The translations under genes were made by a program, and so were the position numbers. Of a stretch of DNA of 38,092 nt, positions 1 to 38,092 are shown in pieces. Position 1 is the first letter of the stretch. Each line of letters begins with the position of its first letter. The DNA comes from a virus. The notes beneath the pieces were generated by a model. That model was not told where the DNA came from, ran no database searches, and was given only the letters and a program-made list of their open reading frames with translations. Location of the stretch: positions 1 through 38,092 of the IMG/VR virus record IMGVR_UViG_3300005264_001020; one strand, 5' to 3'.

Positions 1-1565
1 CTATCTACTAAATGTCTATGTCTAACCATCTCTGCAAGTGTTAATGTATGTGTTGAAGTTCCCCCTTGACTTCCTAGAGCGTATCCGCTAGAAGTTCCTA
101 ACAATACTCTACCTTCCAACTTAGTCCATGTGCTTCCAGTCCATTTAGTTGCAGGATTAGCAGTAGATTCTGTTATCCAATAATCTCCTACGTCATATTT
201 ACATTCATATAAATCATTAGAAAGGTCGACTTCAGAAGTTATTGCGGTTTTAGAATCATTTCTTACTAATCTGTTTTCTAAATGTTTCAACTCTGTAGGA
301 GACATTTTCACTTGAACTGTTCCATCACTAGATGCTCTAACACCTCTTAAATTAGAGTATAGGTTATTACCTTCTCTTGAATTATTGAATAAAACAGTAA
401 CTTTACAATTATGACCTAAATAATTTCCACCAACTATAAATTTAGTTGAATAATGTGCACCAGAGTGAATAGTTACTGTTAAAGGAGAAACCCCATCTGT
501 GACACCTTTTAAAATTGTGAACCAACCATACTCAGAATCATTAGCATCATTATCTAGTGATGAGTTGTTATATTGCTTAGTCTCTTTTCCTACAAATAAA
601 CCTTTTGCTTGATTTAAAGTAAGTGCTGCATTAGCTTTATTCAACCCTTCTGTTCCTTTATCATAAGCAGTCTTTACAGCTTTTGCTGTAGCTAATATTA
701 CAGAACTATTAGCAGTAACAGAGTCGGTTTTTTCTTTATTAAATCCTGAGTTTTTAGTGAATTTAGGTTCTTTTTCACTAGCAAGAGAATAAGCTTGATT
801 TGCTTTTGTTTGAGCTGAATTAGCAGTATTTTGAGCTGTTGTAGCTTTAGTTAAGGCTGTTGCTCCTTTATCATAAGCTGTCTTTACAGCATATGCTGAA
901 GCTATTAATATCTTACTAGTTGAACTTATTACATGAGAAAAACTTCTATTAAATGCATCCTTTTTACTGAACGCAGCTTCTCCTCCTAGATCAGTAGCTC
1001 TTTTATTTCCTTCCATTACTGTTCCGGAGATAGACCCAAATGATTTATTAAAAGCTCCATTCTTATTAAATGTATTTTCCTTAGTTGCCAAACCTTCTAC
1101 AAGGTCTTTTATGGTCGCATAGACATTACTTTGGTCTATAACTGCATTGATAGTTCCTGCGCTTGAAATATAGGTAATGATGTCTTCTACAGATTCAATT
1201 ATTCCACTAGGTTCATTTGGGATTAAGTTAGGAGTCACTGTATCACAATAAGAATAAAGGATCTCTGTTCCATCTTCTCCCCTGGCATAAACTCCTACCT
1301 CTCTTAAGTATGTATCATCTATAAAACCTTTGTTATTAAAAGATATCCTTATCCTGTATCCCCCATTAGGTAATTTAGATGTACTAGTAATGCTTAAAAT
1401 TTTAAAACTATCGACTAATGAAGTTAAATTTTCTTTATTTGTTCCTGGAGAAACTATCCCTTTACCTATTTCTACCTTGGTAAAAATTATTACTTCTCCT
1501 AATATAGCTCTAGCTAATAATTCTTTTCCTTTATTGGTAAGGATTGTTCCTGTATATTTAGCCAT
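1..1565 (-). CDS. tail fibre / tail collar protein, partial (P2 gpH-like)
   Basis: This is the receptor-contacting fibre at the baseplate. The gene starts at ATG 1565, behind an AGGAGG ribosome site, and runs off the left edge, so about 521 codons are visible. The N-terminus (MAKYTGTILTNKGKELLARA) is the typical baseplate-attachment domain of gpH-type fibres. Residues ~150-310 hold degenerate repeats: two copies of a unit ending AVKTAYDKG, and three short units of the form FxKNxAFNK, as in phage tail-fibre repeat families. The last visible part has a collar-like stretch (ALGSQGG, then HTLTLAEMVRHRH), which in relatives precedes the receptor-binding tip. The start overlaps the end of the gpI gene by 8 bp, as expected for co-translated baseplate genes. 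The missing tip is beyond the window. Family assignment is firm; host receptor is unknown. Confidence 0.85.
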   Translation of the reverse strand, partial: MAKYTGTILTNKGKELLARAILGEVIIFTKVEIGKGIVSPGTNKENLTSLVDSFKILSITSTSKLPNGGYRIRISFNNKGFIDDTYLREVGVYARGEDGTEILYSYCDTVTPNLIPNEPSGIIESVEDIITYISSAGTINAVIDQSNVYATIKDLVEGLATKENTFNKNGAFNKSFGSISGTVMEGNKRATDLGGEAAFSKKDAFNRSFSHVISSTSKILIASAYAVKTAYDKGATALTKATTAQNTANSAQTKANQAYSLASEKEPKFTKNSGFNKEKTDSVTANSSVILATAKAVKTAYDKGTEGLNKANAALTLNQAKGLFVGKETKQYNNSSLDNDANDSEYGWFTILKGVTDGVSPLTVTIHSGAHYSTKFIVGGNYLGHNCKVTVLFNNSREGNNLYSNLRGVRASSDGTVQVKMSPTELKHLENRLVRNDSKTAITSEVDLSNDLYECKYDVGDYWITESTANPATKWTGSTWTKLEGRVLLGTSSGYALGSQGGTSTHTLTLAEMVRHRHLVD

Positions 1566-2163
1566 TTCTTCCTCCTAAATATTTTTCAAAGTCTGAAGCT
1601 ACATTAGGATCTAATGGAATAACTTCATAAAGTGATGAATGAAAGAGAGTACCGGAGTAATTTGCTCCTTCCCATTGACTACTAACTATTATTCCATCAA
1701 GGGAACTTCTCTCATTTTTAGTCATATTGATTGATTTATATAGTTTTTTTAGTTTTTCACTTGTTGGTGGTACACTTCCAATGATTTTAAAGTGATATGG
1801 AGATCCTCCATATTCTGGCCACTCTAATAATTCAAAATCACCATGGATATCTTTCATTGTTTTTTCAACTGCATACCTTGTCCCTTTAGTTTTCCTAACA
1901 ATATATGCTGTTTCTACTAAACTGGCTTTAATATCTTTAGATAGAGTCTGCTCATATCCCTCAACTCTCCACTGATAGGCTAATTCATCTAAAATAGGTT
2001 CATCTAATACCTTGAAATCTCCATATAGAAATAGATTCTTTTCCTTGGTATTAATCAGATCTAGCTCTTCCTGGATAACTTGAATTAATAGTTTTATCTC
2101 TTCATCTTCCTGAAGGAAATTAGGAAGAAGTTTTAAAAGAGAAATATCTTCTATTTTAATCAT
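1558..2163 (-). CDS. I: phage tail protein I, baseplate wedge (P2 gpI-like)
   Basis: This baseplate wedge component links gpJ to the fibre. The protein is about 201 residues. It has the family pattern of an N-terminal LLPxxL segment, then (D/E)ELAYQW near residues 62-67 and a YxVRKTKGTRYAVE stretch near residues 87-100. I chose ATG 2163 because GGAGG lies about 8 bases upstream. A longer reading from 2178 would put its start codon on top of that ribosome site. It overlaps the end of gpJ (2156) and the start of the fibre gene, so the three look translationally coupled. Confidence 0.85.
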   Translation of the reverse strand: MIKIEDISLLKLLPNFLQEDEEIKLLIQVIQEELDLINTKEKNLFLYGDFKVLDEPILDELAYQWRVEGYEQTLSKDIKASLVETAYIVRKTKGTRYAVEKTMKDIHGDFELLEWPEYGGSPYHFKIIGSVPPTSEKLKKLYKSINMTKNERSSLDGIIVSSQWEGANYSGTLFHSSLYEVIPLDPNVASDFEKYLGGRNG

Positions 2164-3253
2164 CTTCAACCCCTCCATACCTGGAATTAATATTTATTTC
2201 CTTTGCGACTTCAAAAGAATTAATTTTTTTAAAGACAGGTAAAGTTATAGTTACTCTTTTAGCTCCTGCACTTCTTATGAGGTAATTTAATTCAGTAGGA
2301 GTTATATCTCTTTTAAGGGCTTTCTTTTGCCATGTTATATATTCACTCACTGCCTTATTTACTTTCTCCTGGATCTCGTCTACAAGTCCTAGATCTTTAC
2401 TTGATATATAGTAAGTAAAATCTATATCATAGTTTATTTGCGCGGGCTTATTAACTACTAAATTATCTGTTAAAGGTCTTCTCTTATCTGCACTACAAAT
2501 AGCTTTTACATCTTGCAGAACACTATCCGTAGGTAAAACTCCACCTGTCATTAGAGGAGTTATCCTAACTGTTCCTGGTGTAGTCATTTCTACATTTACA
2601 TCTATGATTTCTTGGTTAGCAGTTTTCGCCCAATAGATATATCCATCTCCTGGTCCTGCAGTTGAAAACTTACTAGGAGCTGTTCGGATTCTTTCTTTTA
2701 AGCTACTATCTGATTCTATCGCAGCTCCTCCTTGGGATATTTCCATATTTATTACTAACTTAAAAAATGAAAAAGGATCAACTATCTTGTTAATTTCTCC
2801 TGGAAGATATCCATTACCTATTATTCCTTCTTCAGTACAATTAGCAATAATTTCTTTAACTATTTCTCCTGGCTTAAATTCAAAATATGGTGTTAGAAAA
2901 TATCTATTATTCCCTGGTGTAACTCTTACCGGATTAACTCCTAAAAGATGTTCTTTTGCCTCTTCTATTTCAAACTTTAGAAGTACACTTGCTTTTTTAG
3001 CGCCCAATCTTTCAGTATCCGTAAAGGCTCCCATCTCAGTGGCATAGTCTCCTTTTGTATACCTTAAAAGATTCATCTTAAGTCCTTCATTGGTAGCTTC
3101 ATTTCTAATAAACAAACCATAAGCTACTGTCTGTAGGAGCCATCTTCTTTCATCAGCTAATCCTAGGGGAATACCACTTAATTTCTCATATCTATTTACC
3201 ATCCTTGAAAGGATCTCTTCAGAACTTTCATTATGGATATTTAAATCATTCAA
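2156..3253 (-). CDS. J: baseplate assembly protein J (P2 gpJ-like)
   Basis: This is a baseplate wedge protein of the Baseplate_J family, 365 residues, slightly longer than P2 gpJ (about 300). Family hallmarks are the N-terminal LADERRWLLQTVAYG stretch, a central GxGxGYIYWAK-like region (PGDGYIYWAKTA, near residue 200) and the VxxPxxxxYDIDxTYY pattern further on. The start is a TTG at 3253, supported by GGAGGTG seven bases upstream. No in-frame ATG fits a ribosome site better. It overlaps the small gp25/W-like gene by 8 bp and the gpI gene by 8 bp, inside a tight U-W-J-I-H baseplate cluster. Confidence 0.88.
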   Translation of the reverse strand: MNDLNIHNESSEEILSRMVNRYEKLSGIPLGLADERRWLLQTVAYGLFIRNEATNEGLKMNLLRYTKGDYATEMGAFTDTERLGAKKASVLLKFEIEEAKEHLLGVNPVRVTPGNNRYFLTPYFEFKPGEIVKEIIANCTEEGIIGNGYLPGEINKIVDPFSFFKLVINMEISQGGAAIESDSSLKERIRTAPSKFSTAGPGDGYIYWAKTANQEIIDVNVEMTTPGTVRITPLMTGGVLPTDSVLQDVKAICSADKRRPLTDNLVVNKPAQINYDIDFTYYISSKDLGLVDEIQEKVNKAVSEYITWQKKALKRDITPTELNYLIRSAGAKRVTITLPVFKKINSFEVAKEININSRYGGVEDD

Positions 3254-3425
3254 CTATGCTCACCTCCATGAGTGAATCCACTATATCTCCATTTATACCT
3301 ATTCCTCTAGCAAGAATAACCTCGCCTACTATCACAGAAAGAATATTTCTTCCATTTTGTAGAATTCTATCTATCCCAGTAGCTTTTAAATCAATTTTAT
3401 TTTTTGGTTCTAATGTATAAATCAT
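3246..3425 (-). CDS. short gp25/W-like baseplate protein
   Basis: This 59-residue protein sits where P2 places gpW (T4 gp25-like baseplate wedge protein), directly before gpJ. The visible match is the segment ATGIDRILQN...ILSVIVGEVILARGIGI, which resembles the first half of gp25-like proteins (a repeated 'QNVxTIL...GxxPLxRxFG' pattern). Relatives are usually about 100-130 residues, so the C-terminal half is missing or strongly divergent. The start is ATG 3425, eight bases after GAGGTG; a GTG 12 bases earlier lies inside that site. Assignment rests on position plus a weak motif, so it is moderate. It could be a real short variant, since the reading frame ends cleanly in an overlap with gpJ. 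Confidence 0.55.
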   Translation of the reverse strand: MIYTLEPKNKIDLKATGIDRILQNGRNILSVIVGEVILARGIGINGDIVDSLMEVSIVE

Positions 3426-3439
3426 CTTGTATATCACCT

Positions 3440-3940
3440 CTATCTAGAAATAGATCCTTGATTAAAGTCTTTGTGGACTATTTTTTTCTTTGTTTCTTTT
3501 TTAGGCTTGATTACTACATCTATATTTTTGTATATCATTTCTACATACTCTTCTAAAGTAAGGGAAATATCTATTTTTCTTACTTTCCCACCATTGGTTA
3601 TATATTCATATCCTGCATTGTAGGAAGTGATGACATACTGGCCACTTCCTACAGGCTTATTCCCTAAACTAAAGTCTAATGTCTCACCAATATTCTTATA
3701 TCCATTCAATTTCTTTAATAATTCCTGTGGATCTACTCCAAAGTCACTCCTAAGAATCATCTTAAAAGTAAGGCTATCGGTATTTAGATCTATAAATTCC
3801 AGAGCTGGTTTTTGTCCCTTACGAGTATGTTTCCCATAATTAGCTCCACCACTTAATTTTAAATCAGTAAAATTTAATATTTTTTTATTTTTTCCATCAA
3901 AGGAGACTTCAAAGGGAATATCTCCTAATTTTCCTATCAT
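3440..3940 (-). CDS. U: phage tail protein U (P2 gpU-like)
   Basis: In P2 relatives gpU acts at the tail end during completion and terminates or caps the tail. This copy has 166 residues. It keeps the family layout: an opening IGKLGDIPFEVS, a central GKRPAF-like motif (RKGQKPALEFID), and the late pattern YVITSYNAGYEYI...GKVRKIDISLTLEEY near residues 105-135. After that comes a lysine-rich tail of about 30 residues. The start is ATG 3940 behind GAGGTGATTACA. A GTG nine bases upstream is part of the ribosome site. The gene lies after V rather than right after the tape measure, a small order change from P2. The 40-bp gap upstream contains one of the 19-bp inverted repeats. Confidence 0.75.
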   Translation of the reverse strand: MIGKLGDIPFEVSFDGKNKKILNFTDLKLSGGANYGKHTRKGQKPALEFIDLNTDSLTFKMILRSDFGVDPQELLKKLNGYKNIGETLDFSLGNKPVGSGQYVITSYNAGYEYITNGGKVRKIDISLTLEEYVEMIYKNIDVVIKPKKETKKKIVHKDFNQGSISR

Positions 3941-3953
3941 TGTAATCACCTCG

Positions 3954-3972
3954 ATTTCGTTACTCGCGAAAT
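3954..3972. repeat. 19-bp inverted repeat, site A
   Basis: The sequence is ATTTCG-TTACTCG-CGAAAT, with perfect 6-bp arms and a 7-bp spacer. It sits in the 39-bp gap between the V and U genes. Read on the minus strand the spacer is CGAGTAA, matching the AGT-centred consensus of four other copies in this window. See the finding on the site family. Confidence 0.8.
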
Positions 3973-3979
3973 ATGAATT

Positions 3980-4576
3980 TTATACCGGGATTGTAGTTGG
4001 TCTATTTTCTGCATCTTTATGTTTATGGAGATCTATATCTCCTTTAGGAGTGGTTAATTTTTTAACTCCTACTTCAGCAGCAGTGATATTTTTAGCAGTT
4101 GTTACAGCATCTATATCTAATGAAGTCCCGGCAATAAAAGTAGCTTTTGAATTGATAGTTAGGTTATCAGTAGTCATCACTATGTTTTTAGAAGATATAT
4201 TCACGTTATTAGCTCCCTTTATATCTATATCTCCTACACAATCTATTTCTAATAGATGTGTCTCAAAGTTATATTTAATCTTGGTTCCATCGGGAAAGAT
4301 AATATATTTTATTTTACCAGTATCTTTTGGAAGGTTCTTTTCACTGGAATAACTCCCTAAAATAAAGCCTACACTTGGTGCATGAGGGAGAAAAATACAG
4401 ACTGCATTTTCTCCGATGCTAGGCATTGAATAATTTTTTTCTGTATTTGTATGATCCATTAAAACTTTTAAAGGTTTAGATATGATTCCGGGAGCATCAT
4501 CAAACTCTACCCTTGCTGTAGTTGTCTTATAACTTATAGATGATACCTTTCCAGTCCTTAAAAACCTAAACTCCAT
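3980..4576 (-). CDS. V: baseplate spike protein V (P2 gpV-like)
   Basis: This is the membrane-piercing tail spike, 198 residues. It has an N-terminal OB-fold-like part (residues 1-90, with KVSSISYKTTTARVEF and a GENAVCIFLP strand) followed by a beta-helical stalk of short repeats (DIDIKGANNVNISS...NLTINSKATFIAG). It ends with HKH near residue 184, the HxH motif that binds iron at the tip of related spikes. ATG 4576 shares bases with the stop of gene D (TAATG), so translation is coupled. It is slightly shorter than P2 gpV (about 211). Confidence 0.85.
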   Translation of the reverse strand: MEFRFLRTGKVSSISYKTTTARVEFDDAPGIISKPLKVLMDHTNTEKNYSMPSIGENAVCIFLPHAPSVGFILGSYSSEKNLPKDTGKIKYIIFPDGTKIKYNFETHLLEIDCVGDIDIKGANNVNISSKNIVMTTDNLTINSKATFIAGTSLDIDAVTTAKNITAAEVGVKKLTTPKGDIDLHKHKDAENRPTTIPV

Positions 4577-5610
4577 TAAAAGTTCAACCTCCTTCTCATA
4601 TTTAAATTGCAGTTATATTCCTTGATAATATCATGGGTAACTGAAGTAATCAGATAGACACCATCATACCTTCCAAATCCTAAGATTTTAGCTGTGATAC
4701 CTGCTAAATATTCTGGATCACCTATATAAGATATTTTCATTTTTGTTTCATTTTTATTCATTTTTCTAAGTGTCTTTTTTGCTCGTTCATTTAATTTTTT
4801 TTCTTTCTCTTCCTTAGTTGTTCCGGTTACTCCGGTATCTATATTTTGATAGAGAATCTTTCCTGTTTTCACTTTATAAAATGAGCTTGCAGGAGCTTCA
4901 TATTTACTTTTTAATAGTTCTCCTAGTATTGGATCGTAGAATGTTAGTTCACAGGCATCATAGACATCTAAGTCATCACATTGAAGGTCATATCTCTTTA
5001 AATCAGACTTATTAAAAGTAATTACTGTCTCTTTCTCTTCATACATCTTTTCATCAAAGATGATGATCTTATCCATAGTTATCTTTAGAGCCATTCCCTG
5101 TTCTTTTGATATCCTAGCTAGTAAAGCTGAATCTGATTCTTTCACCTGGTCTACTTTGTCAAAGATGAACTCTTTCACACAGTCATAGAATAGATCCATT
5201 GAATAGGTCTTTGATATTTCCTGCGCGATCTCTTTTAGGGATACATTCTCCCAAGTATTATCTTTTTTTACACCCTTTAGATCTTTTGTTATGTCTATAG
5301 AAGTTCCTGAGATACTCATGGTGTCTGGTGTTCCTGAAAAAGATAGATCATCTATGGTAAATGTTCCGCATTTCAAGATTCTATTATCGCCTTCATTTCT
5401 CCAGTTAATTACTCCTATCTCAATTTTCAGTTTGTCTCCTTTTAAGATAGCCCATTCCTTTATCCATTTATCTCCTGTAAGGCTAAGGGTTACACTATCA
5501 CCTTTATCTAGATTATCTGTATATGAGAACCCCTTGATATATGAAGATATGTCCCCCGTGATATCTTTACCTTCATAAGTCACAGTTATATAGGTTCTCC
5601 TAGATATCAT
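4576..5610 (-). CDS. D: late control / baseplate hub protein D (P2 gpD-like)
   Basis: This is the baseplate hub protein of the Phage_GPD family, 344 residues, which carries the spike. Recognisable features are the opening VTYEGKDITGDISSYIKGFSYTD, the DKGDSVTLSL strand, KGDKLKIEIG near residue 57, and a C-terminal GxGRYDGVYLITSVTHDI segment. I chose ATG 5610, seven bases after GGAGG; a TTG at 5622 lies upstream of that site. The first four bases overlap the stop of gene X (ATGA). The order X-D-V matches P2-like tails. Confidence 0.85.
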   Translation of the reverse strand: MISRRTYITVTYEGKDITGDISSYIKGFSYTDNLDKGDSVTLSLTGDKWIKEWAILKGDKLKIEIGVINWRNEGDNRILKCGTFTIDDLSFSGTPDTMSISGTSIDITKDLKGVKKDNTWENVSLKEIAQEISKTYSMDLFYDCVKEFIFDKVDQVKESDSALLARISKEQGMALKITMDKIIIFDEKMYEEKETVITFNKSDLKRYDLQCDDLDVYDACELTFYDPILGELLKSKYEAPASSFYKVKTGKILYQNIDTGVTGTTKEEKEKKLNERAKKTLRKMNKNETKMKISYIGDPEYLAGITAKILGFGRYDGVYLITSVTHDIIKEYNCNLNMRRRLNF

Positions 5611-5822
5611 GACTGCCTCCAAGGTGGAAGGGTTGAGTTTTTAGTATTAGGAATATCTGGACATATTAGTTCTATCCCACCACTGAAGATAGCTATATTT
5701 GTATATCTAGGGTTAGCCCTAAGTAATTCTTTAGAGAATTTATCTTCCCCATAGACTTTAAAGCTAATACCATCCCAGAGATCTCCTTGGATAGTTTTGT
5801 ATATATCCACTTCTCTAATCAA
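5607..5822 (-). CDS. X: tail protein X, LysM-like (P2 gpX-like)
   Basis: This 71-residue protein belongs to the phage tail protein X family, a LysM-like fold that sits at the hub beneath the tape measure. The pattern TIQGDLWDGISFKVYG...LLRANPRYTN...GIELICPDIP is characteristic. The start codon is TTG 5822, with AGGAGG seven bases upstream; no ATG is available. It overlaps the tape-measure end by 8 bp and the D start by 4 bp. Confidence 0.85.
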   Translation of the reverse strand: MIREVDIYKTIQGDLWDGISFKVYGEDKFSKELLRANPRYTNIAIFSGGIELICPDIPNTKNSTLPPWRQS

Positions 5823-8664
5823 AACTACCCCTCCTCTCTAATTTAGTATTTTTGTTCAGCATTTTTTCTAGTGTTTCTTCTATTAATTTAACAAGATCTT
5901 CATTTGAGTTTTTTAATAACTCGCCTATATTATCCATGTTTCCTATAAATGTAGGGTTATGATCTATTTTAAGTTCTATCTTATTTTCAATATTTGTCTT
6001 CAGTACTTTTTCTTTAACACTAGAAGCTAGTGCGGGAATCCCTTTACCTGCAAACATCCCTAATTTAGATCCTGCGTTATACCAAAGGCTTTTCGATTGT
6101 TTGCTTCCATCATGTGGAATAATTGATTCAGGAGTTCGCCCATCGCCTACTAGTGCTAGATGAGGATTACTTACTACTCCACCTTTGGCATAGGCAGCTC
6201 CATTCCAATTTCCAGATAATGCAGATTTTGAATTAGGTTTTTCTCTTCTTAAATGTTTATCTTTTTTTAAATTTAATGTTTTAACTTGCTGAAGAGGAGG
6301 TATTTCTTTTGCTTTAACCCCTTTAATTTTTTTCCAATAACCATAAAGTTTTTTAACCCCTTTAATCCACATTCCTAAAGGAGAATACTCAAAGAGCTTA
6401 CCTATTGGACTTTCTTTAAATGTATTCCATAGTTCAATGGTTTTAGTTTTAGCTTTAACTAATCCTTCTTTTACTTTATCCCAGTTCTTGTATATTAAAT
6501 ATACTCCTCCTGCTAATGCTACAAAAGCTAATCCCCATGGAGAGAATAAAAGTGCCATTCCTGATCTACCTAAAGAAGTTAATCCACTCCCTAAAGTTTT
6601 AAATGTGGTTCCACCGACTTGAGTAAATAGTCTAAAAGCATCTGCGCCCTTTCTTCCTGCTACAGAAGCGCCCACTTTAAAAGCTTGAAAAGATCTTTTG
6701 CTATTAGTAGTTAAGAAATTAAAAGCAGTACCACCGTGGGTTTTAACACCATTGAATAATGATTTAAATTTTGTTTTACTATTAGAAATAACAGGACCCC
6801 ATTGTTTCCATTCTTTGATTTTTTTACCTGCAGACATAAAAGCTTTATAGTCATCCTTCATTTTAAATACTTGTTCTAATCCTAACCTAGCTCCACCTGA
6901 CGCTAACCTTAACCCTACTAATCCTGTAACCCCATAAGCTACAGCTTTAGACATTTCTGGATGATTTTCTGTAAAGGAATTAATACCATCAGTTAAAGAA
7001 GTTATACCTTTTGTAGTTGTTTTGATAGCAGGTAACATTAAACTAGTAAATGACATAACTAATTGTCTACTAGATCTAATAGCTACTTTCATTGAACTGG
7101 AAGTTGTATCCATCTTATTTTGTAGTTCTGACATAGAACTACCGGAATACCCGGCTTTATCTTTAACTAATTTTAGGTTATCTCCTAAAAATTCTAAATT
7201 ATCTGTTAGTAATGGAACTGTAGTCAGTGCCTCTTCTCCAAATAACTGTTTGGTTACTGCTAGTTGCTCTGATTTATCTAGTTCTTTTATCCTCTGAAAT
7301 ACTTTAAACATTGTCCCGGTAGCATCATCTTGTAGTTCTACGCTTAGATTTAAAGGGTCTAATCCTAGCTTTTGTAAAGCTTTAAGTTTATCTCCACTAG
7401 CTGAAGCCCCTGCGCTTAAAGTAGTAAATACTTTCTGTAATCCTGTAGCAGCTCTTCCAGTATCAGAAACTCCTAATGCAATTAAAGTTCCACCTAATGC
7501 TGCTGTTTCTGCTTCAGAAAAGTTAGCAATCTTACCTAAACTTCCAATTCTTGTTGTTAGTTTTGCAATCTGTTCAGGAGAAGCTTTTATCTTAGCTCCT
7601 AAATAGTTCATCTTATCAGCTAACTCTATTACTTCACCTTGAGTCATCTTAAATGATTGTCTCCAAGTAGATAACATTTCTCCTGCCTGTCCTGTATCCA
7701 AGTCAAATGCTACAGATACCATTGCTGTATCTTTAGTAAATTTAGTTAATTCATTCATTTTAATACCGGCTTGCCCTGCTGCAGCTGCAATTTCATAGAT
7801 TTGATTATTAAATAGAGGTAGATCCTTAGTTGCACCTAAAATGTCTCTTTTAAACTTAAGGGCTTCTTCTCCTTGTAATCCTGTAGTTTTCTTTACATCT
7901 GCAAAGGCTGATTCATCATCTATTGCAAATTTAACTCCTAAACCTAATGCGACTGCCTGACCAGCACCTCTATATAGTGAGTTCCTACCTTTTTCTTTAT
8001 TAGAATCTCTAAATTTTTTAAATCTTTCTTGATTCTCCTGGTGTAAGGCTTTTTTCATTTCTTTAGATAATTTTATCTGTTCCTTATATCTTTTGGTCAT
8101 TTCATTACTTCTAGCAAGTGTATTTTGTCTCTTTGAGACCTGGCTTATTTGTCTTGATAATTCTTCTTGGCTCTTCCCATATCTATTAGATTCTTGTTTA
8201 ACTGATTTCATTTTACGCATCATATCGGTTAAAGATTTTCGCTCTTTATCTGTACTATCTCTTAATTTGTCTTCAGCTAATTTAGCTTTTTTAAATTCAC
8301 TAACCATTTTTTTAGTAGGATTAGATGTTCTTTCTAAAACATTTTTTAGATCTTTAGTTTTTTTGGTCAATTCAAACAAAGATCTTTGCTGTTCTGAATA
8401 GGTCTTTCTACTTTGAGTAAATTGAGTTTCTAATTTTTTACTTTTTTCTTCTAATTTTGAGACTTCTCTACTAGCAGTTTTAAGATTTTTCATCTCATCA
8501 CTTAATTTTCTAACCTCTTCAGAACCCTTAGCAAAATTTATATCTTTAACTTTTTTTATGTGATTACTGAGTTTTTTTACTTCTTTTGAACTTTGATTAA
8601 AACTCTTGGTTAAGGAGGGATCAACCTTTCCTCCAATTTTTAATATGAAATCTCTATTACTCAC
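5815..8664 (-). CDS. T: tail tape measure protein (P2 gpT-like)
   Basis: This protein sets tail length and is ejected with the DNA. The product is about 949 residues. Residues 1-230 are charged coiled coil rich in K, E, S and Q. Residues 230-560 hold the TP901-type core (DESAFADVKKTTGLQGEEALKFK..., GALIALG-like and GLQKVFTTLSAG stretches). A hydrophobic stretch near residue 710 (LLFSPWGLAFVALAGGVYLIY) could span a membrane. The C-terminus has GGVVSNPHLALVGDGRTPESIIP, seen in many tape measures. The best start is GTG 8664, which overlaps the E' stop and has GGAGG about nine bases upstream; the upstream ATG at 8697 has no ribosome site and lies inside the E' frame. Confidence 0.88.
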   Translation of the reverse strand: MSNRDFILKIGGKVDPSLTKSFNQSSKEVKKLSNHIKKVKDINFAKGSEEVRKLSDEMKNLKTASREVSKLEEKSKKLETQFTQSRKTYSEQQRSLFELTKKTKDLKNVLERTSNPTKKMVSEFKKAKLAEDKLRDSTDKERKSLTDMMRKMKSVKQESNRYGKSQEELSRQISQVSKRQNTLARSNEMTKRYKEQIKLSKEMKKALHQENQERFKKFRDSNKEKGRNSLYRGAGQAVALGLGVKFAIDDESAFADVKKTTGLQGEEALKFKRDILGATKDLPLFNNQIYEIAAAAGQAGIKMNELTKFTKDTAMVSVAFDLDTGQAGEMLSTWRQSFKMTQGEVIELADKMNYLGAKIKASPEQIAKLTTRIGSLGKIANFSEAETAALGGTLIALGVSDTGRAATGLQKVFTTLSAGASASGDKLKALQKLGLDPLNLSVELQDDATGTMFKVFQRIKELDKSEQLAVTKQLFGEEALTTVPLLTDNLEFLGDNLKLVKDKAGYSGSSMSELQNKMDTTSSSMKVAIRSSRQLVMSFTSLMLPAIKTTTKGITSLTDGINSFTENHPEMSKAVAYGVTGLVGLRLASGGARLGLEQVFKMKDDYKAFMSAGKKIKEWKQWGPVISNSKTKFKSLFNGVKTHGGTAFNFLTTNSKRSFQAFKVGASVAGRKGADAFRLFTQVGGTTFKTLGSGLTSLGRSGMALLFSPWGLAFVALAGGVYLIYKNWDKVKEGLVKAKTKTIELWNTFKESPIGKLFEYSPLGMWIKGVKKLYGYWKKIKGVKAKEIPPLQQVKTLNLKKDKHLRREKPNSKSALSGNWNGAAYAKGGVVSNPHLALVGDGRTPESIIPHDGSKQSKSLWYNAGSKLGMFAGKGIPALASSVKEKVLKTNIENKIELKIDHNPTFIGNMDNIGELLKNSNEDLVKLIEETLEKMLNKNTKLERRGSFD

Positions 8665-8812
8665 TAGGTATCGCCTCCAACCAATTAACCAATTCATTTA
8701 ATCGCATCTTATAGAAAAAATCCGCACCACTCTTAGTTAGTTTTCCTGCCATTAGGATAGATTTTCTTAAGGTCTTAATCTTTTCCTTAGAATTAAGATC
8801 TATCCTAACAAG
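8657..8812 (-). CDS. gpE' extension read by -1 frameshift (tail assembly chaperone)
   Basis: This is a 51-codon open frame without its own start, in the -1 frame relative to gpE. Entry at the slippery heptamer GGGTTTC gives a 171-residue E-E' fusion whose tail begins LVRIDLNSKEKIKTLRKSIL and ends LNELVNWLEAIPSE. The frame stops at 8657, overlapping the GTG start of the tape measure, exactly where P2 E' and lambda GT end. In these phages the long form binds the tape measure and helps tube polymerisation. Seen directly: open frame, correct -1 phase, X-XXY-YYZ heptamer. Inferred: that frameshifting occurs. Confidence 0.8.
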   Translation of the reverse strand, partial: LVRIDLNSKEKIKTLRKSILMAGKLTKSGADFFYKMRLNELVNWLEAIPSE

Positions 8813-9171
8813 AAACCCTTGGTACATTCTGTTACCATTTTAAAATCTTTAGATTTTAATTCTAGGATTACATCAAATGGCATTTTTGAAGCTTTAGCTG
8901 CGATAGCTGCTTGATATGCAGTTGAATAATTTGTATCTGGTAAAGGAGTATAGAAACGACCTAATGCATCACTTTCGGCATCACATATATCTACTCCAGT
9001 AAGTGCATTGAAATCTAATTCTAGTTTTTCTATCTTTTCATCATTAAAATTAATAGGCGTTCCTAAAGTTACAATTACAATTTCATTTGTTATCTCTACT
9101 TTAGTTTTCTTTTTAATTTCTTGTTTTGCTTCTCCTTGTTCACCTTCAGGCATTTTATTTTTCTTTTCCAT
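8800..9171 (-). CDS. E: tail assembly chaperone gpE (P2 gpE-like)
   Basis: This is a 123-residue short-form tail assembly chaperone. Residues 1-28 are charged and probably flexible. The rest matches the tail assembly protein E pattern (VTLGTPINFNDEKIEKLELDF, then LTGVDI). It starts at ATG 9171, six bases after AGGAGG, and lies between the tube gene and the tape measure as in P2. Four codons before the stop is a -1 slippery heptamer that would extend it into E'. Confidence 0.8.
   Translation of the reverse strand: MEKKNKMPEGEQGEAKQEIKKKTKVEITNEIVIVTLGTPINFNDEKIEKLELDFNALTGVDICDAESDALGRFYTPLPDTNYSTAYQAAIAAKASKMPFDVILELKSKDFKMVTECTKGFLLG
8812..8818 (-). promoter_or_regulatory. -1 ribosomal frameshift site GGGTTTC
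   Basis: On the minus strand this reads G GGT TTC in the frame of gpE (codons 119-120), a proper X-XXY-YYZ slippery heptamer. After slippage the next codon is CTT, and the frame stays open for 51 codons. Lambda uses GGGAAAG at the equivalent place. Confidence 0.75.
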
Positions 9172-9204
9172 TGGTTTCCTCCTAAATCTTTAGTTTGACT
9201 TATC

Positions 9205-9298
9205 ACTATATTTATAGTAATAACACTACTGTTATTCGATCCGGTATTAATCTAATACCTTCAGTAAAAAGCTCTCGTTGACTTTACGAGGGCTTTTT
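9205..9298 (-). other. four consecutive hairpins between tube and chaperone genes
   Basis: Four palindromes follow one another in 94 bases: ACTATA/TATAGT (9205-9218), AATAACA/TGTTATT (9219-9236), GGTATTA/TAATACC (9243-9259) and the terminator stem (9270-9294). All arms are perfect except one G-T pair in the last. The array is downstream of sheath and tube, the most abundant tail proteins, and upstream of E and the tape measure. It may protect the upstream mRNA end and lower downstream expression. Confidence 0.65.
9265..9298 (-). terminator. rho-independent terminator after tail tube gene
   Basis: A 9-bp stem (AGCTCTCGT / ACGAGGGCT with one G-T pair), a 7-base loop and T-tracts on both strands. 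It would partly end the sheath-tube transcript before E and the tape measure, giving lower expression of the latter. It is symmetric and could work in both directions. Confidence 0.8.
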
Positions 9299-9313
9299 AC
9301 TTTAGTTTTCTTC

Positions 9314-9829
9314 TTATAGAAAATCATCATCATCTAGATAATTAATTCCATCTACTACAAATTTATTGTTTAATTTATCAATATGAAGTGTTGGGATCTC
9401 ATCGATAAATATTCTTATACTAATTACTTCAAACTCTGCTTCAGTATCCATAGCTTTAGCTGTTTCTGCTTTTCCTAGATTTTTATTCTTAGGAGTTACC
9501 TTAGCCATGATTCTAATTTTTCTATTTTTCATTTTTCCTATTGGGCTCCCTGGGTCAACCATTTGTAAATTACCTCTAAATGCTAGTTGATGCATAATAG
9601 GAGCTATAAGTGTTGTAAATTGTTTATTTACTGATCTTTTTTTAATTTTCATAGTCATTGATTTAGTTAATCCTGCAATAGGGACTTCTATTTCTCCTGC
9701 TATTCCTGAACCTGTAACTGTATCGGTCATAAACTGGATATTAGGTAGTTCTACATCTACTGTTCCTACTTCTTTTAATGCATTTAAATAAAGACTAAAT
9801 CCCTGTAAGGATACTGGAAATCCATTCAT
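9314..9829 (-). CDS. FII: major tail tube protein (P2 gpFII-like)
   Basis: This protein forms the inner tube through which DNA passes. It has 171 residues, the usual family length. Typical features are an opening with VSLQGFSLYLNAL, then VELPNIQFMTDTVTGSGIAGEIE (residues 25-47), and a conserved AFRGNLQ segment. The ATG shares its A with the stop of the sheath gene (TAATG), so both are made in a coupled way. A terminator follows. Confidence 0.9.
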   Translation of the reverse strand: MNGFPVSLQGFSLYLNALKEVGTVDVELPNIQFMTDTVTGSGIAGEIEVPIAGLTKSMTMKIKKRSVNKQFTTLIAPIMHQLAFRGNLQMVDPGSPIGKMKNRKIRIMAKVTPKNKNLGKAETAKAMDTEAEFEVISIRIFIDEIPTLHIDKLNNKFVVDGINYLDDDDFL

Positions 9830-11274
9830 TAGTTAGCACCTCCAAATAGTTTCTTTAGGTAATTCACATCATATTCTAGAGCTGATTCAATCTTTTCAGC
9901 TACTCCTACTGGAGTCATATATCTTTTAAAGTTATATTTTCCATCTATTAACTTAGTAGTTGGATTATCTTGTTTATTAAACTCTATTCTTCCGCCCAAG
10001 ATAGCTCCTGTAGTTACTAATCCATTGTAGTAGTCGTTATAGCTATCTACTATCTTATCCATTAGCTTATTGTTTGCAGGTTTGTCTACATCTAACCAAT
10101 AAGTTAATGTAAAGTTATTGTTATCCCAGATAAACATCCTTTTACAAGAGATTGTATTATCTTTAATATCTCTATTGGATGGATAACATCCGGTTCTATT
10201 CCCCCATAATCTCCAACCATTATTAAAGTTGATAGAAGTGGTTATTCCGTTATCATTTAGATAATCAGCTTGGGTTAATAGGAGATCTACCTCTGTTTTA
10301 TCCTTCAGACATATCCCTGTAATATTTAAGGGCTTATTGGAAGGTGATTCATATGGAATATCTCCATTTTTAGTATCTACTGCATACATAGAAGCTGCTG
10401 CTAAGGTAGAAATATGATAAAGAGTTTTATCAATTAATCCCATTGGCCAAAAGTTATATAGATTCTCATGGATATAACTGTTATCGTTTTTCCATGCAGG
10501 AACCTTGTTATATTTATCTATGGTAGTTGTATCTAAATCAGCTAATGCTATGCCGGTAAAGACCTCGTTAATATTTTTCATAGCAGATACCAGGGCAGTC
10601 ATTACCTTGCTCTTATCTGTCCAACCAGGAGCTAATCCTATGTTTGGAACTTTATTAAATTTAGGGAATACCTGATTTATTAGAGCTATTCCTTCAGTCT
10701 TTAGAGTAGTTGTATCGATTCCTCCTATAACATCTGTTTCAGTTACTAAACTAGGTTTTAGTTTATCAAAACTTACTTTCCCTTCTGTAAGAGTTCCTCC
10801 TAATGTTTCATCTGTAATTATGATGCTTACAGATCCATCTTCATTAAACACTGATGTATATTTTTCTTTAGGAATTGCAGTACCATCAGATTGTTTTAAA
10901 GATAAACTAGTTAATAGAATCCCTTTATCTTCTATAGTTTCTTTTTTCTTAGTAAATGTAATAGCACCATCACTCACAGCTTCCTTGTGGGTAGCAGGAT
11001 CTAAAACATTTATAAGAACTACTGGACCTACTTTAAACAGCCTAAAAAATACGCTTATAGCCTCACAAAGGGTATAACTTGCCCAGTCATCCGAATATCC
11101 AAAAGCTTCTATAGCTTCTCTTTCTGAATAACAAAGAACAGGTGTATTTACCTTAGGATCAATTGCTCTATTTACTGGAGCGGTTCCTATAATTACTGCA
11201 CAATTTCCACTAGCTATTACACTAGCTATCGAGGTGGAAGATTCACTTGTTTTTACTCCATGATTTATTGACAT
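9829..11274 (-). CDS. FI: contractile tail sheath protein (P2 gpFI-like)
   Basis: This is the contractile sheath subunit, 481 residues. The N-terminus HGVKTSESSTSIASV...VIIGTAP is the classic sheath start. A C-terminal region with CKRMFIWDNNNFTLTYWLDVDKPAN and IEFNKQDNPTTKLIDGKYNF matches the conserved interlocking domain. Residues 110-170 form a surface insertion domain that contains EKYTSVFNEDGSVSI. It makes the phage a myovirus. The start at 11274 shares one base with the upstream gene's stop. Confidence 0.93.
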   Translation of the reverse strand: MSINHGVKTSESSTSIASVIASGNCAVIIGTAPVNRAIDPKVNTPVLCYSEREAIEAFGYSDDWASYTLCEAISVFFRLFKVGPVVLINVLDPATHKEAVSDGAITFTKKKETIEDKGILLTSLSLKQSDGTAIPKEKYTSVFNEDGSVSIIITDETLGGTLTEGKVSFDKLKPSLVTETDVIGGIDTTTLKTEGIALINQVFPKFNKVPNIGLAPGWTDKSKVMTALVSAMKNINEVFTGIALADLDTTTIDKYNKVPAWKNDNSYIHENLYNFWPMGLIDKTLYHISTLAAASMYAVDTKNGDIPYESPSNKPLNITGICLKDKTEVDLLLTQADYLNDNGITTSINFNNGWRLWGNRTGCYPSNRDIKDNTISCKRMFIWDNNNFTLTYWLDVDKPANNKLMDKIVDSYNDYYNGLVTTGAILGGRIEFNKQDNPTTKLIDGKYNFKRYMTPVGVAEKIESALEYDVNYLKKLFGGAN

Positions 11275-11567
11275 TACTTGATTACCTCCTCTAATGCTTT
11301 ATTAAAAAGGATATTTGTTATTGTTCCTGGTTGATCTATTTCATTTAAAGCTTCTACATATTTATCTTCAGAAACAAACATAGGTATTATAGATGGATAT
11401 TTTTCTTTTAATTTTTCTACTTCTTCAGGAAGATCTCCTCTAAAAATTGTTCCTTTATCTAAAACTCCTCTTTGAACAGCTGGTCCTATGTAGAATGTGC
11501 TTATTTTTTTCTTTATCTCTTCTGGTTCTTCTATTGTCTTCTTTTTAGGTTCTTTTTTTACTGCCAT
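11274..11567 (-). CDS. small conserved protein upstream of sheath
   Basis: This 97-residue protein has a lysine/glutamate-rich N-terminus (residues 1-24). A folded part follows, with ISTFYIGPAVQRGVLDKGTI and LPEEVEKLKEKYPSIIPMFV. I do not recognise a named family. Short proteins of this kind often lie just before sheath genes in P2-like phages of anaerobes. It starts at ATG 11567 behind AGGAGA, and its stop overlaps the sheath start. A structural or assembly role in the tail is likely from context only. Confidence 0.6.
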   Translation of the reverse strand: MAVKKEPKKKTIEEPEEIKKKISTFYIGPAVQRGVLDKGTIFRGDLPEEVEKLKEKYPSIIPMFVSEDKYVEALNEIDQPGTITNILFNKALEEVIK

Positions 11568-11576
11568 ATCTCCTCC

Positions 11577-12056
11577 TTACAAATAATCATCTTGTGGCTG
11601 TGTTACTGCTATTTCAAAAGTACATTTAGTCTCACCTAGGTAATATGGGAACTCTATTTCACCGTACACATCGTGTTTCATAGATCTCTTTAAGATCCCA
11701 AACTGAAAATTTGTATCTTTGAAAAAATCTTCTCTAATTTTATCTATTACTGAGAGTACATCCCAATGACCAGTTGCATGACTTTGTTTAACTAAATCTT
11801 CTTGTTTTTCATCTTCCCTACTTAATCCAATAGTTCCATATAAGATATTGATATCTGCAATACCGCTTAATTCTTCATCTTTAATATGAGTAGTTTGGAT
11901 TAATATATATGGTTTACCTCTCACAGCTTCTTTAGGTAACGCGCCTGTTTCAACTAATGGTAAGACAAACTCACCTTTATCATCTATTAACTGGATACCT
12001 TTTACAGCTTCAGTTATCCTTCTTTTTATCTCTTGTTCTAGGTTTCTAACTGACAT
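11577..12056 (-). CDS. tail completion / tail terminator-like protein
   Basis: This 159-residue protein opens with an EQEIKRRITEAVKGI helix, continues with RGKPYILIQTTHI and a central HWDVLSVIDKIREDFF helix, and ends in beta strands (YLGETKCTFEIAVTQP). That layout resembles small tail-terminator or completion proteins (lambda gpU / Gp37-like), which sit between head-tail connectors and the sheath. No specific family motif is certain. ATG 12056 has AAGGAG seven bases upstream, which overlaps the end of the 35-codon gene before it. Confidence 0.5.
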   Translation of the reverse strand: MSVRNLEQEIKRRITEAVKGIQLIDDKGEFVLPLVETGALPKEAVRGKPYILIQTTHIKDEELSGIADINILYGTIGLSREDEKQEDLVKQSHATGHWDVLSVIDKIREDFFKDTNFQFGILKRSMKHDVYGEIEFPYYLGETKCTFEIAVTQPQDDYL

Positions 12057-12059
12057 AGG

Positions 12060-12167
12060 TTACTCCTTTTTGTTGGTATTTATTGGTGGCACTTCTTTAA
12101 CTACATTTGAAATATCTTTAACAGTATTTGAGATCCCTGTCATTTTCTTTATATTTTTAACCGACAT
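12060..12167 (-). CDS. 35-residue small protein between SPFH and tail-completion genes
   Basis: This short frame has ATG 12167 with AGGAGG six bases upstream and ends three bases before the next gene. The product, starting MSVKNIKKMTGISNTVKDIS, has an amphipathic-looking helix, then a Pro-Asn tail. It is not recognised. Perfect spacing and its fit in the operon argue that it is translated; short length keeps confidence moderate. Confidence 0.55.
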   Translation of the reverse strand: MSVKNIKKMTGISNTVKDISNVVKEVPPINTNKKE

Positions 12168-12176
12168 AATGCCTCC

Positions 12177-13070
12177 TTAGTCTCTAATATCTATTATTGG
12201 AGTTCCTCCAGAAGTAACTTTCGGTAATTGTCCATCCCATCTTAGGGTTTGTTCATATCTAATCAATTCAGTAGATAAAGATTTTTTCTTTAGATCATTA
12301 GCTTTAGCTTGGGCTTTTGCTACAGTTAATATTCTTTCTGCTTCGGCTTTAGCTTGGATCAATTTAACATTAGCTTTACCTTGTTCCTGGATAGCATTTC
12401 TTTCAGCTTCAATTTGAGCTTTTTGTTTTTCTATTTTCTGCCTTTCTAATTCTTGTTGGGTATTTACTCTTTGTTGAATAACAGTAGCAGTGGCTTTATC
12501 TAATCCTATTCTTGAGAAATTCACAGATTCAATAATTATTCCATCTTTAGCAAACTTTTCTTTAATATGTTGATAAGTTTTTAAGTTTAAATCTGCCCGT
12601 TTAGATCCATATATATCAAGGACACTAAATTTAGAAGTTACTTCAGAAACATATGCTTTGATCTTTACTCTGGTATATGTATTTTGAATAATTTCACCAC
12701 TTTTACCTTTAAATCTAGTAAAAATTTTAGCTACTCTATTTTCATCATATCTATACGAATATTCTAAATCTACATTGACCATTTTCCCATCGGAAGTAGG
12801 AACTATAAAGGAATCATTATCTTCTGAACCTTCTCTTTCATCTGCAGATAAATATGCCTGTTCAGTTCCAACGGTATATTCAGTTACATTTTTAAATGGA
12901 TTGATAAAGTTATATCCTTGAGTTAATACTTTTTCTTGTACTCCTCCATTTGGACTATATACAACCCCTACATACCCTGCTGATATTTTATGACAAGATT
13001 TAAATGTCATTAATATCGCCATAACTATTACAATCATTACCGCACTTGCTTTTTTTCCATTAATTATCAT
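12177..13070 (-). CDS. SPFH/Band-7 (prohibitin-like) membrane protein
   Basis: This 297-residue protein has an N-terminal membrane segment (about residues 8-24, AVMIVIVMAILMTF). The SPFH core follows (AGYVGVVYSPNGGVQEKVLTQGYNFINPF near residues 31-59, then a VPTSDGKMVNVDLEYSYR strand pair). The core ends in a long Q/K/E/A-rich coiled coil (ERQKIEKQKAQIEAERNAIQ onward). Prohibitin, HflK and HflC share this plan; such proteins form membrane rings and regulate FtsH. Its place inside a tail gene operon is unusual. It starts at ATG 13070 after AGGAGG. It may alter the host membrane late in infection or in the lysogen, but its role is unknown. Confidence 0.85.
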   Translation of the reverse strand: MIINGKKASAVMIVIVMAILMTFKSCHKISAGYVGVVYSPNGGVQEKVLTQGYNFINPFKNVTEYTVGTEQAYLSADEREGSEDNDSFIVPTSDGKMVNVDLEYSYRYDENRVAKIFTRFKGKSGEIIQNTYTRVKIKAYVSEVTSKFSVLDIYGSKRADLNLKTYQHIKEKFAKDGIIIESVNFSRIGLDKATATVIQQRVNTQQELERQKIEKQKAQIEAERNAIQEQGKANVKLIQAKAEAERILTVAKAQAKANDLKKKSLSTELIRYEQTLRWDGQLPKVTSGGTPIIDIRD

Positions 13071-13086
13071 TTTTGTCCTCCTAATT

Positions 13087-13638
13087 TTATTTCTCAAAGA
13101 ATTTTTCTACTTGTGCTCCTAAGTTCTTTTCTAATCTTTCTTGAATAAGATCCTCAATATATTCAATTACATTATTTGTTTCTAACATCCCACCGGTTGA
13201 TGATCCCCTTTGTAAACTAATTGGTTTTCTTTCTTTACCTTTTCTTCTAAATACCTGAAGGTTTCCAGGTTGATTCTTAGGAGCATTAACAAAACCTCTC
13301 TTTAGTTCTTTTATTCCACCGCTTCTACTTTGAGCTACCTTGATAGGACCATTACTTGGGATATCTACTCTAAATCTTTTAAGAGTAAATGTATCTTTCT
13401 TCCTATTGTTTTTTATTTGAGCTACTGAATTATTTTTATTGGCTTTCTTTATCATGATACTGGCATTAATAGGCTTCTTATCGATATAGAATTCATCTAT
13501 AATACGATTGACTATATCTTTTTTAGTTTCAAGGGCTGCCCTATTAGCAGCGCCTGAAACTACACTTTCAATACCATCTGTTATTCCTTCTAACTCTTTT
13601 TTTACTTTCTCTAGCAGTTCACTATCAATTTCAATCAT
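13087..13638 (-). CDS. minor tail protein Z-like / neck protein
   Basis: This 183-residue basic protein opens with a helix (SELLEKVKKELEGITDGI) and then has AANRAALETKKDIVNRI, the helical start seen in lambda gpZ / HK97 gp10-type tail completion proteins. A strand region (KKDTFTLKRFRVDIPSNGP) and RxxxGKERKPISLQRGSS follow. It lies between the head-tail connector and tail genes, consistent with a role in joining tail to head. ATG 13638 is preceded by AAGGTG. Family call is moderate. Confidence 0.65.
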   Translation of the reverse strand: MIEIDSELLEKVKKELEGITDGIESVVSGAANRAALETKKDIVNRIIDEFYIDKKPINASIMIKKANKNNSVAQIKNNRKKDTFTLKRFRVDIPSNGPIKVAQSRSGGIKELKRGFVNAPKNQPGNLQVFRRKGKERKPISLQRGSSTGGMLETNNVIEYIEDLIQERLEKNLGAQVEKFFEK

Positions 13639-13655
13639 AAGATTTCACCTTCTGT

Positions 13656-13674
13656 ATTTCGTAAGTTCCGAAAT
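13656..13674. repeat. 19-bp inverted repeat, site B1
   Basis: ATTTCG-TAAGTTC-CGAAAT with perfect 6-bp arms, in the 59-bp gap between the connector and Z-like genes. It is one base from a second copy (B2), giving a 20-bp centre-to-centre spacing, so two bound dimers would lie almost two helical turns apart. Confidence 0.85.
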
Positions 13675-13675
13675 G

Positions 13676-13694
13676 ATTTCGCGACTCGCGAAAT
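13676..13694. repeat. 19-bp inverted repeat, site B2
   Basis: ATTTCG-CGACTCG-CGAAAT, in tandem with B1. On the minus strand the spacer reads CGAGTCG. The extended palindrome TTTCGCGA/TCGCGAAA has 8-bp arms around a single base, the most symmetric copy of the five. Confidence 0.85.
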
Positions 13695-13697
13695 TGA

Positions 13698-14015
13698 TTA
13701 CCTGTAATTTATTGCTACATCTACACGGCAAGTATTTCCTAGATCTTCTATATCTATAATTTCATAGGACTCATTATCTATCGTTACTCTGTCATTAGGC
13801 GCTAGGTTTAATGGGAAGTCTATTTTCTTGATAGATATACTAATTCCACCAGTATAGATCCCCATCTCTTCAGCTTTTCCTTTATACTTTCTTCTGAAGC
13901 TTTCTGAAGACTTTATGGCTATGATTTCATTACCTTTAAAAGTAATCTTTTCTCCTACTTCAGTAGGATCGAACAATATGTCTAAATCTCCATCTAGCAT
14001 CTCTTTAAAGTTCAT
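13698..14015 (-). CDS. head-tail connector (lambda gpFII-like)
   Basis: This 105-residue protein opens MNFKEMLDGDLDILFDPTEVGEKITFKG and ends with beta strands NDRVTIDNESYEIIDIEDLGNT. This is the layout of lambda gpFII / gifsy-2-type connector proteins that form the docking site for the tail. Position after capsid and gpFI-like genes supports it. ATG 14015 overlaps the upstream gene by 11 bp. Confidence 0.7.
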   Translation of the reverse strand: MNFKEMLDGDLDILFDPTEVGEKITFKGNEIIAIKSSESFRRKYKGKAEEMGIYTGGISISIKKIDFPLNLAPNDRVTIDNESYEIIDIEDLGNTCRVDVAINYR

Positions 14016-14316
14016 CTTCAGCTTCTATAATTGCTTCTATGATCTCAGCTTTTTTAGTTACTTCTAATTGAAGTTCCATCCCCTCTGCCATCTCTTTTAA
14101 TTCAGGAATGGTATGATCATCTAATTCTTTTCTTCTTTTTTCCTGTGCTAACTCTTCAGGAGTTTTTTCTTCCTGGAAATGAGACTTTATCTCAGTTACA
14201 AAATCAGATTTAACAAGATCTTCTGCATCTTTATCATCTAATTCTATTATTTTCCCTGGTTTATATATTTTCCCCTTATATTCAAGGGCTGTTAATTTGA
14301 CTTTACATTTTTTCAT
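14005..14316 (-). CDS. small head protein with C-terminal HeH/SAP-like motif (gpFI position)
   Basis: This 103-residue protein has an N-terminal strand region (KCKVKLTALEYKGKIYKPGKII, residues 3-24) found in short phage capsid-neighbour proteins. After an acidic linker comes a C-terminal helix-extended-helix motif (LDDHTIPELKEMAEGMELQL...TKKAEIIEAI). Lambda places gpFI, a packaging accessory, here. The HeH part suggests DNA binding or protein contacts; the exact role is not shown. It starts at ATG 14316 after AGGAGGTAAC. Confidence 0.6.
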   Translation of the reverse strand: MKKCKVKLTALEYKGKIYKPGKIIELDDKDAEDLVKSDFVTEIKSHFQEEKTPEELAQEKRRKELDDHTIPELKEMAEGMELQLEVTKKAEIIEAIIEAEDEL

Positions 14317-14325
14317 TGTTACCTC

Positions 14326-15354
14326 CTATATTACTTTAGCTGCAATCCATCCTTGAGCGTCTTCCGGTATGATTAATGGTGAAGATTTAAGTTCTAATAG
14401 ATCGGTATTACCTTCAGATGAAGGAACAGTTTTTACAGCCTCTTTACCAATAAAAATCTTAGCTTTATCTGTGATTTTTTCTCTAAATGGGAAGCTTCCA
14501 TAATTTACTCTAAAACTCTTTGCTTTAAAGTATAGAAGTGTTCCATTTGGTAATATAGGCTCCTCAGTAGGTTTACCATATTCTTTTACCCAATCCATAT
14601 ATGAATAGATCTTTGTGTCTATCTCTGGAATATATCCAATATATGAAACTCCTGGCTCTTTTTCTTTTGGTTTAAGATCAATAAGAGTTCCATTAAGAAT
14701 CTTTATTTTTTCCATAAGAGTTTTATTATTGATAATTGATCTAGCTACATCCGGTGTAACTATTACTGTATCAACTACATTTCCTGTGTTCTTTTGGATC
14801 TCAAGTTTTTGATTACTTAACCATCCAACAATATCTGAACCTTCCGCATCAAACTTATCTATTCCAGTTAATACTTTTAATGAGAAGTTTCCATATCTGA
14901 TCCCTTCTTTTCCATCTCCCATGGGAAAGACTCCAGTCATTACTAATTGAGACAATGCCCAGATCTTAGTCCTATGAGCTATTGTTTTTAATGTCTTTAA
15001 ATCTTCTGCTACTTGTTTCTTTAAAATCTTATTCAGATCTTTTTTACCAGTAACATAGATCCCTTCACCAAATTGTTGCTGATATGCTGATTCAGCAGAT
15101 GCTGGGATTTGTAAAGCAATAAATGGTGGTTTGTATCTTTCTACTGCAAATCCATCTCTTTCAATCAATATACCGTTAGACATAGGCCCTACAAATGCTG
15201 CTCTTACTCTTCCATTGTCTTTAGAATGGATTTCTATTTCCTGTACTACTTCTTCTACCTCTTTACCAATTAATATGTTCCATAGAAAATTAACTGGTCT
15301 CTTTACCCTTTCAATTGCTGCTGTTATCTTTCTTGCATCATATGGACCTGCCAT
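14326..15354 (-). CDS. E: major capsid protein (lambda gpE-like)
   Basis: This is the shell subunit of the Phage_cap_E family, 342 residues, the same length as lambda gpE (341). Features include an early AAIERVKRPVNFLWNILIGKE, VRAAFVGPMSNGILIERDGF, and the conserved DTVIVTPDVARSIINN stretch (near residue 200), then SYMDWVKEYGKPTEEPILPNG. It follows the decoration protein gene by about 30 bp and has its own ribosome site (AGGAGTGATTA). The largest expected head product. Note that the gene name E is used separately here for the lambda-type capsid and the P2-type chaperone. Confidence 0.92.
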   Translation of the reverse strand: MAGPYDARKITAAIERVKRPVNFLWNILIGKEVEEVVQEIEIHSKDNGRVRAAFVGPMSNGILIERDGFAVERYKPPFIALQIPASAESAYQQQFGEGIYVTGKKDLNKILKKQVAEDLKTLKTIAHRTKIWALSQLVMTGVFPMGDGKEGIRYGNFSLKVLTGIDKFDAEGSDIVGWLSNQKLEIQKNTGNVVDTVIVTPDVARSIINNKTLMEKIKILNGTLIDLKPKEKEPGVSYIGYIPEIDTKIYSYMDWVKEYGKPTEEPILPNGTLLYFKAKSFRVNYGSFPFREKITDKAKIFIGKEAVKTVPSSEGNTDLLELKSSPLIIPEDAQGWIAAKVI

Positions 15355-15383
15355 TATTAATCACTCCTTTTAATTATATATAT

Positions 15384-15707
15384 TTATCTCATATAGATAT
15401 TTTTAGAAATACCATGTATTCTTATTTTTTCTATATCTATAGCCTCTTCTTTGATAACCCCAGTTTTATAGAACATTCCACTTACATAAACCATAGCTGT
15501 TTCAGCTCCTGTTACTACTACATCTTCACTTAATACTCCAAAGAATTTGGTTTCATCTGTACACTTTGATAGTTTTAAAGTTGTGGGATCTAACTCTAAA
15601 AGCATCCCTCTTTCATAAGTTCCCGCTACAAACCCCATAGGTTCAACTAGATAGGGAACAACTCCTCCAGCTTTTAGATTTTCAGGTGTTATTGTTTCTT
15701 TAGACAT
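15384..15707 (-). CDS. D: head decoration protein (lambda gpD-like)
   Basis: This 107-residue protein matches the HDPD family: ENLKAGGVVPYLVEPMGFVAGTYERGMLL near residues 9-37, then FFGVLSEDVVVTGAETAMVYVSGMF. Lambda gpD (110 residues) trimers stabilise the expanded shell. Its location between protease/scaffold and capsid genes is as in lambda. ATG 15707 is preceded by AAGGAGAGTGATTTTAA. Confidence 0.9.
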   Translation of the reverse strand: MSKETITPENLKAGGVVPYLVEPMGFVAGTYERGMLLELDPTTLKLSKCTDETKFFGVLSEDVVVTGAETAMVYVSGMFYKTGVIKEEAIDIEKIRIHGISKNIYMR

Positions 15708-15722
15708 TTAAAATCACTCTCC

Positions 15723-16130
15723 TTATTCAACTTCGTTTGCTAATGCTACTATGTCATCGATTTCCTCTAATTCTTGCTTTTCTTCTAACTCTTGTTTAGT
15801 CATTCCATCTAAGATTTGTTCCTGGACTCCTCCACCTTTAGCATCATCTATCTTATTTAATAAAATATCCATTTTATTCTCAGCTTTAGGTTGAACTTTG
15901 CCTTCTTTAGGTTGAGTTGCCATCTCCTGGAGAACATCATTAATTAATTCCTGACTAGTAGCTTCTATTGGAGTTTCAAATTTAGCCTTTTGAATACATT
16001 CAAGTGATCTTCCTGCTCTTTGTTCTATTGTTTCAAGGTTTTGAATCCTTGATCTTTCCTCTGTAACTCCTACCTGAACTATTTGTTTGTATAGGTCTGG
16101 GTATTTTTGCATTAATTGATTTAAATCCAT
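15723..16130 (-). CDS. nested scaffold protein (lambda Nu3-like), internal start
   Basis: This 135-residue product is in the same frame as the protease. ATG 16130 (residue 240 of the long form, MDLNQLMQKYPDLYK) has AAGGAG eight bases upstream, an obvious internal ribosome site. The sequence is acidic, Q-rich and helical, fitting a scaffold that fills the procapsid and is then degraded. Lambda Nu3 arises in exactly this way. The internal start is inferred from sequence. Confidence 0.7.
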   Translation of the reverse strand: MDLNQLMQKYPDLYKQIVQVGVTEERSRIQNLETIEQRAGRSLECIQKAKFETPIEATSQELINDVLQEMATQPKEGKVQPKAENKMDILLNKIDDAKGGGVQEQILDGMTKQELEEKQELEEIDDIVALANEVE

Positions 16131-16847
16131 TTTTTCATCTCCTTCTGTATTTAATTGATCTATGTTTATACTTTGTGTTACTTGTTTAGCTTTTAGTAGA
16201 TGTTCTTTTTCTAAAAAACTATTTAGATTTTTATATTTTGAGATCTCTAACTGTATATTCTTTCCACACATAAGCATATTGTCGCTTACAGCCATCATAT
16301 TGGCTTGAGAATCATTTTCTATCTCGGTAATGAATCCATATTCTTTCGCTTCATCTGCATTCATCCAAGTTTCATAGTCCATTTTTTCTATTAATTGATC
16401 TCTTGTTATATTTACCTTGGTTAAATAGGCTCCTATTGAGACTTCTTTAAATTTATCTAGATCATCAGCTTTCTTCCTAAGTTCCTTTGCTCCACCACTT
16501 GTTTTAGGAAAATATGGGTTATGTACCATCATCATGGCAGCTCTACTCATAACAATCACATCTCCTGCCATGGCAGGTACAGTAGCGATAGAAGCGCATA
16601 CTCCATCGATGTAGACTATTATTTTAGCTTTATGTCTTTTTAAACTGTTATAGATTGCACATCCTGCAAATACTCCTCCACCTGGAGAGTTTATTCGAAC
16701 GCTTATTTCTGTAACATCTCCTAAGGCATCTAGTTCTCTGTTTATATCTTCAGAAGTTACATCTGCTGACCATCCTTCCCCAATAATGCCGTAGATTCTT
16801 ATTTCGGCTTTTTTTTCTCCTTGCATTACTGCGCTTAATAAACTCAT
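15723..16847 (-). CDS. head maturation protease, ClpP/S49-like, with C-terminal scaffold
   Basis: This 374-residue protein is the capsid protease. Residues 1-190 are the ClpP-like fold: EISVRINSPGGGVFAG (48-62), the nucleophile segment DGVCASIATVPAMAGD with Ser86, and MMMVHNPYF with His109. Residues ~225-374 are charged and helical, as in lambda gpC, whose C-terminal third is the scaffold. A separate start inside the gene (16130) would make the scaffold alone. The first four bases overlap the portal gene's stop (ATGA). Confidence 0.88.
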   Translation of the reverse strand: MSLLSAVMQGEKKAEIRIYGIIGEGWSADVTSEDINRELDALGDVTEISVRINSPGGGVFAGCAIYNSLKRHKAKIIVYIDGVCASIATVPAMAGDVIVMSRAAMMMVHNPYFPKTSGGAKELRKKADDLDKFKEVSIGAYLTKVNITRDQLIEKMDYETWMNADEAKEYGFITEIENDSQANMMAVSDNMLMCGKNIQLEISKYKNLNSFLEKEHLLKAKQVTQSINIDQLNTEGDEKMDLNQLMQKYPDLYKQIVQVGVTEERSRIQNLETIEQRAGRSLECIQKAKFETPIEATSQELINDVLQEMATQPKEGKVQPKAENKMDILLNKIDDAKGGGVQEQILDGMTKQELEEKQELEEIDDIVALANEVE

Positions 16848-18349
16848 TTTTTCTCACCTTCTTTAGTTTTAGATTTTTCTTCTTTTATCAATCCAAATTT
16901 TTTCATCTTTTTCATTTCTCTACTTCGTTGTTCGATATTGTCTCCAACATCACTTCCGTTAATCTCCATACTTTCTCTAGCAGTTGTAGTAAAATTATTT
17001 CTTACTCTTATCTCTGCTGCTTTAACTTCTTTTAATGGGTCTAATGATCCTTGAGCCTGTCCAAACCATTGAGCCTTATGATATGCCCTTCTCTTTAGTG
17101 GTTCTTCATACCCAGGTAGATCTATATAGTCCATGGCTACACAATAGTCTAAAAACTCCTCATAGATAGGTTGCATAAAGTCATTATTAAACCATTGTCT
17201 CCTCATTTTCAACATCTTCCAAGCTTCAAGTAATGCACCTTTGGAAGCCGAATAGTTATTACTAAATTTAAGTAATAATAGCTCTTGTGGAAGTTCTAGA
17301 GCTGCACCTAAATGAACACACATAGTTTCCATGAATTTAGTAAACCCTGAATTTGGTCTATTTGAATCAGGAAATTTTATCTTTTGTCCAGGTGCTAAAT
17401 TACTAACAATTCCACTTTTTAATGTGACACCTTTTCCCCCTTTAGTTTTAAAAGGACTTTGAGATTTAGATTGTTCATTTTCATTTTCTACAAATGCTGC
17501 GAAATATGAATTTATTGTAGCTGCCATAAGTTCTGCGTGGGTAAACTTCCTCATTTGATGCAGTACTTCTAATACAGGAGCTATTAGGGGTATTCCTCTC
17601 CTTTGTCCTATTCTTTCTCGATCCATAAGAACTAATAGGTTTTTTCTACCTGTTTTACTTCCATGGACTTGAATCTTAGTTGTATCTGAATTTTCTTTAC
17701 TCTTTTTAAAGTGATAAGCGGTTATTATCCCGTTTTTATCCTTTTCTACACCGTTTTTTATATCTTTATTCCCAATATCTGAAGGATTGATACAACTAGC
17801 AGGATCTAGTAGTCTTACTTTTAATCCGAATAGCTCTCCCGGATGTAGTTTAAATGATAATGCTGCGAAACATTCCCCATCAATTAACATAGTTAATATG
17901 GCTAGTGACTGTAATTGGCTAAACTTTAGTTCTCTTCCCCAATCACATTCAGTTGATTCAGTCCAAATTCTCCATAGGTACTCTATTCTTTTTTCATATT
18001 CTTCTTTTTTTTCTTGATCCATATCTAAAATATTATTGTCTATAGATGATTTAAGTTTTATACCAACCCCCACAACATTGGATCTAATTCTTTTAATTGC
18101 ACCTGAAGCTATAGCATTTCCCATATATTCATCTCTGGATCTAGCCATAAGAGTATCTTTAGATTCTCCAATGTCCACATCAGCACCATTTATTTCATCA
18201 TCATAATCCATGGCATTTTGGTTTCCTGCACCGTGATTATGATACTGGACTACATTTTCATAAGTTTTCTCAGCATCATAAAGCTGTGCTTTGGCTATTA
18301 CCCTCTTGGCTGCTAATCCAGGAAAGATTTTCTTTAGTGATATTTCCAT
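16844..18349 (-). CDS. B: portal protein (lambda gpB-like)
   Basis: This 501-residue protein of the lambda-type portal family forms the 12-subunit vertex through which DNA is packaged. Family features are the N-terminal YDAEKTYENVVQYHNHGAGNQN, NAIASGAIKRIRSNVVGVGI (near residues 77-96), EYLWRIWTEST and the C-terminal ALEAWKMLKMRRQWF-like stretch (KGALLEAWKMLKMRRQWFNN). Length is close to lambda gpB (533). ATG 18349 follows AGGAGG. Confidence 0.92.
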   Translation of the reverse strand: MEISLKKIFPGLAAKRVIAKAQLYDAEKTYENVVQYHNHGAGNQNAMDYDDEINGADVDIGESKDTLMARSRDEYMGNAIASGAIKRIRSNVVGVGIKLKSSIDNNILDMDQEKKEEYEKRIEYLWRIWTESTECDWGRELKFSQLQSLAILTMLIDGECFAALSFKLHPGELFGLKVRLLDPASCINPSDIGNKDIKNGVEKDKNGIITAYHFKKSKENSDTTKIQVHGSKTGRKNLLVLMDRERIGQRRGIPLIAPVLEVLHQMRKFTHAELMAATINSYFAAFVENENEQSKSQSPFKTKGGKGVTLKSGIVSNLAPGQKIKFPDSNRPNSGFTKFMETMCVHLGAALELPQELLLLKFSNNYSASKGALLEAWKMLKMRRQWFNNDFMQPIYEEFLDYCVAMDYIDLPGYEEPLKRRAYHKAQWFGQAQGSLDPLKEVKAAEIRVRNNFTTTARESMEINGSDVGDNIEQRSREMKKMKKFGLIKEEKSKTKEGEKK

Positions 18350-18358
18350 TTAGTCCTC

Positions 18359-18595
18359 CTAATGTCTTCCTGGTCTTACATTTTCTATTGTCATTCCCAC
18401 ATCATTGGGGTTTGCATATTTTCTACATCTTTCTTCCCACAGTTCAATTCCTTTTAAAATCCTTCCTAGATCTGCTCTAGTGACTTCTTTTCCATCTATG
18501 TTATATGCCTGTCCTAATAAAACTTTTTCTTCAGCTTCTAAATACATATTTAGTTTAGCCTGGCACATCTCCAAGGTTATTCCTGTAATACTCAT
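18359..18595 (-). CDS. W: head-tail joining protein W (lambda gpW-like)
   Basis: This 78-residue protein lies between the large terminase and the portal, exactly as gpW in lambda. The helical segment LEMCQAKLNMYLEAEEKVLLGQAY, then a short KEVTRADLGRILKGIELWEE helix, matches this class of small connector proteins (gpW / DUF6148-like). It completes the head before tail joining. Its ATG shares a base with the terminase stop. Confidence 0.75.
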   Translation of the reverse strand: MSITGITLEMCQAKLNMYLEAEEKVLLGQAYNIDGKEVTRADLGRILKGIELWEERCRKYANPNDVGMTIENVRPGRH

Positions 18596-20379
18596 TACTC
18601 CTCCCTTTCTAGATATCCAACTTTAGATAATAGACTCAGATCTTCTTTTGATAAAGTTGCTAAAATTTTCATATCGTAATCATATATTTCTAATGCTGCT
18701 TCATTGTAATTTCTTAGATCTAACCCTTCATTTCTATCTCTCATTTTTATCCACTTATTACTCTTAGGGTCTCGTACCTCAGCAGTTAAGCTCAGAAAAT
18801 ATTCTTCAGTATAGTTTTTAGTTGGACTTTTAGGAAAATGACAGAACCCTGGTCCAGGTTTGTTAATTCTCAATTTACTCATAGTTGAGTCTTTTAATGC
18901 ATTAACTCCTACTGAATACAAATTAATTTCATTGTTTTTAGTTCTTCTAAATCCGTTATTTATAGGAACTATCCCACCTTGCCCTTTAATTCCATAAATT
19001 CTTTCATCTTCTTTATCAGATACAAAGTTATATACATTTTGTGTGTTGTAACCAGTATCTATACAAGTTGCAAAGATCTTTAAAGGAGTTCCATCTTTAA
19101 AATAGAAATTAGATTTTAAAAATTCATATAGTTCATTCCAGACCTCTTCTTTTGATGGGTTTCCATAAAATACTTGGTATGATATCCCCCAACTTTCACG
19201 ACCTACTCCCCATCCTACAAGTTCTAATTCAAGTCTATTATGTTGAACGTCTACTCCTGCAGTTAGTAGTAAGACACCTTCAGGTATTTCGGCTTCATAG
19301 GTCTCTCTTCTTTTGAATAGAGCTATATAATCTATTGTTTTAATATTTTGTTCTTCCCATGTTTCAGCTAGTACAGTATTTTTAAATGTCTTTATTTTTT
19401 CCATATCACCCTGACACTCTATCCATTCTTCAACAATTGATTCCCAAGTTCTCCATGGACTAGCTAACGCACTTAGGTGATAACTTAACTTCTTCTTTTT
19501 CTCTGGAAACTTATGCACCCATTTCCCTTTAGATTGATTACCTCTTTTCCATTCTTTCTCATGGGATAAAACTCCACATTCATTACAAACCATCTCTACA
19601 GTTTCATGATCATCGTCAATCCATTTTAGATTTTTAAAATCTAATACTTGATATTCTCCACAATGAGGACACGGTAATTTCCATACTGCTTGTGATCCAT
19701 TTGTAAATTCTTTTTCTATGGCACTTTTATTCTTTACAGTAGGTGTTCCAGTAATAATACATTTACTTTCATCACCATAGGTTGTTAATCTTTTTCTTCC
19801 AAGGGATATTACGTCTCCTTCCCTACCTGAAGACTCCGGATAACGATCTACTTCATCAAAGAAAATTATTTTGATTGGTCTAGCTGCTAACTTACTTGGT
19901 GAGTTAGATCCAATAAAGGCTATGTACCCTCCCGGAAACATCTTGTGGGAAACTGTATTCCCTGAGTTCTTTGAATTAGCATCTTTAATTCTAATTTTTA
20001 ATACATGGGTATCTCTTATCATAGGAGCTATCCGCTCTTTAGAATATGCTATTGCCATGGTATCTGTCGGTTGTACTAAGAGCATTGGGCAAGGAGCCAT
20101 ATGTGCATATTTACCAAAGATATTATTTATAAACTCTGATTTCGCCAGTTGTGAAGCCATCATAAGAATCACTTCTCTTACTTCACCAGATTCAAGCCTT
20201 TCATAGATCTCTATCATGTATGGAGTTCTCTTTGTTTCCCAGGCTCCAATCTCTTTAGAACCTTCTGAAGATAAAATTCTATGTGCGTCTGCCCATTCAC
20301 TGATACTTAATTTCAGTGGTGGTTTTAATAACTCCAAACATTCTTTAAATAATTTTTTTACTTTTTTTCTCTCGGTCAT
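18595..20379 (-). CDS. A: terminase large subunit (lambda GpA-like)
   Basis: This is the DNA-packaging motor and nuclease of the GpA family, 594 residues (lambda gpA 641). Visible parts are a Walker A-like MASQLAKSE (residues 74-82), a Walker B with catalytic acid in IIFFDEVDRYP (171-181), a zinc ribbon with CPHC (237-240) and CNEC (265-268), and the nuclease segment LLTAGVDVQHNRLELELVGWG (371-391) with its metal-binding Asp377. The start overlaps the small-subunit stop by one base. Expect cos-type packaging by analogy with lambda. Confidence 0.93.
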   Translation of the reverse strand: MTERKKVKKLFKECLELLKPPLKLSISEWADAHRILSSEGSKEIGAWETKRTPYMIEIYERLESGEVREVILMMASQLAKSEFINNIFGKYAHMAPCPMLLVQPTDTMAIAYSKERIAPMIRDTHVLKIRIKDANSKNSGNTVSHKMFPGGYIAFIGSNSPSKLAARPIKIIFFDEVDRYPESSGREGDVISLGRKRLTTYGDESKCIITGTPTVKNKSAIEKEFTNGSQAVWKLPCPHCGEYQVLDFKNLKWIDDDHETVEMVCNECGVLSHEKEWKRGNQSKGKWVHKFPEKKKKLSYHLSALASPWRTWESIVEEWIECQGDMEKIKTFKNTVLAETWEEQNIKTIDYIALFKRRETYEAEIPEGVLLLTAGVDVQHNRLELELVGWGVGRESWGISYQVFYGNPSKEEVWNELYEFLKSNFYFKDGTPLKIFATCIDTGYNTQNVYNFVSDKEDERIYGIKGQGGIVPINNGFRRTKNNEINLYSVGVNALKDSTMSKLRINKPGPGFCHFPKSPTKNYTEEYFLSLTAEVRDPKSNKWIKMRDRNEGLDLRNYNEAALEIYDYDMKILATLSKEDLSLLSKVGYLEREE

Positions 20380-20831
20380 TATTTATCACCCTTATTACTT
20401 GGAGGGTTATATTTTTCTAACTCTTCTAAAGATTTTAAAATATGTTTTTCTACAATTTTTTTTATATTTGCTTTTTCATTCTGCTCTATCTCAATAGTTA
20501 TTTTTCTACTGGTGCTGAGTAACTGAGATTTAAATTTCATAAGCATATCGGATAGCATCCCCCGGACTACATCATCGGGATAGTATTTATCTTTTAATAT
20601 TTTTAAATTGAATTCTTGAGTTTCTCTTTTTGCTTTTTTTAATTTTTGATCTTCAAGGTTATGATCTCCATCTTTACTTTTTATTTGTTTGATATATTCT
20701 TTAACACATTTCGTATAGAGATATACTCCAGGTTCATATTTAAAATTTTTAAATAAAGTTCTTACCTGCCTTTCGGTAATTAAAAACTGTTTAGCAAGTT
20801 GTTTTTCATTGATTAAAATTATTTCCCCCAT
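20379..20831 (-). CDS. terminase small subunit (lambda Nu1-like)
   Basis: This 150-residue protein has an N-terminal winged helix-turn-helix (NEKQLAKQFLITERQVRTLFKNF, residues 9-31), as in Nu1, which binds cos. A helical part follows with KLKKAKRETQEFNLKILKDKYYP, the region used for dimer and gpA contact. ATG 20831 has AGGAGG six bases upstream; a longer reading to 20906 covers non-coding sequence. The 108 bp upstream contains no gene. Confidence 0.8.
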   Translation of the reverse strand: MGEIILINEKQLAKQFLITERQVRTLFKNFKYEPGVYLYTKCVKEYIKQIKSKDGDHNLEDQKLKKAKRETQEFNLKILKDKYYPDDVVRGMLSDMLMKFKSQLLSTSRKITIEIEQNEKANIKKIVEKHILKSLEELEKYNPPSNKGDK

Positions 20832-20939
20832 ATATCCTCCTAAAAATTTTGGAAGTCCCGAATAAAAATTTTCTGACGGTAAAAGTTCCGCGCCTCTCCC
20901 CCGCAAAGCTTTTTCTAGAAGTTCTCACAGTACCTAAAA

Positions 20940-21446
20940 TTAATCTTCTTCCTTATCACTCATAAACATCACACCAACACCATCTTTGATAGCTTTCTTT
21001 CCTACTTCATGTTTGATTAGCTTGAGTTCATACTCAACTCTCTCCATAGGTGTTTGAATACTAAAGATCTCTTTGCCTAGCTTATATAGTTCTGTAGTTG
21101 CTGCTATCCTATTCCTCAATGCTTCTTCATGAGCTTTTACTTTTGGTCTTATTCCTTCTCTTTCTAGTTCCATCAAATAAGAAAGGTTAGATTGATGAAG
21201 GTTTCTGTAATGACCTATAACCTCATCTCTTAGTTCAACTCTCTTAGTAATATCATCTTCAATAAATGCCTGCTCAAGGATTGCTTTGTTCTTTCCTTTT
21301 ATCCACTCTTCTTTACTTGCCATGTTTCTAAGAGTTCCATAGTTAATCATGTACTGGAAAGATAGATCCACAAGATCGACTCCATACTCATAAGCCTTTT
21401 TAATATCATTTTTTATTTTAGTTGAAACCTTTTTATATTTAACCAT
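20940..21446 (-). CDS. HTH-containing phage protein, packaging module
   Basis: This 168-residue protein begins with a likely helix-turn-helix (TKIKNDIKKAYEYGVDLVDLSFQYMINYGTLRNMASKEEW, residues 9-48), as in several small-terminase-like proteins. The rest is helical, with charged stretches and a short acidic end (SDKEED). It lies at the start of the packaging operon, before Nu1. It may be an additional terminase-associated or regulatory DNA-binding protein. Its ATG shares a base with the stop of the preceding gene (TAATG). Confidence 0.55.
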   Translation of the reverse strand: MVKYKKVSTKIKNDIKKAYEYGVDLVDLSFQYMINYGTLRNMASKEEWIKGKNKAILEQAFIEDDITKRVELRDEVIGHYRNLHQSNLSYLMELEREGIRPKVKAHEEALRNRIAATTELYKLGKEIFSIQTPMERVEYELKLIKHEVGKKAIKDGVGVMFMSDKEED

Positions 21447-21742
21447 TAAGAATCAACCTTCAGATGATCTAGGTCTATTCCATGTTTAGTTTCTATTAGA
21501 TCTATCAGCCTCTTCCCCATGACTTCTGTTGTGTTGATTTTCTTCAATATAGCTTTCATAAGTTTAATTGGATCTTTATCACTGACTACATCAAAGCTAG
21601 GATTCAGAAATTTATATAGATAACTATTAGCTAAAATCTTTATACTTTCTAATGATCTATCTGTTTCGAAAGATGAAATCTTAAACTCCTCTGCATTTTC
21701 TATCATTTTAGTAAAATCTTTTATATCCATTTTTAACATCAT
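21446..21742 (-). CDS. hypothetical protein, first gene of packaging operon
   Basis: This 98-residue protein is not recognised. It is mostly helical by eye, with no membrane segment or Cys. It starts at ATG 21742, five bases after GGAGGTGA; an upstream TTG lies within that site. It is the first gene after the predicted late promoter (-10 at 21811) and is coupled to the HTH gene by a TAATG overlap, so it is probably expressed with packaging proteins. Confidence 0.55.
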   Translation of the reverse strand: MMLKMDIKDFTKMIENAEEFKISSFETDRSLESIKILANSYLYKFLNPSFDVVSDKDPIKLMKAILKKINTTEVMGKRLIDLIETKHGIDLDHLKVDS

Positions 21743-21803
21743 GACACTCACCTCCAAACTTGTATTTTATGTCATAAAAATGTAATAAATCACTTTAAAT
21801 TTT

Positions 21804-21836
21804 CTGCCTCATTATATAGGGAAACAATGTAACAAT
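21804..21836 (-). promoter_or_regulatory. candidate late promoter of packaging/structural operon
   Basis: On the minus strand a perfect TATAAT (21811-21816) lies about 70 bp upstream of the first packaging gene, without a good -35. In its place are two direct copies of ATTGTT (21823-21828 and 21831-21836), eight bases apart, as an activator site would be. This fits a late promoter that needs a phage activator, as in P2. Inference from sequence only. Confidence 0.45.
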
Positions 21837-21907
21837 TATTTTCTTCCATTTCTTCTTAAGAACTTAATTTATATAAGCTAGAGAAGAAATCCGTACTTTT
21901 TAAATCT

Positions 21908-21931
21908 AACCACTATCTGGGATTAGTGGTT
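21908..21931. terminator. hairpin at end of replication-protein gene
   Basis: AACCACTA / TAGTGGTT with an 8-base loop. The right arm includes the stop region of the gene ending at 21923. It has a weak A/T tract on each side, so it may end minus-strand transcripts before the late promoter, but the T tract is poor. Confidence 0.45.
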
Positions 21932-22945
21932 AAAAATTTTCCCCACTAAATAACTTAATTTTTCTTTGTTATTTAAGTGAGAATAATTATTTTTTATTCT
22001 TTTAGTTTCCCTGGTTTTATGTGGTTTATCATGTTCCGATATAATCTTTTCTAGATGAGAATAATCAAATATCCAAGAATTATCTTCTAGATGTTTATAG
22101 ACATTTGTTCTAGGTTTTCTACCAGTAGCCCTGGCTAATTTATTAGTTTTTTTAAATTGTAAATAGCTAAGTTCTAAGTTTGGTTCTAGTTCTTTCTCTA
22201 AGTATCTATATGCTTCTTTAAACAGTTTCTCTCGGCATAACTCAATAAATATATTGTCTAAGACATTATGATTTTCAAGTAATGCTTTCAAGGTATTATC
22301 GATACCAAATCTTTCAGTGGCATAGTATTTATACGTTGCACTTGATAGCCACCATTCCAATCTGATCAAATCAAAACCTAAAAGATTTTGATCATCTACT
22401 TCTCTTTTTTTATCATAGACTCTGACTTTGTGGTTCTTCCATCCACCATCTAGGGTAGAATCTGAAAATAGTTTTTTATATGATTCATTTAAGTTAATAT
22501 TTCCGATCTTTCTTAGTTTAGGTAGCTTAAGGAATAAAAGAGTAAATACTTCTTTGTATTCTTCAAATGTTAAGTCTAGGTTTATATTTATCTCTATTTC
22601 ACTTATCTTAGCTTCAGTAAGATCTATAGATATATTTTTACTATCTAATAAACTTATTAATCTATTGATTGATTCTTTTAGTTCAAAATTCCTTGCATTA
22701 TATATATTGTGACCATGTAGGAGTCTATTAGGATTAAATCTCAAATATGTAGCTTCTCTTACTTCTCCACTTTCATATAGCTTAATAGTTTTTTCTATAC
22801 TGAAAAGTTCTTCTTTGATTTCAAATTTCTCCTCAACCCATCCTTGACCTTCAGTAAATAGTGATTTTTTATCTGTTTCTATTTTTATTCCAGAGAGGAC
22901 CAGTTTATCTATTCCGATCCTCTCTAATTTATCCCTATTTAACAT
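21923..22945 (-). CDS. replication initiation protein, gene II/X-like (probable HUH family)
   Basis: This 340-residue protein resembles phage/plasmid replication proteins of the gene II/X group. The evidence is LRFNPNRLLHGHNIYNARNFELKESINRLISLL (residues 67-99), a DLTEAKISEIEININL strand, KVRVYDKKREVDD (about 172-184) followed by FDLIRLEWWLSS, as in HUH Rep proteins where a YDKxxE-like strand precedes an RxE strand. I cannot place the catalytic tyrosine with confidence. It would nick DNA to start replication or mobilisation. It stands apart from the early replication genes at 34 kb, next to the methyltransferase, and starts one base after that gene's stop. Confidence 0.5.
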   Translation of the reverse strand: MLNRDKLERIGIDKLVLSGIKIETDKKSLFTEGQGWVEEKFEIKEELFSIEKTIKLYESGEVREATYLRFNPNRLLHGHNIYNARNFELKESINRLISLLDSKNISIDLTEAKISEIEININLDLTFEEYKEVFTLLFLKLPKLRKIGNINLNESYKKLFSDSTLDGGWKNHKVRVYDKKREVDDQNLLGFDLIRLEWWLSSATYKYYATERFGIDNTLKALLENHNVLDNIFIELCREKLFKEAYRYLEKELEPNLELSYLQFKKTNKLARATGRKPRTNVYKHLEDNSWIFDYSHLEKIISEHDKPHKTRETKRIKNNYSHLNNKEKLSYLVGKIFNH

Positions 22946-22946
22946 C

Positions 22947-24194
22947 TCATTCCTCCTTCAGAAGCTCTTCTCTAACTTCTAAAAGATCATAAGTTTTACC
23001 CTCTCTAATTAATTTAATATCTTCTTTGCCACTATTTAAATATCTCTTTACTATTGCATCTGCATATCTAGGATCTAATTCCATAGTTCTGCAGATCCTA
23101 TCTAGTTCATCACATGCCATCAGAGTAGAACCACTTCCACCAAATAGATCTATAACTATATCTCCTGGTTTTGAACTATTCTTAATTGGATAAGCCAATA
23201 AATTTAAAGGTTTCATAGTAGGATGAATATCATTTCTACTAGGTCTATCAAAGTTCCAGACTGTAGTTTGTTTCCTATCTGAGTACCAGTTATGGGCTTT
23301 ACCGGGCTTCCATCCAACTAATATTGGTTCATGTTGCCAATGGTAATCCTGCCTCCCCATAACTAAACTATTTTTTACCCATACACAGCACTGAGCAAAA
23401 TAGAATCCTGCATCTTTCATAGCTTTTCTGAAATTAATACCTTCAGTATCTGCATGAAATACATAGATCCCGCCTCCATCGTCTAAACTTTCATACACTC
23501 TTGAATATGAATCTAATAGAAAGTCATAAAAATTAGAGTTTGAAACATTGTCGTTTTTAATGGTTAATTTATCTTTAGTTTTACCCTCATAATTTACATT
23601 GTAAGGAGGGTCTGTTACTACTAGCTGCCCTTTTTCTTCTCCCATGAGTAATTTAACCTGATCTTTGTTTGTAGCATCACCACAAAATAGTTTATGATCA
23701 CCTAATATCCATAGATCATTTAATTTTGAATATGGTTCCTTTTCAAAATCTATCTCTGGGACTTCATCTTCATCTATTACACGATTATGATCTGCTAAAT
23801 TTAGGTTTATGTTTTCTATCTCATCTAGATTAAACCCTGTAATGACTAGATCACCATCCATTATCTTTATGGCATCTAACTCTAATTTTAATTTTTCCAT
23901 ATTAAACCCGGTATCCATGGTTAATTTATTATGAGCTAAAATATATTGCTTCTTTTGAACTTCTGATAGATGGGATAGTCTTATTACATCTACTACATCG
24001 CAGCCTAATTGCTGTAAGGCTATTACTCTTCCGTGCCCTTCAATCAGAACATTCTTCTCATCTACTGCTACAGGATCGTTAAATCCAAACTCTTTTATAC
24101 TGGCTTTGATCTTGTCTATTTGTTCCTGGGGATGCTCCTTAGCATTATTAGCATAGTGGACTATATCCTCAATATTTAACTTTTCTATTTTCAT
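22947..24194 (-). CDS. ParB-domain / DNA (N4/N6) methyltransferase fusion
   Basis: This 415-residue protein has two parts. Residues 1-100 are a ParB/Srx-like domain (IEGHGRVIALQQLG, 51-64). Residues ~150-400 are a beta-group methyltransferase: DPPY (195-198, catalytic) comes before the SAM-binding FGGSGSTLMA (351-360), with HPTMKPLNLL between them. Such fusions are common in phages, and their methylation can protect phage DNA or mark replication origins. ATG 24194 follows GGAGGTGAATCT. A longer in-frame reading to 24305 has no ribosome site. Target sequence unknown. Confidence 0.85.
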   Translation of the reverse strand: MKIEKLNIEDIVHYANNAKEHPQEQIDKIKASIKEFGFNDPVAVDEKNVLIEGHGRVIALQQLGCDVVDVIRLSHLSEVQKKQYILAHNKLTMDTGFNMEKLKLELDAIKIMDGDLVITGFNLDEIENINLNLADHNRVIDEDEVPEIDFEKEPYSKLNDLWILGDHKLFCGDATNKDQVKLLMGEEKGQLVVTDPPYNVNYEGKTKDKLTIKNDNVSNSNFYDFLLDSYSRVYESLDDGGGIYVFHADTEGINFRKAMKDAGFYFAQCCVWVKNSLVMGRQDYHWQHEPILVGWKPGKAHNWYSDRKQTTVWNFDRPSRNDIHPTMKPLNLLAYPIKNSSKPGDIVIDLFGGSGSTLMACDELDRICRTMELDPRYADAIVKRYLNSGKEDIKLIREGKTYDLLEVREELLKEE

Positions 24195-24307
24195 AGATTC
24201 ACCTCCTTCACGTATATTTATAGAGATATTACAGAGGTGAGTTGTTTTAGGAGGTCCACCTAATGTAATATCTTTAAAAATATACAAATTAATTTCTACA
24301 TTCAACT

Positions 24308-24365
24308 AAACCAAGAAGCTGATATTGCCTGTTATGACGTTTAGACCAGCTCATTTTTTTGGTTT
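24308..24365. repeat. nested inverted repeat in 5' region of methyltransferase gene
   Basis: Outer arms AAACCAA/TTGGTTT (24308-24314, 24359-24365) and inner arms AGCTG/CAGCT (24317-24321, 24347-24351) enclose 25 bases. The whole lies in the 201-bp gap between the 82-residue gene and the methyltransferase. It may be a structured leader or the terminator of the upstream gene; minus-strand reading gives no T tract after it. Confidence 0.4.
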
Positions 24366-24395
24366 GGTTCAAGATAGAAAAATATAACCTCCAGA

Positions 24396-24644
24396 TTATT
24401 TCTTTAATTTATCAGCAAATTTTATAGATAGCTCCTGAGTTTCAAATTTGATGTAGTCATCTTTAGTTATTTTAGCTTTGGCATAGCCTGGCATCTTATC
24501 CCAACTAAAATTTATTAATTTTCTTAGCTGTTCTTTTTCTATTTTATTCATAGCAAGCCATCCAATCTTGGCTTTATTTTTTCTTTCTATTTCCAAAATT
24601 TCCATTTCAGATAGTCTTATTTCTTTCTTTTTTTTCCAGTTCAT
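24396..24644 (-). CDS. hypothetical basic protein, 82 residues
   Basis: This short, lysine-rich, probably helical protein (MNWKKKKEIRLSEMEILEIE...) is not recognised. ATG 24644 has GGGGGA five bases upstream. It lies just after the inverted repeat at 24689-24716 and a strong terminator, so it likely begins a new transcript running into the methyltransferase and replication protein genes. The high charge suggests nucleic-acid or protein binding only in a general way. Confidence 0.55.
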   Translation of the reverse strand: MNWKKKKEIRLSEMEILEIERKNKAKIGWLAMNKIEKEQLRKLINFSWDKMPGYAKAKITKDDYIKFETQELSIKFADKLKK

Positions 24645-24688
24645 GATTCCCCCTATTGGGTAATTGAGTTCCCACCTTCTCAACATTT

Positions 24689-24716
24689 AAATAGTTTCCC
24701 TTTAGATTAACTATTT
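24689..24716. promoter_or_regulatory. operator-like inverted repeat upstream of 82-residue gene
   Basis: AAATAGTT and AACTATTT, perfect 8-bp arms separated by 12 bases, 45 bp upstream of the gene at 24644. It lies between the terminator and the gene, where a regulator of this operon would bind. No clear -35/-10 pair was identified. Confidence 0.4.
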
Positions 24717-24731
24717 CCCTTATTTTTAAAT

Positions 24732-24782
24732 AAAAAAAAAGGAGCATAAAAACAGACTAATGATAGTCTATTTTTATGCCCC
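24732..24782 (-). terminator. strong terminator with 16-bp stem
   Basis: On the minus strand, a 16-bp stem (24764-24779 with 24744-24759, one C/A mismatch), a 4-base loop, and then a run of nine T (24732-24740). It ends the candidate small RNA and insulates the structural half of the genome from the accessory cassette. Confidence 0.9.
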
Positions 24783-24921
24783 AGTATTTCTGATAGCACA
24801 GTTAGAAGATTTCACTATATTTAAGTTGCCCTCTTTCAAGTAGCAGATCTTAAAGCTTCCTCATCCCAAACGTTCAAATTATAGATTAATATAATTTGCA
24901 TTATTTAATTTTTATGTTTCT
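24732..24921 (-). ncRNA. candidate ~190-nt non-coding RNA
   Basis: A near-consensus promoter at 24928-24956 and a strong terminator at 24732-24782 bound this region, and no convincing gene lies between. Near the 5' end is a perfect 9-bp hairpin (CAAATTATA / TATAATTTG, 24875-24898). The middle has a GC-richer stretch (around 24790-24870). The only frames are 21 codons from an ATG at 24900 and shorter ones, all without a ribosome site. I do not recognise an RNA family. It could be a regulatory RNA of the lysogen or a leader. Inferred from signals; not shown to be transcribed. Confidence 0.6.
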
Positions 24922-24927
24922 AAATCG

Positions 24928-24956
24928 AGTATATTCTATTTTTTATATTTTGTCAA
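24928..24956 (-). promoter_or_regulatory. strong sigma70-type promoter
   Basis: TTGACA (24951-24956), 17-bp spacer, TATACT (24928-24933) on the minus strand, one base from consensus in total. The start point would be near 24921. It is the best promoter match in the window and transcribes towards the 24.74 kb terminator. Confidence 0.8.
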
Positions 24957-24965
24957 TATAACTTT

Positions 24966-25079
24966 TTAGATGTTTTTATTTTCAATAGTAATAGTTATTT
25001 CCCCATAAAGTTTATTTTCCATCTTTTTTTCTACCACACTCATTATCTTTTTTAATTTATCTTTTTCATTATTTTTCAT
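24966..25079 (-). CDS. 37-residue small protein, DUF2292/YezD-like
   Basis: ATG 25079 has AGGGGG seven bases upstream. The product has a lysine-rich helix and then YGEITITIENKNI, which resembles the YGxxxxxIxxGxI end of DUF2292/YezD proteins (usually 50-60 residues). Function of that family is unknown. It stands alone between two terminators and upstream of the small RNA promoter. Confidence 0.5.
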   Translation of the reverse strand: MKNNEKDKLKKIMSVVEKKMENKLYGEITITIENKNI

Positions 25080-25163
25080 AATTGCCCCCTAAAATAAAAT
25101 AACTTTTTTCTTTGGTCTTATTTAAAGGATAGCATAAATAAAAATTCCTGTTAAGTATAAAAT

Positions 25164-25193
25164 AAAAAAAGAGCCAAAATTATCTTTTGGCCC
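25164..25193 (-). terminator. terminator of the accessory/defence operon
   Basis: A 9-bp stem (GAGCCAAAA / TTTTGGCCC, one G-T pair), a 5-base loop and seven T on the minus strand, 10 bp after the stop of the D12 methyltransferase gene. A textbook rho-independent terminator. Confidence 0.9.
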
Positions 25194-25203
25194 TTAGCAT
25201 TTA

Positions 25204-26052
25204 CTAATTATTTATTTTTTCAAATTTTTTATTCTTCAAATTATCACTAAAAATAACAACTTCTTTTGCTCTTGTTTTTATAGCTGCACTATATGTAATT
25301 CCATATTCCTCTAGATGAAATTTTTTATAAATTTCTTTTATTTCATTTACATTATCATAGGTGATTATCCAGTTATAATTTTTTAATTTTCCTATAGTTT
25401 TAGCTACTTTTTCATGATCATCATGTAAATAATGATTTTCATATAATCCAGGACCTTTTTTATAATATGGTGGATCGAAAAAAGTAAATGTATTTCCTTT
25501 TTTAGGGATAATAATTTTTTTTATAAAAACAATAGCATCTACATTATGAATTTCAATAAATTTTTTATATTCTGCTATTTTTTTTATTCTTTTTATAAGA
25601 CCTTCTTTATTAAACCTACAATCAATAAGGTAATTACCATTTTGTTCTTTCCCACCTATAGGTCCACCTTTTAAAATACCAGATCGATTAGTTCTATTTA
25701 AAAAAAATGTGGAAAATCCCAATGTTAATAATTGAATATTTTCGTTTGATTGTATTTTTTTTTGTTTTTCCCATTCTTTTAAATTTATAGGTGTATTTCT
25801 TATTAATTCACAAAATTCATCTGTATAATTTAATATAGAATACCAAAAAGCATATACCGCTATATCGTAATCATTTAGTATAATTTTTGATACATCACCT
25901 TTTAAAAGAAGTTTTAATGCTAATCCTGCTCCTCCAGCATATGGTTCAATATAAGTAGGTTTTTTTATAGCATTTTCTTTAAATAAAGATATTAAATTGT
26001 CATATACTTTAGTTTTTCCTCCTGGATACCTCAATGGAGATGCAAATGCCAT
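25204..26052 (-). CDS. D12-class adenine-N6 DNA methyltransferase (Dam-like)
   Basis: This 282-residue enzyme transfers methyl groups to adenine N6. It shows all family motifs in order: PLRYPGGKTK (residues 6-15), the SAM-binding IEPYAGGAG (35-43), LLTLGFSTFFLNRTNRSG (108-125) and the catalytic DPPY (193-196). Length fits Dam-like enzymes. It is the last gene of a four-frame operon with ParB-like and AAA-TOPRIM proteins, 13 bp after the latter. This suggests a restriction- or defence-like unit in which methylation marks self or sets the system's state. Recognition site is unknown. Confidence 0.9.
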   Translation of the reverse strand: MAFASPLRYPGGKTKVYDNLISLFKENAIKKPTYIEPYAGGAGLALKLLLKGDVSKIILNDYDIAVYAFWYSILNYTDEFCELIRNTPINLKEWEKQKKIQSNENIQLLTLGFSTFFLNRTNRSGILKGGPIGGKEQNGNYLIDCRFNKEGLIKRIKKIAEYKKFIEIHNVDAIVFIKKIIIPKKGNTFTFFDPPYYKKGPGLYENHYLHDDHEKVAKTIGKLKNYNWIITYDNVNEIKEIYKKFHLEEYGITYSAAIKTRAKEVVIFSDNLKNKKFEKINN

Positions 26053-26065
26053 AATATTTAACCTC

Positions 26066-27682
26066 CTATTTTTTTAAAATTTCTTTTAATGAATAATTTA
26101 AAGATGTAGTTTTATTTTCATATATATTTTTAAATACATTTACGAATTTTATTATATCACCTTTATTATCTTTTGGCCAATGCTTTAAAAAGAGTTTAAA
26201 ATAATGTTCTCCTTCTTTTCCTTTTTTAAAAGCGTTTTTACAAGAATCATTCTTTTCCAAGTTTATATTTAATTCATTAAAAATTTTATGCATGAATAAT
26301 TCTTTAGTTAACCCTTCTCCTGTCTTCGCCCAAATAGAATTTTCATTGTCTTTGTTATTCAAATAATTTAAAATTTCTTTTTCCAATGCTCCTTCTAAAC
26401 AAATTTTCATTGCATTATCTTTTTTTAATGCGTCTTTTTTTCTTACATCACCATCATAAATTATAATTGAATTTTTAAATTCTTCTAAATTACTATTAAG
26501 ATAATCTAATTGTTGGTAACTGAAATCTACATTTACAAAATCAATTTTTGAAATAGATATTTTATTTGTCTTTAAAATTTCTTTCATAAATTTTATGACC
26601 ATACCATCTTCTGTATATATTTTTATTTTTTTCTTTGTTAGAGATAAATCAATTTTAGCAGTAATATCAGCTTTAACTTTAATAAATGAATCTACATTGT
26701 CAGCTATTATTACTTTTTTCCCACGCTTATCTAAATATACCAATTTAACTTCCGATGGATTTTTTTTAAATGTTCTCTCTAATATTTCTAATGAATGTGT
26801 AGTCATAACAATTTGCAACTTTAATTTTTTAGATTCATTTAAAAGAAGGTCAAATAATTTAATTTGTGATGCGGCAAAAAGAGTTGCGTCTATTTCGTCA
26901 ATCAATAGTAATCCACCTTTATATTCTTCTTTTAATTTTTGTTCTAATCGTTTAAACGAAAGTAATGAGATAAGTATTTTACCAATATTATCTTGTCCAG
27001 ATGAATTACTAAAAAAATCATAATAATCAGTACTTGTTCCTATTGTATCCATTTTATCTTTTGAAACTTTTTTTGTAGTTATTTCGTCAGTTTGATATAA
27101 AATATTATTATAATTTTTTTTTAACCACTTTTCTTCTTTTTCTGATAAAACTACTTCACTAGAATTAATATTGGCAGCTTCTCCTATTGGAAAAATTCGA
27201 CTTAATCCTAGATAAAGTGTGGGATAAACAAAATCTTTGTATACACCATATGTTCCAAAATTATCATCTATAAAATGATTAAATCTAATATTCTTTCCTT
27301 CATGGTTTTTGGGATTTTTAACATTACGAGGTTTTGTATTTAAATAGCATTTTGTTTTTTCAAATGATTCCGCAAAACTAAGAGTATATTTATGTTCTTT
27401 TGCTATATCGAAAGTTGGAGAAAACTTGAAAAGTTTAGAAAAATTAGTTTCAAACGGTTTCCCTAAAATGTCTAAATAATTATTTTTCTCTTCTTCAGGC
27501 AATCCTTCATCTTTCTTAGCAAAATATTTAGCACCATAGAAAGAAAATGGTTGTCCTAAAAGTCCTAAAATAGTTGATTTAGAAGTTCCGTTTTTTCCTG
27601 CAATAACTGTTAAATTTTTCCCTAAATTTATTTCTGTATTTTCAAACCCCCTTAATTTTATTATATTCATTTTTTCAATCAT
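26066..27682 (-). CDS. AAA ATPase with C-terminal TOPRIM-like domain (OLD / fused PARIS-like)
   Basis: This 538-residue protein has an SMC-like ABC ATPase in residues 1-345: Walker A GKNGTSKST (29-37), signature SSGQDN (227-232), Walker B LLLIDEID (258-265) and the H-switch TTHS (His296). Residues ~350-530 start with IYTEDGMVIKFMKEIL (Glu358) and contain IIIYDGD (Asp410, Asp412), the acidic pattern of TOPRIM nucleases. The plan matches OLD-family defence nucleases and PARIS systems with AriA and AriB in one chain. It overlaps the upstream small frame by one base and is followed by a D12 methyltransferase, so an antiphage role is likely. Confidence 0.75.
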   Translation of the reverse strand: MIEKMNIIKLRGFENTEINLGKNLTVIAGKNGTSKSTILGLLGQPFSFYGAKYFAKKDEGLPEEEKNNYLDILGKPFETNFSKLFKFSPTFDIAKEHKYTLSFAESFEKTKCYLNTKPRNVKNPKNHEGKNIRFNHFIDDNFGTYGVYKDFVYPTLYLGLSRIFPIGEAANINSSEVVLSEKEEKWLKKNYNNILYQTDEITTKKVSKDKMDTIGTSTDYYDFFSNSSGQDNIGKILISLLSFKRLEQKLKEEYKGGLLLIDEIDATLFAASQIKLFDLLLNESKKLKLQIVMTTHSLEILERTFKKNPSEVKLVYLDKRGKKVIIADNVDSFIKVKADITAKIDLSLTKKKIKIYTEDGMVIKFMKEILKTNKISISKIDFVNVDFSYQQLDYLNSNLEEFKNSIIIYDGDVRKKDALKKDNAMKICLEGALEKEILNYLNNKDNENSIWAKTGEGLTKELFMHKIFNELNINLEKNDSCKNAFKKGKEGEHYFKLFLKHWPKDNKGDIIKFVNVFKNIYENKTTSLNYSLKEILKK

Positions 27683-27876
27683 TATTTTTTCTCCTCTACT
27701 TCATCCCAAATTTTTTCTATAAATATTTCAAAATTATCCCAGTGTGTTTTTAAATCGTTAGAAGTTGGAGAATGACTTTTATTATGAATATAATTATTTA
27801 ATGTAGTAATTGAAAAAAGGTGATCTTTTGTTGAAATTACGGTATTAATAATTTTTAGTTCTTCTCTATCCATCAT
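27682..27876 (-). CDS. 64-residue protein, possible detached C-terminal domain of ParB-like protein
   Basis: The sequence (TTLNNYIHNKSHSPTSNDLKTHWDNFE) recalls the C-terminal end of larger ParB-like or HEPN-type proteins, where YxHNxxxxPxxxxLKxxWDN is conserved. Its start (ATGATG at 27876) overlaps the ParB-like frame and has no ribosome site, only a run of nine A. One base fewer in that run would join it in frame to the ParB-like protein. So it may be made as a fusion by slippage, translated by coupling, or be the relic of an internal deletion. The last base overlaps the ATPase start. Confidence 0.5.
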   Translation of the reverse strand: MMDREELKIINTVISTKDHLFSITTLNNYIHNKSHSPTSNDLKTHWDNFEIFIEKIWDEVEEKK

Positions 27877-28963
27877 TTTTTTTTATATCTATTGTTTTTA
27901 ATTCTGTAAAAATGTTGTTTATTCGTTGTGGTTTTATTTTTAATCTGAAAGGTACAGGTATTAAAAACTTTCTTGTTGTTGTTGTTGGATATGAATTAGG
28001 TTTTTTATAAAGAGGTTTTAAATTATTCTCCCTCATGTGTATTATTTTAGTTAAATCATTTGACTCTACGCCCTTTTTTTCATCTGCATTTAAAATGATT
28101 TGGTTATTTCTAACCAAAGGTCTTTGAGTTGATTGTCTACTTTCTTCACTACTTCCCTTTTCTTTAATTCTGCTACTTATTTTTGAAATATAATCAACCC
28201 TTTTTTCTTTTGTATAAATATCTCCGACCTTAATTTTTTTATCCATTAAATCTTTTCCAATTTCTTCAAGATATTCTATTGTCTTTTCAATTTTTTTATC
28301 TTCTCTTAAAAAAAGATCATTCTTTTTAAAATTAATACCTATAACTTCTCTAATATTCGGATCTGATAATAGTCTATTTAAATTTGTTAAAGGGATATTC
28401 CCTAATTTGTTTTTATAACTGTCATTAAAATTTCCATATTTTTCAAGTAATTTTAAAACATTAATTTCTTTTGATGTTTCATTTTTATATCTCCCTTGAA
28501 ATAACTGTTGCTGTTGTGTTGTCCAAGAAACAATACCTTTTCCTTTATTTTCTCCTGTATGTTTTAAATCTATCCAATATAAAGCATCTTTTTCATTTTC
28601 AAAATTAATACATTCTATTTTGTCTATTGGATTTTTCATGAATTTTTTATGAAGACGAGTAAATCTTTTGAATAAATTTACATCTATATTTTCTATAAGT
28701 TTAGGATTTCTCAAGAGTTTCAAAGATGTGACTCTTCTATTTCCTTCTAGAACTATATATTTTCCATTTTTCTTTGTTGTTATAATATTTTCAGAGGGAT
28801 TTAATCCTCTTTCTAATATATCCAAAGCTAAAGGGTATATTTTATCTTTTTGATTTTTTAACATTGATTTTAAAGATTCAATTTCACTTTGGCTTTCTTC
28901 TAACCTTGGATTTCTAAAATCTAAACCTATTTTATCTAGATCTAGCAGTATTTTATTTTTCAT
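27866..28963 (-). CDS. ParB/Srx-domain protein (DNA-binding or nuclease-like), defence operon
   Basis: This 365-residue protein has an N-terminal ParB/Srx-like domain (residues 1-110) with KYIVLEGNRRVTSLKLL (69-85), whose EGNRR is the family's nucleotide-binding box. A helical middle follows (ENKGKGIVSWTTQQQQLFQ, residues ~137-155), then a basic region and an end with FRLKIKPQRINNIFTELK. ATG 28963 has GAGGAG seven bases upstream. It opens an operon with an AAA-TOPRIM protein and a D12 methyltransferase. ParB-like proteins with CTP- or ATP-binding folds recur in defence loci; the function here is inferred. No ParA neighbours it. Confidence 0.7.
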   Translation of the reverse strand: MKNKILLDLDKIGLDFRNPRLEESQSEIESLKSMLKNQKDKIYPLALDILERGLNPSENIITTKKNGKYIVLEGNRRVTSLKLLRNPKLIENIDVNLFKRFTRLHKKFMKNPIDKIECINFENEKDALYWIDLKHTGENKGKGIVSWTTQQQQLFQGRYKNETSKEINVLKLLEKYGNFNDSYKNKLGNIPLTNLNRLLSDPNIREVIGINFKKNDLFLREDKKIEKTIEYLEEIGKDLMDKKIKVGDIYTKEKRVDYISKISSRIKEKGSSEESRQSTQRPLVRNNQIILNADEKKGVESNDLTKIIHMRENNLKPLYKKPNSYPTTTTRKFLIPVPFRLKIKPQRINNIFTELKTIDIKKNDG

Positions 28964-29037
28964 TAATTTCTCCTCTTTTATAATATTATCGGATTTTAAA
29001 AAAAATTCATTTAATAGCTCTAGTATTGTCTCTATCT

Positions 29038-30126
29038 TTATTTTATAATTAATGGAATAGTATAATTAAAATTCCTTGAAAACTCTTCACAGACAATAGA
29101 AACTTTTATTTCAAATTTTCCTTTTTTCAATGGAACTACAAAAACAGGATCTTTGAAAGGAAAAGTAGATACTCTTGTATGCATCAGTTCTTGAAGTCTT
29201 ATTGTAATAGTATTATTTTCTCTTACTATGAAATTTATATCTTTTATTCTTAAAGAATTATTAGTTTTGATGAGATCACGAGCTTCAACTTTTTTTAAAG
29301 TGTTTAGCTTTGATTCTCTAATTATTATTGCTTCTTCAGGAAAGGTAACATCTACAATTATATTATTTGCTTTAGTTGTTCCTATATTAGCAATGTTAAA
29401 CTCTAAATTATAACGATTATTTAGAATCATATTATATACATCTTTTGAAAGTGATTCTTCTTTTATTTTTTTACATTCAATTTCTAAACTTTTTTTATTA
29501 TTTATTTTAAGAGACATTTCAGGAGCTCTTTTCTCTTCTAAAGTTTTCTCTAATTTCTTTTTTAATTCTCTATTTTCTTTAGTTAATAATGCCATTTCAT
29601 TAGCTATTTCAGGATTTATTGCTTGATCTCCTCTAACCCATCCTATCCTTGGATTAGTAGCAAAAGATTTATAGAGTGCCATTAATATTTTACTCTCAAG
29701 ATCTTCTTCTGTTTTCCAAAAATCACACATTTTATTATCCATTGCTTTTTGTCTAAACGTTTCTAGTTTTATTTTAAAATCAGGATCTGGTTCTCTCTCA
29801 TTTTCCTTTGTAGCTACATCGTTGTCCCTTATAAAACTTAGTACTGGAATTTCTAATGATTTAGCATAGTTATATTCCATTTCTGTATATCCTATACCTT
29901 CTGGACTTAAACTTCCATATCTATGTCCTAAAATTAAAATATAATAATCAGTTTTATCTATTATTTTAGTTATCACTTCCCATTGACTTTCATTACCAGC
30001 ACTAAAAAGTTCCATGCCTACTGGAAAATGATATGATTTTAATATCGCATCAGATACTTTTTTTCTAGCTGGAATAAGATCTTTATACGTTGAACTAATA
30101 AAAATTTGATATTTTTTACTTTCCAC
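29038..30126 (-). CDS. DUF4062 (TIR-like) protein with coiled coil and beta-sandwich domain
   Basis: Residues 1-105 are a clear DUF4062 domain: YQIFISSTYKDLIPARKKVSD, GMELFSAGNESQWEVI, DYYILILGHRYGS, GYTEMEYNYAKSLEIPVLSF. DUF4062 is TIR-related and often forms the N-terminal part of STAND-type immune proteins. Residues ~180-200 are a charged coiled coil. The rest (205-362) looks like an Ig-type beta-sandwich (EFNIANIGTTKANNIIVDVTFP). There is no NTPase, so this would be a short sensor/effector. The start is GTG 30126 after AGGGGGAG. I infer defence or stress sensing. Confidence 0.75.
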   Translation of the reverse strand: MESKKYQIFISSTYKDLIPARKKVSDAILKSYHFPVGMELFSAGNESQWEVITKIIDKTDYYILILGHRYGSLSPEGIGYTEMEYNYAKSLEIPVLSFIRDNDVATKENEREPDPDFKIKLETFRQKAMDNKMCDFWKTEEDLESKILMALYKSFATNPRIGWVRGDQAINPEIANEMALLTKENRELKKKLEKTLEEKRAPEMSLKINNKKSLEIECKKIKEESLSKDVYNMILNNRYNLEFNIANIGTTKANNIIVDVTFPEEAIIIRESKLNTLKKVEARDLIKTNNSLRIKDINFIVRENNTITIRLQELMHTRVSTFPFKDPVFVVPLKKGKFEIKVSIVCEEFSRNFNYTIPLIIK

Positions 30127-30158
30127 TTTCTCTCCCCCTAATAATTAACATTCATAAC

Positions 30159-30182
30159 TTGGCAACTTCTAAAAGTTACCAA
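30159..30182. repeat. inverted repeat upstream of DUF4062 gene
   Basis: TTGGCAACTT / AAGTTACCAA with one mismatch and a 4-base loop, lying between the secreted-protein gene and the DUF4062 gene. No T tract follows, so it is more likely an operator or RNA-stability element than a terminator. Confidence 0.4.
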
Positions 30183-30196
30183 CCAATTAATCTTAA

Positions 30197-30544
30197 TTAA
30201 TATCTCCTACAAGCCTCATACCCCAGAGCTTCTGCTTCTTTCAGAGGATAACTCCCTCCTACGGATTTCAGATATGAACATCCTTTTCGGTGATATTTCT
30301 TACCACTTTTAGTTACATATACGACATTTTCTATTTTCTGATTAGATATATTGTTAGTTTTTGTCTTTACTTTTGTTTCTGTTATGGTACTATCTTCCAA
30401 AGGAACTGTACCGCCTTCAGAATTAAATTTTTGAACTCTTTCCATTGTAATCCCTGTATCTGTTGGATTAGAATATATTACTTTTAGATTTAATTTCCCA
30501 AAAATGGAAACTGATAGCAGTAAAAATATAATTATTTTTTTCAT
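30197..30544 (-). CDS. small secreted protein with C-terminal Cys/His motif
   Basis: This 115-residue protein starts with a signal peptide (MKKIIIFLLLSVSIFGK). A variable middle follows, then the module VYVTKSGKKYHRKGCSYLK...YPLKEAEALGYEACRRY. This C-terminal motif (YHRxxCxxLK, then EAxxxGYxxC) is common at the ends of secreted nucleases and other exported phage or host proteins and probably binds a metal. Usual versions end CxxC; here the last Cys is replaced (CRRY). ATG 30544 is preferred because GAG lies at good spacing; ATG 30550 is possible. It acts outside the membrane; exact role unknown. Confidence 0.65.
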   Translation of the reverse strand: MKKIIIFLLLSVSIFGKLNLKVIYSNPTDTGITMERVQKFNSEGGTVPLEDSTITETKVKTKTNNISNQKIENVVYVTKSGKKYHRKGCSYLKSVGGSYPLKEAEALGYEACRRY

Positions 30545-30578
30545 AATCATCTCTTTTTAAGTACAATAATTGTTCCTA

Positions 30579-31541
30579 TTAAAATTTTAGCCAAGGTTTA
30601 GAGTATCTATATTGCCCATTACTATTTTTAGATTTTATAACTGCATAATGAATGTCAATATTGTCATCTTTGGTTATCGATTTAAAAAATTCTTTTATAT
30701 AATCATTATTTTGATTTTTTGAAATCAATTTTAAAAGTTCTTCTCCTATTTTTGTAAAACCTAAAATAGGAATTTGATATTGATCAGTATTTATTTTTTT
30801 TACTTTTCTAATCAGGAATTTGTTATATATAAAATAGTTTATTGTATTTTTATTTTTTTTTGGAAAGGTAAACACAACATCAGATTTAGATGATAATAAC
30901 CCTGTATCTATTAATGTAATTTGATCACTAATAAATACACCATATTTTTTTAGGAGATTTGTTTGATTAGGTAAAAAAGGGATTTTTTCGTATGTTATCA
31001 TAAGATTAGCAACTTTAGTAAATATTTGAGCTTCTTTTTTAGTTAGATTTCTTAATACTTCTAAAGTTTTTAATGAATATTGTCCTGATTCTTCTACTTC
31101 ATCAGATAATATTTTTGCCCATAAATTCTGAGCTTCTTCATTTGTTATTTTTTTTGCATAATCAAAATATCTATCTATCCATTCATCTTCTAATTCTCTA
31201 GCCGAAACTTTTTCTTTCCCCTCTAAATTTTTTGTAGCTTTAACTACAATATTTTCTAGGTTCTGCTGTTCTTTTTCTGCTTGATATTTCATTCTTAATT
31301 CACTTCTCTCTCCTACAGTTGTTTCTATAATTGCTCCAGGAATTATTTCTTTTAGTCCATTTGAAGCATTAGATATAGCTTTAGTATTTGCTTCTGTTAT
31401 TTTTTCTAACCTATATGACTCTGCATCTGCCATTTTTTTTAAATGCCGCGGTTCATATACTATTCCAATTCCTTTTGATGTAACTTTTATCAATTTAATT
31501 AATGGCTCTTTAAATCCAAATAAATCTGTCATTTCCACCAC
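30579..31541 (-). CDS. DUF2806 domain protein
   Basis: This 320-residue protein matches DUF2806: an N-terminal GFKEPLIKLIKVTSKGIGIVYEPRHLKKMADAE, a long charged helix, and then WIDRYFDYAKKITNEEAQNLWAKILSDEVEESGQYSLKTLEVLRNL (about residues 126-171), the family core. The function of DUF2806 is not established. The start is GTG 31541, seven bases after AGGAGG; ATG 31532 is an alternative. In this cassette it follows the small membrane protein by 11 bp, so they form one transcript. Confidence 0.75.
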   Translation of the reverse strand: MVEMTDLFGFKEPLIKLIKVTSKGIGIVYEPRHLKKMADAESYRLEKITEANTKAISNASNGLKEIIPGAIIETTVGERSELRMKYQAEKEQQNLENIVVKATKNLEGKEKVSARELEDEWIDRYFDYAKKITNEEAQNLWAKILSDEVEESGQYSLKTLEVLRNLTKKEAQIFTKVANLMITYEKIPFLPNQTNLLKKYGVFISDQITLIDTGLLSSKSDVVFTFPKKNKNTINYFIYNKFLIRKVKKINTDQYQIPILGFTKIGEELLKLISKNQNNDYIKEFFKSITKDDNIDIHYAVIKSKNSNGQYRYSKPWLKF

Positions 31542-31552
31542 TTAACTCCCTC

Positions 31553-31780
31553 CTACCCAAAATAAGCCTTAATTACTCTACTCCCTTTTCCTAGTATTTC
31601 TATCAACTCATCCATAAATTCACCCATCATTTTAAACATAAAATTAGGTGAATAATAAGTTAAGATCATAGTTACAATAAATGTAATTAGAGTGTCTAAT
31701 AACTCTATCTCTTCATAAATAAAATAATATAAAGCTATTCTAATTATCCAATAAAAAATATTAGTAAAATTTTTTTTCAT
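31553..31780 (-). CDS. small membrane protein, two transmembrane segments
   Basis: This 75-residue protein has two hydrophobic stretches (residues ~7-22, IFYWIIRIALYYFIY, and ~27-42, LLDTLITFIVTMILTYY), then an amphipathic C-terminal part (MGEFMDELIEILGKGSRVIKAY). Not recognised. Together with the next gene (DUF2806) it could form a membrane-linked pair, for example in superinfection exclusion, but that is a guess from context. Confidence 0.55.
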   Translation of the reverse strand: MKKNFTNIFYWIIRIALYYFIYEEIELLDTLITFIVTMILTYYSPNFMFKMMGEFMDELIEILGKGSRVIKAYFG

Positions 31781-31809
31781 AATTTAGACCCCTTATTACA
31801 TTTAAAATT

Positions 31810-32898
31810 TTAGTTTTTCACTACTTCTAAAAACTCCTCTTCTGTCAAAATTTGAATAGTTCCTAGTTCTTCAGCTTTCTTTAATTTACTGCCTGCTTTT
31901 TCACCTATAATTAAAAAGTCTAAAGACTGATTGACTGTATTTATATTTATTCCACCTAATCTTTCTATCTCTTCCTTTATTTCTTTTCTTGTAAAGTGAG
32001 CTAATTTTCCTGTACACAGAAACTTTTTACTTTTAAATTCTTCTAAATAATCTTTTCTAACTCTTTTTTTTCTCTCAAAATTAATTCCTAACTCTTTTAT
32101 CTTTAAGATTTCTTCTCTTTTTTGAGGAGTATTAAAATATCTATATAATTTGAATGGAACAACTACTCCTAGTCCAACTTTATTTAAAAAATTATTTATA
32201 TCTTTTGTTTTTTCTAGAAGTTCATCCAAAGTTTTAACTTTTTTAGTAATTAATTTTGCATAATGTTCACCAATACCTTCAATTCCTAATCCGACTATAA
32301 AATCATTAATATTTTTATTCACTTTACTTTCTTCTATTTTGTTTAATATTTTATCTATACTTTTTTCAGGAAAGTATTTATTTTCTATAATTTCATCCCT
32401 ATACTTTTTTAAATTATAATAATCACTTATTTCGTTTAAATATCCAAACTTTACTAATTTTTTAATTTGAGTAATGTTGATCCCAAAATCTAACCCATCT
32501 TTTTTAGCAAAGTTTTTAAATTCTCTTGAGATCTCTTCTTTAGAAATATTTTTATATGGATTTTTTACATTTATCTTTTTTTCTAACTTTTCTTTCAATA
32601 ATAAAGCTATTTGTTTCTCTACATCTTCTTTTTCATAAAAAATAGGTTCAAAATATTCTGAATAAATATCATTTATTCTTGAATCTCTTATAAAAAGATT
32701 TAAATTAATAAATTCTAGTAAATTATCAGAAATTAAACAATCTAAATCTCCATGGAGAAACCTTATTATATGTTCACAAATTTTTTCTTCTTCTGGGCAA
32801 TTACAAACTATATCTTCTAAAATATTATTTTCCATTTTACAGTTTACTTCATATACTGTTTGATTTTCTCCATTTATTTTAAATTTTAATATTTCCAT
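31810..32898 (-). CDS. SWIM zinc finger - HhH - BRCT protein (LigA C-terminal-like)
   Basis: This 362-residue protein lacks the adenylation domain of NAD-dependent ligase but shares its C-terminal half. Near the N-terminus is a SWIM-type zinc motif (Cys32, Cys34, Cys41, His43). Residues ~195-265 carry helix-hairpin-helix motifs (INDFIVGLGIEGIGEHYAKLI). Residues ~285-360 are a BRCT domain (KKFLCTGKLAHFTRKEIKEEIERLGG...FLIIGEKAGSKLKKAEEL). Both halves bind DNA or DNA-repair partners, so a role in DNA-end sensing or repair control is plausible. It is the first gene after the repressor, 25 bp downstream, so it is probably expressed in the lysogen. Confidence 0.75.
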   Translation of the reverse strand: MEILKFKINGENQTVYEVNCKMENNILEDIVCNCPEEEKICEHIIRFLHGDLDCLISDNLLEFINLNLFIRDSRINDIYSEYFEPIFYEKEDVEKQIALLLKEKLEKKINVKNPYKNISKEEISREFKNFAKKDGLDFGINITQIKKLVKFGYLNEISDYYNLKKYRDEIIENKYFPEKSIDKILNKIEESKVNKNINDFIVGLGIEGIGEHYAKLITKKVKTLDELLEKTKDINNFLNKVGLGVVVPFKLYRYFNTPQKREEILKIKELGINFERKKRVRKDYLEEFKSKKFLCTGKLAHFTRKEIKEEIERLGGININTVNQSLDFLIIGEKAGSKLKKAEELGTIQILTEEEFLEVVKN

Positions 32899-32923
32899 TT
32901 CTCCCCCTTTTACTATTCTCCTC

Positions 32924-33619
32924 CTACCCCTTATTCAAAATCCAAACTACTTTACCGCAAATTTTGAAATCATCTTCTTCTCTAATTTCTCTATCTGGAT
33001 ATTCTTTATTATCAGAAGTTAAATAGCATTTGTTCTCAATACATTTGTATCTTTTTACTAGTGCTTCATCATCATGTAAAAATACACCTATGTCATTGTG
33101 CATTACTTCTATATCTTTTTTCATAAGAACTACAGACCCATTATTTATTGTTGTTTCCATAGAATCACCTCTAACAGTAATCCCTACACAATCTTTTCCC
33201 ATCATTAATGGCAAAGAAAGATAGTCAACTGGCTCTGGATTAGGAACTGCACCAATACCTGCTGAAACAGAATCATAAATTGGAACTTTAACATATTCCC
33301 CTTCTATAACATCAAGTTTTGAGTTCTCTTTTAAAGTAGTTTCGGAAGTTCCGAAATCATCATCATCTAAATACCCTACTATTTTATATAATTCTTTAAA
33401 ATCTATTTTTAAAGCAGAAGCTAATTTTTGTAATTGATATGGATTTATTCTTTTAGTTTTCCCATTCATTATTAAATTTAAACTTTTAACATTAATTCCA
33501 GCTTTTAATGATAATTGATTAAAGCCTAGTTGTCGTTTTTCTTTTAACTCTAATAAATATTTTGCTAATTTGTCTCTCAGTTCTTGCGGAACTTCAACGT
33601 TATTTTTCAATTTTATCAA
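32924..33619 (-). CDS. CI/LexA-type phage repressor (HTH + S24 peptidase)
   Basis: This 231-residue lysogeny repressor has an N-terminal HTH (residues 15-75, LGFNQLSLKAGINVKSLNLIMNG) and a C-terminal self-cleaving domain. The Ala120-Gly121 cleavage site lies in SVSAGIGA, the catalytic Ser153 in GDSMETT and Lys189 in ALVKRYK. All key residues are present, so induction by RecA in the SOS response is expected. The start is TTG 33619 after GGAG. It is divergent from the Cro-like gene. An operator core overlaps the -35 of its promoter (autoregulation). One 19-bp inverted repeat lies inside its linker codons. Confidence 0.9.
   Translation of the reverse strand: MIKLKNNVEVPQELRDKLAKYLLELKEKRQLGFNQLSLKAGINVKSLNLIMNGKTKRINPYQLQKLASALKIDFKELYKIVGYLDDDDFGTSETTLKENSKLDVIEGEYVKVPIYDSVSAGIGAVPNPEPVDYLSLPLMMGKDCVGITVRGDSMETTINNGSVVLMKKDIEVMHNDIGVFLHDDEALVKRYKCIENKCYLTSDNKEYPDREIREEDDFKICGKVVWILNKG
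33339..33357. repeat. 19-bp inverted repeat, site C (inside repressor gene)
   Basis: GTTTCG-GAAGTTC-CGAAAT: 5-bp perfect arms TTTCG/CGAAA plus the same 7-base spacer pattern with AGT in the centre. It encodes part of FGTSET in the linker between HTH and peptidase, a region free to vary, so it can hold a site without harming the protein. Confidence 0.75.
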
Positions 33620-33631
33620 CTCCTATTTTTA

Positions 33632-33660
33632 ATTATACTTCAAATAATTGAACAAGTTAA
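33632..33660 (-). promoter_or_regulatory. repressor promoter (leftward)
   Basis: On the minus strand TTAACT (33655-33660), 17-bp spacer, TATAAT (33632-33637). The operator copy at 33650-33663 covers the -35. Expected to drive the repressor and the accessory cassette downstream. Confidence 0.65.
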
Positions 33661-33738
33661 ATATTTAAAAAAAAAGCATTTGCTTTATTCATTAATTTAT
33701 TGTATATTTAACTTATACAATAATGAACAAGTTAAATA
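33650..33738. promoter_or_regulatory. operator set: three copies of AAGTTAAATA
   Basis: GAACAAGTTAAATA occurs as an exact 14-base direct repeat at 33650-33663 and 33725-33738. Between them the same core is inverted (33705-33714) within a long palindrome with 9-bp arms TATTGTATA/TATACAATA (33698-33722). Three operators between divergent repressor and Cro-like genes is the lambda-type switch layout. Confidence 0.7.
33680..33708 (+). promoter_or_regulatory. early rightward promoter
   Basis: TTGCTT (33680-33685), 17-bp spacer, TATATT (33703-33708), overlapping the central palindrome, so the repressor could block it. It would transcribe the Cro-like gene and the replication and partition genes. 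Confidence 0.45.
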
Positions 33739-33764
33739 GTGTATGAAAACAATAAGGAGGAATT

Positions 33765-33959
33765 ATGACTATAAAAGATAGGATAAAAATTGAATGTATA
33801 AAAAAAAATAAAACATTAACCAGCTTAGCAAATGAATTAGGAATTTCTAAATCAAACTTACATCATCATTTACTAAAAAAAAATGGAAACATTATTAGAA
33901 AAGTAGAAGAAATATTAGAATTAAAATCTGGGTTCTTTGAAGATAACACAGTAAGGTGA
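33765..33959 (+). CDS. Cro-like HTH regulator
   Basis: This 64-residue protein is a single helix-turn-helix domain (SLANELGISKSNLHHHLLKK, residues 21-40). It is divergent from the repressor with shared operators, as expected for Cro. ATG 33765 has AAGGAGG five bases upstream. It probably turns down the repressor and the early promoter during lytic growth. Its end overlaps the next gene by 4 bp. Confidence 0.75.
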   Translation: MTIKDRIKIECIKKNKTLTSLANELGISKSNLHHHLLKKNGNIIRKVEEILELKSGFFEDNTVR

Positions 33960-34318
33960 TAGATGAAATAGATGATGCTAGAAGGGTAAAAAGCTTCAAT
34001 TTGAATAAATGGAATGAAGATATGCAGAAAAGTTTTAAGAAAAAGATAAAAAAATTATATGAATTGAGTAATTTTGAGACCCTGAGGGAAGGTATCCAGG
34101 ACCTAGAAAAAGAGATAGAAGAATTTAACACTAAATTCATTGAGAAAAGAAAAGAGATAGATCTATTAGAAGTGGAATATGAAAGGTTAGATGATGATAA
34201 CAGAGACTGGCTCTTAAGTTATGCAGTGAGTTGTCGTGAGAAGCTTAGAATAGAAAACAATAAGATAGAAACTAGGTTGATAGAAGAAAATATGAAGAAA
34301 AAGAGAGGGAAAATATGA
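33956..34318 (+). CDS. coiled-coil early protein
   Basis: This 120-residue, highly charged, almost fully helical protein (NFETLREGIQDLEKEIEEFNTKFIEKRKEI) has no recognised family. It starts with GTG 33956, overlapping the Cro-like stop (GTGA). It ends in the start of the initiator-like gene (ATGA). The tight coupling suggests a helper in early replication or regulation. Confidence 0.6.
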   Translation: MIDEIDDARRVKSFNLNKWNEDMQKSFKKKIKKLYELSNFETLREGIQDLEKEIEEFNTKFIEKRKEIDLLEVEYERLDDDNRDWLLSYAVSCREKLRIENNKIETRLIEENMKKKRGKI

Positions 34319-35307
34319 AAAAAGAAAATGTGAAATATACCATTGGAGAAGTTCAGCAGCATAAACTTATAGAGTTTGGTTTAGATATAAAAGATGCTTT
34401 TATTATTTCTTATTTAAAAGATATGAAAACTTGGAAAAACATCCTTGAAAAATCTGTAAATGGGGATATTTATATGTGGGTTGATTATTCTAAATTACTA
34501 TCCTATCTTCCGGCATTAAAAATCAATACAAATGATGTGCTGTCTAGGAGACTAAAAAAATATGAAGGCCTAGGATTAATAAAAAGACACCTACATAAAA
34601 ATTTAGTTTATGGATCATATAACTTTATTTTCTTAGAAGAAAAGTTCAATACTTTATTTGAATTTAACAAAATAGAAGATACAGAAGATGAAATAGAGGA
34701 AATGAAAAGAAAGATGGGTCTTCTAGGTCAACAAACTCCGCACCCGTCTCAAAAGTCGTGTGGTTTCGACTCAAAAGTTGCCTGTACAACGACTCAAAAG
34801 TCGTCTGATAATACTCCCATAAAGATACTCCCACAAAAAAATAGTAGTAGCACAGAAGCAAATCCTACTGCTGCCCCTGAAGATATTTTTTTTAAAAACC
34901 TAAAAGACCTACTCATAAAAAATAATTTTAAAAACTATAATTCTCAGACCTTAAAAAATATTGAAAGTTATTCAAAGGGGTCTCTGGAGGAAGTAAAAAA
35001 AGTAATCGAATTTATGAAACTTAAAAATAAGACTATAAATTCTAAAATCTTAGTAGCAATTTTAAAAGATGAAGATCACAAGGTAACTGAACCAGTAGAC
35101 ATAAAAAAGGTCCCTAAGGCTGATAAAGTAGCCCATATGCTAAAAATTATTAAACAGGATGAAATTGATGACCTATGCAACCAAATAGCCAAATCATTTG
35201 GGTATGAAGAATATAATAATCTGAGTAAAAGTGATGAAAATATAGTAAACATTGAGTTGGAGAATATTTTCTGTAGGAGATATAACAAGCTTCAGAGGGG
35301 GAATTAA
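34315..35307 (+). CDS. replication initiator-like protein with iterons in its gene (lambda O-like arrangement)
   Basis: This 330-residue protein has an N-terminal winged-helix-like part (residues 15-110; DAFIISYLKDMKTWKN, then YSKLLSYLP, LSRRLKKYEGLGLIKRHLH), as in RepA/DnaD-type replisome organisers. A low-complexity linker (135-190, rich in Q, S, T, P) follows, then a helical C-terminal half. Three directly repeated sequences occur in the linker DNA (34746-34803), just as the lambda origin lies in gene O. So it likely binds its own gene and recruits host helicase. It has a 4-bp overlap with the upstream gene. Confidence 0.65.
   Translation: MKKENVKYTIGEVQQHKLIEFGLDIKDAFIISYLKDMKTWKNILEKSVNGDIYMWVDYSKLLSYLPALKINTNDVLSRRLKKYEGLGLIKRHLHKNLVYGSYNFIFLEEKFNTLFEFNKIEDTEDEIEEMKRKMGLLGQQTPHPSQKSCGFDSKVACTTTQKSSDNTPIKILPQKNSSSTEANPTAAPEDIFFKNLKDLLIKNNFKNYNSQTLKNIESYSKGSLEEVKKVIEFMKLKNKTINSKILVAILKDEDHKVTEPVDIKKVPKADKVAHMLKIIKQDEIDDLCNQIAKSFGYEEYNNLSKSDENIVNIELENIFCRRYNKLQRGN
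34746..34803 (+). repeat. three iterons, candidate replication origin
   Basis: The core CTCAAAAGT recurs at 34748-34756, 34770-34778 and 34793-34801, spaced 22 and 23 bp (two helix turns), with flanks CG[AT]-core-[CT]G. Two copies of ATACTCCCA (near 34811 and 34825) and an A-rich stretch follow. Location inside the initiator-like gene fits a lambda-type ori. Confidence 0.65.
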
Positions 35308-35510
35308 TGAGGGGGATAATGACACCAAATAATTTAATTGCAGAATTGCAAGGTCGCTTTAAAATAACAATCATAGAGCTTAGGAGTGGACTCCCAGACT
35401 ATGAAATTGAGATGTACTGTAATGCTTTAGGAATTACCGAAACTACGTTATTTTGGGCAATAAGAAATTGGAAGCCTAGAAAGGAATTAAAAAAAAGCAG
35501 GAACAATTAA
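35307..35510 (+). CDS. small HTH-like early protein
   Basis: This 67-residue protein (PDYEIEMYCNALGITETTLFWAIRNW, residues ~30-55) looks like a helix-turn-helix. Its start, ATG 35307, shares a base with the previous stop and follows AGAGGGGG. Not recognised further; a regulator of early genes is possible. Confidence 0.55.
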   Translation: MRGIMTPNNLIAELQGRFKITIIELRSGLPDYEIEMYCNALGITETTLFWAIRNWKPRKELKKSRNN

Positions 35511-35523
35511 CATCTAAAATTTA

Positions 35524-35646
35524 TCCGACCAAAGAAAAAAATAGAGGTGTGTAAATAGCTCCTGCAAGTAAATTATAGCACAAAATTAAAATTTCCGACC
35601 AAAGAAAAAATATTAGGGGTGCTAGTGATCTGCCTAGATTATAGCA
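35524..35646. repeat. two ~66-70-bp degenerate tandem repeats
   Basis: TCCGACCAAAGAAAAAA recurs exactly at 35524-35540 and 35594-35610 (70 bp apart), and ATTATAGCA at 35572-35580 and 35638-35646 (66 bp apart), with similar bases between. They lie in the 175-bp gap between early genes, upstream of the partition operon. They may be regulator binding sites or a duplicated leader RNA. Confidence 0.65.
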
Positions 35647-35685
35647 ACTAATATATAAATTGTATTTAATTTAGGAGGGATAAAG

Positions 35686-35853
35686 ATGGAATTTCAAGGA
35701 ACTATCTCAAATTGGGTAAAATTTAGCACTATCATGCTCGATAGCATAAAAGAGATTCAATTCATGGGAGAGACTTATACTGATGAAAAAAATATAAAAA
35801 AATATGCAAGAGAATCATATTTAGTGAGAGAAGCAATAAAATTCAAAATGTAG
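35686..35853 (+). CDS. 55-residue small early protein
   Basis: ATG 35686 follows AGGAGGG at good spacing. The product (MEFQGTISNWVKFSTIMLDS...) is not recognised. It ends two genes before ParA, with the next ribosome site (GGGAGG) over its stop, so it belongs to the same operon. Confidence 0.55.
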   Translation: MEFQGTISNWVKFSTIMLDSIKEIQFMGETYTDEKNIKKYARESYLVREAIKFKM

Positions 35854-35864
35854 GGAGGCAAGAA

Positions 35865-36035
35865 ATGAAAAAACAAAAATTAAGACCAAATCATCAAGAA
35901 ATAATAGCTATGAGTTTAGAAGATCTAAACTTCATATTAAAAAGTGAATATGTATTAACCAATAGACAGACCAAGCAAATCAAATCAGAGATCAAAAGAA
36001 AAAGAAGAATAACAGGGCAAAAGGTGATTGTCTAA
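35865..36035 (+). CDS. 56-residue basic small protein before ParA
   Basis: ATG 35865 follows GGAGGCAAGAA. The product is basic (ending IKSEIKRKRRITGQKVIV) and helical, and its stop shares a base with the ParA start (TAATG). Not recognised. Position suggests translation with ParA; a small DNA-binding helper or repressor of the par operon is possible. Confidence 0.55.
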   Translation: MKKQKLRPNHQEIIAMSLEDLNFILKSEYVLTNRQTKQIKSEIKRKRRITGQKVIV

Positions 36036-36751
36036 TGGCTAAAGTGATTTTATTTAAAAATAATAAAGGAGGAGTGGGAAAATCATTATTATGTTTCTGG
36101 ACTGCCCACATCCTTTCCACATTATCAAAAACAAGTGATGGTAAGAAAAACAAAGTGCTGATCCTAACATCTGATTCACAAAACAACATCATGCAGATGG
36201 CAGGGACTAAATCAGGCTACGGTGATGGACTTCAAGGTTATATTGATGGTAGAGCTTCAGACCTAATCAGATTAAGAGAGGGCTTATTCTATGTGCCTCT
36301 TACAAGCACTGGAATAAAAAGAACTTTTGAAACTAGATTCCTGGATGTGATAGAAGTTTTTAAAAGCCAATATGACTATATCCTAATAGATGGCTCACCA
36401 GTATTAAAATTAGATAATATCTTTCTAGAGGTGAGTGACAAAGTAGTAATTCCTACTTTCCTTGATAATGTAACCACTAAGGGAATGATTAACCTTATCA
36501 AAGAAGTAGGAGTAGATAAAGTGGCTCTAATTGTACCTAATAGAGTGGGAAAAAGTAAAATGGAACGAGAACACCTAAATAAATTAAAAAAGAGCCTGGA
36601 AGGGGTAGGAGTGACTATTACCGACCCAATCTTTCAAACTACAAAAATCATGCAGCTCACAGAAAAATCTAAAACAATCATGGAAACAAAGAGTAAACAA
36701 TATAATAATATAAAACAGATCTTTGCAAAAATTGTAAAGGAGGTGATGTAG
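36035..36751 (+). CDS. parA: ParA-type partition ATPase
   Basis: This 238-residue protein has the deviant Walker A KGGVGKS (residues 11-17), the ParA/MinD hallmark. A Walker B-like strand YDYILIDGSP follows near residue 110, then VVIPTFLDNVTTKGMINLIKE. ParA drives segregation of plasmids and of phage-plasmids such as P1 and N15. The next gene overlaps closely and is the probable partner. Presence of ParA in a prophage with an integrase remnant suggests extrachromosomal maintenance at least in part of its life cycle or ancestry. Confidence 0.85.
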   Translation: MAKVILFKNNKGGVGKSLLCFWTAHILSTLSKTSDGKKNKVLILTSDSQNNIMQMAGTKSGYGDGLQGYIDGRASDLIRLREGLFYVPLTSTGIKRTFETRFLDVIEVFKSQYDYILIDGSPVLKLDNIFLEVSDKVVIPTFLDNVTTKGMINLIKEVGVDKVALIVPNRVGKSKMEREHLNKLKKSLEGVGVTITDPIFQTTKIMQLTEKSKTIMETKSKQYNNIKQIFAKIVKEVM

Positions 36752-37429
36752 ATGGATGTATTTGGAGAACTCCAGGAGGCAGTAAAAAAAGAGATATATG
36801 TTTCAAATTTTGATTTCGGGAGTCGCGAAATTGAAAAAGAAGATATTGAGTTCATAAAAAATAGTGAGCAGAAATTAAGAAAAAGGTTTATGGGAATATC
36901 TGAATCGCTCTATGATATATGTATAACTCTCAATCAGGTCTCTTTAAAATTTAAAAAGTCTGGTGATTTTATGGACTGGTATGAAGCCAATGGGCTTACA
37001 AAAGATAATATCTCAGAGTTTAACAAGAGATTTATCTTGTTCCAGGAATTTGGCGATAAAAAAGACTTCATTGCATCTCTCTCTACTCAATCTGTAAAAT
37101 TTTTAACTCATAAAGATGTTACATCAGATGCTAGGGAAAAAATAATTGATGGTGGAATAAAAAAAGCTGAAACTATCAAAGAACTTTTAGCTCCTGTAAA
37201 GGATCAGATAGCAATTGAATTTAAGAAGAAAACTAAAAGTTATGTAAACTATAAAAAATTAGAGAAGATGAAAGTTAGAATTACAAAAGTAGAAGATGGG
37301 AATGAGTTAAACTCTTTAAAGGCGGATTTAGATGCCTTAGCGATCCATTTAAAAGATATGAAACAGGCTGTTAAAGATAAGGAAAAAGAGTGGGAACATA
37401 AAAATAATTTGAAGTTGGTGAAGGGGTAG
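36752..37429 (+). CDS. probable ParA partner / centromere-binding protein
   Basis: This 225-residue protein follows ParA directly (the ATG is next to the ParA stop, with AGGAGGTGATG upstream), the place of ParB. It has no canonical ParB box. It is helical, with RKRFMGISESLYDICITLNQVSLKFK (43-68), DWYEANGLTKDNISEFNKRF, and a C-terminal coiled coil. A non-canonical partition partner is the simplest reading. A 19-bp inverted repeat lies within codons 21-27 of the gene, which would allow binding to its own gene. Confidence 0.55.
   Translation: MDVFGELQEAVKKEIYVSNFDFGSREIEKEDIEFIKNSEQKLRKRFMGISESLYDICITLNQVSLKFKKSGDFMDWYEANGLTKDNISEFNKRFILFQEFGDKKDFIASLSTQSVKFLTHKDVTSDAREKIIDGGIKKAETIKELLAPVKDQIAIEFKKKTKSYVNYKKLEKMKVRITKVEDGNELNSLKADLDALAIHLKDMKQAVKDKEKEWEHKNNLKLVKG
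36813..36831. repeat. 19-bp inverted repeat, site D (inside ParA-partner gene)
   Basis: ATTTCG-GGAGTCG-CGAAAT, perfect 6-bp arms, 60 bp into the gene after parA. CG-containing words are rare in this AT-rich sequence, which makes the match notable. Proximity to parA links the site family to partition. Confidence 0.85.
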
Positions 37430-37466
37430 TTATTAAATACAGTATTGATAAAATGGAGGTAGGAGC

Positions 37467-37655
37467 ATGGCGGAGCTATTAACTGTAAAAGAGGTTGAAA
37501 AAATATGCAAAGTTAAGCAAGGGAGAGCATACAAATTGATGAAAGAAATAAATGATGAAATGAAAGAGAAGGGATTTATAGTTATAAATGGAAGGGTTAA
37601 TTCAACTTATTTATATGAAAGATTGGGATTAGGTGGTAGTAATGCCCAGTATTAA
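37467..37655 (+). CDS. excisionase-like HTH protein (DUF3173-like)
   Basis: This 62-residue protein (LLTVKEVEKICKVKQGRAYKLMKEIN, residues 4-29) is a winged HTH of the type found just before integrases in integrative elements. It follows ATG 37467 with GGAGG upstream and overlaps the start of the integrase gene. It likely directs excision or controls integrase. Confidence 0.75.
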   Translation: MAELLTVKEVEKICKVKQGRAYKLMKEINDEMKEKGFIVINGRVNSTYLYERLGLGGSNAQY

Positions 37656-38001
37656 AGATAAAAACGGGAAATGGCTATCCCGTTTTTATTTTACAAATTA
37701 TCAAGGAATAAAAATGCAGAAATTTAAAAGGGGGTTTAAAACAAAGAGAGAAGCACTGGAATTTGAAAGAGAGTTTTTAGCTAGTTCAAAATTTGAGATA
37801 ACCATGAGTTTTGGAAGTTTATGTGATTTATATTTTGATGATCTTTCCCATAGATTGAGAGAAAACACAATGATTACTAAAAAATATATTATCAAAGAGA
37901 AAATACTCCCATATTTTGGAGAAATAGAAGTTGGGAAAATAACTCCTATACTGATTAGGAAGTGGCAAAATAAATTAATGTCTAAAATAAAAAATAAATA
38001 G
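37642..38001 (+). pseudogene. tyrosine integrase, N-terminal part only
   Basis: This 119-residue frame has the arm-type DNA-binding part (KDKNGKWLSRFYF...KRGFKTKREALEFEREFL, residues 4-49). Then comes the start of the core-binding SAM-like domain (FGSLCDLYFDDLSHRLRENTM...ILPYFGEIEVGKITPILIRKWQNKL). Integrases are usually 350-400 residues; the catalytic domain with R-H-R-Y is absent. The frame stops at 38001, followed by a terminator and another gene's start. ATG 37642 has GGTGG upstream. It may be split by attachment within the gene, or decayed. Confidence 0.75.
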
Positions 38002-38013
38002 CTAACGCTTTTC

Positions 38014-38043
38014 AACCCCCTGCCCCCATCTTGGGGGTTTTTC
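38014..38043 (+). terminator. terminator after integrase fragment
   Basis: AACCCCC / GGGGGTT (loop with another CCCCC that can pair instead), followed by five T. Two alternative stems end at the same place. It closes the rightward early transcript. Confidence 0.8.
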
Positions 38044-38052
38044 TGGTATAAT
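38044..38052 (+). promoter_or_regulatory. extended -10 promoter
   Basis: TGGTATAAT, a perfect TATAAT with the TGn extension, directly after the terminator. The -35 region is occupied by the terminator's T tract. The next ATG is only seven bases downstream. Confidence 0.55.
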
Positions 38053-38058
38053 ATAATT

Positions 38059-38092
38059 ATGAATACTAATATTAAACTCAAAGATATTTTTA
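38059..38092 (+). CDS. start of next gene (partial, 11 codons)
   Basis: Translation reads MNTNIKLKDIF and runs off the window. No ribosome site precedes it, and the TATAAT ends seven bases upstream, so the mRNA would be nearly leaderless. It may be host DNA beyond the integration junction. With 11 codons this is weak. Confidence 0.35.
   Translation, partial: MNTNIKLKDIF

Follow-up and report, generated by a model that had tools for sequence, protein, structure and literature searches.

A prophage operon combining the PD-λ-5 gene families with an OLD-like ABC ATPase-TOPRIM gene, a probable exchangeable effector in anti-phage defense

In experiments with E. coli, PD-λ-5 (Vassallo, Doering and Laub 2022) confers broad protection; an mrr-deleted host was required, and the discoverers of the system labeled it a compacted prophage RM+Abi system (PMC9519451). 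We found the same A and B families, B being a methyltransferase of the D12 class, in a prophage of Fusobacteriota (IMGVR_UViG_3300005264_001020; the 38,092 nt analyzed are hereafter the window), where an operon was confirmed on the minus strand at 25204-28963. Unlike PD-λ-5, the window has a gene for an ABC ATPase-TOPRIM protein between A and B, and its A is truncated. PD-λ-5 consists of the two genes A and B, and its PADLOC model does not include the ATPase, so the locus is a variant rather than the standard system. An initial annotation had proposed an undescribed defense operon in the prophage accessory region, and the PADLOC matches to PD-λ-5 A and B support the defense assignment. The word "undescribed" does not hold for the ParB-like protein with the methyltransferase, which is the known PD-λ-5; it does hold for the joining of both with a TOPRIM ATPase, which is not in PADLOC.

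The three frames of that annotation lie where it had placed them, all on the minus strand (Table 1), and they overlap or nearly touch as described: the ATPase start codon overlaps the stop of the preceding frame (TAATG at 27682), the ATPase and methyltransferase genes are separated by 13 nt that include AGGAGG, and a shared hairpin terminator follows. The ParB-like gene, however, is broken compared with its relatives, and a fourth frame encoding its severed end had been overlooked. Similarity to a sister prophage starts at 29027, directly past the unrelated upstream gene. Hence, the leader travels with the operon.

Table 1. Features of the operon in the window
Feature	Position	Strand	Basis and remarks
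Leader 5' of gene A	28964..29027	-	blastn of window vs sister prophage L319
PD-λ-5 A, main fragment, 365 aa	27866..28963	-	PADLOC PD-Lambda-5_A E 6.6e-94; ParB/Srx-like domain with GNRR motif at the N terminus, then a linker; HEPN domain at the C terminus shortened
Site of 146-nt deletion in A and frame change, at nine-A run	27876..27885	-	comparison with intact sister gene
Severed C-terminal piece of A, 64 aa	27682..27876	-	PADLOC PD-Lambda-5_A positions 408-465/466, E 5e-17
OLD-like ABC ATPase-TOPRIM, 538 aa	26066..27682	-	Pfam, PADLOC, phrog_3940 E 4e-97
PD-λ-5 B, D12-class N6-adenine DNA methyltransferase, 282 aa	25204..26052	-	PADLOC PD-Lambda-5_B E 2.7e-118; Pfam D12
Intrinsic terminator ending operon, 11-pair stem, T tract	25169..25195	-	z = -3.4

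The ATPase frame is complete, with all catalytic residues present. Pfam detects an ABC-type head (AAA_15, E 1.5e-10), in which we located Walker A (G29-N31-K35), the signature (S227-G229), Walker B (D262-E263), and the His switch (H296). The OLD-like TOPRIM pattern named in the initial annotation (Glu358, Asp410/Asp412) is well founded: E358, D410, D412, and K482 are invariant in 81 homologues, position 434 is E or D in all of them, and the structural model has the TOPRIM order of strands and helices. Residues I427-C428 deviate from an otherwise near-invariant Leu-Pro. Sequence profiles match structures of PtuA, OLD nuclease, and AriA, and the fold matches GajA, OLD, retron-Eco8, and PtuA; the VIA comparison of the ATPase concerns mainly the head (residues 1-347).

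HEC-04/IbfA, for which anti-phage activity has been reported (PMC12111858), likewise fuses an ABC ATPase and a TOPRIM in one protein and is matched by the window ATPase at 8e-16. It was reported as a single gene, whereas the window ATPase belongs to a distinct family, phrog_3940, that goes together with a D12 methyltransferase. OLD family nucleases and Gabija GajA share the ABC head, the TOPRIM, the conserved E, DxD, and Lys, and the fold; unlike GajA, the window ATPase has a methyltransferase as partner in place of a GajB neighbor, and we found no UvrD-like GajB helicase among the ORFs at 21.9-31.5 kb. PARIS (AriA/AriB) also brings an ABC ATPase and a TOPRIM to prophage defense hotspots. However, TOPRIM is fused in one chain here, and no DUF4435/AriB match, separate or fused, was found at E <= 1, so the locus is not PARIS, whose fused form was among the comparisons of the initial annotation. 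The ATPase-TOPRIM effector of retron type I-B is the top PADLOC profile for the window ATPase (E 5e-19, residues 236-470); neighboring ORFs contain no reverse transcriptase domain. With these partner genes absent, we rejected assignment to Gabija, PARIS, or retrons. A variant in E. coli P2-like prophages (L301) has the same A-like and B families and a third gene, which is unannotated and, rather than encoding an ATPase-TOPRIM, looks PD-(D/E)XK nuclease-like by motif, with no Pfam match.

The annotated D12 adenine methyltransferase was borne out by Pfam (E 1e-16) and by DPPY at residues 193-196. B appears to be intact, judging from its complete frame and retained catalytic residues.

Pfam detects no ParB-like fold in the window's own A, and a sequence profile of A found no relative of solved structure. 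The ParB-like label is nevertheless supported by an intact homologue (L110), whose predicted fold matches ParB-CTP structures with Z about 10 and rmsd 2.1, the middle region being barely covered. Fold comparison of its C-terminal domain gives HEPN matches, AbiA and HEPN toxins among them, at Z 8-10; since HEPN is a small helical bundle, these values are only suggestive of a HEPN domain. Intact A proteins are thus predicted to be fusions of a ParB fold and a HEPN fold. A partition ParB has a ParB-CTPase fold followed by a helix-turn-helix DNA-binding domain. Across 44 aligned A homologues GNRR, one Arg, and one His are invariant. The usual HEPN ribonuclease motif is R-x4-6-H; in A the invariant Arg and His lack this spacing and the conserved stretch is LNxYxH. 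Hence, ribonuclease activity of A is only putative.

Relative to the intact sister gene, the window A lost 146 nt that include two HEPN helices and is now split into 365 + 64 residues. The lost segment is kept in all 44 homologues. The 64-residue tail, which still carries the invariant His, corresponds to the later half of the HEPN domain and is 95% identical to the intact sister. Even with slippage at the nine-A run, about 49 HEPN residues would be absent. The exact junction sequence is in no other viral contig; hence, both programmed frameshifting and a shared deletion are unsupported. Compared with the sister, dN/dS is about 0.12 for A residues 1-265, 0.02 for the severed tail, and 0.15 for B. 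The purifying selection seen in the tail indicates that the break is recent; alternatively, the deletion may stem from misassembly.

The sister prophage has an intact A and a methyltransferase 93% identical to that of the window, whereas its ATPase is just 38% identical. Hence, ATPase replacement took place as a cassette; prophages that are nearly identical elsewhere differ by exchange of this putative nuclease gene.

Co-occurrence of the three families in other genomes, which the initial annotation had named as a check, was confirmed among 80 genome loci retrieved via the ATPase alone. A methyltransferase lies within 3.5 kb of the ATPase in 69 of these loci and farther out in only 2, which is far beyond chance. 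A is also present in 34 of the 80, in at least five gene orders and from Bacteroidota to Fusobacteriota; these three-gene loci have one methyltransferase each, and their genes often overlap. On the ATPase tree the three-gene state is dispersed, which forces at least 11 changes. Hence, the three-gene form is a recurrent PD-λ-5 variant across many phyla. The ATPase and methyltransferase stand without A in 35 of the 80 loci and in most viral loci, and the pair of A and methyltransferase stands without the ATPase in many phages and in E. coli, where the two-gene PD-λ-5 form was located in P2-like prophages. Flank clustering around 103 two-gene ATPase-methyltransferase loci found no gene family replacing A in most of them (largest cluster, 29 loci). 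All relatives came from alignment queries; scanning the genome and viral collections with single proteins returned none.

The operon is almost certainly an anti-phage locus, and the window copy presumably serves in defense as well. We favor, with somewhat better than even confidence, a prophage defense locus in which the PD-λ-5 pair takes the OLD-like ABC ATPase-TOPRIM as an exchangeable effector cassette. For the methylation motif, the trigger, the nuclease target, and the role of each arm, we infer the following. B would methylate a motif common to the whole family and so mark host and prophage DNA as self. The ATPase-TOPRIM would be kept inactive on marked DNA or without infection, and invading DNA or a sensed phage factor would lead it to cut nucleic acid with metal ions at E358, D410, D412, and E434. 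A would be a nucleotide-gated, DNA-bound switch that frees a HEPN ribonuclease as an abortive back-up. With the HEPN half of A deleted in the window phage, this abortive arm would be disabled; hence, the working unit here is most likely B with the ATPase-TOPRIM, a pair that many prophages carry by itself. The broken A of the window copy and the departure of its ATPase from Leu-Pro count against the favored account. A classical restriction enzyme must recognize the motif of its methyltransferase; the swap of the nuclease with the methyltransferase kept is odd for such an enzyme and also counts against it.

The three genes may instead not act together, A with B and the ATPase-TOPRIM with a methyltransferase being independent systems that were juxtaposed with loss of the redundant methyltransferase. 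We regard this as plausible though doubtful. Each two-gene form does exist alone, and one locus (L270) looks like a snapshot of the merger: A comes first, next a broken methyltransferase spread over three frames, and last the ATPase with an intact second methyltransferase. The five arrangements of the triple across phyla, with one methyltransferase and frequent overlaps, are more than one would expect of repeated accident. It is possible, if rather unlikely, that the ATPase-TOPRIM is no restriction nuclease and acts, like PARIS, as an abortive effector whose target is RNA or host nucleic acid; the trigger would be inhibition of the methyltransferase arm by an anti-restriction protein. This would agree with the AriA-like sequence matches, and exchange of the ATPase at a constant methyltransferase is easier to reconcile with a phage sensor that varies than with a sequence-specific restriction enzyme. 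OLD-ABC/TOPRIM modules are presented as back-up suicidal effectors beside modification systems in PMC12839542. However, the DUF4435 domain is absent, and the fused architecture and residues suit OLD/GajA DNA nucleases.

The 146-nt deletion raises the alternative that the window phage carries a decaying, inactive locus, or that only the methyltransferase matters, shielding prophage DNA from host restriction. This is unlikely, as the other two frames are complete with their catalytic residues, the ATPase-methyltransferase pair is common without A, selection on the A tail dates the break as recent, and the deletion may not be real. A role for A in prophage partition, with the other two genes as unrelated neighbors, is highly improbable and was rejected. 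A ParA-like gene (phrog_164) is present at 36035-36751 and A has a ParB fold, but A is encoded on the opposite strand 7 kb away, bears a HEPN-like domain, and keeps its link with the methyltransferase in different phyla, and ParA has its own neighbor gene at 36752.

Beyond the favored account, we tentatively suggest that the three genes make up a single immune system, with interchangeable nucleases licensed by a shared methylation mark (the ATPase-TOPRIM here, possibly the PD-(D/E)XK protein in E. coli P2-like prophages), and with a ParB-HEPN switch as abortive back-up, the effector cassette being swapped by prophages and the mark kept.

PADLOC holds no system with the three-gene combination, we found no paper naming or describing it, and it is unmentioned in the passages retrieved from PMC12704722 (a ParB-fold survey), PMC10853773, PMC12839542, and PMC9122126. 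ABC-ATPase conflict systems were surveyed earlier, in work that is cited in PMC12839542 and may list OLD-TOPRIM operons with methyltransferases, which would be a possible prior notice of parts at the genomic level. We found no paper on the mode of action of PD-λ-5. Surveys would seem to count such loci as plain PD-λ-5, or as an orphan methyltransferase with an ATPase, and so miss the combined form. PD-λ-5 is broadly protective. Reading A as ParB-HEPN, the recurrent third component, and the near-identical prophages with differing ATPases together give an experimental handle: phage specificity can be compared directly between two different ATPases that accompany the same A and methyltransferase.

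The initial annotation regarded the operon as a candidate undescribed defence system. We found that this does not hold for its ParB-like protein (A) and D12 methyltransferase (B), which PADLOC identifies as the known two-gene system PD-λ-5 (PD-Lambda-5_A, E 6.6e-94, and PD-Lambda-5_B, E 2.7e-118), but that it stands for their recurrent combination with the ATPase-TOPRIM gene, for which we found no name in the open-licence literature searched. This third gene is an effector of a known type. The three frames, their strand and tight packing were all confirmed on re-examination, and the terminator proposed at the operon end was found as an intrinsic one.

PD-λ-5 was discovered by functional selection, blocked nearly all tested phages, and was labelled a compacted RM+Abi system by its authors, who used an mrr-deleted host (PMC9519451). 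The E. coli pair, annotated as a ParB N-terminal domain protein and a DNA adenine methylase, lies in P2-like prophages between replication and portal genes. L110, an intact A homologue, is predicted to fold into a ParB-CTPase domain (Z ~10 and rmsd 2.1 over 95 residues against ParB-CTP complexes) and a C-terminal domain that resembles AbiA, sacsin, HEPN toxins and Csm6 at Z 5-10, which is suggestive of HEPN, such values for a helical bundle being no proof. The 44 A proteins compared all share GNRR, one Arg and one His; in the methyltransferase family, the central region FLNRTNRSG...GG is nearly invariant.

The ParB-like gene is split in the window, since a 64-aa frame that the initial annotation overlooked matches the tail of the same family. 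A nucleotide-level search through 98 Fusobacteriota genomes identified a close relative of the window phage (sister prophage G056:C4), whose operon holds the same position among different accessory neighbours and whose A is intact (476 aa). Relative to it, the window A lacks 146 nt, which removes two central HEPN helices including the invariant Arg, and shifts frame at a stretch of nine A; the missing segment is kept in 44/44 aligned homologues. Between the two prophages, dN/dS is 0.12 for A residues 1-265, drops to 0.02 in the severed tail and is 0.15 in the methyltransferase. Hence, A was under selection until recently, and the deletion is either a recent event or an assembly error.

The ATPase falls in phrog_3940 (E 3.7e-97), a family without an assigned function, and neither NCBIfam nor Pfam gave a specific name. 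Among PADLOC profiles, it best matches the retron I-B ATPase-TOPRIM, HEC-04 and GajA; anti-phage activity has been reported for HEC-04/IbfA, an ABC ATPase-TOPRIM protein (PMC12111858). The predicted structure (mean pLDDT 89.8) matches GajA, OLD nuclease, retron-Eco8 and PtuA, with residues 1-345 resembling SMC/Rad50/PtuA heads (Z 15-18). All 81 homologues have G29, N31, K35, S227, G229, D262, H296, E358, D359, D410, D412 and K482, and each has E or D at position 434, in agreement with the SMC-like head and TOPRIM pattern (Glu358, Asp410/Asp412) first read from the sequence.

At DNA level, the window and the sister prophage share mostly 90-98% identity across the first 265 codons of A, its 3' end and the methyltransferase, and 74-86% in A's linker, whereas over most of the ATPase the figure is 41-61% (up to 74% at the start), with the ends of the ATPase gene marking the borders. 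Their A proteins are 86% identical, the ATPases 38% and the methyltransferases 93%. Hence, the ATPase was replaced as one unit. In other locus pairs, too, the methyltransferase (81-85%) is better conserved than the ATPase (26-31%), a contrast that may be partly due to quicker ATPase evolution.

We found that the three families also co-occur elsewhere: among 80 genome loci gathered by ATPase alignment alone, 69 have a D12 methyltransferase within 3.5 kb of the ATPase, and 34 of these 69 also have A. Hosts include Bacteroidota, Pseudomonadota, Bacillota and Fusobacteriota, the gene orders seen are A-MT-ATP, ATP-A-MT, A-ATP-MT, MT-A-ATP and ATP with divergent MT-A (MT, methyltransferase; ATP, ATPase), and the ATPase tree requires at least 11 changes of three-gene state. 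Viral contigs mostly carry ATPase and methyltransferase or A and methyltransferase, and several, such as Vibrio phage ValB1MD-2, carry all three. Locus L270:5923-10998 holds A, a methyltransferase broken across three frames, the ATPase-TOPRIM and a second, intact methyltransferase, as expected if triples arise from two pairs joining, and is a possible intermediate. In ValB1MD-2 (L002:7464-9016), A is two overlapping genes, gp42/gp41, split at a different point from the window's.

We propose that B would provide the self mark, the ATPase-TOPRIM would act as an exchangeable ATP-dependent nuclease and the ParB-HEPN protein would form an abortive arm. Sequence comparison supports the self mark and the folds; the trigger, motif and targets are what we infer. 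Exchange of the nuclease beside a constant methyltransferase suggests that the family shares one motif, an option consistent with the nearly invariant methyltransferase region, or that phage, not sequence, is what the ATPase senses. In the window, methyltransferase and ATPase are both complete, and this pair without A is a common unit in other loci.

The sister prophage has an unrelated gene in place of the DUF4062 gene, indicating a variable accessory slot. The DUF2806 gene is a candidate further accessory defence gene, the ligase-like protein apparently lacks the catalytic domain, and the ParA-like and phrog_32652 genes may be a prophage partition pair. The ParB-methyltransferase fusion is a second phage methyltransferase, separate from B.

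Features in and around the operon
Feature	Position	Strand	Match or remark
ParB-like domain fused to N6/N4 DNA methyltransferase	22947-24305	minus	phrog_498, E 1e-163
Intrinsic terminator	25195-25169		operon end
64-aa frame	27682-27876		between ParB-like frame and ATPase; last 58 positions of PD-Lambda-5_A (PADLOC)
DUF4062 protein	29038-30126	minus	E 3e-27; directly upstream of A
DUF2806/TIGR03899 family protein	30579-31541	minus	also a very weak Abi_alpha match
NAD-dependent DNA ligase match	31810-32898	minus	C-terminal part only; phrog_3869
ParA-like protein, then phrog_32652 gene	36035-37429	plus	phrog_164 (ParA-like)
Short ORF, 122 aa	37633-38001	plus	partial integrase match; near right end of record

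An E. coli prophage locus (L301:5950-9122), of a type present in 20 complete E. coli genomes, combines an A-like protein and a D12 methyltransferase with an unannotated protein bearing a PD-(D/E)XK-like motif (DAGIDVIAW...FAQVAS). A comparable trio in phage Wphi includes a cytosine methylase.
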